From NCBI GenBank assembly GCA_012523135.1, contig JAAYJD010000004.1:1-42816 (forward strand): a stretch of 42,816 nt of DNA, read 5' to 3'. Origin of the DNA: Clostridiaceae bacterium (GTDB taxonomy: Bacteria; Bacillota; Clostridia; Saccharofermentanales; UBA5734). The notes beneath the pieces were generated by a model, which was not told the origin of the DNA, searched no databases, and saw only the letters and a program-made list of their open reading frames with translations. Shown here piece after piece: positions 1 through 42,816 of this stretch. Numbering within the stretch: the stretch's first letter is position 1; each line of letters opens with the position of its first letter. Both the position numbers and the translations under genes were made by a program.

Positions 1-30
1 GGTAAATTATCGTGAAAAGGAGTGGTTCAC

Positions 31-1257
31 ATGGCTGAAAATGTCTTTGATACGTTGATGAACCGGGGCTACATTGCCCAGGTGACGCATGAAGAGGATG
101 TGCGTCGATACTTGTCCCAGCCAGGTGCCATCTTCTATATCGGCTTCGATCCGACCGCAGACAGCCTGCATGTCGGCCATTTCATCCAGATGATGGTCAT
201 GGCCCATTTGCAGCGTGCCGGCCATCGCCCGATCGTCCTGCTTGGCGGCGGAACCGGCATGGTCGGCGACCCGTCCGGGCGTTCTGACTTGCGCCAGGTG
301 CTTGATGAGGACACGATCAAAGCCAATGTCACCCGTTTCCGCGAACAGATGAAGATCCTGATCGAATTCGGCGACAGCAAGGCCCTGATGGTCGATAACG
401 CCGACTGGCTCTGTCAGTTGAACTACATCACGTTTCTGCGCGACATCGGCTCCCAGTTCTCGGTCAACCGCATGCTGGCTGCCGAATGCTTCAAGCAGCG
501 CCTGGAAAAAGGCCTGTCTTTTCTCGAATTCAACTACATGCTGATGCAATCTTATGATTTCCTCGTGCTCTACCAGCGCTATGGCTGCCGTCTGCAACTG
601 GGCGGCGACGACCAGTGGTCCAATATCCTGGCCGGCGTCGACCTGGTCCGGCGTAAGGAGCAGGCCGAAGCCTATGGCATGACATTCCAGCTGCTCACAA
701 CCAAGGCCGGGGTCAAGATGGGCAAGACGGCCGGCGGCGCGCTTTGGCTGGACCGGGAGAAAACCCCGCCCTTCGACTTCTACCAGTATTGGCGCAACAT
801 CGATGACGCGGATGTCATCAACTGCCTGAAACTGCTGACCTTCGTCAGCCTGGATGAAATCCGGGCCATGGCCGCCTTGAAAGATGAGGCGATCAACGAT
901 GTCAAGAAGCGCCTGGCCTGGGAAGTGACCGCCATTGTACACGGGAAAGAAGCCGCCGACCAGGCCGCGGAGCAGGCCGCCGCCCTTTTCAGCGGCGATG
1001 GCCGGTCCGACACCATGCCGACGTCCCGGCTGGAGGCCGCCGACCTGGCCGCCAAACCGCTGCTGGATCTGCTTTTAGAAGCCGGTTTCATCCCATCCAA
1101 GGGCGAAGGCAGGCGCTTGATGCAACAAAACGGTCTCTATCTGAACGGGCAGCCGCTCAATGATGTCACCTATTGCCTGACCGGCGACGACTTCTCGTCG
1201 GGCGAAGCGGTTGTGCGCAAAGGCAAGAAAGCCTTCTACCGTTTCATGATCGGCTGA
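31..1257 (+). CDS. tyrS: tyrosyl-tRNA synthetase
   Basis: Charges tRNA-Tyr with tyrosine in the cytoplasm. The 408-residue product has the class I signatures: HVGH (the HIGH motif) at about residues 47-50, the tyrosine/ATP pocket GGDDQW at 191-196, and KMGKT (the KMSKS loop) at 229-233. The last ~70 residues look like the S4 RNA-binding domain usual in bacterial TyrS, and the length is normal. I chose the ATG at 31 because AAAAGGAG lies 9 bases upstream; an in-frame GTG at 22 overlaps that site and is unlikely. The gene may have more leader before the window, so a T-box cannot be judged. It converges on rpsT, sharing a terminator. The stop codon lies inside a 15-bp tandem duplication. Confidence 0.97.
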   Translation: MAENVFDTLMNRGYIAQVTHEEDVRRYLSQPGAIFYIGFDPTADSLHVGHFIQMMVMAHLQRAGHRPIVLLGGGTGMVGDPSGRSDLRQVLDEDTIKANVTRFREQMKILIEFGDSKALMVDNADWLCQLNYITFLRDIGSQFSVNRMLAAECFKQRLEKGLSFLEFNYMLMQSYDFLVLYQRYGCRLQLGGDDQWSNILAGVDLVRRKEQAEAYGMTFQLLTTKAGVKMGKTAGGALWLDREKTPPFDFYQYWRNIDDADVINCLKLLTFVSLDEIRAMAALKDEAINDVKKRLAWEVTAIVHGKEAADQAAEQAAALFSGDGRSDTMPTSRLEAADLAAKPLLDLLLEAGFIPSKGEGRRLMQQNGLYLNGQPLNDVTYCLTGDDFSSGEAVVRKGKKAFYRFMIG

Positions 1258-1281
1258 TTGGAACCAGGCTGATTGGAACCA
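1252..1281. repeat. 15-bp perfect tandem duplication over the tyrS stop
   Basis: GGCTGATTGGAACCA occurs twice back to back (1252-1266 and 1267-1281). The first copy carries the last bases of the tyrS reading frame and its TGA stop; the second lies just before the terminator. A recent slip duplication is the simplest reading. Confidence 0.85.
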
Positions 1282-1292
1282 GATTGAAAAAA

Positions 1293-1320
1293 GGAGCGTC
1301 CGGGTGGGCGCTCCTTTTAT
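1293..1320. terminator. bidirectional terminator between tyrS and rpsT
   Basis: A 9-bp stem (GGAGCGTCC / GGGCGCTCC, one G-T pair) with a 4-base loop. It is followed by TTTTAT on the plus strand and by TTTTTT on the minus strand (AAAAAA just before the stem). It therefore serves both convergent genes. Confidence 0.9.
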
Positions 1321-1343
1321 ATATCACGATAGGGCTTGTCCGC

Positions 1344-1610
1344 TCAGGATTTCTGGCTGGACGCCAAAGCCTTGGCCAGCTTCGATTTCTTGCGGGCAGC
1401 GGTATTCTTGTGCAGAAAACCTTTGGCTGCTGCCTTGTCCAGAACCGTCTGGGCCTGACGGGAGAGATCCCCGGCGTTCTCCGCAGAATCCGCCACGGCA
1501 GAACCTGTTTTTTTCAGCAGGGTACGGATTTTACTTTTCTGCATCTTGTTGGCAGCGGTTTTCTTCGCAATGATCTTCGTGCGTTTGATGGCAGACTTGA
1601 TATTCGGCAT
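1344..1610 (-). CDS. rpsT: 30S ribosomal protein bS20
   Basis: Small, very basic ribosomal protein that binds 16S rRNA in the body of the 30S subunit. The 88 residues match bS20 in length and pattern: start MPNIKSAIKR, then Lys/Ala-rich helices, with the HKNTAARKKSKL stretch near the C-terminus. GGGAGGTG lies 8 bases before the ATG. It is a single-gene unit with its own promoter (1662-1690) and a terminator shared with tyrS. It is divergent from the RNase J gene. Confidence 0.97.
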   Translation of the reverse strand: MPNIKSAIKRTKIIAKKTAANKMQKSKIRTLLKKTGSAVADSAENAGDLSRQAQTVLDKAAAKGFLHKNTAARKKSKLAKALASSQKS

Positions 1611-1661
1611 GTTCGTTCACCTCCCTGCTTGACGTTACGGTCAGAATTTTGGCACGCGAGT

Positions 1662-1690
1662 ATTCTAACATGTAAAATACCCTGATGCAA
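1662..1690 (-). promoter_or_regulatory. putative sigma-A promoter of rpsT
   Basis: On the minus strand TTGCAT is followed after 17 bases by TAGAAT, with TG one base ahead of the -10 (extended -10). It lies about 50 bp upstream of the rpsT ATG. The 1611-1844 gap holds only this and the RNase J promoter region. Confidence 0.6.
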
Positions 1691-1794
1691 GAGCATCTGA
1701 CGCTTTGCTGCCGCCCGGATTCAGTTGCTGCGGTGCAAAAACGGACGATTTGGCCTGCAAAAACGCCGTCATACTGTTCAGCAGGAGCTGCTCG

Positions 1795-1803
1795 TGTTAT
1801 GAT
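1795..1803 (+). promoter_or_regulatory. putative extended -10 of the RNase J gene
   Basis: TGTTATGAT fits an extended -10 (TGN plus TATGAT). No convincing -35 box lies 16-18 bases upstream. It sits about 42 bp before the ATG of the RNase J gene. Confidence 0.45.
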
Positions 1804-1844
1804 AGGGGGAAGAATGAAACCAAATTCTGGAGGTAAACCCACAT

Positions 1845-3779
1845 ATGCCCTTACAACCGAACCGACGCCGCTCGCGGTTAGCGCCCCGGCGCAAGGATAA
1901 CCCGGCTGCCGAGCAGCCGGAGCCATCTGCCCAGCCCAAAGCCACTCCGAGAAATGCCGCTGCCAAGCCGGCGAAAAATGTTGCTGCCAAACCGGTGAAA
2001 AAAGCCGTTGCCGCGCCGCCCGCAGCCCGCCCGGCCCAGGCCGCGCCGCCGCGGCGAAAAACACGCAGCAACAAGAGCACGGCACCCAGCCGCGCGGCTA
2101 AACCTGCCGCCGTTTCGAACACGCCACTGCTAAAAGTCATCCCCCTCGGCGGCATGCGCGAAATCGGCAAAAACCTGACCGTCTACGAATACGGCGATGA
2201 AATGATTATCGTCGACTGCGGCATCGCCTTCCCTGAAGACGACATGCCGGGCATCGATGTTGTCATCCCCGATTTTACTTATGTGATCCAAAACAAGCAC
2301 AAGCTCAAAGGCATCTTTCTGACCCATGGCCACGAGGACCACATCGGCGCCCTGCCCTGGCTGTGCCGGGACATCTATGTTCCGATTTACGGCAACCAGC
2401 TGACCATCGAACTGGTCCGGCTCAAGCTGGAAGATCGGGGAACCGGCGTTTCCCGGGTCAACCTCAAGGCCGTCAAGGATGGCGACAAGATCGAGGCGGG
2501 CGCTTTTTCCGTCGAATTCATTCATGTCAACCACAGCATTGCCGATGCCAACGCGCTGGTCGTGCGCTGTCCGGCCGGCACCATCTACCATTCGGGTGAT
2601 TTCAAGATAGATTACACCCCGATCAACGGCGGCCCGATGGACCTGTCCCGGATCGCCGCCGTCGGCCAGGAAAATGTCCTGCTGCTGTTGTGCGAAAGCA
2701 CCAACGTGGAGCGCAAGGGCCACTCGTCTTCGGAAAGCAAGGTCGGCGAGACTTTTGCCGACTTGTTCGCCAAAGCCTCCGGCCGCATTTTCGTCACGAC
2801 CTTTTCCTCGAATGTGTTCCGCATCCAGCAGATCTTCACCGCCGCCGAGCAGCACGGCCGCAAAGTCGCCCTGATCGGGCGCAGCATGCTCAATTATTTC
2901 AACGCGGCGAATTCGCTCGGTTACATCAACATGAACCCGGATACGCTGATCGATGTCAACCAGATCGACCGCTACGCTGCGGACCAGCTGGTCCTGATCA
3001 CGACCGGAAGCCAGGGCGAACCGATGTCAGCCCTGACCCGGATGGCCTTTTCCGAGCACCGCCGCGTCGAGATTGTACCCGGCGACACGGTCATTTTGTC
3101 TTCCAGCGCCATCCCCGGCAATGAGAAATCCGTCTACCGGGTGATCAATGAGCTCTACAAGCGCGGAGCGGCGGTTATCTACGAATCCCTGTCCGAGATT
3201 CATGTCTCGGGACACGCCTACCAGGATGAGCTCAAGCTGCTCCATCAGCTGCTGAAGCCGCGCTATTTCATTCCGGGTCACGGCGAATACCGCCATCTCT
3301 ACCGTCACGCTGAACTGGCCCACCTGATGGGCATGCCCTGGGATGATATCTTCCTGCTCAACAACGGCGATATCTTTGAATGCCAGGACGGCAACGCCCG
3401 CATCAGCGGGTTTGTCCAGGCGGCCGGCGTCCTGATCGACGGGACAAGCATGGGCGAAGCGGACAACCTGGTCCTGCGCGAACGGCGCCTGCTGGCCGAC
3501 GACGGCGTCATGGCCATCTTCATCGCGATCAATCGCGCGGACGGTCAGCTGGTGTCCAGCCCGGATATCCAGGCCCGCGGCTTCATCTATGAAGTCGAGG
3601 CGGACCGGTTGATCAAGGAATGCCAGAAAAAAATTGAAGCGTTCGCGCGCCGCGGCCAAGGCAAGCAGTCCTTGTCGGAAATGGTCGAAAGCGGCGCCCT
3701 GAATGACCAGCTTCGCAATCTGTTCTTCGAACGCACCAAGCGGCGTCCGGTCATCCTGATCTCGCTGATCCAGGTCTGA
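1845..3779 (+). CDS. rnj: ribonuclease J with a long basic N-terminal tail
   Basis: Metallo-beta-lactamase/beta-CASP nuclease for RNA maturation and decay; family members have 5'-3' exo- and endonuclease activity. The catalytic HGHEDH motif is at residues 161-166, and the C-terminal region ends in a typical RPVILISLIQV. The family core begins only near residue 93. The first ~92 residues are a low-complexity Ala/Pro/Lys/Arg-rich tail, bringing the protein to 644 residues against about 555 for classic RNase J. The start is supported by GGAGGT 10 bases before the ATG, so the tail appears to be translated. The gene is alone, divergent from rpsT, and ends in a hairpin terminator. I cannot tell whether it is the J1 or J2 type; no second copy is in the window. 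Confidence 0.95.
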   Translation: MPLQPNRRRSRLAPRRKDNPAAEQPEPSAQPKATPRNAAAKPAKNVAAKPVKKAVAAPPAARPAQAAPPRRKTRSNKSTAPSRAAKPAAVSNTPLLKVIPLGGMREIGKNLTVYEYGDEMIIVDCGIAFPEDDMPGIDVVIPDFTYVIQNKHKLKGIFLTHGHEDHIGALPWLCRDIYVPIYGNQLTIELVRLKLEDRGTGVSRVNLKAVKDGDKIEAGAFSVEFIHVNHSIADANALVVRCPAGTIYHSGDFKIDYTPINGGPMDLSRIAAVGQENVLLLLCESTNVERKGHSSSESKVGETFADLFAKASGRIFVTTFSSNVFRIQQIFTAAEQHGRKVALIGRSMLNYFNAANSLGYINMNPDTLIDVNQIDRYAADQLVLITTGSQGEPMSALTRMAFSEHRRVEIVPGDTVILSSSAIPGNEKSVYRVINELYKRGAAVIYESLSEIHVSGHAYQDELKLLHQLLKPRYFIPGHGEYRHLYRHAELAHLMGMPWDDIFLLNNGDIFECQDGNARISGFVQAAGVLIDGTSMGEADNLVLRERRLLADDGVMAIFIAINRADGQLVSSPDIQARGFIYEVEADRLIKECQKKIEAFARRGQGKQSLSEMVESGALNDQLRNLFFERTKRRPVILISLIQV

Positions 3780-3810
3780 GCAGCAGCCGGACAACCAGAG
3801 AACGTGCCGG

Positions 3811-3841
3811 AAGCGGCTTGACTCTGGTCATGCCGCTTTTT
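3811..3841 (+). terminator. terminator after the RNase J gene
   Basis: AAGCGGC at 3811-3817 pairs with GCCGCTT at 3832-3838 across a 14-base loop and runs into a T5 tract (3837-3841). It lies ~30 bp past the RNase J stop. Confidence 0.75.
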
Positions 3842-3935
3842 CTGAGCGCGGAACACGTGCTCCGCCGCCTTGGATGGAAATCAGCCCGCAGGCACCCTCA
3901 TCGTTCGGGCAAGCCGCCAGTGCCTTGGCCAGACG

Positions 3936-3970
3936 CAAAAATGCGGCGCCCGCAAAACCGGACGCCGCAT
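3936..3970 (-). terminator. terminator after the corrinoid protein gene
   Basis: ATGCGGCG (3941-3948) pairs with CGCCGCAT (3963-3970) with a 14-base loop. On the minus strand it is followed by a run of five T (A run at 3936-3940). It ends the 6031-4018 operon and faces the RNase J terminator. Confidence 0.8.
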
Positions 3971-4017
3971 CCTGTCGGATCATGTTATGCGCCGTATCCG
4001 GCTTAAAGGCTTCGGGC

Positions 4018-4668
4018 TCAGGCAATTCCCCTGGCGATGAGGGCGGCGATGGCCTCTTCGGCAGCCGAGGCGGCATCCGGCGTGTAGATGTCGGCACCAA
4101 TCGTTTTGGCGAAGGTGTCGTTGACGGGCGCGCCGCCGACCATGATCACGACATGCTCACGAATGCCCGCGGCCGTAGCGGCTTCGATAACGGCTTTCAT
4201 TTCACCCATCGTGGTTGTGAGCAAGGCGGAGCAGGCGATGATCTGGGCATCGTTCTCCTTGGCCAGCTCGACAAAGCGCTCGGGCGCGACATCGGTTCCG
4301 GCGTCGATGATTTCCAGGCCCTGCCCTTCCATCATCATGGCGACCAGGTTCTTGCCGATGTCATGCAGGTCACCCTTGACCGTGCCGATGACGACCTTGC
4401 CCCTGGCCTTGATGCCGCCAGCGACCAGCAGCGGCTTGAGAAGCTCCGTGCCGGCTTTCATGGCACGCGCGGCGATCAGGACGTCAGGCACGTAAACCTC
4501 GTTGTTCTTGAACTTGATGCCAACCTCGTTCATACCGGACAGCAGGCCTTCGTTCAGGATCGTCTGTGGCTCCAGACCGAGGTCGATCGCCTCCTGGACC
4601 ATCGCCTTGACATCCTTCGCTTTGCCTTTTTGCAGGGCTTCTGACATCTTCACCAGCAGTTCCATCAT
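4018..4668 (-). CDS. corrinoid (B12-binding) methyltransferase carrier protein
   Basis: Small cobalamin-carrying protein of the MtaC/MtbC/MttC type, which shuttles a methyl group between a substrate methyltransferase and an acceptor such as tetrahydrofolate or a thiol. An N-terminal helical cap (about 1-88) precedes a B12-binding Rossmann domain. The DxHxxG motif is at 100-105 with His102 as the likely lower cobalt ligand, then the CSALLTTTM stretch (from residue 146) and GG at 178-179. The length of 216 residues is normal. Its AGGAGG overlaps the stop of the upstream regulator gene, so the two are co-transcribed. ATGs at 4668 and 4665 are both possible. No substrate methyltransferase (MtaB/MttB type) or reactivase is in the window, so the substrate is unknown. 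Confidence 0.9.
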   Translation of the reverse strand: MMELLVKMSEALQKGKAKDVKAMVQEAIDLGLEPQTILNEGLLSGMNEVGIKFKNNEVYVPDVLIAARAMKAGTELLKPLLVAGGIKARGKVVIGTVKGDLHDIGKNLVAMMMEGQGLEIIDAGTDVAPERFVELAKENDAQIIACSALLTTTMGEMKAVIEAATAAGIREHVVIMVGGAPVNDTFAKTIGADIYTPDAASAAEEAIAALIARGIA

Positions 4669-4678
4669 GATATCCTCC

Positions 4679-6031
4679 TCATGTTTTTGATTGCTCTTTA
4701 ATTCCAGGCTTGATCTTGCCTCTGGATTCGCGGTATCGTCCCGGCGTCACGCCCGTGACGCGCTTGAACACCTTGGAAAAATAGCTTTGGGTTTCGAATC
4801 CGACCATGCTGGAAATGTCGACCAGCGGGATCGTCTCGTTCAGCAGCAGCTTCATCGCCGCATCGACCCGGATGCCGTTGACATAGCTGTTGAAATTATC
4901 GCCGATTTCCTCTTTGAAAATGCGGCTGAAATAGGCCGAGCTGAGGAACACCTGCGACGCGGTTTCCTCCAGGGTGATCTTCTTCATGTAGTTCTTCTTG
5001 ACAAAGTCGATCGCTCGGAAAATCACATCGGCGTGTTTGACATTGGTCAGGTTGAAAACCTGGTCGGTAAAGCGTGTCAGGATGCCGGAAAGCCAGTAGG
5101 CGATCTCATCAATGTTGCGGAAGGTGTTGATCTTGTTGAGATAGGTGTAGTTAAGGCCGAAAATCTGTTCGACGTCCGCGCCGCCGCGGATCGCGGCCCG
5201 CGACAGCAAGACGACCAGTTCGATGACCCGGGCGCGCATGATCTCGATGCTGCCGCTGCTCGAAAAAAAGATGTGGCCGAGGATCTCGTTGAGGATTTCC
5301 TGCGATGCCGCCTTGTCGCCGACTTCGATCCGGTCCAGCAGCTGGCTTTCTTTTTCGATCGGGTAGGCAAGCTCTTCTTCATTCTTGTGCGTAAACCGCT
5401 TGATGAAGCTGATCTGCTCCCAAAGCTTGGCCTGCAGCTCCCCGGAGTTCTTGCGCGCGACGGTCTCGCTGAACGATTTGTCAGACAGGCCGCCGGCGAC
5501 CAGGTACAATGTTTCGCTCATGGCGTTGACGCGTTCTGTAGACACGACCGGCACGCGCGCGATCTCGTCATGCAGCAGGCTCATGTAGTCAGGATGGATG
5601 CCGTTGCGGGCCACCAGGTCCTCGATCAGGAACTCGTCCGGATCCACCATGTTGACCGGTCCGCAAAGCAATGCGCCCACGACCTGTCCCTCACGGTATA
5701 CCGGGGATACCCAGTGGGTGAGACCCAGCGGGCAGAAATAAATATAACGTCCGCCAAACCGTTCGGCCTGGTAACAGCCATAGAGGTGCGCGTTGTCACA
5801 AAATTGAGACGGACCGGCGTCATCCTGGGAACGGGCACCGGGCATAACACGGGCGGCCAGCGAGCAGATCCCGGTCTGTCCGGCGTCGGCAGCCACATGC
5901 AGCGTCCTGCCCATCGGATCGATCACACGGCAGGCAACCCCGCAGGCCTTGCTGAAATTATCAGCCGCCTGGCAAGCCGCCTGCATATCCCATGCGGCAA
6001 GATTGTCTTTGTCCCGGGTCGCTGTCACCAT
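4679..6031 (-). CDS. AraC-family regulator with PocR sensory domain
   Basis: Transcriptional regulator of 450 residues. The N-terminal ~15-180 region resembles the PocR ligand-binding domain: Cys-rich, with the stretch from CYQAERFGG to YFCPLGLTHW at about 86-107. A middle helical region follows, and an AraC-type double helix-turn-helix lies at about 345-440, ending in the conserved pattern SYFSKVFKRVTGVTPGRYR. PocR domains are known from the 1,2-propanediol/B12 regulator and from many regulators beside corrinoid methyltransferase genes. Here it sits directly upstream of a corrinoid protein gene in the same operon, so it probably controls that gene in response to a small organic ligand. Only a weak GCAGGTG precedes the ATG; a weak -10 (TATAGAAT) lies ~25 bp upstream. 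Confidence 0.88.
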   Translation of the reverse strand: MVTATRDKDNLAAWDMQAACQAADNFSKACGVACRVIDPMGRTLHVAADAGQTGICSLAARVMPGARSQDDAGPSQFCDNAHLYGCYQAERFGGRYIYFCPLGLTHWVSPVYREGQVVGALLCGPVNMVDPDEFLIEDLVARNGIHPDYMSLLHDEIARVPVVSTERVNAMSETLYLVAGGLSDKSFSETVARKNSGELQAKLWEQISFIKRFTHKNEEELAYPIEKESQLLDRIEVGDKAASQEILNEILGHIFFSSSGSIEIMRARVIELVVLLSRAAIRGGADVEQIFGLNYTYLNKINTFRNIDEIAYWLSGILTRFTDQVFNLTNVKHADVIFRAIDFVKKNYMKKITLEETASQVFLSSAYFSRIFKEEIGDNFNSYVNGIRVDAAMKLLLNETIPLVDISSMVGFETQSYFSKVFKRVTGVTPGRYRESRGKIKPGIKEQSKT

Positions 6032-6133
6032 CCATCACCTGCTTCCCTGCCATTCTATAACAGACAAGGAATCGCCACTGTCACTAATTTGCGCTGCTTG
6101 GTATTTTCTTGTCATGATCAGGCGGCCAGGCGT

Positions 6134-8440
6134 TCAATGGCCCCGTTTCACGTCGATCACATCGCGGACGGCCTTGATCCGGCCCAGCACCCGGTCATAC
6201 TGGCTCTGGCTGCTGACTTCGATGGTCATGATCAACGTTGCTGTCACATCTTTCATGGCGGTCATCTGGCCGGATATGATCGAGACTTTCTCATCGGCGA
6301 TGGCATTGGAGACATCGGCCAGCAGGTGGCGGCGGTCATGGGCCAGTATTTTGAGTTCAACCTGGTAGGACGCACCCTGACCTTCTTTGGACCAGCCCAC
6401 ATCGATCAGCCGGGACGCCTTTTCGGCGTTGTTGGCCGATCCGCCGGCCGACTGGAGCAGGTGACGGATATTCGGGCAGTCGGTGCGATGGACCGCAACG
6501 CCCTTTCCGCGGGTGACATAACCGATGATCGGGTCTCCCGGCACAGGGCTGCAGCAGCGCGACAAGCGCACCAGGCAGTTCTCGATGCCTTTGACGATGA
6601 TCCCGTGATCCGATACCTCGCGCGCCTTGCTTTTGGCCTTGCGTTGATCGGCGATGACCGTTTCCTCGGCCAGGGTCGCCGAAACGGGGCTGTAGACGAC
6701 CTGGCCGGCCGCCGTCACGCGGTAGCCCAGCCGTGTGCGGTCATCCTCCGGCAGGCCCTTGATGTATTCGTCACGCAAACGCGGAATGATCCGGCCGGCA
6801 GACAAGCCGCCGTAGCCGATGGCCGCGTACATATCTTCGAGCGTGTTCAGCGTGTAACGGCGCAGGATCGTCTCGACATGCTCGGATTTGAGCAGCTGGG
6901 CGACGCCGAAGCCGGTCTTCTTGATTTCCCGTTCGACGATCTCACGGCCGCGCTCGACGTTCTCCTCGCGCATTTCCTTTTTGAACCACTGGCTGATCTT
7001 GGTGCGCGCCGAAGCGCTTTTGACGATCTTCAGCCAGTCGCGGCTCGGCCCGTGCACTTTCTCGGAGGTCATGATCTCCACGATGTCGCCGTTCTTGAGC
7101 TCATAGGTCAGCGGGACCATGCGGCCGTTGACCTTGGCGCCGTACATCCGGTTGCCGATGCCGCTGTGGATGCTGTAGGCGAAATCGACCGGCACCGACC
7201 CGGCCGGCAAAGAACGGACATCGCCCTTGGGCGTGAAGACGAAGACCTCGTCGGCGACCAGGCCGCTTTTAAGCGACTCCATGAATTCGCCGGCATCGCG
7301 CATGTCCTTCTGCCAGTCAAGCAGCTGGCGCAGCCAGGTCAGCTTGCTGTCGTAGGGTTCGCCGCGTCTGCCCTGCGGCAGGCCCTCCTTGTAGCGCCAG
7401 TGCGCAGCGATGCCGTATTCGGCGGTCCGGTGCATCGCCTCGGTGCGGATCTGAACCTCAAACGGGATGCCGCGCGGCCCGATGACCGTCGTGTGCAGGG
7501 ACTGGTACATGTTGGGCTTGGGCATCGCGATGTAGTCCTTGAACCGGCCCGGCATCGGCTTATAGAGCTCGTGGACCAGGCCGAGGACCGCATAACAGTC
7601 GGAGACGGTTGCCACGATCACCCGGGTCGCGAACAAGTCGTAGATCTGGTCCAAACCTTTTTCCTGTTCCTTCATCTTGCGGTAGATGCTGTAAAAATGC
7701 TTGGGACGGCCTTCAATCTCGGCTTTGATGCCCATCTCGCGGATCTTGATCTGCATCTGGACCACGATTTCCTCAAGATACTTTTCGCGTTCGGATCGCT
7801 TCTGGGCGATGGCGCCGACCAGCTCGTAATAGGCATCCCGGTCGATGTAGCGCAGGCACAGGTCCTCCAGTTCCCACTTGATCTTGTAAATGCCGAGCCG
7901 GTGCGCCAGCGGGGCATAGATGTCCAGGGTCTCGCGCGCCTTGTCGGATTGTTTTTCCGGCGCCATGTGGCGCATCGTGCGCATGTTGTGCAGCCGGTCG
8001 GCCAGCTTGATCAGGACCACCCGGATGTCCCTGGCCATAGCCAGAAACATCTTGCGGAAGTTTTCCGCCTGAATCTCCTCTTTCGAGGAATAGGGGATCC
8101 GGCTCAGCTTGGTGACGCCATCGACCAGCTCAGCCACGTCATCGCCGAAGGCCTGGCGGATTTCGTCGACGGTTTTGCCGGTGTCCTCAACGGTGTCATG
8201 GAGCAGGGCGGCGGCCAGCGTGTCTTCATCCACCTCCAGATCGGTCAGGATGGCCGCCACAGCCAGCGGGTGGATGATATACGGTTCACCGGTCGCCCGC
8301 TGCTGGGCGCCGTGCGCGTCGATAGCATAGGCATAGGCCCGGGTGATCTTGTCGCCGGCCTGGCCGTCCGTATACTCGCGGTAACGTTTCAGGATCTGGT
8401 CCAGCATGTTTTCCCGCATGACCGCAGGCGACTGACTCAT
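6134..8440 (-). CDS. rel: bifunctional (p)ppGpp synthetase/hydrolase Rel
   Basis: Makes and degrades the alarmone (p)ppGpp in the stringent response. The 768 residues give all four domains in order. The HD hydrolase has His57, the H81-D82 pair and the IKLADRLHN motif (Asp147). The synthetase has GRFKDYIAMPKPN at 298-310 and EVQIRT at 328-333. A TGS domain follows at about 400-465, and an ACT domain occupies the last ~80 residues. The RFKD form and intact HD box suggest that both activities are present, as in Firmicute Rel. The ATG overlaps the recJ stop as ATGA, so the two are translationally coupled. The apt gene that often sits between recJ and rel in Firmicutes is absent. No clear terminator follows. 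Confidence 0.97.
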   Translation of the reverse strand: MSQSPAVMRENMLDQILKRYREYTDGQAGDKITRAYAYAIDAHGAQQRATGEPYIIHPLAVAAILTDLEVDEDTLAAALLHDTVEDTGKTVDEIRQAFGDDVAELVDGVTKLSRIPYSSKEEIQAENFRKMFLAMARDIRVVLIKLADRLHNMRTMRHMAPEKQSDKARETLDIYAPLAHRLGIYKIKWELEDLCLRYIDRDAYYELVGAIAQKRSEREKYLEEIVVQMQIKIREMGIKAEIEGRPKHFYSIYRKMKEQEKGLDQIYDLFATRVIVATVSDCYAVLGLVHELYKPMPGRFKDYIAMPKPNMYQSLHTTVIGPRGIPFEVQIRTEAMHRTAEYGIAAHWRYKEGLPQGRRGEPYDSKLTWLRQLLDWQKDMRDAGEFMESLKSGLVADEVFVFTPKGDVRSLPAGSVPVDFAYSIHSGIGNRMYGAKVNGRMVPLTYELKNGDIVEIMTSEKVHGPSRDWLKIVKSASARTKISQWFKKEMREENVERGREIVEREIKKTGFGVAQLLKSEHVETILRRYTLNTLEDMYAAIGYGGLSAGRIIPRLRDEYIKGLPEDDRTRLGYRVTAAGQVVYSPVSATLAEETVIADQRKAKSKAREVSDHGIIVKGIENCLVRLSRCCSPVPGDPIIGYVTRGKGVAVHRTDCPNIRHLLQSAGGSANNAEKASRLIDVGWSKEGQGASYQVELKILAHDRRHLLADVSNAIADEKVSIISGQMTAMKDVTATLIMTIEVSSQSQYDRVLGRIKAVRDVIDVKRGH

Positions 8441-10572
8441 GGGATGCTGCCCCCTTCACGTTCTGCCGCCAGGCGGCGGTAAGTTGGCGAATCTTCCAGG
8501 CGGACCTTGCCGGCTACAGGCAGGAGAGTCAGGCGAATGCGGCTCTGGCCCAGGTCCTGCTGCTTGATCAGGCCCGCTTCCGCGAACACGGACAGGATCC
8601 GGGCCAGTCGGAACGGATGCAGGTTGAACTGGTAGCTGCGTCCGATTTTGCGTGACAGCAAGGTTATATCCATGACAGCCGCCTGCTCGTCGCAATGGGT
8701 GCGCAAGTACTGGTAGACAGCCTTGTATTCCTGTTTGTCGGGCAGGACCGCCTGCCAGGGCAGCGAAAAGCGCTTCATCAGGGCCCGGACGTTGCCCTCG
8801 GAACGGTAAAGAGTCTCGGCCTCCCACGGACGGTCATCAAAGGCGTTGCCGCTGTCGGCCGGCCAGAGGTCCCGGATGTTCAGCTGGACCTGGCGGCGGC
8901 CTTGCCAGGTATTGACCTCCAGGGAAAAACAGACATCGATCCGGTCGCCCGCGCCGGTCCAGTCGCCGGCGTCGCCGGCACCAAAGGCGATGCCGTCCAG
9001 GGAGCTGCCGGCCGGGAGGCTGGTCAGCCTGATTTTGAGATGCCGGCCGCCGTTGCCAACCAGCCGGGTCTCCGCGATCTGAAGGTTCTTGCAGATGAAG
9101 AGCGGCGCGGGGTTGCCTTCGCCGAACGGTTCCAGGCGACGCAGCTGCAGCGCCTGATCCAATGTCAGTTCTTCTGCGCCAACCAGGAGGTCCGCACGCT
9201 GGCCGGCCTGAAGCATGTCCGCCCGGATGCTGCTGCGGGCGTATGCGCGGATGGCGCTGCGAAAGTGATCCAGCTGATCCGCCGCCAGGGTCAGCCCGGC
9301 GGCTTTGCGATGCCCGCCGTACCGTTCCAGGGCGCCTGAAGCGGCGTGCAGGGCCGCCAGGATGTCGATATCGCCCCAGGACCGGCAGGATCCGCGAAAC
9401 AAGGCGCCGTCTCCGGCCAGGACGATGACCGGCCGGGTGTATTGCTCCGCCAGCCGCGACGCGACGATGCCGATCACACCGGGATGCCAGTCAGGGCGGG
9501 CAACCACCAGGATGGCGTGCTCGTCCAGGTCGGCCTGGCTGTCCAGCTCCGCCATCGCGTCGCGCGTGATGGCGTTTTCGATTTCCTGGCGCTGTTTGTT
9601 GAGTTCGATCAAGTTCATGGCGATTTCGCCGGCTTCAGCTCGGCTTTCCGTCAGCAGCAGCCTGACCGCATCGAGCGCATCGCTCATGCGGCCGGCCGCG
9701 TTGATGCGGGGGGCTGCCGTAAAGCCGAGCAGCTGGGCGGTCACCTGGCGGTCCGGCGGGCTGACCGCGTCGATCAGAACAGCCAGGCCAGGCGTCGCGG
9801 AAGGCGGCAGGTCATCGTGGGTCAGCCGTTCGTTGCAGCCGCGTCCGAGGTTGATCTGGTCCAGGCCGGCTGCCACCAGGCTGCGGTTTTCATCGAGCAG
9901 CGGCACGACATCGGCTACGGTGCCGAGGGCCGCGAGATCCAAATAGTTTTTCCAGAGGTCGCCGCATTGCAGTTCGCGGCACAGGGCCTGAACGAGTTTC
10001 AGGGCCACACCGACACCGGCAAGGCCGGAAAAGGGGTAGCGGCTGTCAGCCCGGTGCGGATTGACGACGGCGTCCGCGTCCGGCAGGCAGGATCCGCAGG
10101 CGTGGTGGTCGGTCACCACCACGGCGATCCCGGAAACGCGCAGGTTCTTGATCGCCTCCAGGCTGGTGATACCGCAATCGACGGTGATCAAAAGCTTGCA
10201 GCCGGTCGCGGCCAGCGTCTCAGCAGCGTCTTCCGACAAGCCGTAGCCATCGGCCAGGCGATCGGGGATCAGGATCTGGGGGTCGTGGCCCAGGCCGCGC
10301 AAAAAGCGTGTCAGCAAAGCGGTCGCCGTGATCCCGTCGACATCGTAGTCGCCGTGGATGCAGACCGGCTGGTTCGCCCTGAGCACACGCCCGATGGTCC
10401 GGCAGGCTTTGTCCATGTCCGGCAGCAGCTCCGGGTCGTGCAGCTGGTGCAGCCCAGGAGCCAAAAACGTTTCGATCTGCACCGGATCGGTCAGACCGCG
10501 GCAGGCCAGCAGGCGATCCAGCAGGGGTGCCTGGGTCATCGACTCGCTTCTGATCTGCCATTTGCGATGCAC
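8437..10572 (-). CDS. recJ: single-stranded-DNA exonuclease RecJ
   Basis: 5'-3' single-strand DNA exonuclease of recombination and repair. DHH-family motifs are in order: HGDYDVDGITATALL, then VVTDHHACG, then the DHHA1 signature GGHRKAAGLTL. An OB-like region and a C-terminal extension as in Firmicute RecJ follow. I place the start at the GTG at 10572 (711 residues, beginning VHRKWQIRS), because AGGAGG lies just upstream. An in-frame ATG at 10617 would put the start inside a strong hairpin. The gene overlaps rel by 4 bp and follows yqeY with an 80-bp gap. Confidence 0.94.
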   Translation of the reverse strand: MHRKWQIRSESMTQAPLLDRLLACRGLTDPVQIETFLAPGLHQLHDPELLPDMDKACRTIGRVLRANQPVCIHGDYDVDGITATALLTRFLRGLGHDPQILIPDRLADGYGLSEDAAETLAATGCKLLITVDCGITSLEAIKNLRVSGIAVVVTDHHACGSCLPDADAVVNPHRADSRYPFSGLAGVGVALKLVQALCRELQCGDLWKNYLDLAALGTVADVVPLLDENRSLVAAGLDQINLGRGCNERLTHDDLPPSATPGLAVLIDAVSPPDRQVTAQLLGFTAAPRINAAGRMSDALDAVRLLLTESRAEAGEIAMNLIELNKQRQEIENAITRDAMAELDSQADLDEHAILVVARPDWHPGVIGIVASRLAEQYTRPVIVLAGDGALFRGSCRSWGDIDILAALHAASGALERYGGHRKAAGLTLAADQLDHFRSAIRAYARSSIRADMLQAGQRADLLVGAEELTLDQALQLRRLEPFGEGNPAPLFICKNLQIAETRLVGNGGRHLKIRLTSLPAGSSLDGIAFGAGDAGDWTGAGDRIDVCFSLEVNTWQGRRQVQLNIRDLWPADSGNAFDDRPWEAETLYRSEGNVRALMKRFSLPWQAVLPDKQEYKAVYQYLRTHCDEQAAVMDITLLSRKIGRSYQFNLHPFRLARILSVFAEAGLIKQQDLGQSRIRLTLLPVAGKVRLEDSPTYRRLAAEREGGSIP

Positions 10573-10590
10573 GTTGCTGCCTCCTGTGCA

Positions 10591-10639
10591 GACAGGCCCG
10601 ACATCTGAAGCAGACATCGGGCCTGTCGAGTCATTTTTT
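10591..10639. terminator. strong hairpin between yqeY and recJ, T-tract on the plus strand
   Basis: GACAGGCCCGA (10591-10601) pairs with TCGGGCCTGTC (10617-10627), and four further pairs are possible inside. The T6 tract (10634-10639) is on the plus strand, opposite to the flanking genes. On the minus strand the hairpin has no U-tract and ends just before the recJ ribosome-binding site. It may cut antisense transcripts or act as an RNA structure within the operon. Confidence 0.6.
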
Positions 10640-10652
10640 CGGTACGGGGCGT

Positions 10653-11099
10653 TCAGCCGCTCAAGTGACGTTTTACCGCCTGATTCACAAGCTTGCCGTC
10701 GGCGCGTCCTTTCGTCTGCGGCATGACCAGCTTCATGACCTGGCCCATATCCCGGGGTGAGCTGGCCCCCGATTCCCGTATCGCCTCGAGGACGATCCGG
10801 TCGATTTCCGATTCGGTCAGTTGCCTGGGCAGGTAGCTTTCCAAAACAGTCAGTTCTGCCTGATTCTTATCCAGGATATCCTGCCGGCCTGAACGGGCCA
10901 GTTCGGTCAGGTTTTCCTGTCGTTTCTTGACCTCGCGCGCCACGATCTCCAGCATAGCCGGCTCATCGAGGACGCACTGCCCGTCTTTTTCGGCCTGAAG
11001 GATTCCGGCCCGCAGAATCTGGAGCATGTCTTTGCGCAAGGTGTCCCGGGTGCGCATCGCGTCTTTCAGATCCTGCAGCAGGCGCGTCTTCATGTCCAT
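10653..11099 (-). CDS. yqeY: GatB/YqeY-domain protein
   Basis: Small helical protein of 148 residues, normal for YqeY, whose domain is related to the tRNA-binding tail of the GatB amidotransferase subunit. Its exact role is unsettled, and a link to tRNA or aminoacylation is inferred from the fold. Visible signatures are MKTRLLQDLKDAMR near the start and the C-terminal RDMGQVMKLVMPQTKGRADG, typical of the family. Only three bases separate it from the rpsU stop, and it has no strong site of its own apart from AGGAAA inside rpsU. Coupled translation is therefore likely. The ATG six bases downstream (11093) is an alternative start. Confidence 0.92.
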   Translation of the reverse strand: MDMKTRLLQDLKDAMRTRDTLRKDMLQILRAGILQAEKDGQCVLDEPAMLEIVAREVKKRQENLTELARSGRQDILDKNQAELTVLESYLPRQLTESEIDRIVLEAIRESGASSPRDMGQVMKLVMPQTKGRADGKLVNQAVKRHLSG

Positions 11100-11102
11100 C
11101 GG

Positions 11103-11276
11103 TCAGCGTTTCCTTTTCCTGGCAGCTTCGGATTTCTTTTTACGTTTGACGCTGGGTTTTTCGTAATGCTCACGTTTGCGAACTTCTGCAAGAACACCGG
11201 AACGGGCACAGGAGCGCTTGAATCGTCTCAGGGCGCTGTCAAGGGACTCGTTTTCTTTGACTCTTACTTCTGACAT
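11103..11276 (-). CDS. rpsU: 30S ribosomal protein bS21
   Basis: A 57-residue, strongly basic protein beginning [19 protein letters not shown] and ending in a Lys/Arg-rich tail (EAARKRKR), the usual bS21 form. It assists mRNA binding at the 30S platform. GGGAGG lies 8 bases before the ATG. It is first in a minus-strand operon (rpsU-yqeY-recJ-rel) driven by a near-consensus promoter at 11357-11386. The leader of about 75 bases contains a stable hairpin. The rpsU-yqeY order is common in Firmicutes. Confidence 0.95.
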
Positions 11277-11324
11277 CTTTTTTCCCTCCCCTCGCGGCGA
11301 TTTCTAGCTGTTCGCCATAGACAC

Positions 11325-11344
11325 CCGCCTGTCTTGCCAGGCGG
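11325..11344 (-). promoter_or_regulatory. hairpin in the rpsU leader
   Basis: CCGCCTG (11325-11331) pairs with CAGGCGG (11338-11344) across a 6-base loop, within the predicted 5' leader of rpsU mRNA. No U-tract follows. It starts within a few bases of the predicted transcription start, so it could stabilise the 5' end or bind a regulator. Confidence 0.5.
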
Positions 11345-11356
11345 ATACCATGGCCT

Positions 11357-11386
11357 ATTATACCTGTACCGCCGCGCCGGCGTCAA
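11357..11386 (-). promoter_or_regulatory. strong sigma-A promoter of rpsU operon
   Basis: TTGACG (11386-11381) and a perfect TATAAT (11362-11357) are separated by 18 bases on the minus strand. It lies only ~20 bp past the stop of the PHP gene, with no terminator between, so some readthrough from the alaS operon is also possible. Confidence 0.85.
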
Positions 11387-11407
11387 CTGCCGCGTTAATC
11401 CGTCAAA

Positions 11408-12187
11408 TCAGGGGGGTCTGTCCTGCAGGCACGCCTTGACGCGCGCCAGGGCTGGGCGGGTCGCGATGTCCGGCAGGTGATGGGCGTCGTTGCCATAGCT
11501 GAACCAGACGCCGGTTTCACGCCCGATGTCGTATATGCGGCGCAACTGCGGCTTGTCGGCGGCCAGTATGCCGCTGACATTGAGCTCGATGGCCACTTCG
11601 TGCCGCAGCGCCAATTCGAACAGCTCGCCCATCTCCCGGTCCGTTATCGCGGCATTGGCCTGGCGGACGCCTTCCGGCCCGATCCGGTTCCTGGCATATC
11701 CGGCGTCCAGGGGGTGCACCAGGCAGTCAGCCCGGCCGGTCACGATCAGGCTGCGCGCCATCGCCAGCATATGGCAGGCGTAGCCCCGCGGACTCGGTTT
11801 GTCGGGCTGGGCCCAGAACGGCATGTGGTAGTGGTTCAAGGCATACGCCCGGTAGTCCAGGGCCTGGCGAACCTTGGCGCCTTCTAAGGTTTTCCCGATG
11901 CCATAGCAGGACAACTCGCAGCCGATGAGGACGCGGATTTGCGTATCAAGCCCGGCCAGCTGGTTTCGCAGATCTTGCACATGAGCGAGGATGATGTCGT
12001 CATCCAGATCGTTGTTGTGGTGGTCGACAAGTGCGATCGCGTCAAGGCCGGCCTTTTCAGCTTCCTCAACAATCGCCGGCAGTGTCATCGCCCGGTCGGC
12101 ACAGCGCGAAAAAGCGGTGTGCACATGCAGATTCATGCGGGCCAGCAGGTCCAGGTCATAGGTTTTTTCGTGGCAATACACGGTCAC
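11408..12187 (-). CDS. PHP-domain metal-dependent phosphoesterase
   Basis: Predicted phosphatase/phosphoesterase of the PHP superfamily, 259 residues. The metal-binding motifs are in order: NLHVHTAFS near 19-27, ALVDHHNND near 52-60, a GCEL glutamate near 90, an NHYH, an HP, and GNDAHH near the C-terminus. Substrate is unknown; relatives act on histidinol phosphate or nucleotides. The start is uncertain. The GTG at 12187 has only a close GAGG, and the GTG two codons later or the ATG at residue 18 are alternatives. It follows the HIT gene by ~55 bp and is probably the last gene of alaS-HIT-PHP. Confidence 0.82.
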   Translation of the reverse strand: MTVYCHEKTYDLDLLARMNLHVHTAFSRCADRAMTLPAIVEEAEKAGLDAIALVDHHNNDLDDDIILAHVQDLRNQLAGLDTQIRVLIGCELSCYGIGKTLEGAKVRQALDYRAYALNHYHMPFWAQPDKPSPRGYACHMLAMARSLIVTGRADCLVHPLDAGYARNRIGPEGVRQANAAITDREMGELFELALRHEVAIELNVSGILAADKPQLRRIYDIGRETGVWFSYGNDAHHLPDIATRPALARVKACLQDRPP

Positions 12188-12242
12188 GCCTCAGATGGGT
12201 CTTTCATCCTGCCGCGCATCCATCTCCAGCCAGCAGCCGCCT

Positions 12243-12593
12243 TCAAAGCAGCTTTTCGCCCAGGCTGCGCCCGCCGATCAGGTGAAAATGAACATGCGAA
12301 ATGGTCTGGCCGCCGTCCTCGCCGCAGTTGTTGATCAGGCGAAAACCGGTCTGGTCAACGCCGGCGGCCGCTGCGACGCGCGGCACCGCGCGCAGGACAG
12401 CTTGCGCCAGACTGACGCCGTCCGGATGGCCGGCCAGTTCGAGCAGGTTGGCCACGTGTTTGCGGGGCACAATCAGCAGGTGCACCGGGGCTACCGGGTG
12501 AATATCCCGGAACGCGACCACATCATCGTCCTGGTACACGATATCAGCCGGAATCGCTCCGGCGGCAATGCGGCAGAAAATACAGTCTGTCAT
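12243..12593 (-). CDS. HIT-family (HINT-like) nucleotide hydrolase
   Basis: Histidine-triad protein of 116 residues. The HIT motif HVHFHLIGG is near the C-terminus, and a CIFCRI zinc-type N-terminus is also present. HINT proteins hydrolyse nucleoside phosphoramidates and acyl-AMP such as aminoacyl-adenylates, which suits its position 5 bp after alaS. I prefer the ATG at 12593, preceded by AGAGGTGA overlapping the alaS stop; an in-frame GTG at 12602 lies in that site. Confidence 0.93.
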   Translation of the reverse strand: MTDCIFCRIAAGAIPADIVYQDDDVVAFRDIHPVAPVHLLIVPRKHVANLLELAGHPDGVSLAQAVLRAVPRVAAAAGVDQTGFRLINNCGEDGGQTISHVHFHLIGGRSLGEKLL

Positions 12594-12598
12594 CGATC

Positions 12599-15262
12599 TC
12601 ACCTCTCAGTCAGCTGGCTGGCCAGCAGCTGCCGGACAGCTTGCAATGCCGCGGCAATCTGCCGCGGGTTCTTCCCGCCGGCCTGGGCCATGTCCGGCCT
12701 GCCACCGCCGCCGCCTTCCGTGATCCGGGCCGCTTCACGCACGATGGTCCCGGCGTTGAGGCCAGCCTGGCGCGCGGCGTCGGACGCCATGGCCACCCAG
12801 GCAGCTTTGCCGTCAATTTCGGCGCCGAGCAAAATCAAGCCGCGGTCCAGCTTTTCCCGGATCCGGTCGGCTGTTTCGCGCAGCTGCCCCACGTCGGCAA
12901 CCGGCGCAACGGCCAGGAGGACATTGAGCGAGCCCATGGGCTCAGATTGATTGAGCAGTTCGCTGGCCGCGTCACCCAAACGGGCTTTCTGGGCATCAGC
13001 AAGTTCTTTTTCCAGTTTTTTCAGCCGGTCCATCAGCTGCGTCAGCCGATCCGGAAGCTCGCTTTGCGGTGTCTTGAGCAGCGCCGCGCTGGCCTGCAGC
13101 AATTCGTCTTGCTGGCAAGCCATTTCCCAGGCAGCGCCTCCTGTGACGCCTTCGATGCGCCGGACCCCGGACGCGATGCCGCTTTCGCTGAGCAGGCGGA
13201 ACTGGCAGGCCTCGGCAGACTGCTTGAGGTGGGTGCCGCCGCACAGCTCCTTGCTGAATGTGCCGACGGACACGACCCGTACCTGGTCGGCGTATTTTTC
13301 GTCAAACAAGGCGACTGCGCCGGAAGCCCTGGCCTGGTCAAGGGTCATGACTTCGGTGATGACCGGGTCGTTCTTGAGGATTTCTTCGTTGACCAGTTGT
13401 TCAACCTGCCGCTTTTCTTCTGAGGTCAGCGGCTGAAAATGGCTGAAATCGAAACGCAGCCGCTCCGCAGACACCGAGGATCCGGCCTGGGCGACGTGCT
13501 CGCCAACCACCAGGCGCAGCGCCTTGTGGAGCAGGTGCGTCACGGTGTGGTTGCGGGCCGTGGCCAGCCGGTTAGCCGGGTCCACGTCCATGACCAGGCT
13601 GTCGCCCGGGTGCAGCATGCCTTCCTCAACCTGGGCAAGATGAAAGTACAGGCCCTCCGCACTCTTGGTCGTGCCGAGCACGCTGAGGCGGACCTGCTCG
13701 TTGTACATGCGGCCGATATCGCCGGTCTGGCCGCCGCTGGCCGCATAGAATGGGGTTCGGTCGGTGATGACCGTGACAGCCGTTCCGGCTTCCGCTTCGT
13801 CCAGCAGGACAGGTGCCGTATCCTTTTCCGCTTGCAGCAGGTAGCGGACATGAGCCTGGTCGGTCAGCGTGTCGTAGCCGCTGAATGCCGTCGGCTGGCT
13901 GGCGTCGATGCCCTCCGGCAGCGCTTCCTGGCCCCAGGCAGAGCCAGCCCTGGCCCGCAGGGCTTGGCGGGCCGTTTCCTTCTGGCGGGCCATCTCGGTC
14001 TGGAATCCCGCCTCGTCAACTGCCAGTCCCTGTTCTGCCGCGATCTCACGGGTCAGGTCGAGGGGGAAACCGTAGGTGTCGTGCAGGCGGAAGATGTCCT
14101 GGCCGCTCAAGTGCTGTTGTCCGGCCTGTTTGGCCTGGCTGATCAAATCGTCCAGGATCAGGCTGCCTTGCTGGATCGTCTCGGCGAAGCGGTCTTCCTC
14201 ATGGCGGATGACGCGAACGATGCGGTCCTGGTGTTCAAGCAGTTCAGGGTATGCGCCCGCCGACTCATGGATGACCGTCGGCGCGATCTGGTACAAGAAC
14301 GGCTGCGCCAGTCCGAGCAGGCGGCCGAAGCGTGCCGCACGGCGCAGCAGGCGGCGCAGCACGTAGCCGCGCCCCTCGTTGGCCGGAACGATCCCGTCGC
14401 TGATCATCATGGTGGTGCTGCGAATGTGGTCGGTGATGACGCGGATGGCCGTATCGGCTTTCTCATCCTGGCCATATATCACCTTGGCCAGCTGACAGGC
14501 ATGGTCGAGGATCGCCCGGATGGTGTCGACCTCGAAGAGGTTGTCCACATCCTGCATGATGCAGGCAAAACGTTCCAGGCCGGCCCCGGTATCGATGTTC
14601 TTGCGGTCCAGGGGGGTATAGCTGCCGTCCTCTTCCTTGTTGAACTGGGTGAAGACCAGATTCCAGAACTCGACATACCGGTCGCAGTCGCAGCCGACAT
14701 GGCAGTCAGCAGACCCGCAGCCATAAGCGGGTCCGCGGTCAAAATAAAGCTCGGAGCAGGGGCCGCAAGGTCCGGTGCCGTGCTCCCAGAAATTGTCTTC
14801 CTTGCCCATGCGGTAGATGCGGTCCTTGTCCAGACCGACCACCTGGTGCCAGATGTCAAAGGCCTCGTCGTCTTCTTCGTAGACGGAAACATACAGCCGG
14901 TCAGATGGCATCTCCAGGACCTCGGTGCAAAACGCCCAGGCCCAGGGAATGATTTCCTTTTTGAAATAATCGCCAAAAGAAAAATTGCCCAGCATCTCAA
15001 AATACGTGCCATGCCGGGATGTCTTGCCAACCCGTTCGATGTCGGGCGTCCGGATGCATTTCTGGCAGGTCGTCACCCGCGGGGCCGGCGGGACAGCTTT
15101 ACCAGTGAAATAGGGCTTGAGCGGCGTCATCCCGGCGTTGATCAGCAAAATGGATGGGTCGTTGCGCGGCACCAGCGAATAGCTGGGCAGACGCAGATGA
15201 CCTTTTGATTCGAAAAAGGCCAGGTATTTTTCCCGGATGGTATTCAGGCTTTCTGGTTGCAT
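12599..15262 (-). CDS. alaS: alanyl-tRNA synthetase
   Basis: Charges tRNA-Ala and edits Ser/Gly mischarges. At 887 residues it has the full layout. The class II core lies in the first ~460 residues, including the GNFSFGDYFK motif and the Cys-rich GCGSADCHVGCDC insert. The editing domain has HTVTHLLHKAL and CGGTHL zinc motifs, and the C-terminal C-Ala domain ends with a GGGGGRPDMAQAGG motif. The ATG at 15262 follows AAGGAG with a spacing of 10; the upstream in-frame TTG is unlikely. A promoter lies at 15300-15328. The leader is too short for a T-box. It heads the operon with HIT and PHP genes. Confidence 0.97.
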   Translation of the reverse strand: MQPESLNTIREKYLAFFESKGHLRLPSYSLVPRNDPSILLINAGMTPLKPYFTGKAVPPAPRVTTCQKCIRTPDIERVGKTSRHGTYFEMLGNFSFGDYFKKEIIPWAWAFCTEVLEMPSDRLYVSVYEEDDEAFDIWHQVVGLDKDRIYRMGKEDNFWEHGTGPCGPCSELYFDRGPAYGCGSADCHVGCDCDRYVEFWNLVFTQFNKEEDGSYTPLDRKNIDTGAGLERFACIMQDVDNLFEVDTIRAILDHACQLAKVIYGQDEKADTAIRVITDHIRSTTMMISDGIVPANEGRGYVLRRLLRRAARFGRLLGLAQPFLYQIAPTVIHESAGAYPELLEHQDRIVRVIRHEEDRFAETIQQGSLILDDLISQAKQAGQQHLSGQDIFRLHDTYGFPLDLTREIAAEQGLAVDEAGFQTEMARQKETARQALRARAGSAWGQEALPEGIDASQPTAFSGYDTLTDQAHVRYLLQAEKDTAPVLLDEAEAGTAVTVITDRTPFYAASGGQTGDIGRMYNEQVRLSVLGTTKSAEGLYFHLAQVEEGMLHPGDSLVMDVDPANRLATARNHTVTHLLHKALRLVVGEHVAQAGSSVSAERLRFDFSHFQPLTSEEKRQVEQLVNEEILKNDPVITEVMTLDQARASGAVALFDEKYADQVRVVSVGTFSKELCGGTHLKQSAEACQFRLLSESGIASGVRRIEGVTGGAAWEMACQQDELLQASAALLKTPQSELPDRLTQLMDRLKKLEKELADAQKARLGDAASELLNQSEPMGSLNVLLAVAPVADVGQLRETADRIREKLDRGLILLGAEIDGKAAWVAMASDAARQAGLNAGTIVREAARITEGGGGGRPDMAQAGGKNPRQIAAALQAVRQLLASQLTER

Positions 15263-15299
15263 GGCCAAGACACTCCTTCATAGGGTTCACGATGGTCAA

Positions 15300-15328
15300 A
15301 TTCTACACGAAATAAGCCAAATGAACAA
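15300..15328 (-). promoter_or_regulatory. putative promoter of alaS
   Basis: TTGTTC, 17 bases, TAGAAT on the minus strand, ~38 bp upstream of the alaS ATG. The rest of the 15263-15451 gap holds the leader regions of alaS and the divergent DUF1015 gene. Confidence 0.6.
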
Positions 15329-15380
15329 GCAAAATGAGCAGGTCGGGGACGGCGCAGGCGATGCGTCCGCCTTGTTTCTG

Positions 15381-15389
15381 TGATAGAAT
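15381..15389 (+). promoter_or_regulatory. putative extended -10 of the DUF1015 operon
   Basis: TGATAGAAT matches an extended -10. No good -35 is seen. It lies ~60 bp before the DUF1015 ATG. Confidence 0.45.
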
Positions 15390-15451
15390 AGGAAATCGGA
15401 TAATGTCTGGTTGTGTTTTGAAACCAGCCTGTTTTTGGGAAAGGATCCGAT

Positions 15452-16768
15452 ATGCCAGCAAAAACAATGACCCAGAAGGGGCCGTATGGCTTGCCCGTCG
15501 CTCCTCCTGGTCTCCTCATCCCCAGAATCCTGCTGCCCGCACCGCAGATCGACCTTTACCGCTGGTCGGTCATCGCCTGCGACCAGCACACCGCCAACCT
15601 GGAATACTGGCAGAAAACCGCGCAGATCGTCGCCGGCAGCCCTTCGACGCTGCACCTGGTGCTGCCGGAGTATTACCTCGAGCATCCCGACGAGCTGCCG
15701 CTGACCGCGCGGATCACGGCCATCAACAAGACCATGGCCCGTTACCTGGCCGACGGCCTGCTGCGCGAACTGGAGCCAGGCTGTGTCCTGGTGGACCGGC
15801 GGACACCCGAACATGCCAGCCGCCTGGGGCTGGTGGTTGCGGTCGATCTTGAGCATTACGATTTCACGCCCGGCAACCGGCAGCTGATCCGGGCTACGGA
15901 AGGCACCGTCATCGAGCGAATCCCACCGCGCGCGCAGATCCGGCGCGATGCCGCCCTGGAGCTGCCGCATATCCAATTGCTGATCGACGATCCGGCGCGC
16001 CAGGTCATCGAACCGCTGTTCCAGGCGGTCCGCACGGCAGGTCAGGCCCCGTGCTATGAAACCGGTTTCATGCAGGGCGGCGGATCGGTCCGCGGCTGGT
16101 TTTTCCCCGCAGCCGACCCGGCGCTCGGGCGGGCGTTGCAGGCGCTGGCCGAACTGCCCCGCGTCATTGAAAACAACCTGATGCTGGCCGTCGGCGACGG
16201 CAACCATTCGCTGGCCACCGCCAAAGCCCACTGGGATCGCGTTCGGGAACAAGCAGGCCCGGACCATCCGGCCCGCTACGCCCTGGCCGAAGTGATCAAC
16301 CTGCATGACGACGGACTGGCATTCGAGCCGATCCACAGAACCCTGGACGGCATCGGCCTTGACGATTTCCTGGGCCTGGCCGGCGCCTGGTTTAACGGGC
16401 AGGGCTTTCGCGTCGTGACCGAACCGGAGGCGGCGCAAGACTGGCCGTTGTCGATTCCGGTCCTGGCTTCAGGCCAGGCCTGCCGCCTGGTGTTCACCCA
16501 TCCCCGCGACAGCCTCGCAGCGGCCCTGCTCCAGCCGTTTCTGGATGACCTTTCCGGTACGCACGGTGTCCGGGTCGACTACATCCATGGCCTGGACGAA
16601 GTCAGAAGGCTGGCCGGACAAGGCCAACTCGGCCTGGTCTTGCCCGCCCTGGACAAGGCGGACTTTTTCCCCACGATTGCCCGCGACGGCATTTTGCCCC
16701 GCAAGACATTCTCAATGGGAGAAGCACATGAAAAGCGCTATTACATGGAATGCCGACGGATCCGCTGA
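15452..16768 (+). CDS. DUF1015-family protein
   Basis: A 438-residue protein of the DUF1015 family. Conserved marks are RATEGTVIERIPPR at 147-160 and the GDGNHSLATAK motif near 248-258, which corresponds to the ADGHHR-type motif seen in the wider family. No signal peptide or membrane segments are seen, so it is probably cytoplasmic. The biochemical function is not established from the sequence. Relatives are often found beside serA/serC in Clostridia, and serA lies 4 kb away here on the other strand, so a role in serine metabolism is a reasonable guess only. GGAAAGGA precedes the ATG. It is first in an operon with an FAD oxidoreductase and a DUF2298 protein. Confidence 0.85.
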   Translation: MPAKTMTQKGPYGLPVAPPGLLIPRILLPAPQIDLYRWSVIACDQHTANLEYWQKTAQIVAGSPSTLHLVLPEYYLEHPDELPLTARITAINKTMARYLADGLLRELEPGCVLVDRRTPEHASRLGLVVAVDLEHYDFTPGNRQLIRATEGTVIERIPPRAQIRRDAALELPHIQLLIDDPARQVIEPLFQAVRTAGQAPCYETGFMQGGGSVRGWFFPAADPALGRALQALAELPRVIENNLMLAVGDGNHSLATAKAHWDRVREQAGPDHPARYALAEVINLHDDGLAFEPIHRTLDGIGLDDFLGLAGAWFNGQGFRVVTEPEAAQDWPLSIPVLASGQACRLVFTHPRDSLAAALLQPFLDDLSGTHGVRVDYIHGLDEVRRLAGQGQLGLVLPALDKADFFPTIARDGILPRKTFSMGEAHEKRYYMECRRIR

Positions 16769-16794
16769 TTTGACCGGGGAGGAGTGTCCGCGCC

Positions 16795-18210
16795 ATGTCT
16801 GACCAACCTGTCCGGCAGCGTGTCTGCATCATCGGGGCCGGTCTGACCGGTCTGGTAACGGCCTGCGCCCTGCAGTCGGCCGGCTACGACGTGGTTCTGA
16901 TCGAATCCACGCGTGCGCCGGGCGGCATGATCGCGTCTTTCCCGGTCGGTACCGAGCGCATCGAGTATATCTATCACCACATCTTTACGCACGACCAGCT
17001 GATTGTGCGCCTGCTCGACACGCTTGGCCTGGCCGACCGGCTGAACTGGTTCAAGCCGGGTGACGCGCTCTTCGCCGATGGCAAGCTGCATCCGTTTTCA
17101 TCCCCGCTCGATTTGCTGCGGCTGCCGATCATGCCGTTCGGGCAGCGCTTCCGGACCGGTTTGGCTGTGCTCCGGGCCGGCCGGCTCAAGGACTGGGAGA
17201 AGCTGGAAACCGAAACAGCTGCCCAGTGGCTGATCCGAAACTGCGGACGCGACGCCTACCGGAAGCTGTGGCAGCCGCTCCTGCGGGCCAAGTTCGACAA
17301 CGATGCGGATACGGTGTCCGCGGTCTGGATCTGGAACAAGTTCAAGTTGCGCGGCCATTCGCGCAGCCGCAAAGCGGGCGCTGAAATGCTGGGCTACCTC
17401 GACGGCAGCTTCGGCCTGATGGTCGATGAATTGGTCACGCGCATCACCGGCCAGGGCGGCCAGATCCTGACCGGTCATACCGCCATGAACATCAGCCAGG
17501 TGTCGGACACGCCGCGCCGTTTTGCGGTCTCGTGCATCCTGGAGAACTGCGCAACCGTCCAGGTCGAGGCCAATGCCGTCGTCGCGACGGTATCCGGCCG
17601 CCAGTTTGCCGGCATGACCACCAGCTTCAACTGGCCGGAAACCTATCTGCGCCAGGTCAACCGGCTTTCCTACAAGGGCAACTTGTGCCTCGTGCTGCGG
17701 CTCAGGGACAGCCTGTCGCCGCACTACTGGACCACCGTCTGCGACAGCCTGCCCTTTGTCGTCGTGGTCGAGCACACGAATCTGGTCGGTCCGCGCGGCT
17801 ACAACGGGCACATCGTCTACCTGTCGCGCTACCTTGACATCTCCGACCCGGTCTGGACCCAGTCCGACGGTGAGATCTACCGCCATTTCATCCAGGGGCT
17901 GAGCAAGCTCTTCCCCCACTTCCATTCAGCCGGGGTCATCGACTGGCGATTGCAGCGTACCCGTTGTGCCCAGCCGGTCATCGGGCGGGGCTATTCCCGT
18001 CAGATGCCGGCCATGGATACACCCTGGCCCGGTGTCAAGCTGGCCGGCATGGCGCAGATCTACCCCGAAGACCGCGGCATGAACTACGCGGTCAGGCTCG
18101 GGCTGGACGCGGCGCGGTCGGTTTTGCGTGACGACCAGGAGCGAGGCGCCGCAGACCCTGGCCAGCACTGCCCCTTTCTGGATGAGCCCGCCCGGGAGGC
18201 TGACCGATGA
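16795..18210 (+). CDS. FAD-dependent oxidoreductase (protoporphyrinogen oxidase/amine oxidase-like)
   Basis: Flavoprotein of 471 residues with an N-terminal Rossmann motif GAGLTG at 14-19, followed by a typical ESTRAPGG segment (about 37-44) that binds the FAD ribose. The C-terminal GVKLAGMAQIYPEDRGMNYA segment resembles the second FAD contact of the amine oxidase/protoporphyrinogen oxidase fold. No haem genes are nearby. Relatives in this subgroup often sit with glycosyltransferases and envelope genes, so a polyprenyl or sugar substrate is possible but unproven. A GGAGGAG site supports the start. Its stop overlaps the next ATG (ATGA), coupling it to the DUF2298 membrane protein. Confidence 0.85.
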   Translation: MSDQPVRQRVCIIGAGLTGLVTACALQSAGYDVVLIESTRAPGGMIASFPVGTERIEYIYHHIFTHDQLIVRLLDTLGLADRLNWFKPGDALFADGKLHPFSSPLDLLRLPIMPFGQRFRTGLAVLRAGRLKDWEKLETETAAQWLIRNCGRDAYRKLWQPLLRAKFDNDADTVSAVWIWNKFKLRGHSRSRKAGAEMLGYLDGSFGLMVDELVTRITGQGGQILTGHTAMNISQVSDTPRRFAVSCILENCATVQVEANAVVATVSGRQFAGMTTSFNWPETYLRQVNRLSYKGNLCLVLRLRDSLSPHYWTTVCDSLPFVVVVEHTNLVGPRGYNGHIVYLSRYLDISDPVWTQSDGEIYRHFIQGLSKLFPHFHSAGVIDWRLQRTRCAQPVIGRGYSRQMPAMDTPWPGVKLAGMAQIYPEDRGMNYAVRLGLDAARSVLRDDQERGAADPGQHCPFLDEPAREADR

Positions 18211-20798
18211 GCCGGCTTGGGCAGAAACTGCTTGGCGCTCCGCATGCCTTGTGGCTGCTGCTCCTGCCGCTGCTGGCTTGTCCGTTCTGGCTGATGCCCC
18301 AGGACGCAGGCCGCATCCTGGGCTGGTGGCTGGCACTCAGCATTCCCGGCTGGCTGGTCTGGCCGGTTGTCTGCCGGCTGCTGCCGGATGGCGACGGCGG
18401 TTACCTGTTGGCGAAAGCGGTGGGCCTGGCCGTCCCCGCCTGGGTTGTCTGGACGTTGTCGTTTACACACCTGCTCCCCTTTGCCCGCTGGGCCATTGTT
18501 GCCGTCCTGCTCCTTGCAGGCGCCGCGGCATGGGTCTGGCGCCGCGGCTGGCAGACGGCTGCGGCATACCTGCGTCAGCCGTCCAGCGTCCGAAAGCTGG
18601 TTGCCGCCGAGTTTTTCTTCCTGTCGGCCCTGATTCTGTGGAGTTTCGCCCGCGGTCTCAAGCCAGAACTGGACAGCCTTGAGAAATTCATGGACCTGGG
18701 CCTGATGAACAGCCTCTGGCGCACGCGCTGGCTGCCGGCCCCGGACATGTGGTTTGCCGGCGGCAGCATCAATTACTACTACTTCGGCCAATATGTCTAC
18801 ACATACCTGGCCAAACTGACCGGCATTCGCCCGGAAATCGCCTATAACCTGGGGATGGCCACCACCTTTGCCATGACGGCGGTATTGGCCTACTCGGCCG
18901 GCAGCCGCCTGTTCCTGCTCCTGCGCCAGGAGAGCCGCTCGTCGGCCCCGGTCTGGGCGACCGTGGCCGGCCTGATCGCTTCCGCCCTGATCAGTGTGGC
19001 CGGCAACGGGCACGCGTTCCTTTACGCAGACGGATCGCCGGGCAAAGCCCTGATGCGCTGGGCGCTGCAGCGCGGCTGGGCCGGGGGTATTGCCGACAAG
19101 GCCTACTGGTTTGCCGACGCGACCCGCTTCATTGGGTACAACCCCGACACGACCGACAAAACCATCCATGAATTCCCTTTCTATTCATTCCTGGTCGCCG
19201 ACCTGCACGCCCACGTGATCAACCTCACGTTCGTGCTGGCGCTGGTCATCCTGATGACCGTCCTGATCGGGCGTGCCCGCCTGCTGCGATCCGCCGCCAG
19301 CTGTCGGGAGATCCAGGACCGGCTGGCCGACAGCGACGACAGCACCTGGCACCGCCAGGAGCTGCAGGGGGTCTGGCAGCGCCTGAAAGACGTGGCGGGC
19401 GATGGCCTGGTCGGGCTGGTCGCCCTGCTGCTGGCCATCTTCATGATGGGCAACTATTGGGATTTCGCCATCTACCTGGCGGTCGCAGCGCTCGTCCTGC
19501 TGCTAATCAACCTCAAGGGGTACGGCAGCCGGATCCGGCCGGCCAGCGTAATCACGCTGTTGCTGCAGGCCGGCCTGCTTCTGGTTCCCTATCTGGCCCT
19601 CAGCCACCCTGTCCTGGCCCTGCTGGGTTTTGCCGGCGTATTGGCGGTCAACAGCTATTTGACCCTGATCTGCGGCGACGCGCTGACCTTGACCGGCGCC
19701 CAGGTCTCCTGGCTGTTCTTCCTCTCCCATGCCCTGGCGCTGCCCTTTAACCTCTCCTTTGAACCGATCGCCAAATCGATCGCCCGCACCGTCCAGTCCA
19801 CGCCCCTGTGGCAGCTGCTGGTCCTGTGGGGACCGCACCTGGCCAGCGGTTTGCTGTTCCTGGCCGTTCTGCTGGCGCTGCACCTGCGTCCGCCCGTGCG
19901 CCGCTTTCCGCCGCCTCCGGACCATGTTCGCAGCGAAAACCGGCCGCTGGCCCGCATGCTTCAACCCTTCACGGCTGCTGACAAGCTCGTGCTGGTGCTG
20001 CTGTTCTGGGGAATCGCCCTGATCGCGCTGCCCGAGCTGGTCTATGTCGTCGACATCTACAGCGGCGATTACAAACGGGCCAATACGATGTTCAAATTCA
20101 CCTACCAGGCTTTTGTGCTGCTGTCGCTGGTCTGGGCGTATGCGATCGTCCGGCTGGCCAGCCTGCCGCAGCGCAGCACGCTGCGCCTGGCAGCCGCTTT
20201 TCTCGTCCTGCTGCTGGTTGTGCCGGCCTGGTATCCTGGCATCGCCACGCGCCAATGGCTTGGCGCGTTCGAGCGCAACCGCTACCAGGGGCTGGATGGC
20301 GCCGCAGTCCTGGCGAGCAAGGATTCGGCCCAGTTGCCCGGACAGGTCAACGGCGAACTGGCCCCGGATGCCGCGGCGATCCGCTGGTTTAACGAGACGG
20401 TTTCCGGCCACCCGGTGATTCTCGAAACATTCGGTGAAAGCTACACCGACTACGGGCGCATCTCCGCGTTCACCGGCCTCCCGACGGTCATGGGCTGGGA
20501 AACGCATGAATGGCTCTGGCGGACCAGCAAGGCCAATCCCAATGCCTATGCCAGCTTTGTCCTGCCGCGCCAGAACGATGTCACAGCCCTGTACACCACG
20601 GATAACCAGGCAGAACGCCGTGACCTGATTGAGCAGTACCAGATCGCCTATATCGTCATCGGGGACCTGGAACGCAACCGCTTCCAGTCAGATCCCCTGC
20701 AGGAAAACAGCCCGAGCCTGGTGCGTGAAGATCTGCTCCAGGAACTCGGGACTGTCGTCTTTCGCGAAGGTTCGCTGTATGTTCTTGCGCTGAATTGA
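18207..20798 (+). CDS. DUF2298 (YYY-motif) polytopic membrane protein
   Basis: Large integral membrane protein of 863 residues with many hydrophobic segments. The family signature is the Tyr triplet at 190-192 (GSINYYYFGQY), preceded by the conserved ELDSLEKFMDLG near 154-165. A second conserved block, ETFGESYTDYGRISAFTG, lies in the C-terminal soluble part. The family is best known from Chloroflexi and archaea. Its shape (multispan N-terminal part, extracytoplasmic C-terminal domain) recalls GT-C glycosyltransferases, but its activity has not been established to my knowledge. GGGAGG precedes the ATG, which overlaps the FAD oxidoreductase stop by 4 bp. It ends 6 bp from the serA stop on the other strand, with no visible terminator. 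Confidence 0.85.
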   Translation: MSRLGQKLLGAPHALWLLLLPLLACPFWLMPQDAGRILGWWLALSIPGWLVWPVVCRLLPDGDGGYLLAKAVGLAVPAWVVWTLSFTHLLPFARWAIVAVLLLAGAAAWVWRRGWQTAAAYLRQPSSVRKLVAAEFFFLSALILWSFARGLKPELDSLEKFMDLGLMNSLWRTRWLPAPDMWFAGGSINYYYFGQYVYTYLAKLTGIRPEIAYNLGMATTFAMTAVLAYSAGSRLFLLLRQESRSSAPVWATVAGLIASALISVAGNGHAFLYADGSPGKALMRWALQRGWAGGIADKAYWFADATRFIGYNPDTTDKTIHEFPFYSFLVADLHAHVINLTFVLALVILMTVLIGRARLLRSAASCREIQDRLADSDDSTWHRQELQGVWQRLKDVAGDGLVGLVALLLAIFMMGNYWDFAIYLAVAALVLLLINLKGYGSRIRPASVITLLLQAGLLLVPYLALSHPVLALLGFAGVLAVNSYLTLICGDALTLTGAQVSWLFFLSHALALPFNLSFEPIAKSIARTVQSTPLWQLLVLWGPHLASGLLFLAVLLALHLRPPVRRFPPPPDHVRSENRPLARMLQPFTAADKLVLVLLFWGIALIALPELVYVVDIYSGDYKRANTMFKFTYQAFVLLSLVWAYAIVRLASLPQRSTLRLAAAFLVLLLVVPAWYPGIATRQWLGAFERNRYQGLDGAAVLASKDSAQLPGQVNGELAPDAAAIRWFNETVSGHPVILETFGESYTDYGRISAFTGLPTVMGWETHEWLWRTSKANPNAYASFVLPRQNDVTALYTTDNQAERRDLIEQYQIAYIVIGDLERNRFQSDPLQENSPSLVREDLLQELGTVVFREGSLYVLALN

Positions 20799-20804
20799 CT
20801 AAGG

Positions 20805-22421
20805 TTAGTTGCCGATCGTGCTGAAATTCAGAACAGACACCCTGAGCACGCCGGTGATGCCGCGCAGGGCGTCCAGTGTTTTTTCGTCGACCGGCGAGTC
20901 GATCGACAGGAAGCTCTGAGCACGCATCTTGTCTTTTTTACGGCTCCAGTGCATGGTGGCGATGTTGATATCCTGCTGACCGAGCAGCGTGCCGACGCGG
21001 CCGATAATGCCCGGTACGTCGTTGTTCTGCATCGCCAGGACGAAGGGCGACAGCTCGAAGTCCATGTGATAGCCGAAAAAATCGACCAGGACCTCGGTAT
21101 CTTTGCCGAAAACCGTACCCGACACCGACAGGGTCTTTTCTTCGGAGAAAAAGCGGACAGTCACCAGGTTGGTGTATTTTTCCAGGTGGGTCGTCTTGCT
21201 TTCCACGACCTCAACGCCCATGTTGGTCAGATTCTGCTTGACGTTGACATAGCTGATCCGTTCATTGGTGATCGTCGACAGGAAGCCTTTGAGGACAGAA
21301 AGGGTCAGAAAACTGGTTTCCTTGCTTGCCAGTTCGCCCGAAAAGATGATTTCGACCTTCTTGATGCGGGCGGTTTCGGCCTGGTAGTAGATGGCGCCCA
21401 GCTTCTCGCACAGGCTGAGATAGGGCTTGAGCTCCGCCAGGCTGCCGCTGACGGCCGGCATGTTGACCGCGCAGACCAGTTCGCCGTGCAAAGCCCTGGC
21501 GACCAGCTCGGTGACGGTCGAGCCGACATTGGCATTGGCTTCGTGCGTCGATGCGCCCAGGTGGGGCGTGATAATGCAGTTGGGCAGATCCAGCAGGGCA
21601 TTATGGTACTGCTGTTCACCCGGTTTCTTATCGTAACTGGGCTCCTGGTCCAGAACGTCGATGGCAGCACCGGCGACCTGGCCGGACTTCAGGGCGTCAC
21701 AAAGGGCAGCCTCGTTGACCAGTCCGCCGCGCGCGGCGTTGACGATGCGAACGCCTGGTTTGCAGCGGGCCAGGCGGTCGCTGTCGAGCATGTTGTAGGT
21801 TTCCTTGGTTTTTGGGGTGTGCAGGGTGATCAGGTCCGCTTGGCGCAGCAGGTCGTCCAGGTGATCGCAGCGGGTCACGCCCAGCTTGTCGAAACGCTCA
21901 GCGGGAATATACGGGTCATAGGCCACCACCGTCATGCCGATTCCTCTGAGTTTGCGGGCGACGATCGAACCGATCCGGCCCATGCCGATCACACCGGCCA
22001 CCTTGCCCTCCAGCTCATGGCCGATCATGCGGCCGCGCCGGAAGTCATCCTGGTGTGCGGCTGAGTTGGCCAGGCAGATGTTGCGGAAAATGGCAAAAGC
22101 CAATCCGACCGCCAGCTCACCTGCCGCCATGATGTTGGCCTCCGGCGTGTTGACGACGATGATGCCTTTTTCTGTGCAGGCGGGCACATCGATGTTGTCT
22201 GTGCCGTTACCCGCGCGTCCGACCACCTTGAGCTGTTCGGCATGGGCGAGCAAACTGCGGTTGACTTGCGTGACACTGCGGACGATCAGCGCATCGTAAG
22301 AAACGACAGCCTGCTCGATCTCCGTCTGGCTAAGGCCAAGCGTCTCATCAACAGCAAAGCCCTGCTCCCGCAGGTAGGCGACCGCATCCGCGGCTATTTT
22401 TTCCGTAATCAGGATTCTCAT
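20805..22421 (-). CDS. serA: D-3-phosphoglycerate dehydrogenase
   Basis: First step of serine synthesis: oxidises 3-phosphoglycerate to 3-phosphohydroxypyruvate with NAD. At 538 residues it is the long form. The substrate and Rossmann domains have GMGRIG for NAD, NAARGG with the catalytic Arg, and ITPHLGAS with the catalytic His. An intervening ASB domain and a C-terminal ACT domain over the last ~75 residues follow; in other bacteria these mediate serine feedback. AAGGGGGA precedes the ATG. It is a single-gene unit converging on the DUF2298 operon. No serC or serB is in the window. Confidence 0.97.
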   Translation of the reverse strand: MRILITEKIAADAVAYLREQGFAVDETLGLSQTEIEQAVVSYDALIVRSVTQVNRSLLAHAEQLKVVGRAGNGTDNIDVPACTEKGIIVVNTPEANIMAAGELAVGLAFAIFRNICLANSAAHQDDFRRGRMIGHELEGKVAGVIGMGRIGSIVARKLRGIGMTVVAYDPYIPAERFDKLGVTRCDHLDDLLRQADLITLHTPKTKETYNMLDSDRLARCKPGVRIVNAARGGLVNEAALCDALKSGQVAGAAIDVLDQEPSYDKKPGEQQYHNALLDLPNCIITPHLGASTHEANANVGSTVTELVARALHGELVCAVNMPAVSGSLAELKPYLSLCEKLGAIYYQAETARIKKVEIIFSGELASKETSFLTLSVLKGFLSTITNERISYVNVKQNLTNMGVEVVESKTTHLEKYTNLVTVRFFSEEKTLSVSGTVFGKDTEVLVDFFGYHMDFELSPFVLAMQNNDVPGIIGRVGTLLGQQDINIATMHWSRKKDKMRAQSFLSIDSPVDEKTLDALRGITGVLRVSVLNFSTIGN

Positions 22422-22534
22422 GCACCAGTTCCCCCTTTATCGCTGGCCTTGCGGCTCCGGCGTCAGACGCTATACAGAATCATATCATAACGTCATCCGG
22501 GATTTCATGCAAGCCGTAGCGACAGATGATGCAG

Positions 22535-22566
22535 AAAAATACCCGCCGCAGGTCCTGCGGCGGGTA
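22535..22566 (-). terminator. terminator of the PP2C-like/LysM gene
   Basis: A 12-bp near-perfect stem (TACCCGCCGCAG / CTGCGGCGGGTA) with a 3-base loop is followed on the minus strand by TTTTT. It lies ~33 bp past the gene's stop and insulates it from serA, whose start region fills the rest of the 22422-22598 gap. Confidence 0.92.
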
Positions 22567-22598
22567 CATGGCTGAACAGATGAAAGCGAAGGGCCGCC

Positions 22599-24167
22599 TT
22601 ATGGCTTATTCGGGATCTTGAGCACATCGCCGACGCGGATGCTTCCCTCTAACTTGACATCATCACCGTCACGGATCAGCTTCATGCCGTTGGCTTCGGC
22701 AATCAGATTCATGTGTTCGTAATCGCCATTTCCGTAATACTTCATGGCCAGACCCCAGATCGTGTCATTGGCCACGACCGTGTGCGTCGTCATGATGCCG
22801 GGATCGCTGGCTGTCGTCGTGGTCGTCGTGGTCGTGCTTTCGCTGGTCGTCGTCGAGGAGCTTCCACTTGTCGTCTGGCTGGAGATGGTCGTTCCTGACG
22901 AAGTCTGACCCGGCGTTACCTGGCCGGTCGCCTGTGTCGTCGGGGTCGTGGTCGTCGTGCCCGGCTTGTCCTTGTCCTTGAACAGCATGCTGTAGATCAG
23001 GAACAGGCAGGCCACGCAGATCGCGGCGATAATCACATAGAAGGCGATCCGCCGCCCTTTCCCGTACGTGTCAATCTCATCGCCGAAGCTGTCGTCTTCG
23101 TCATCGAACGTTTCTTCGCCCTGTTCCGGCAGCCGGCTGCTGGCCGGCTTGTAGGGAACGGGCTGGGGGTGCGCCGCTGCCGCCGGGCGCTCTGTTTTCC
23201 TGGGAGGTATGAAGTCCAGATCCGCCTCTTCGGCTTCATGGGGCAGGTCCGCGACAGGATTCTTCGGTTCAGCGGCAGGCTGGGGGCGGTTGCGGTTGAG
23301 GGACGGGAATGCCGCGGGGACAGACGCGCCGGCCACGACGGCTGTATCGGCATGGCTGCGGGTCATGCCAAGTCTGGCTGTGCGGTCGGCGCTGGTGATG
23401 TTCTCGACAAAGCCAATCATGAACTGCATCGGGGTGCCGGGCAGCTTGGCCGCTGCGGCCGTGATGATCATGCCGGCCGCGTCTGACTGGTCATCTGCCT
23501 CGTAGAGCATGCGCAGAATCTCGCGCTGACCGAGCGCTTCCATCACCTCGCGGTTGCAGGTGATCAGGCAGTCGTCCATCTGCAGCTGGGCGATGTTGGA
23601 ATAACGCACGGTTCCGGCAACCCCGGCACAGTAGACATCCAGCCCGCTGATCGGCTTGCCGGCATAGTCGATGGCCTCGAGCGGGTAATCATCCGATGTC
23701 AGCGGATAGAGGACATCCCCGCGGTAGAGGTAGGCGCATCCGTTGCCCATCGTGACCGCCGCCATTTCAGAGTCCCTGACCAGGATACCGGCGAAATAGG
23801 GCTGGCGCATGCCGTCATGCTTGAGCGCGATGCGGCCCACCACAGAAACGGCGCATTCTGCCAGCTCGTTGATCTCGGCATCAATGTTGTGTCCCGGCTG
23901 TTTGACCTCGGTCATGATCTTCTCGAGCGGTTTTTTCACTGGGCTGACAGCGCTGTCATCCGTTGCGCCGCCTGTCAGATGGGCGAAGACCGCGTAGAAA
24001 AAGCCGCGTTCTTCGCGGTCCAGCGTGACATCCGCCGCCCGGTGCTCCCGGCGTCCGGAAAGTCGGCCGTCAAGGTAAAACCCATCGGTTGCCCCGGTTG
24101 TTGGATAATAACGCGCGGTGACGGTCGTGGCAATGCGGGTAATAGCAGCTTTATTTGATTTTGCCAT
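22599..24167 (-). CDS. PP2C-like pseudophosphatase - transmembrane - LysM protein
   Basis: A 522-residue predicted bitopic membrane protein. Residues ~1-265 follow the order of PP2C/PPM phosphatases: an AVFAHLTGG stretch at 59-67 (family D-G-x-G-G), MGNGCAYLYRG at 140-150 (family GDSRaYl), DDCLITCNRE at 198-207 (family D-lll-cSDG) and GTPMQFMIGF at 244-253 (family DN-t). The metal-binding Asp residues of these motifs appear replaced, so it is probably not an active phosphatase. A Pro/acidic linker, one membrane helix (~374-396), a Thr/Ser-rich stretch (~403-455) and a C-terminal LysM domain (~461-518) follow. LysM binds peptidoglycan, implying cytoplasm-in, wall-out topology. AGGAGG supports the start. 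Monocistronic, with its own terminator. Confidence 0.72.
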   Translation of the reverse strand: MAKSNKAAITRIATTVTARYYPTTGATDGFYLDGRLSGRREHRAADVTLDREERGFFYAVFAHLTGGATDDSAVSPVKKPLEKIMTEVKQPGHNIDAEINELAECAVSVVGRIALKHDGMRQPYFAGILVRDSEMAAVTMGNGCAYLYRGDVLYPLTSDDYPLEAIDYAGKPISGLDVYCAGVAGTVRYSNIAQLQMDDCLITCNREVMEALGQREILRMLYEADDQSDAAGMIITAAAAKLPGTPMQFMIGFVENITSADRTARLGMTRSHADTAVVAGASVPAAFPSLNRNRPQPAAEPKNPVADLPHEAEEADLDFIPPRKTERPAAAAHPQPVPYKPASSRLPEQGEETFDDEDDSFGDEIDTYGKGRRIAFYVIIAAICVACLFLIYSMLFKDKDKPGTTTTTPTTQATGQVTPGQTSSGTTISSQTTSGSSSTTTSESTTTTTTTTASDPGIMTTHTVVANDTIWGLAMKYYGNGDYEHMNLIAEANGMKLIRDGDDVKLEGSIRVGDVLKIPNKP

Positions 24168-24254
24168 GCTGTGGCCTCCTGTTTTGTCATCAGGCCGGCA
24201 TCCCTGTCCGCCTTGCGGGCGGATGTGCTCGCGCCTGTTATGCGTACCCAGATT

Positions 24255-24263
24255 ATTATAACA
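24255..24263 (-). promoter_or_regulatory. putative extended -10 of the PP2C-like/LysM gene
   Basis: On the minus strand TGTTATAAT is a perfect extended -10, ~90 bp before the gene. The same 9 bases occur upstream of the DUF2207 gene. The leader between contains a small GC hairpin (about 24209-24222). No -35 is clear. Confidence 0.5.
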
Positions 24264-24299
24264 TAGCGTTCGGGACGCGAATATGACAGATTCTTATCA

Positions 24300-24319
24300 T
24301 TTCAGGTGCTTTCAGGTGC
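24300..24319. repeat. 10-bp perfect tandem repeat
   Basis: TTTCAGGTGC is present twice in direct succession in the region between the divergent LysM and RCC1 genes. Confidence 0.8.
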
Positions 24320-24392
24320 TTCCTGGCCCGGCCCGCATGTGCTTGTCGGCCACCTGCTTTTTGTGTATCATGATGCCAAGGATGGTATTACC

Positions 24393-26312
24393 ATGCGCAC
24401 AATAGCCGCAACCCGCTTCCTTTACGTTCGATACAAGGCCCTGACCCTCTGCCTGCTGATAGCCCTGGCTTTCCTGCGGCCCGTTGCCGTATGCGCACAG
24501 ACAGCGTCCGGGGACATGATCCGCCCGGTTCAGCTGGCCGCCGGTTCCAGTCACAGCGCGATGCTTCTCCAGGATGGTTCACTGTGGCTCTGGGGTGACA
24601 ACACTTACGGACAGCTCGGGTTTGCCGGCGAGGATTATGTCGACGCGCCCAGGCGCCTGCTTCTGGCGGGAAAAGCGGCTGCGGTCAGCCTGGGTGCCAG
24701 CCATACGCTTATCCTGACCGACAGCGGCGTTGTCTATGCCGTCGGGCGCAACACGTTCGGCCAGCTGGGCGACGGCACGACGATTCAGTCGGAAAAGCCG
24801 GTTCTCGTTGCGGGCTTGCCGCCTGTCAAGTCGATTGCGGCCGGCTCTTTGCATTCCCTGGCGCTGGCCCAAGACGGCAGCGTCTGGGGCTGGGGCGACA
24901 ACAGCCATTTTCAGCTGGGCGAACCATATGGCGAAGCCATCAAGGACACCCAGGGCAGCACGGTCGGTTACCGGCAGAAAGCGCCGGTGAAAATCGTGTT
25001 TGAAAAAGCCGCGGCCATCGCCGCTGGCGGCCAGTTTTCCCTTTACCTGCGCCAGGACGGCCAGCTGTACGCCTGGGGCGACAACAGCCGCGGCCAGCTG
25101 GGCGACGGCACCGTCCAGACGCGCTCCAGGCCGGCTGCCGTGGTCGGGCTCGCGCAGGTGCGCACCGTCGCGGCCGGTTACCAGCATGTGCTGGCTGTAA
25201 CCAGCCAGAACGGCCAGGACAGTCTGTATACCTGGGGGGACCATTCGTCCGGGCAGCTCGGTCTGGCCGGCATGCCCGCCGGCAATGCCATGCAGATGCT
25301 GCCGCGGCAGGTTGACTTGAGCACCTACACGGGCGGCGAACCCGCTCAGATCGGCCAGATCAGCGCAGGTTACGCGCACGCGGCCGCAGCCGTGTACGAT
25401 CCGGACAAAACGCGGCAGCGCCTCCTGGTCTGGGGGGACAACGCTTACGGGCAGCTGGGCCTTGGCCATACTCGCCTTCAGACGCAGCCGCAAGCAGTCA
25501 GTGCCCGCTACAACGACCAGGTCAGCGAAATCTTTCTGCCTTTCGACGCCCTGGCCTGCGGCGGTTTCCATACGCTGGTCTACAGCAGCAAGGGCTTGCT
25601 GGCTGCCAGCGGGCTCGGTGACAAGGGACAGCTCGGCACCTTTTCCGTCGTCAACCGCAATCGGCTGACATCTGTTCAGATCCCCGACCAGATCAAGCCT
25701 GGCTGGACAGCCGGTGCCACGCCGTCCATCCGACGCGATGCGTCGGGTTCGGTCCATGTACGCTGGCCAATGGCCGAGGACAATATCCGGCTGGCCGGAT
25801 ATACCGTTCGCTTCCTTTGGTCCGACGGCTCTTCCCTGACTCGCTCAGCCGGCCTGGACCAGGAGATAAGCCTGATGGAGACCGAACTGCCGCCATCTTA
25901 TGCTCAACTTGCCCTCGAAGCGGTGGTCTATGCCTTTGACGAGATCAGCCGGCCGGCCCCTCTTGATTCGCTGAGCAGCATCGCCGCCATCCTGCTGCCT
26001 GAAGACGCATCTGACCTGGCTGCTGAAGTCTTTTTCCCCGACCGTCACGAACCTGTCCCCCTGGCTGAGCACGCGCAGCATAACTGGCGGCCACCCGGGA
26101 CCGGCCTGCTGGAGCCGCTGGACGTGCCCTGGGATGTCACGGCAATCTATGGCGCCGGCGCTTTGCCGGACGCACCCGACTACCGGTTGCTCAAGCTGCT
26201 CGCCGCAGCCGCTTTGGTCTGGCTGCTCATTTTGCTGCTGTTTTGGCGGATCAAAAGCCGCACGCACGACAGGCAATCCCTGTTTCAGGTTATGGTCCGG
26301 CGGATCCGCTAG
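24393..26312 (+). CDS. secreted RCC1-repeat beta-propeller with C-terminal membrane anchor
   Basis: A 639-residue protein. An N-terminal signal peptide (hydrophobic core ~16-33, likely cleavage after VCA near 35) is followed by seven RCC1-type repeats of the form WGDNxxGQLG, spanning to about residue 420; these should form a seven-bladed propeller. A region without clear motifs (possibly fibronectin-like, ~450-585) follows, and a C-terminal membrane helix (~599-620) ends in a basic tail. It is thus displayed outside the membrane. The ligand is unknown; RCC1 propellers are usually protein-binding. I chose the ATG at 24393 because AAGGA lies ~10 bases upstream and the signal peptide starts there. 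An ATG at 24306 in frame would bury the signal. It is divergent from the PP2C-like/LysM gene. Confidence 0.85.
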   Translation: MRTIAATRFLYVRYKALTLCLLIALAFLRPVAVCAQTASGDMIRPVQLAAGSSHSAMLLQDGSLWLWGDNTYGQLGFAGEDYVDAPRRLLLAGKAAAVSLGASHTLILTDSGVVYAVGRNTFGQLGDGTTIQSEKPVLVAGLPPVKSIAAGSLHSLALAQDGSVWGWGDNSHFQLGEPYGEAIKDTQGSTVGYRQKAPVKIVFEKAAAIAAGGQFSLYLRQDGQLYAWGDNSRGQLGDGTVQTRSRPAAVVGLAQVRTVAAGYQHVLAVTSQNGQDSLYTWGDHSSGQLGLAGMPAGNAMQMLPRQVDLSTYTGGEPAQIGQISAGYAHAAAAVYDPDKTRQRLLVWGDNAYGQLGLGHTRLQTQPQAVSARYNDQVSEIFLPFDALACGGFHTLVYSSKGLLAASGLGDKGQLGTFSVVNRNRLTSVQIPDQIKPGWTAGATPSIRRDASGSVHVRWPMAEDNIRLAGYTVRFLWSDGSSLTRSAGLDQEISLMETELPPSYAQLALEAVVYAFDEISRPAPLDSLSSIAAILLPEDASDLAAEVFFPDRHEPVPLAEHAQHNWRPPGTGLLEPLDVPWDVTAIYGAGALPDAPDYRLLKLLAAAALVWLLILLLFWRIKSRTHDRQSLFQVMVRRIR

Positions 26313-26319
26313 AGCCGCC

Positions 26320-28098
26320 CTAATACTGGATGCGTTCTACCAGCAGCAGGTTGGCTGACAAGATCGATTCCATCAGGTGTAAATCGGACGAAAGCTGCTT
26401 GGCCTGATCTTTGAGCGGCAACGATTTTTTGCGGCTGATGCCATATGACGACAGCTCTTCATGAATCGGCTTGTCCTGCCAGATGGCGGGCAAGTCCGCC
26501 AGGAAAGGCTGGACAAAGCCAAGTGCCATCGCATAGGGCAGCAGGTGGTTTTGCCTGTCCTGATCCGGGTAGGGCGGCAGACGGCCGATACGGCGCAGAT
26601 AGCGTGCCAGGGCTTGCCCCGCGGCATATTTCTCCCGGCCGCGGTTGGTCAGGCGGCGCAGATTCATGCTGTAGAGCAGGAAGACGGCCGCTGGCAAGAA
26701 CAACAGCCAGGCCAGCGGCTGCTGCATAAAGACCGCTGTCGCGATCGCCAGCACGGCATAAGCGCTGGCCGCCAGCCTGGCAATCAGCCGCCCGCGGCTC
26801 GACTTATGCAGATCCAGCAAGCCTTGGGAAACCAGCTCGCCATCCAGCAAAGCCAAATATTCCGTCAACTGTGCGCGAAACGTTTCCGCCGTGTCTGCCT
26901 GGCGGGCACAGCTGCGCAGGCGGGAGACAGTCAGAACACGATCGACCGCCAGCTGGCTGAACAGCCACTGCAGCAGAAAACGGTCGCTTTCCAGCAATGG
27001 GCTGGACGGGTCCTCTTCTTTATCCGTGCGCACAAAGCTGGAGTTCTCCAGCAACAGAAAACGCTGACGCACCAGGTCGAGCAGCGCGGTCATAATCAGC
27101 TGGGCTGGCCGTTTCTTGCGCAGCAGCAAAGCGAGCACGACCGGCGAGCAGGCGTAGGGCGGTTCGCGTAAGAGGCGCTGACGGTCCGGCATGGCGCCTT
27201 CGCGGTCAAAAAACCAATAGACGATGAAAAGCAGCAAGGCTGCCATGGCGATCAGGATAAAGATTGCGCTGGTGACCAGGCTGCGCCAGGATGCCTGGCG
27301 GTGCAGCAGCTGGTCGGCCTGCCGGGCTTCTTCCTTCAGTTGGGCGGCGGTCAGCGCAACAGGTGCTTCCGGCAGCTGCGTCAACTGGTCGGAGGGCAGC
27401 AGGCAGGTCACATGCAGAAAGTGCCCCTCTGGCAGGCCGTCGCGCTGCCAGACCAGCTGATCGGAACGGGTGCCCGTTGTCGAAAAAGTACTCAGGCTTG
27501 ACGCCAGGCTCCAAATCAGGCTTGTCGGAACGGGCCGGGGTAAAACCACCTTGAGCATGACCTGACCGACCGGAATGTCGTCAGGCCGCGCGAAAAAGCA
27601 GTGCTCCAGCAGGGCGGTGTCCTGATGCTTCCAGACAGCCGGCTCAACGCGGTAAACCAAGCTGATCGTCCGGTATGAGCCGGCACGCAAAAACAAGTGC
27701 AGGTTGATGTTCAGCTGTCTTTCGGTTTGCTCCAGATGGTAGGTCATGGCCTGGGCTTTGCCGGAGCTGGACTCGGCCAGGAGAGTTTCGATAAACAACG
27801 CCTGGTCGATGCGGGTGATGGTATCCGCCACCGCAATGCGTTCCAGGCTAATCTTCTGGTCCTGCCCCTTCGGGATCGTGAACAACAGATCACGCGTTTC
27901 CGCGCAAACCTGGTAGCGGATGGTCTCCGTGACCCGCATCGCACCCCCGTCCAGCAGTTCGGCAACGATGTCATAACGCTGGATGACAACCGGCTCAGAG
28001 CGGGCCGCGACTGGAAAAGGCAGCAGAACAAGGGCAATCAGGACGACCAGGATCGGCCAGATCAAGCGTCGGTGTCGTGCGATTGCGTGTCGTTTCAT
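26320..28098 (-). CDS. DUF2207-family membrane protein
   Basis: Predicted membrane protein of 592 residues. A signal or anchor helix (~12-33) precedes an extracytoplasmic beta-rich DUF2207 domain (~35-255). A second membrane helix (~273-296), a cytoplasmic region, two more helices in the C-terminal half (QPLAWLLFLPAAVFLLY is one) and a soluble tail follow. DUF2207 proteins are widespread in Firmicutes and have no settled function. The ATG at 28098 follows GAGGAC with good spacing; the ATG five codons upstream has no site. It converges on the RCC1 gene with only 7 bp between stops. Confidence 0.88.
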   Translation of the reverse strand: MKRHAIARHRRLIWPILVVLIALVLLPFPVAARSEPVVIQRYDIVAELLDGGAMRVTETIRYQVCAETRDLLFTIPKGQDQKISLERIAVADTITRIDQALFIETLLAESSSGKAQAMTYHLEQTERQLNINLHLFLRAGSYRTISLVYRVEPAVWKHQDTALLEHCFFARPDDIPVGQVMLKVVLPRPVPTSLIWSLASSLSTFSTTGTRSDQLVWQRDGLPEGHFLHVTCLLPSDQLTQLPEAPVALTAAQLKEEARQADQLLHRQASWRSLVTSAIFILIAMAALLLFIVYWFFDREGAMPDRQRLLREPPYACSPVVLALLLRKKRPAQLIMTALLDLVRQRFLLLENSSFVRTDKEEDPSSPLLESDRFLLQWLFSQLAVDRVLTVSRLRSCARQADTAETFRAQLTEYLALLDGELVSQGLLDLHKSSRGRLIARLAASAYAVLAIATAVFMQQPLAWLLFLPAAVFLLYSMNLRRLTNRGREKYAAGQALARYLRRIGRLPPYPDQDRQNHLLPYAMALGFVQPFLADLPAIWQDKPIHEELSSYGISRKKSLPLKDQAKQLSSDLHLMESILSANLLLVERIQY

Positions 28099-28167
28099 CA
28101 CGAAAGTCCTCATCGGTCATCTGCACCGGCCCGGCTGGCCTGAGTTTGGCATCTGACAGGGTGTGTT

Positions 28168-28186
28168 CCGATTATAACAGAATCGG
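28168..28186 (-). promoter_or_regulatory. extended -10 within an inverted repeat upstream of the DUF2207 gene
   Basis: TGTTATAAT (28179-28171 on the minus strand) lies between and over the arms of CCGATT / AATCGG (28168-28173, 28181-28186). The dyad covers the -10, as an operator might. It could equally be a weak hairpin after the ROK operon. There is no other clear ROK-operon terminator in 28114-28210. Confidence 0.45.
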
Positions 28187-28210
28187 ACCCCGGCTGCACC
28201 AGACGCCGGA

Positions 28211-29071
28211 TCAGCCGGCGGCCAGAGCGGCGGCGCCGATCATGCCGGCGTCATTACCATGCCGCGCCAGGCGGATATCACCAAGGAAATATCCGGGCCG
28301 GTCGGTAAACTGGCGGCGGATTTCAGCGCGGCAGCCTTGCAGCAGGATGTCGCCGGCGGCGCTGATCCCGCCACCTAAAACGATGACTTCCGGGTTGAAG
28401 ACCACGATCAGCGTCACCAGGCCGATACCCAGCTCATGCAGGTAGTCCTGAAAAATGCGGACCATATCAGGTTCCTGCCCGGCGGCGCCAGCGATCACGT
28501 CCCTGGCGCTGCGGCCGCCGCTCATCCGCGTCAGGGCCGAGGCCGAGGCGTACATCTCAAAGCAGCCGCGCCGGGAGCAGCTGCAGGGCAGACCGTCGGC
28601 GTGGGTAATGATGTGGCCCAGCTCGGCCGCCGTGTGGGTGTGGCCGCGCCAGGGCTTGCCATCCAGGATCAGGGCGCCGCCAATGCCGGTGCCAAGCGTC
28701 AGGTAGACGACATTACCGGCCCCCTGGCAGGCGCCGCTGACCCATTCCGCCAGCAGGGCCGCCTGGGCATCGTTATCGATCCGGACAGGGCAGCCGGTGC
28801 GCGCTTCCAGCAGCTGGCGCAGGGGAACGGCACGCCATTTCAGGTTCCCGGCCGTCACCAGGCCGGCTTCGGGATCAACCGCGCCGGCGGTACCGACCCC
28901 GATCCGCGCCACCGGCATCTGCCTGACGACGGCGGCGATCTGGTCAGACAGGACTTCAGGGTTGCCGATCACTGTCGGCAAGGTTTCGCGGCGCAGCAAT
29001 CTGCCGCCGGAATTGAAAAAACCGATTTTGACTGAGGTGCCTCCGATATCGATACCGGCAAAACACGTCAT
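28211..29071 (-). CDS. ROK-family sugar kinase
   Basis: Phosphorylates a hexose or amino sugar with ATP. The 286 residues include the phosphate-binding DIGGT at 8-12, the catalytic base Asp101 in IDNDAQ, and the ROK zinc site: His153 and the CSCSRRGC cluster (Cys163, Cys165, Cys170). The family cluster is usually CxCGxxGC; here the Gly is Ser. No helix-turn-helix is present, so it is a kinase and not a ROK repressor. Its ATG overlaps the nagA stop (ATGA), making N-acetylglucosamine or N-acetylmannosamine a likely substrate, with glucose as an alternative. It is the last gene of the AKR-Gfo-nagA-ROK operon. Confidence 0.92.
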   Translation of the reverse strand: MTCFAGIDIGGTSVKIGFFNSGGRLLRRETLPTVIGNPEVLSDQIAAVVRQMPVARIGVGTAGAVDPEAGLVTAGNLKWRAVPLRQLLEARTGCPVRIDNDAQAALLAEWVSGACQGAGNVVYLTLGTGIGGALILDGKPWRGHTHTAAELGHIITHADGLPCSCSRRGCFEMYASASALTRMSGGRSARDVIAGAAGQEPDMVRIFQDYLHELGIGLVTLIVVFNPEVIVLGGGISAAGDILLQGCRAEIRRQFTDRPGYFLGDIRLARHGNDAGMIGAAALAAG

Positions 29072-30201
29072 GAAACAAAAACCTGGTTTTCGCCGCTGAT
29101 GGTGACGGCAGCGGTCAGGTCGCGGTTGAAACCCGCCAAACGGGCCAGGCCGCCGATCCGGATCGATCCGAGCTGGTCCATGCGCATGCGCGAAGCCGGG
29201 GTCCGGCTGGCCATGGTGAAGGCATCGGCCAGCGGGATCTGGTGCGCCGCCAGGTTGCGCACCGCCTGGTCAAGATAGCAGCTGCCGCCGCTCAGGGCGC
29301 CCTCCGGGGTCCGCTTGACGCCATTTGTGACGATGACCGGATGGTTGGCCGCCTGGTAGACGCCGTCCGGACAATGGGTCGGCATGGTGGAGTCGGATAC
29401 AAGCAGCATGCGCCCTGGGCCTTTCGCCTGGTAGATGAGACGAAGGATCGCCGGATGCAGGTGGTTGAGATCGCAAATCGCTTCGCAGTAAACCGACGGA
29501 TCGAGCAGGGCGGCTGTCAGAACGCCTGGTTCACGGTGATGGATGCCCCGGCTGGCGTTGAAGGTGTGGCAGACAGAATCGATCCCGGCGCTAAACGCCT
29601 CACAAGCTGCCTCATATGACGCGTCTGTATGGCCGGCCTGCACGCGGATGCCCTGGCTCAGGAGCCAGGCAGCCAGCGCTGCGGCACCGGGCAGCTCCGG
29701 AGCCAGGGTCACTTGCCGGATCAGGTCCAGCTGGGCACCGAACAGCGTCCGGAACCGGCCGATGTCCGGCTCAAGCAGCTGCGACGCGACCATCGCGCCT
29801 GGCCGTTTGGGGCTGAGAAAAGGGCCTTCCAGGTGCACGCCCCAGATGTGCGTTCCGCCCAGGCGACCTTCCTGCTGCAGCCGCATGGCCTCGCGCACAA
29901 ACTGGAAGTCGGCCTTGAGTTTGGCCGGATCGCCGGTCGATAGCGTCATCAGCATGTCCGTGACCCCGCAGGCATACATCGCGTCCAGGAAACGCCTCAA
30001 GTCCGGCAGCGACGGCTGGCCGGCATCGTAGCCGTCTCCGCCGTGGTTGTGCAGATCGAAAAAGCCTGGCACGAGCAGGTCAACCGTATGATCCGCCTGT
30101 GGCGACCTGGACAGGTTGCTGATGACATCACCGGTTATTTCAACACACATGTCCTGCTGCCAGCCGGACGGCAGCAGAACCTGACGGGCAAATACACGCA
30201 T
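29068..30201 (-). CDS. nagA: N-acetylglucosamine-6-phosphate deacetylase
   Basis: Removes acetate from GlcNAc-6-phosphate to give glucosamine-6-phosphate. The 377 residues carry the amidohydrolase set: the DLHNHGGDGYD segment with His51/His53, Glu125 in HLEGPF, His191 in GHTDA, His212 in CHTFNA and the catalytic Asp270 in VSDSTMP. GAGGAGG lies 6 bases before the ATG. It is 18 bp after the Gfo/Idh gene and overlaps the ROK kinase gene. A kinase plus NagA is a standard amino-sugar route, but nagB is not in the window. Confidence 0.93.
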   Translation of the reverse strand: MRVFARQVLLPSGWQQDMCVEITGDVISNLSRSPQADHTVDLLVPGFFDLHNHGGDGYDAGQPSLPDLRRFLDAMYACGVTDMLMTLSTGDPAKLKADFQFVREAMRLQQEGRLGGTHIWGVHLEGPFLSPKRPGAMVASQLLEPDIGRFRTLFGAQLDLIRQVTLAPELPGAAALAAWLLSQGIRVQAGHTDASYEAACEAFSAGIDSVCHTFNASRGIHHREPGVLTAALLDPSVYCEAICDLNHLHPAILRLIYQAKGPGRMLLVSDSTMPTHCPDGVYQAANHPVIVTNGVKRTPEGALSGGSCYLDQAVRNLAAHQIPLADAFTMASRTPASRMRMDQLGSIRIGGLARLAGFNRDLTAAVTISGENQVFVS

Positions 30202-30219
30202 GACGGCCTCCTCGTCCTG

Positions 30220-31266
30220 TCAGTCCAGGCAGACTTCACGGCCCAGGCTGGCGGAGTCATAAATGCCCTGCAGCATCCGCTGCACGGTAATCCCGTCCTC
30301 GATCGGCGCCAGCGGCGGCTTGCCGGTCTGCAGGCAGTCGATCAAGTGGGCCAGTTCGGCTTCGAAACCGTTGTACTTGGCGACAGTCGGCTGGTTGTCG
30401 GTCAAATAGCCTTGTTCGTTCTCGCCGTAGATCACCAGCGGATCCAGCGTCGCACCGGCCTTGGTGCCGCAGATCTGCGTATAGGCGTCTGGCTTGGCGT
30501 TGATGGCCCAGCTGGCTTCGACCAGCATGGAAGCGCCATTTTCGAAATGGATAATCGCCGCGGCGGAGTCCTCGGTGTCGAAAGCCGTCACATCGCGGTC
30601 CAAGGCGATCCAGCGGCTGACGCCCTTGGTCTGGTAATTGCCGATGCGCCGCGAGACACTGGCGCTGACGCGCACAGGCTTGGGTTTGCCCATCAGGTAC
30701 CAGGTGCGGTCGATGCAATGCACGCCGATGTCGATGACCGGTCCGCCGCCGGATTTCTTCGTGTCTGTGAACCAGCCCAGCGGGGTGCCGCGGCGACGGA
30801 TGTAGGCGGTCTTGGCGTAATAGATGTCGCCCAGCTCACCGGCTTCGATCATGTCGTGCAGCAGCTGCTGCTCGCCGCCGAAACGCGAGACCATGGCCAT
30901 CATGAAAGGAACACCGGCCTTTTTGACCTCACGCTCCATCTGCAGGGCGTGCTCCAGGCAGTCGGCCATCGGCTTCTCACACAGGATGGCTTTGCCGGCC
31001 TGGGCGGCGGCGATGGCCACCGGGGCATGCGAGCCGTTCCAGACGCAGATATCGACCATGTCCAGCGCGCTGTTTGCCAGCATTTCCTCGACCGAGCCAA
31101 ACGCGGCCGGGATGCCAAATTTGTCTGCGGCATCCTGGGCGCGCGGCCGGTTCAAATCGGCAATAGCCACGATTTCGGCGCGATCCTGCAAGGTGCGGTA
31201 AGCTGGCAGATGTGCCGACTGGGCGATGTTGCCGGCTCCGACGATCCCGATTCTGATCTTTTTCAT
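30220..31266 (-). CDS. Gfo/Idh/MocA-family NAD(P)-dependent dehydrogenase
   Basis: Oxidoreductase of about 348 residues acting on sugars or cyclitols. It starts MKKIRIGIVGAGNIA with the Rossmann GxGxxA. It has the CEKPM motif (the family EKP) and DIGVHCIDRTWYLMG, which holds the conserved Asp/His pair. The substrate cannot be read from the sequence. I chose the ATG at 31266 because the conserved N-terminus begins there and GGGAC lies upstream; the ATG at 31278 is possible. It lies between an aldo/keto reductase gene and nagA, so the pathway probably involves oxidation of an amino sugar or its glycoside. Confidence 0.9.
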   Translation of the reverse strand: MKKIRIGIVGAGNIAQSAHLPAYRTLQDRAEIVAIADLNRPRAQDAADKFGIPAAFGSVEEMLANSALDMVDICVWNGSHAPVAIAAAQAGKAILCEKPMADCLEHALQMEREVKKAGVPFMMAMVSRFGGEQQLLHDMIEAGELGDIYYAKTAYIRRRGTPLGWFTDTKKSGGGPVIDIGVHCIDRTWYLMGKPKPVRVSASVSRRIGNYQTKGVSRWIALDRDVTAFDTEDSAAAIIHFENGASMLVEASWAINAKPDAYTQICGTKAGATLDPLVIYGENEQGYLTDNQPTVAKYNGFEAELAHLIDCLQTGKPPLAPIEDGITVQRMLQGIYDSASLGREVCLD

Positions 31267-31300
31267 GTCTTGTCCCATCACTTTCCCATGTTTTTTTGTC

Positions 31301-32269
31301 TTATCGATTGTAACGGAAGCGCGTGCCGGCCAGGCTGGCCCAGAGCTCATCGCAGCGCGCAAGAGCCTGCCCTGACAGAGGTTCGCCCTCCAGGGCGGCG
31401 ACATTCTGCTCCAGCTGCGCCAGGCGGCTGACGCCCAGGATGATGCTGGTGACCGCCGGCTGGGCGTCGCACCACTTGAGGGCCAGGGCCAGCAGCGTGA
31501 GCCCTTCCTGCCCGGCCAGATCCTCCAGCGCGGCGACGGCGGCGAAATTCTCCTCAGACCAGTAGCGGTCCGCATAGGTTGCGTTAAGCGCGAAGCGGGT
31601 GTTTTTTTCCGGCTGTCCGGGCTTGTGCTTGCCGCTGAGCAGGCCGCCGGCGAGTGGGTTGTAGATCGCCAGGCCCAGCGGGTGCGCCTGGATGCAGGGC
31701 ACCAGTTCGGCCTCGATGCCCCTGGTCAGCACATTGTAGACATTCTGGGTCATCACCGGCGCGACATAGCCGCGCTTGTCGCAGATGGCCAGGATGTCGG
31801 CAATTTGCCAGGCTGCGTAATTGCTGATCCCGATGTAACGGATCCGGCCTTGCTGGACCAGCCCGGACATCGTCTCCAAAGTCTCATCGAGCGCGGTCAG
31901 ATCATCCGGGGCGTGCAGGTAGTAAAGGTCGACATAATCCGTGTCCAGCCGCTTCAGGCTGGCGTCGAGCGAAGCCAGGATATTGCGCCGGCTCAAGCCT
32001 TCGCAGTTGCTGTCCTCGCCCATGCGTCCACGAACCTTGGTGGCCAGAACGATCTTGTCCCGCCGCCCCCTGATGCCTTTGCCCGTGATGCGCTCGCTTT
32101 CGCCGCTGTTGTACACATTGGCCGTGTCAATGAAATTGATGCCCATCTCGATGGCGGCATCCAGGATGGCCAGACTTTCAGTCTCCGGAGTCTGGCTGCC
32201 AAACGTCATCGTCCCCAGGCAAATGCGAGAAAGATGCAGCCGGGTTCGTGGCAAACAATGTTGTTTCAT
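31301..32269 (-). CDS. aldo/keto reductase
   Basis: NADPH-dependent carbonyl reductase of 322 residues with the (beta/alpha)8 AKR pattern. The tetrad is visible: Asp and Tyr in FIDTANVYNSGESE, Lys in ATKV, His in YYLHAPD. The cofactor end has the usual SIILGVSRLAQLEQN. GGAGGG precedes the ATG at 32269, while an in-frame upstream start would lie inside the tRNA terminator. It is the first gene of the sugar operon. The leader between that terminator and the gene is about 45 bases and shows no clear promoter, so readthrough from the tRNA unit may contribute. Confidence 0.92.
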   Translation of the reverse strand: MKQHCLPRTRLHLSRICLGTMTFGSQTPETESLAILDAAIEMGINFIDTANVYNSGESERITGKGIRGRRDKIVLATKVRGRMGEDSNCEGLSRRNILASLDASLKRLDTDYVDLYYLHAPDDLTALDETLETMSGLVQQGRIRYIGISNYAAWQIADILAICDKRGYVAPVMTQNVYNVLTRGIEAELVPCIQAHPLGLAIYNPLAGGLLSGKHKPGQPEKNTRFALNATYADRYWSEENFAAVAALEDLAGQEGLTLLALALKWCDAQPAVTSIILGVSRLAQLEQNVAALEGEPLSGQALARCDELWASLAGTRFRYNR

Positions 32270-32315
32270 TTGAAACCCTCCTCGTTCAGCTGGACGCTGG
32301 TCATGCAGCGTGACG

Positions 32316-32347
32316 AAAAACAAAACCCCGGGCTATTCAGCCCGGGG
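32316..32347 (-). terminator. terminator of tRNA-Ala
   Basis: A 9-bp GC-rich perfect stem (CCCCGGGCT / AGCCCGGGG, 32326-32334 and 32339-32347) with a 4-base loop. It is followed on the minus strand by TTTTGTTTTT, and lies 4 bp past the tRNA CCA end. Confidence 0.92.
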
Positions 32348-32351
32348 TCCT

Positions 32352-32428
32352 TGGTGGAGAATACCGGGCTCGAACCGGCGACCTCTTACATGCGAAGCAA
32401 GCGCTCTCCCAGACTGAGCTAATTCCCC
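32352..32428 (-). tRNA. tRNA-Ala (anticodon CGC)
   Basis: Read on the minus strand it folds as a full cloverleaf. The 7-bp acceptor stem has one G-U pair. The D stem is GCUC/GAGC, the anticodon stem CUUGC/GUAAG with loop UUCGCAU, and the T stem GCCGG/CCGGU with UUCGAGC. The discriminator is A and CCA is encoded (77 nt in all). Anticodon CGC (plus-strand 32392-32394) reads GCG, a frequent alanine codon in this GC-rich sequence. Confidence 0.95.
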
Positions 32429-32441
32429 GTGTCACGTTGTC

Positions 32442-32470
32442 ATTATAGGAATGAGCCGCCTGCCTGTCAA
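32442..32470 (-). promoter_or_regulatory. consensus sigma-A promoter of tRNA-Ala
   Basis: Perfect TTGACA (32470-32465) and perfect TATAAT (32447-32442) with a 17-base spacer on the minus strand; the tRNA begins ~14 bases past the -10. The rest of the 32429-32648 gap shows nothing clear apart from the leader of the next plus-strand gene. Confidence 0.95.
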
Positions 32471-32648
32471 GCCTGCCGGCACCAGCCCGATCAGCCCATC
32501 TGCACGAAGATGGTCCCGCCGCCTGATCCTGTGTTACCATGAAGCTAGACCTCGGGCGGTTCCGGAACATCGGCGGGGCAAGACAACGGCATGACCTGTC
32601 TTGCCCAGACACATCAACTTTGTCAAGAACATGAAAGGATGGTGTACC

Positions 32649-33560
32649 ATGAAAAACATTGGCTTCATCGGACTGGGCAGCATGGGTCGGGGCATGTGCG
32701 ACAATCTGATCAGGAAAGGTTACCCCGTTAGCGCTTATGACATCAACCGGGCATCCCTGGACGCTTTTCGCGACCGGGCATTCCAAGCCAAGTCCAATCT
32801 GGATGTTTTTATCGCATCTGACGTGACGTTTCTCTCGCTGCCAAGTTCAGCTGTCGTGGAGTCCGTCGTTGCCGATTTTCTCAAGCATGGTGTAGCCGGG
32901 AAAACGGTCATCGACGCATCAACCAGCTTTCCCGAGTCAACAAAAGCGCTCTATGCCGCCTTCCGTGAACAGGGCGGGCAATTCATCGACGCCCCTTTGC
33001 TCGGCGGACCGGCTGATACGGCCGCCGGCAACGCGCCCTGCATGATCTCCGGCGACCAGGATGCCGTCCAAGCTGTTCAACCGATTGTCGCCAGCTTCGC
33101 GGATCCCATCCATTATTTTGGCGCAATCGGTTCTGCCCACACGGTCAAGCTGGCCATGAATTTCACCGGCCTGATGTATGCAACGCTGCTGGCGCAAATG
33201 TTTCCCCTGATGGAGAAAATGGGCATCGACACACAAAACCTGTATCAGGCCATGAACGACAAAACCTTTGGCAATGGTGTTTTCAAGTTCTATGCGCCCA
33301 AGTTTGTCAACAAGAATTATCATCTGGATTTTAAGCTCGAACTGGCGCTGAAAGACATGCAGTATGTTAAAAGGCTCTACGACCAATATAATTGCCCGGC
33401 GTTTCTGCTGGATGGCGGACTGAACCTGATGCGCGAGGCGGTAAAAGAGGGACGCGGCGAGCGGGACATGTCGGAAGTGGCTGCGGTCATGTACGAGTAT
33501 CTTGGCCTGAATACCGGTGAAGACCACCAGGCAGAGCCAAAACAGGCCGCCGCGCCCTGA
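32649..33560 (+). CDS. beta-hydroxyacid dehydrogenase (3-hydroxyisobutyrate/tartronate semialdehyde reductase type)
   Basis: NAD(P)-dependent dehydrogenase of 303 residues. The N-terminal Rossmann motif is GLGSMGRGM at 8-16, the substrate-binding segment IDASTSFPES lies at about 88-97, and the catalytic Lys167 is in HTVKLAMNF. These are the marks of the 3-hydroxyisobutyrate, tartronate semialdehyde and related reductases; the exact substrate is unclear. AAAGGA lies ~10 bases before the ATG at 32649, and an in-frame ATG at 32601 has no such site. It is followed after 172 bp by a TIM-barrel hydrolase with its own putative promoter. Confidence 0.9.
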   Translation: MKNIGFIGLGSMGRGMCDNLIRKGYPVSAYDINRASLDAFRDRAFQAKSNLDVFIASDVTFLSLPSSAVVESVVADFLKHGVAGKTVIDASTSFPESTKALYAAFREQGGQFIDAPLLGGPADTAAGNAPCMISGDQDAVQAVQPIVASFADPIHYFGAIGSAHTVKLAMNFTGLMYATLLAQMFPLMEKMGIDTQNLYQAMNDKTFGNGVFKFYAPKFVNKNYHLDFKLELALKDMQYVKRLYDQYNCPAFLLDGGLNLMREAVKEGRGERDMSEVAAVMYEYLGLNTGEDHQAEPKQAAAP

Positions 33561-33667
33561 GCTTGACCTTCGCCCTGGCGCGCACATGCGGCAGCCTTCT
33601 ATCCGGGGCTTCTGGTCTGTCCTGCCATCCAGGCAGGTCCGTCGCATAAGCCATTTTCAGGGTTAGC

Positions 33668-33696
33668 TTGCCACAGCCGGCGCGCCGCAGTAAGAT
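33668..33696 (+). promoter_or_regulatory. putative promoter of the TIM-barrel hydrolase gene
   Basis: TTGCCA, 17 bases, TAAGAT, placed ~37 bp upstream of the ATG. The -35 is good and the -10 moderate. Confidence 0.5.
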
Positions 33697-33732
33697 GAGT
33701 TCGGTCAGCTCCCCTGACTGAAAGGCAGCCAC

Positions 33733-34539
33733 ATGGAACCGATACTCGATTGTCACGTGCATATTTTTCCAGATCGCATCGCCGCCAAAGCGGTTCAGTC
33801 GATCGGCCGCTACTATGATTTGCCGATGGCCGGCACCGGATTGCTGGCGGATATGCTGGCCGCCCGTCAGGCGGCAGGCATCACGCACTGCGTCCTGTTC
33901 GCGACGGCGACACGTCCGGACCAGGTCCTGTCGATCAACCGGTTCATGGCAGACTGCTGCAGCAACCGGCCAGGCTTGACGGCACTGGGCACGGTACACC
34001 CCGGAATGCATGAGAAGGATGCCGACGAAGCGCTGGACCAGCTCGAAGCACTGGGTTTGTCCGGCATCAAGCTGCACCCCGATTTCCAGAACGTCGCAGC
34101 TGATGATCCCTTTGTGATCCGGATGGCGCGCCGGTTGAGGCCGGGTCAGGTGCTGCTGCTCCATGCCGGCGACCCGAACAGCGACCTGTCGCATCCGGCA
34201 CGGATCCGCCGGCTCGCCGAGGCCTGCTCCGGAACGGCGATCGTCGCGGCGCACCTGGGCGGTTACAGCCTGTGGCGGCAGGCCGTCCGGCTGCTGGCCG
34301 GCTGCCCGAACGTCTGGGGCGACACCAGCAGTTCCCTTCCCTTCCTGGAAGCTGACGAAGCGGCGGACATCATGCGCGACTTTGGCCTGAAGCGGGTGCT
34401 GTTCGGCACGGACTATCCGATGTGGTCGCCGAACGGCGAAATCAGGCGGCTGAACAGCCTGCCGCTGGCTGAAACAGAAAAACAGGCGGTGCTGTGGTCA
34501 AACGGCGCCCGCCTGTTTCAGCTCGAACCGATAGCCTGA
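33733..34539 (+). CDS. TIM-barrel metal-dependent hydrolase (amidohydrolase-2 family)
   Basis: A 268-residue predicted hydrolase or decarboxylase of the PF04909 type. The metal-binding HxH is at His8/His10 (DCHVHIFPD). Further conserved sites are IKLHPDF, LLHAGDPN, AAHLGG and the late FGTDYPM with its Asp, in the usual order. The substrate is unknown; relatives act on lactones, aromatic acids or carboxylated intermediates. A modest AAAGGCAG precedes the ATG. It ends in a hairpin that overlaps its own stop and comes close to the stop of the convergent acyl-CoA synthetase. Confidence 0.87.
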   Translation: MEPILDCHVHIFPDRIAAKAVQSIGRYYDLPMAGTGLLADMLAARQAAGITHCVLFATATRPDQVLSINRFMADCCSNRPGLTALGTVHPGMHEKDADEALDQLEALGLSGIKLHPDFQNVAADDPFVIRMARRLRPGQVLLLHAGDPNSDLSHPARIRRLAEACSGTAIVAAHLGGYSLWRQAVRLLAGCPNVWGDTSSSLPFLEADEAADIMRDFGLKRVLFGTDYPMWSPNGEIRRLNSLPLAETEKQAVLWSNGARLFQLEPIA

Positions 34540-34560
34540 AGCGTCAGGCCGTTTCGTTTT
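34534..34560 (+). terminator. terminator-like hairpin over the hydrolase stop
   Basis: GCCTGA (34534-34539, including the TGA stop) pairs with TCAGGC (34544-34549) around AGCG and is followed by CGTTTCGTTTT. The 3' arm also contains the stop of the convergent minus-strand gene. The T-tract is interrupted, so the call is moderate. Confidence 0.55.
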
Positions 34561-36292
34561 GCCGGTTCTCGGCAGCGGCCTGCCGTTTCTCGATTTCGAT
34601 GCGCTCCAGGGAGACAAAATCGATTTTACCGACCTTGGTCAGGGGCAAATCCGCACAGAATTCGATTTCGCGCGGCACGGCGTACTGGATCAGGTTTTTT
34701 TCACAATGGCCGATGATCCGCTCTTTGAGCGTCGCCTCATCCGGAGCATCTGCCTCCCGGACGACAAACAGCTTGACAACCTGCATCTTGTACGGATGCG
34801 GCACCCCGATCGCGCAGGCCATCCGGACGCCCGGCACGGTACTCACAACATCCTCGATCTGGGATGGGAACACCGGAATGCCCGAAACCTTGAGGATGCG
34901 CTTGATCCGCTGCTTGAAATGGAAATACCCGTCTGCGTCCATGTTGCCGAAATCGCCGGTATGGACCCACCGGAGACCATCCTCATGCAGACGGACCGTC
35001 TCGGCCGTCGCTTCCGGATCGTCCAGGTAGCCCAGCATGATTGTCGGAGCATGGATGCAAAACTCACCGTCCTGCCCGACCGGCACCTCATGTGTCGTCT
35101 TGGGTTCGACAACCTTCATGCGTACGTCCGCCAGCGGGATGCCGACCGAATCCTCGCGGGCGTCCTGCATCGGGTTGACGGCGCAGACGGTGACCGTCTC
35201 GGTCAAGCCGTAGCCTTCGCGCAGCGAACAGGCTGCGCCGCGCGCCTGGATGAAGCGGTCGAAGCGCCTTTTCAGATCCTTGGGCAGGGAATCGCCGCCG
35301 CAGAAGACGGCCTTGAGGCAGGATAAATCCGCCTGCTCCAGCTTCTTGTTCTTGAGGATGCCTTCGAACAGCGTCGGCACAGCCGCGATAAAGGACGGCT
35401 TTTCACGGATCAGCACGTCCGCCAGCACATCGGGTGAAAACTGGGGAACCAGGATGGCGCGCATGCCGTTCAGCAGCATGGTGTGCATGCCCATGCAAAG
35501 GCCGAAGCCGTGGAACAGCGGCAGGATCGTCACCATGGACAGGCCGGTCGGGTCGAAGGTGTCATCGGCCGGATAGCCGATGATCTGGGGGCCCTGCACG
35601 GCCAGCACGTTGAAGTTATAGGACGAGAGCTTGATCGTCTTCGGACTGCCGGTCGTGCCGCCGCTATGCAGGTAGACCGCGCAGTCATGGGCATCCATCG
35701 TCTTCTGGTAGGGTTCCGGTCCGCCGGCCAGCAGCAGAAACGACGACCACTTCAAATAGAAATCGCGCTGCGGCACCCGCTGGATCTTGCGGCCCTTGGT
35801 CAGGAAAAAACCGATCTTCAGCCCACTGTTCAAATAGTCCATGATCGAGCAGACAATCGTCTTCTGGATGCGCGACTGCTCCAGCATCTCCGTATGCTTG
35901 GCCAGCATGGCATCGAGGATGATCAGGTAATCGCTCGATGTCGTGCGGATGTAGTGCGACAGTTCCTCAGCCGGCGTCAGGGGATGGACCATGTTGCAGA
36001 TACCGCCCAGCCGGTTGACGGCATAAAAGAAGATCACGGCATGGGGCGTGTTCGGCAGGCAGATCGTGGCTACGTCGCCTGGCTGCATCCCCAGCTGTTT
36101 GAGGCAGGCTGCCGCCAGGTCGATCTCGCGCAGCATGCCGGCGTAGCTGATTTGCCGGCCCATGAAGGTCAGGGCTGGATGGGACGGAAAGCGGCGCGCT
36201 GCCTGGGCGACGCCTTCGTACAGGGTTGCATCCGGATAGGTCAGGGACGGTTTGAACCAGGGGTCGTAATATTTTACCCAGGGCGTGTTCAT
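34544..36292 (-). CDS. AMP-binding acyl-CoA synthetase (long-chain type)
   Basis: Adenylate-forming ligase of 582 residues that should activate a carboxylic acid, probably a fatty acid, as the acyl-AMP and then the CoA thioester. Motifs are the P-loop YLHSGGTTGSPK, the A5 EGYGLTET, the A7 HTGDFG, and a C-terminal LTKVGKIDF with the acyl-transfer Lys. No carrier domain is present. GGAGGTG supports the ATG at 36292. The gene has a putative promoter of its own and lies downstream of araD on the same strand with a 111-bp gap. A functional link with arabinose catabolism is not evident. Confidence 0.9.
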   Translation of the reverse strand: MNTPWVKYYDPWFKPSLTYPDATLYEGVAQAARRFPSHPALTFMGRQISYAGMLREIDLAAACLKQLGMQPGDVATICLPNTPHAVIFFYAVNRLGGICNMVHPLTPAEELSHYIRTTSSDYLIILDAMLAKHTEMLEQSRIQKTIVCSIMDYLNSGLKIGFFLTKGRKIQRVPQRDFYLKWSSFLLLAGGPEPYQKTMDAHDCAVYLHSGGTTGSPKTIKLSSYNFNVLAVQGPQIIGYPADDTFDPTGLSMVTILPLFHGFGLCMGMHTMLLNGMRAILVPQFSPDVLADVLIREKPSFIAAVPTLFEGILKNKKLEQADLSCLKAVFCGGDSLPKDLKRRFDRFIQARGAACSLREGYGLTETVTVCAVNPMQDAREDSVGIPLADVRMKVVEPKTTHEVPVGQDGEFCIHAPTIMLGYLDDPEATAETVRLHEDGLRWVHTGDFGNMDADGYFHFKQRIKRILKVSGIPVFPSQIEDVVSTVPGVRMACAIGVPHPYKMQVVKLFVVREADAPDEATLKERIIGHCEKNLIQYAVPREIEFCADLPLTKVGKIDFVSLERIEIEKRQAAAENRQNETA

Positions 36293-36347
36293 CTCAGCAC
36301 CTCCGCGGCAGCTTTTTTGTTTGCCAATCAAAATAATAACTGGTCAT

Positions 36348-36376
36348 ATTGTAGCGCAAAAACCCTTTGACCACAA
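36348..36376 (-). promoter_or_regulatory. putative promoter of the acyl-CoA synthetase gene
   Basis: TTGTGG, 17 bases, TACAAT on the minus strand, ~56 bp upstream of the ATG, in an A/T-rich pocket unlike the surrounding sequence. Confidence 0.5.
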
Positions 36377-36403
36377 CGAAGCCGCAAAAAAAGCCGGTTC
36401 GCC

Positions 36404-37102
36404 CTAGCGTTGACCGTAATATGCCTGGCTGCCGTGCTTGCGCTCGTAATGCTTGCGCAGCAGGTTTTCGTCGATCGGCAGGACCGTCGGATTCAACTGG
36501 CAGGTGTGCCAGGCCATCATGGCGCATTCTTCGAGGACAACGGCGTTGTGGACCGCCTCATCAGCGCTGCTTCCCCAAACAAACGGCCCGTGGTTCTGGA
36601 CCAGTACGCCCGGCATGGCGACCGGATCGAGCTTGCGCTCGGCGAATGTCTCGACAATCACCTTACCGGTGTTCAGTTCGTAATCCAGCTCGATCTCATC
36701 TGGATGCAAGGCGCGTGTCACCGGTACCGGTCCATGAAAATAATCGGCGTGCGTCGTGCCCAAAGCCGGGATGTCCCGTCCGGCCTGAGCCCAGATGGTC
36801 GCCCAGCGCGAATGGGTGTGCACGATGCCGCCCAGTTCGGGGAAACTGCGGTAAAGCTCGAGGTGCGTCGGCGTGTCGCTGCTGGGCCGGTAGGTGCCGC
36901 TGACAACCTTGCCGTCGAGATCGAGCACGACGATATGGCGTGTCTGCAGCTGCGTGTACGGCACGCCGCTGGGCTTGATCGCCACCAGGCCGAGCGCGCG
37001 GTCAATCGCGCTGACATTGCCCCAGGTAAACGTTACCAGGTGGTAGGCCGGCAGAGCCAGATTCGCATCCAGGGCTGACTGGATCAATTTCTCAACAGAC
37101 AT
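36404..37102 (-). CDS. araD: L-ribulose-5-phosphate 4-epimerase
   Basis: Converts L-ribulose-5-phosphate to D-xylulose-5-phosphate, the last step of arabinose entry to the pentose phosphate route. The 232 residues carry the E. coli AraD active-site residues at the same numbers: Asp76, zinc ligands His95, His97 and His171, Asp120 and Tyr229. GGAGGG lies 5 bases before the ATG. It follows the ribulokinase gene by 33 bp and is surely co-transcribed with it. araA is not in the window. Confidence 0.96.
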
Positions 37103-37135
37103 CGCGACCCTCCGTTTCCGGCCGGATGACCGGCC

Positions 37136-38809
37136 TCATGGCAGGCTGGCTTCCAGGCGCAAGGCCTTCAGCCGTTTCATGATATCATGTCCGCCTCGTC
37201 CAAACCAGTCGTGCAGCTGGCTGTAGCAGGCAAAAAGCTGCTCGTAGACACCACGATGGGACAGGTCCGGCTCATAGACGGTTCCCGGTACCTGCGGCAC
37301 ACTGTTCACAGCCGCTTCGATGTCCGGAAAGCCGCCCCGCCCGGGTCCCGCAGCCACGGCGCCGTAGAGGGCCGAGCCCAAGGCAGCCGCCTGGCGGTTC
37401 GCGCTGACGCGAATCGGCCGGCCCAGCACATCGGCGTATATCTGCATCAGGAACGGATCGCGCGCGGCGATCCCGCCGCAGGCGTGAATGTCGTGCACGG
37501 GCAGGCCGCCGGCCTCGAATTGCCCGACGATCAGGCGCGAGCCGAAAGCCGTTGCCTCAATCAAGGCGCGGTAGATCGCTTCAGGACGGGTCGTGAGCGT
37601 CATGCCGAGCAACAGGCCGCTCAGGTCGGCATCGGCGAGCACCGAGCGGTTGCCATTCCACCAGTCGAGCGCGACCAGGCCCGACTCGCCCGGACCTAGC
37701 CGCATCGCTTTCTCGCGCAGCACCTGGTGGATGGAGCAGGCACGGTTTGCGGCTTCCTCGTGATACGACGGCGGGACCTGGGTATGTACAAACCAGTCGA
37801 ACAAGTCGCCGACACACGGCTGGCCGGCTTCATAACCCCAGTAACCGGGCAGGATGCCGTCCTCCACAGCGCCGCAAATCCCCGGGATGGCCTTCTCTTC
37901 TTCCCCGAGCAGCAAATGGCAGGTCGAGGTGCCCAGGATCATCAGGAGCTGACCGGGCCGGGTCAGGCCGGCAGCGGGAAAGGTGACGTGCGCGTCGACG
38001 TTGCCGACGGCGACCGGTGTGCCTGGCAGCAGGCCGGTCAGGGAGGCCGCCGCCGCCGTGATCGTTCCGGCCCGGCTGCCGACGGGGAAAACATGCGGCG
38101 ACAGTTTCGTCGTGACCACATCCGCCAATCGCCCGTCAAGTTCCCCGAAAAAGCCTGGTGCCGGATAACCCTCACGTTTGTTCCAGAGAGCCTTATAGCC
38201 AGCCGCGCAGCTGCTGCGCTTTTCCTGGCCGGTCAGCTGCTGCACGATCCAGTCGGTCGCCTCAACCAGGCGGTCCATGGCGGCGTAGACTTCCGGCGCT
38301 TCCTCCAGGATCTGCATCAGCTTGGGCAGCAGCCATTCCGACGAAACGCGGCCGCCATAGCGGCTGAGGAAGGTTTCGCCGCGCGAGCGGGCCAGCTCGT
38401 TGATCCGGTTGGCATACATCTGGGCCGCATGGTGTTTCCAGACCTTGACATAGGCATGCGGATGGGTCCGGAACGCGGGCAGAAAGCTGAGCGGCGTGCC
38501 GTCCGCCCTGACCGGCAGCACCGTGCTGGCCGTAAAGTCGATACCGACGCCGACGACCTCCGATGCATCGGCACGCGCCTGAGTCAGAAGATCCGGAACC
38601 GCCGCGAGCACCGCCAGGTAGTCGGCGGGATCCTGCAGCGTCCAGTCAGGAGGAAGTTTGGCGCCGCTGGCCGGCAGGACGTCCTCGATGAACCCATGCT
38701 GGTAGGGACAGACAACCAGGCCGGCTTCCGCACCGGTCGCTAGATCGACCAGCATGGCACGTCCGGATAATGAACCAAAATCGATTCCGAGGGCAAGGCG
38801 TCTTTCCAT
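37136..38809 (-). CDS. araB: ribulokinase (FGGY family)
   Basis: Phosphorylates L-ribulose with ATP. At 557 residues it has the FGGY two-domain layout: GIDFGSLSGRAMLVD at the N-terminus (ATP domain I), GTSTCHLLL in the middle, and the ACGGIAARDPFLMQIYADVLGRPI region that carries the family signature near the C-terminus. The length and the araD neighbour favour ribulokinase over xylulokinase. The ATG at 38809 follows AGGAGG. It is divergent from radA, and the two putative promoters overlap at their -35 boxes. Confidence 0.94.
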   Translation of the reverse strand: MERRLALGIDFGSLSGRAMLVDLATGAEAGLVVCPYQHGFIEDVLPASGAKLPPDWTLQDPADYLAVLAAVPDLLTQARADASEVVGVGIDFTASTVLPVRADGTPLSFLPAFRTHPHAYVKVWKHHAAQMYANRINELARSRGETFLSRYGGRVSSEWLLPKLMQILEEAPEVYAAMDRLVEATDWIVQQLTGQEKRSSCAAGYKALWNKREGYPAPGFFGELDGRLADVVTTKLSPHVFPVGSRAGTITAAAASLTGLLPGTPVAVGNVDAHVTFPAAGLTRPGQLLMILGTSTCHLLLGEEEKAIPGICGAVEDGILPGYWGYEAGQPCVGDLFDWFVHTQVPPSYHEEAANRACSIHQVLREKAMRLGPGESGLVALDWWNGNRSVLADADLSGLLLGMTLTTRPEAIYRALIEATAFGSRLIVGQFEAGGLPVHDIHACGGIAARDPFLMQIYADVLGRPIRVSANRQAAALGSALYGAVAAGPGRGGFPDIEAAVNSVPQVPGTVYEPDLSHRGVYEQLFACYSQLHDWFGRGGHDIMKRLKALRLEASLP

Positions 38810-38840
38810 ACAACCTCCTGGCGGAAACCGCTCCGCTGTC

Positions 38841-38869
38841 ATCATCGCCCGAGCGCCATCATCTGTCAA
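38841..38869 (-). promoter_or_regulatory. putative promoter of araBD
   Basis: Perfect TTGACA (38869-38864), 17 bases, GATGAT (38846-38841) on the minus strand, ~30 bp upstream of the araB ATG. The -35 overlaps the -35 of the divergent radA promoter. The weak -10 would suit an activated promoter. Confidence 0.55.
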
Positions 38870-38891
38870 GCAACCGGGGTTGTGCTATACT
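38863..38891 (+). promoter_or_regulatory. putative promoter of radA-ispD
   Basis: CTGTCA, 17 bases, TATACT with TG one base before the -10 (extended -10). It lies ~40 bp before the radA ATG. Confidence 0.65.
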
Positions 38892-38930
38892 GGGCTCGAT
38901 AAGCCTGCACAGCAGAATCTGGAGAGAGAT

Positions 38931-40337
38931 ATGAGCAAAGGAAAAGCGACATTCGTCTGCGGTGTCTGCGGACACGAATCCCGCGGCTGGCTGGGCCGCT
39001 GCCCGGACTGCGGGTCCTGGAACAGCTTCGCCGAAGAAAAAGAACCGGTGCGGCAGGCTGCGGGGCGCGGCAACTGGGCACTCCGGCCAGACAGCAGGGA
39101 GCCTGAAGCAGCCGTTCTCGCCCTGGCAGACGTTCCCGCCGAGTCCACGCCGCGCCTGACCAGCCACCTGCCTGAGCTGGACCGTGTGCTCGGCGGCGGC
39201 TTTGTGCGCGGCTCACTGGTCCTGATCGGCGGCGATCCCGGCATCGGCAAGTCCACGCTCCTGCTGCAGGCACTGGCCGCGATGGGCCGCAGCCAGAAGG
39301 CGCTCTACGTGTCCGGCGAGGAGTCGCCGCAGCAAATCCGCCTGCGCGCGGATCGTCTGCAGCTCGGACAAGAGCCGCTCGACATCCTCGCCGCGACCGA
39401 TTTTGAAACCATCGCCGCCGTTCTGGCCAGCCGCAAGCCGGAGATAGCCGTGATCGATTCCATCCAGACGCTGTATGTCGAAGCGCTCAGCTCAGCGCCA
39501 GGCAGTGTCAGCCAGATCCGCGAAGCGACGGCCGGGCTGCTGCGCATCGCCAAGGGGCTGGGGATCATCATCGTGCTGGTCGGGCATGTCACCAAGGACG
39601 GGGCCATCGCCGGTCCGCGCGTGCTGGAGCATATGGTCGACACGGTCCTCTATTTCGAAGGCGAGCGCCAGATGGCCTACCGGATGCTGCGCTGCGTCAA
39701 GAACCGCTTTGGCGCGACCGATGAACTCGGCCTTTTCGAAATGACCGAGAGCGGTCTGCATGGCGTTGACAATGCCTCCATGGCCTTGCTGGCCGGCCGC
39801 CCGATCCAGGTGCCGGGTTCAGTCGTCACAGCCTGCATGGAAGGAACCCGTCCGCTGCTCGTCGAACTCCAGGCGCTGCTCCAGCCGTCTGCCTACGGGG
39901 CGCCCCAGCGTATGGCCCAGGGCCTGGACCGCAACCGCGTCACCATGCTCCTGGCCGTTCTGGACAAGCACTTCCAGCTCGGCCTGAACAATGTCGACAC
40001 CTATGTCAGCGTCGTTGGCGGCCTGCGCCTGGCCGAACCGGCAGCCGACCTGTGTATCCTGGCGGCCGTGATGTCCAGCCAGAACAACACGCCTGTCCGC
40101 CCAGCCTGCCTGGTTTTCGGCGAAGTCGGGCTGACCGGCGAGATCCGGTCGGTCTCCCAGGCGGACCGCCGCGTTCAGGAAGCCTTCCGCCAGGGGTTCA
40201 CGAGCTTCGTCCTGCCGGGCAGCTGCAAGCTGGCAGTCGACCGGCTGCGCCTGCCTGAGGACTGCGACCTGTTCTATGTCGACCGGGTCGGCGAGGCGAT
40301 GGATGTGCTGTTCGACAACGGAGCGCAAAAGCCATGA
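38931..40337 (+). CDS. radA: DNA repair protein RadA (Sms)
   Basis: RecA-like branch-migration ATPase for recombination repair. The 468 residues show a four-Cys zinc finger (Cys10, 13, 24, 27), Walker A GDPGIGKST at 101-109, the RadA-specific KNRFG motif and a C-terminal Lon-protease-like domain. The ATG at 38931 follows GGAGAG and starts the conserved N-terminus. The open frame continues upstream, but into the araB promoter region. The stop overlaps the ispD ATG by 4 bp. Confidence 0.97.
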   Translation: MSKGKATFVCGVCGHESRGWLGRCPDCGSWNSFAEEKEPVRQAAGRGNWALRPDSREPEAAVLALADVPAESTPRLTSHLPELDRVLGGGFVRGSLVLIGGDPGIGKSTLLLQALAAMGRSQKALYVSGEESPQQIRLRADRLQLGQEPLDILAATDFETIAAVLASRKPEIAVIDSIQTLYVEALSSAPGSVSQIREATAGLLRIAKGLGIIIVLVGHVTKDGAIAGPRVLEHMVDTVLYFEGERQMAYRMLRCVKNRFGATDELGLFEMTESGLHGVDNASMALLAGRPIQVPGSVVTACMEGTRPLLVELQALLQPSAYGAPQRMAQGLDRNRVTMLLAVLDKHFQLGLNNVDTYVSVVGGLRLAEPAADLCILAAVMSSQNNTPVRPACLVFGEVGLTGEIRSVSQADRRVQEAFRQGFTSFVLPGSCKLAVDRLRLPEDCDLFYVDRVGEAMDVLFDNGAQKP

Positions 40338-41074
40338 CAAGCGCGGCCGACCAGACCAAATCTGCCTTTGCCCCGGCTTATGTCATCGTGGCCGCAGCCG
40401 GTTCCGGTACGCGGATGGGGCTTGCCACCAGCAAGCAGTTCCTGGTTCTGGACGGCCTGCCGGTCATCGCGCGCACCTGCCTGATCCTCGAACAAACCCC
40501 TGGAATCAACGGCTATCTGGTCGTGGCCGCACCTGAGCGGCAAGCCGAGATGACACGCCTCCTGAAAGCTTATCCCCTGCGGCGCCTGATCGGGATCACC
40601 GCCGGCGATGACACCCGGCAGGCCTCCGTCGCCAACGGGCTGGCCGCGCTGGGACGGGCTGTCAACCCGCCCGCGGACGCGCCCGTCCTCGTCCATGACG
40701 GCGCCCGCTGCCTGGTGACCCCAGAACTGGTCAAGCGGGTGCTGGATGCCATTCGCAGCCGGCTGGCCGGCGGAGCGGCCCTGCCGGTCAAGGATACGAT
40801 CAAGCGGGCCACAGCGGAAGGACGGGTTTTGGAAACCCCTGACCGCCAGAGGCTGTGGGCCATGCAGACGCCGCAGGGCGCCGTCTGGTCCCTGCTGGCA
40901 CAAGCCTATGATCTGGCGACGCGACAGGGCTTTCGCGGCACCGACGACCTGTCTGTCCTCGAGCACGCCGGCATCCCGGTCTATCTTGTTACGGGCGATG
41001 AGCAGAATCTGAAATTGACCACGCCGGCTGATCTTGCCTATGCCGGCTGGCTGCTGGCGAACCGGGTTCTCTAA
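40334..41074 (+). CDS. ispD: 2-C-methyl-D-erythritol 4-phosphate cytidylyltransferase
   Basis: Third step of the MEP isoprenoid pathway: joins CTP and MEP. The 246 residues have AAAGSGTRMG with the following SKQF (the CTP-binding loop), VHDGAR, the ALPVKDTIK segment and TPQ. It is about 15 residues longer at the N-terminus than many IspD. It is coupled to radA (ATGA overlap). Its last 4 bp overlap the end of ispF on the other strand. Confidence 0.95.
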   Translation: MTSAADQTKSAFAPAYVIVAAAGSGTRMGLATSKQFLVLDGLPVIARTCLILEQTPGINGYLVVAAPERQAEMTRLLKAYPLRRLIGITAGDDTRQASVANGLAALGRAVNPPADAPVLVHDGARCLVTPELVKRVLDAIRSRLAGGAALPVKDTIKRATAEGRVLETPDRQRLWAMQTPQGAVWSLLAQAYDLATRQGFRGTDDLSVLEHAGIPVYLVTGDEQNLKLTTPADLAYAGWLLANRVL

Positions 41075-41598
41075 ACCAAGTCCGGGCGGCGGGCGCTGAC
41101 CAGGCAGATGACCATCATGCCATCGCCGCGCCCGAAGGCGCTCAGGCCTTCCCCGGACGTCGCGGTCAGACCGATCTGGCCGGCACGAAGTCCGGTCAGA
41201 CCGGCCAGGCGATCCCGGATCGGCTCAAGCCAATCGGCCAGCCTGGGGCGGGCGGCCTCGACCGAAAGCGAGATGTGCACCAACTCCCAATGGCCCGAGG
41301 CCAGGTCGGCAAGCGCCTCGCGCAAATAGACGGCACTATCCGTGATGCCCTGATCCAGGCAGAGGCGGTCGGCGCGCCGACCCAGGATATTCCGGGTGGT
41401 CAAGCCAGACAGCGCGTTGGTCAGCGCATGGAGCAGCACGTCCGCATCGCTGTTGCCGGCCAGCGGCATCTCATCGGGAATCTTGAGCCCGCCCAAAACC
41501 AGCGGCCGTTCCGGCTGGCTGGCGCGCTCCGCCGGCGTCATGAAACGGTGGCTGTCCTGGCCGACCGCCGTGCAATAAATCCAGTCGTTCTGTCTCAT
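41071..41598 (-). CDS. ispF: divergent IspF (2-C-methyl-D-erythritol 2,4-cyclodiphosphate synthase)
   Basis: A 175-residue protein aligning with IspF, the MEP-pathway cyclase. The zinc ligands are present: Asp15 and His17 in GQDSH, and His57 in LLHAL. Other usually fixed positions differ. The HSDxD motif reads NSDAD (His to Asn49), HAxxDA reads HALTNA (Asp to Asn61), GDIG reads NILG, the FPDTD stretch is lost, and ATTxE reads ATSGE (Glu150 kept). GRGDG resembles the family GRGEG. It may be a working variant or may have lost activity. It is 6 bp downstream of an acyl-CoA synthetase gene, with coupling likely (GAGG before ATG), and it converges on ispD with a 4-bp overlap. Confidence 0.85.
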   Translation of the reverse strand: MRQNDWIYCTAVGQDSHRFMTPAERASQPERPLVLGGLKIPDEMPLAGNSDADVLLHALTNALSGLTTRNILGRRADRLCLDQGITDSAVYLREALADLASGHWELVHISLSVEAARPRLADWLEPIRDRLAGLTGLRAGQIGLTATSGEGLSAFGRGDGMMVICLVSARRPDLV

Positions 41599-41604
41599 GC
41601 AGCC

Positions 41605-42816
41605 TCAGGCCTTTCCCTGGCGAATCGCCACGCGGCGAATTTTGCCGCTGATCGTTTTCGGCAGTTCGGTGACAAAATCCAGCACTCTCGGGTATTTATA
41701 GGGTGCGGTGTGCGTCTTGACATACTGCTGCAGTTCCAGGCGCAGCTCCTCAGAGGCTTCCCAGCCCGCCGCCAGAACCACCGTCGCCTTGACCAGCTGG
41801 CCGCGCACCGGGTCAGGTTCGCCCGTGATCGCACATTCCATGACCGCCGGGTGCTCCATCAGGACACTCTCGACTTCAAACGGGCCGATGCGGTAACCGG
41901 ATGACTTGATGATGTCGTCGGAACGGCCGACAAACCACAAGTAGCCGTCCTCGTCCTGCCAGGCCAGGTCTCCGGTGCGGTAGATGCCGTCCTTCCAGAC
42001 AGAACGCGTCAGTTCGGCGTCCTTATGGTAGCCGCTGAACATGCCCGGGATCTTGCGATCCCCAGTCAGGACACAGATCTCGCCGGACTGGCCGGGCGCG
42101 ACCGCCTTGTTCTGGTCGTCCAGCAGCTGGATGGGATACATCGGTGACGGCCTGCCCATCGAGCCGGGTTTGGTCTTCATCCAGTAATTCGTCACGACGG
42201 CCAGCGTCATCTCCGTCTGGCCATAGCCTTCCTTGAGTTCAAGCCCTGTCGCCTCCAGGAACCGCTCATACACCTCCGGATTGAGGGCTTCACCGGCGAT
42301 GGTGCAGTGCTGCAGCCGGGACAAGTCAAAATGCGTGAGATCCTGCCTGATCAGGAAGCGGTAGATGGTCGGCGGGGCACAGAAGGTCGTGACCTGGTCA
42401 TCCTGGAGCCGCTCAAGCAAAGCCAGCGGATCGAAACGGTCGTAGTCGTAGACATAGATGCCTGCCTCCATGATCCACTGCCCGTAGAGCTTGCCCCAGA
42501 CCGACTTGGCCCAGCCCGTTTCCGATACCGTCAAATGCAGGCCCTCCGGATCGACCCGGTGCCAGTAGCGCGCCGTCGGGAGATGACCGATCGGATACGT
42601 AAAGTCATGCGCCACCATCTTGGGCATGCCGGTCGTCCCGGATGTGAAATAGAGCAGCATCATGTCGCTGTTGGCGGGCGCCGCATCACCGGTCGGCCGG
42701 CAAAACGGCTGCGCCTTGGCCAGGCCTTCCTCGAACTGGAGCCAGCCTGGCCGCGACTGGCGGACGATGATCTTGGTCAGGGGCCGGCCGCTGAGGGCTT
42801 CCGCATCCTCCAGGCA
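41605..42816 (-). CDS. AMP-binding acyl-CoA synthetase (medium-chain/acetyl-CoA synthetase-like), 5' end beyond window
   Basis: The frame is open to the window edge, so the N-terminus is missing; 403 residues are visible. Motifs are the P-loop YFTSGTTGMPK, EGYGQTEM (A5), YRTGDLAWQDEDGYLWFVGR (A7-A8) and the C-terminal LPKTISGKIRR with the catalytic Lys. The sequence around SETGWAKSVWGKLYGQW is typical of the medium-chain acyl-CoA synthetase/acetyl-CoA synthetase group, so this is a different subfamily from the enzyme at 34544-36292. The acid substrate is not known. It lies directly upstream of ispF. Confidence 0.92.
   Translation of the reverse strand, partial: CLEDAEALSGRPLTKIIVRQSRPGWLQFEEGLAKAQPFCRPTGDAAPANSDMMLLYFTSGTTGMPKMVAHDFTYPIGHLPTARYWHRVDPEGLHLTVSETGWAKSVWGKLYGQWIMEAGIYVYDYDRFDPLALLERLQDDQVTTFCAPPTIYRFLIRQDLTHFDLSRLQHCTIAGEALNPEVYERFLEATGLELKEGYGQTEMTLAVVTNYWMKTKPGSMGRPSPMYPIQLLDDQNKAVAPGQSGEICVLTGDRKIPGMFSGYHKDAELTRSVWKDGIYRTGDLAWQDEDGYLWFVGRSDDIIKSSGYRIGPFEVESVLMEHPAVMECAITGEPDPVRGQLVKATVVLAAGWEASEELRLELQQYVKTHTAPYKYPRVLDFVTELPKTISGKIRRVAIRQGKA

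Follow-up and report, generated by a model that had tools for sequence, protein, structure and literature searches.

The window, a 42,816-nucleotide stretch of DNA from a Clostridiaceae bacterium, carries a gene on its minus strand (22599–24167) whose product is probably a cell-wall-tethered PPM pseudophosphatase, a binding or regulatory module that would serve as a wall-linked adaptor or regulator. The open reading frame starts with ATG and comprises 522 codons (522 aa). Direct reading of the sequence located a ribosome-binding-site-like AGGAGG (24175–24180, minus strand) 7 nt 5' of the ATG. An intrinsic terminator with a 13-pair stem and a TTTTTC tail (22539–22567, minus strand) lies directly 3' of the gene and before serA, and with this hairpin between the two genes the pseudophosphatase gene looks monocistronic. 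A promoter-like match at 24133–24105 falls within the gene and was left out of the interpretation. The host genome (3.42 Mb, about 97.5% complete) encodes the protein once, and the remaining matches to it were weak.

Domain organization and membrane topology

Five parts of the protein, all encoded on the minus strand, were delimited. The PPM/PP2C-fold domain, assigned by homology, fold and lost residues and devoid of catalytic metal ligands, covers residues ~6–260 (23388–24152). It is followed by an acidic, Pro/Ala-rich linker, predicted to be cytoplasmic (residues 261–373; 23049–23387), which is weakly conserved and has a dN above those of the flanking domains. Hydropathy analysis revealed one strongly hydrophobic segment (residues ~374–396, mean hydropathy 2.83), and the single membrane helix was placed at residues 374–396 (22980–23048), with GKGRR directly before it. 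A Thr/Ser-rich outer linker (residues 397–459; 22791–22979), recognized from the protein sequence, leads to the LysM domain at residues 460–519 (22611–22790).

This organization is shared by the family, as 62 complete non-redundant members contained the PPM domain, then one hydrophobic helix, then a LysM detected by the family profile. Lys and Arg together were richer on the N-terminal side of the helix in 51 of these 62 proteins and equal on both sides in nine, with means of 4.3 versus 1.8. The positive-inside bias and the lack of a further hydrophobic segment before the domain argue for an N-in, C-out orientation, in which the PPM domain would be cytoplasmic and the LysM outside. The single helix and outer LysM proposed in an earlier sequence-only reading of this DNA are supported.

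The LysM of the window protein scored 20.0 bits against a Pfam (PF01476) cut-off of 20.9, and matched the family LysM profile with an E value of 5e-12, the 12 seeds of this profile being LysM stretches from the family itself, close relatives of the window protein among them. Independent Pfam matches over the cut-off were obtained for L051 and L061 (orthologues, 33–34 bits), L075, L077, L079, L080, L082, L170, L171 and L180. In genus g16, a bacterial SH3 domain occupies the place of the LysM with the rest of the protein retained (L104:7655-9571, SH3_3, 56.6 bits), and tails similar to that of L104 are also found in L212–L214, making four g16 genomes altogether. The C-terminus in the large genus g29 is, by eye, a divergent LysM under Pfam detection. 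By analogy, the LysM, or the SH3 domain in g16, would reach the cell wall and its peptidoglycan.

The N-terminal domain has PPM/PP2C ancestry

Residues 1–259 of the window protein gave no Pfam match, no score passing the cut-offs of PF00481, PF13672 or PF07228, and the N-terminal domains of 18 close orthologues were likewise without a match. A narrow profile of 18 sequences (A2) missed PP2Cs both in a PDB search and by hhalign. A wider profile (A3) matched solved PP2Cs in the PDB, namely tPphA (E 6.5e-8), PstP (2.8e-5) and Stp1 (1.7e-4). Since A3 contains relatives that are themselves PP2C-like, the test was rerun on a profile limited to order members, alongside shuffled controls.

The order-only profile, built from 25 order members, retrieved intact PP2Cs of other Clostridia, the best being L170 (E 3.6e-10), with L168 at 3.7e-9 (E values at a database size of 180,000). 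When it was compared by hhalign with 12 intact PP2Cs, the alignment spanned 255 columns at 98.3% and E 1.4e-14, and its score of 103.7 stood against scores of at most 21.9 for the column-shuffled controls (n = 30). The relatives L078, L171 and L170 are intermediates that attain the Pfam PP2C cut-offs.

An AlphaFold model made from eight sequences only was of low confidence (mean pLDDT 43.9, pTM 0.50). With this model, the top Foldseek matches listed were all PPM proteins (E about 1e-6), as were 50 of the 50 VIA-align matches listed (Z 9.7, rmsd 4.6, 194 residues), which span model residues 9–257. The model being weak, the fold assignment relies mainly on the profiles, and the structure matches are taken as supporting evidence only. 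Judged from these sequence relationships, the N-terminal domain of the window protein has the PPM/PP2C fold and ancestry, in agreement with the earlier assignment of the N-terminal ~265 residues.

Catalytic metal ligands are lost throughout the order

The PP2C motifs could be followed along the domain: ATDGFYLDGR corresponds to NEDxFYxNGR, VFAHLTGG to VADGMGG, GNGCAYLYR to GDSRAYLYR, LITCNREV to LLLCSDGL and PGTPMQ to xxDNIT. Relative to L170, the Asp of GDSR has become Asn in the window protein, that of SDG Arg and that of DN Thr, and the Asp of DGMGG is replaced by Ala or His depending on the alignment (Ala, with a neighbouring His, when aligned to L170). The Asp of the NED motif (D28), absent from the list of the sequence-only reading, is retained in the window protein and in 41 of the 45 order members compared.

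Among these 45 members, the DGMGG (ADG) Asp and the SDG Asp were found in none, and Lys or Arg took the place of the latter in 36. The GDSR Asp was found in three, all loci of genus g14 (L053, L054 and L059), and the DN Asp in none, with one other alignment giving L104 an Asp at this column. Two further residues, D199 and D226, hardly vary; the former lines up with the 'GD' ahead of the LLLCSDG strand in ordinary PP2Cs, which is no metal ligand. The recurrence of the ligand losses across the order indicates that they are not a quirk of a single sequence. The earlier claim that the metal-binding Asp of each named motif is replaced was therefore confirmed, four being gone in the window protein with order-wide losses. 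The two outcomes that would have contradicted that reading, a fold unrelated to PPM and Asp residues present in the orthologues, were checked, and the pseudophosphatase claim was left unrefuted.

The Lys/Arg at the column of window residue R206, where the SDG Asp would stand, amounts to a swap of charge at the metal site and may be selected.

Distribution and selection

The N-terminal domain is present in 21 of the 23 genomes of the family, and the gene in 176/188 genomes and 30/30 genera of the order, usually as one copy per genome. Distant full-length relatives occur across many families in a class sample of 393 genomes. A phylum sample of 398 genomes gave no match besides the window genome at E 1e-20, a strict cut-off. 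As nearly all order members retain the gene, the dead enzyme probably has another job.

Between related genomes, the dN/dS of the PPM domain was 0.035–0.124, values that are rough because dS is near saturation in some pairs. It was below that of the linkers in most pairs and below that of the LysM in several, so that among the three parts it generally ranked last or close to last, and the domain contains the invariant stretches RYSNIA, GQ and DQ. By these substitution rates the gene is under strong purifying selection, and the constraint on the PPM domain is unlike that of a domain that merely lost function.

Probable origin from a wall-anchored phosphatase

L170 (G319), from another family of the class, has the full set of five Asp, combines a single helix with two LysM, and scores above the Pfam cut-offs for PP2C (62.9 bits) and LysM (76.5 bits); with all five Asp present it is probably an active phosphatase. 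In other Clostridia this architecture occurs with sites that have decayed in part, and in some relatives outside the order three or four of the Asp remain. The GDSR Asp is gone from all sampled LysM-bearing members except L170, L053, L054 and L059, and the losses of the other Asp vary.

In a tree made without the catalytic columns, the intact forms are basal, and L170 together with the soluble intact L168/L169 adjoins a 52-row clade of decayed forms (support 98). The order members group in a single clade (support 100) that sits on a long stem. The minimum number of state changes per Asp position was 5 to 9, and 29 of the 74 inner branches are weak, which leaves the exact order of losses unsettled. 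The sequences read as a stepwise decay of an active wall-anchored phosphatase, with L170 as the likely ancestor type.

A separate group of membrane PP2Cs (L175 and L183) has GNAR/GSAR and SNG for GDSR and SDG and lacks a LysM. Membrane PP2Cs of Clostridia thus seem to have undergone active-site decay on more than one occasion.

Genomic context

The divergent neighbour of the gene encodes an RCC1-repeat protein (24306–26312, plus strand; Pfam RCC1, 212 bits), probably a surface-anchored beta-propeller. The protein has a signal-like stretch at its N-terminus and a hydrophobic helix at its C-terminus, and its gene adjoins the pseudophosphatase gene in four other loci. On the 3' side lie serA (20805–22421, minus strand; identified by Pfam) and genes for a DUF2298 membrane protein (18207–20798) and an amine-oxidase-like protein (16795–18210). 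Members of this set are found near the gene in several relatives, with no obvious functional link.

Comparison of 35 neighbourhoods revealed no partner gene. Housekeeping genes flank the gene, and which ones they are varies among clades; they include serA (by Pfam) and alaS, radA-ispD and a CCA-adding-like gene (named by sequence reading). Because the neighbours vary in this way and a terminator follows the gene, gene order gives no partner.

Elsewhere in the window genome, an intact PrpC (L083) is encoded beside a PASTA kinase (C93), and further kinases are present; no evidence linked the pseudophosphatase gene to this pair. A kinase/phosphatase network of the PASTA-kinase kind controls wall hydrolysis in C. 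difficile (PMC8262956), and a Ser/Thr kinase/phosphatase network acting on the cell wall is plausible as the most natural partner candidate. The sequence-only reading had suggested scaffolding or sensing for a Ser/Thr kinase as a possible role. It had also considered a SpoIIE-like pathway, and this part was not supported: the window genome, about 97.5% complete, showed no SpoIIE, giving weak cross-matches to its two ordinary PP2Cs only, and the nearest relatives of the window protein are PP2Cs of the PrpC/Stp1 type.

A second membrane PP2C of the window genome (P0002; G000:C18, L210:435-2440) has GNSR for GDSR, lacks a LysM and begins at the end of an LCP (LytR-CpsA-Psr) gene. The same pair of LCP and membrane-PP2C genes was found in L026, L206, L208 and L209, with the sites intact in L206 and L208 and partly decayed in L026 and L209. 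This pairing is a conserved link of a phosphatase-like membrane protein with a wall-polymer ligase.

Proposed function and alternatives

In the wall-linked adaptor or regulator that we regard as probable, the N-terminal PP2C-like domain would lie inside the cell with its catalytic-metal Asp gone, and, the Asp that hold the metals being lost, it should not dephosphorylate anything. The single helix would span the membrane, and the Thr/Ser-rich stalk would bear the LysM, which should bind the glycan strands of peptidoglycan. Its ancestor would be an active membrane phosphatase with this same layout, of the L170 type, whose metal sites disappeared step by step, and the dead domain would have been retained through partner binding. 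A cytoplasmic partner may then be positioned or switched depending on the site at which the LysM contacts the wall, or on whether it does so at all. The lack of phosphatase activity, the binding of peptidoglycan and the adaptor function of the window protein are all expected by analogy.

A tentative possibility is a counterpart of TAB1, that is, a LysM receptor in which the dead PPM domain would hold a membrane Ser/Thr kinase (e.g., PrkC), or the substrates of that kinase, and switch it in response to the state of the wall. If this were true, the protein would be a core, order-wide wall-sensing receptor born from a killed wall-anchored phosphatase.

It is also possible, though we hold it rather unlikely, that the protein is a phosphoprotein reader or decoy whose dead pocket still binds phospho-Ser/Thr proteins and keeps the intact PrpC from reaching them. 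The Lys/Arg that prevails at the SDG Asp column of the order could replace the charge of the metal, and both an intact PrpC and a PASTA kinase are encoded in the genome. However, these basic residues are not universal (L, Y, S, C and N are also found), and the region from GDSR to SDG, which holds the substrate-binding flap, has ~62 residues versus 75 in L170.

The exchange of LysM and SH3_3 on the outside of a constant layout, together with neighbourhoods that show no partner gene, would suit a mere tether, a mechanical link between membrane and wall in which the PPM domain would do no more than provide a stable anchor in the cytoplasm, with no particular partner to bind. This is doubtful, since constraint is usually strongest in the PPM domain (dN/dS about 0.04–0.12), and its long invariant stretches exceed the needs of an inert plug.

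That the protein is still an enzyme, with an active site rearranged around other acidic residues, appears very improbable. The retention of D28, the near-invariance of D199 and D226 and the relatives outside the order that retain several of the five Asp would be in line with it, but the three best-defined metal ligands (DGMGG, SDG and DN) are lost in the order, and D199 matches a non-ligand residue of ordinary PP2Cs. An accidental likeness of the N-terminal domain to PPM proteins, which the missing Pfam match and the failure of profile A2 to find PP2Cs might suggest, is hardly credible given the order-only profile with its shuffled controls, the PDB profile matches and the intermediates L078, L171 and L170 at Pfam level.

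Comparison with known systems

Eukaryotic pseudokinases and pseudophosphatases have been studied in depth. For bacteria, to our knowledge, hardly any PPM pseudophosphatase other than RssB is known. In the family described here, intact wall-anchored (L170), partly decayed and fully dead, order-wide forms coexist in one layout, a series that lets one ask why a bacterial phosphatase domain persists after catalysis is lost. It also opens the question of a peptidoglycan input to Ser/Thr phospho-signalling other than the PASTA kinases. The dead forms are likely annotated only as LysM or hypothetical proteins, as their domain has no Pfam match.

The PP2Cs of the PrpC/Stp1/PstP type (PF00481, PF13672) have the fold and the motif order in common with the window protein, and the matches of its family include PrpC of the same genome (L083) and the solved PstP, Stp1 and tPphA. 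The window protein differs from them in lacking the metal ligands, in its outer LysM and in having no adjacent kinase gene; PstP is likewise a membrane protein (PMC12088040). L170 has the same domain order and differs by its five intact Asp and two LysM. SpoIIE resembles the window protein as a membrane protein with a PPM fold, but has a multi-pass N-terminal membrane region, a C-terminal active phosphatase and a role in sporulation, whereas the window protein has a single helix and no PF07228 match.

In PASTA-domain PP2Cs and kinases, a single helix connects a cytoplasmic Ser/Thr phospho-signalling domain with a wall-binding module on the outside (PMC12088040). They share this helix-joined layout with the window protein, with PASTA in place of LysM and with catalytic domains. 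The domain partners named in a survey of bacterial PP2Cs are Pkinase, PASTA, FHA and others, LysM being unmentioned in its text (PMC12088040), and the literature searched, whose coverage was partial, yielded no paper describing a PP2C-LysM protein. Within that coverage, the earlier statement that no system of PP2C-helix-LysM architecture has been described still stands.

The E. coli RssB has a PPM pseudophosphatase domain that lost its activity and serves as a dedicated adaptor (PMC12143880). RssB is a soluble protein that has a receiver domain and delivers sigma-S, with neither membrane helix nor LysM; Pfam found no receiver domain in the window protein, whose PPM domain, unlike that of RssB, begins at residue ~6. 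TAB1 and PHLPP2 are PPM pseudophosphatases with non-catalytic roles (PMC12002173), and differ as eukaryotic proteins with one metal site kept and with other partners and domains. Judged from its sequence, the window protein appears to be of the same kind as TAB1, PHLPP2 and RssB, having a PPM fold without catalytic residues that is retained by selection. The best reading is that, as a PPM pseudophosphatase, it belongs to a known kind, and that its wall-anchored architecture is new.
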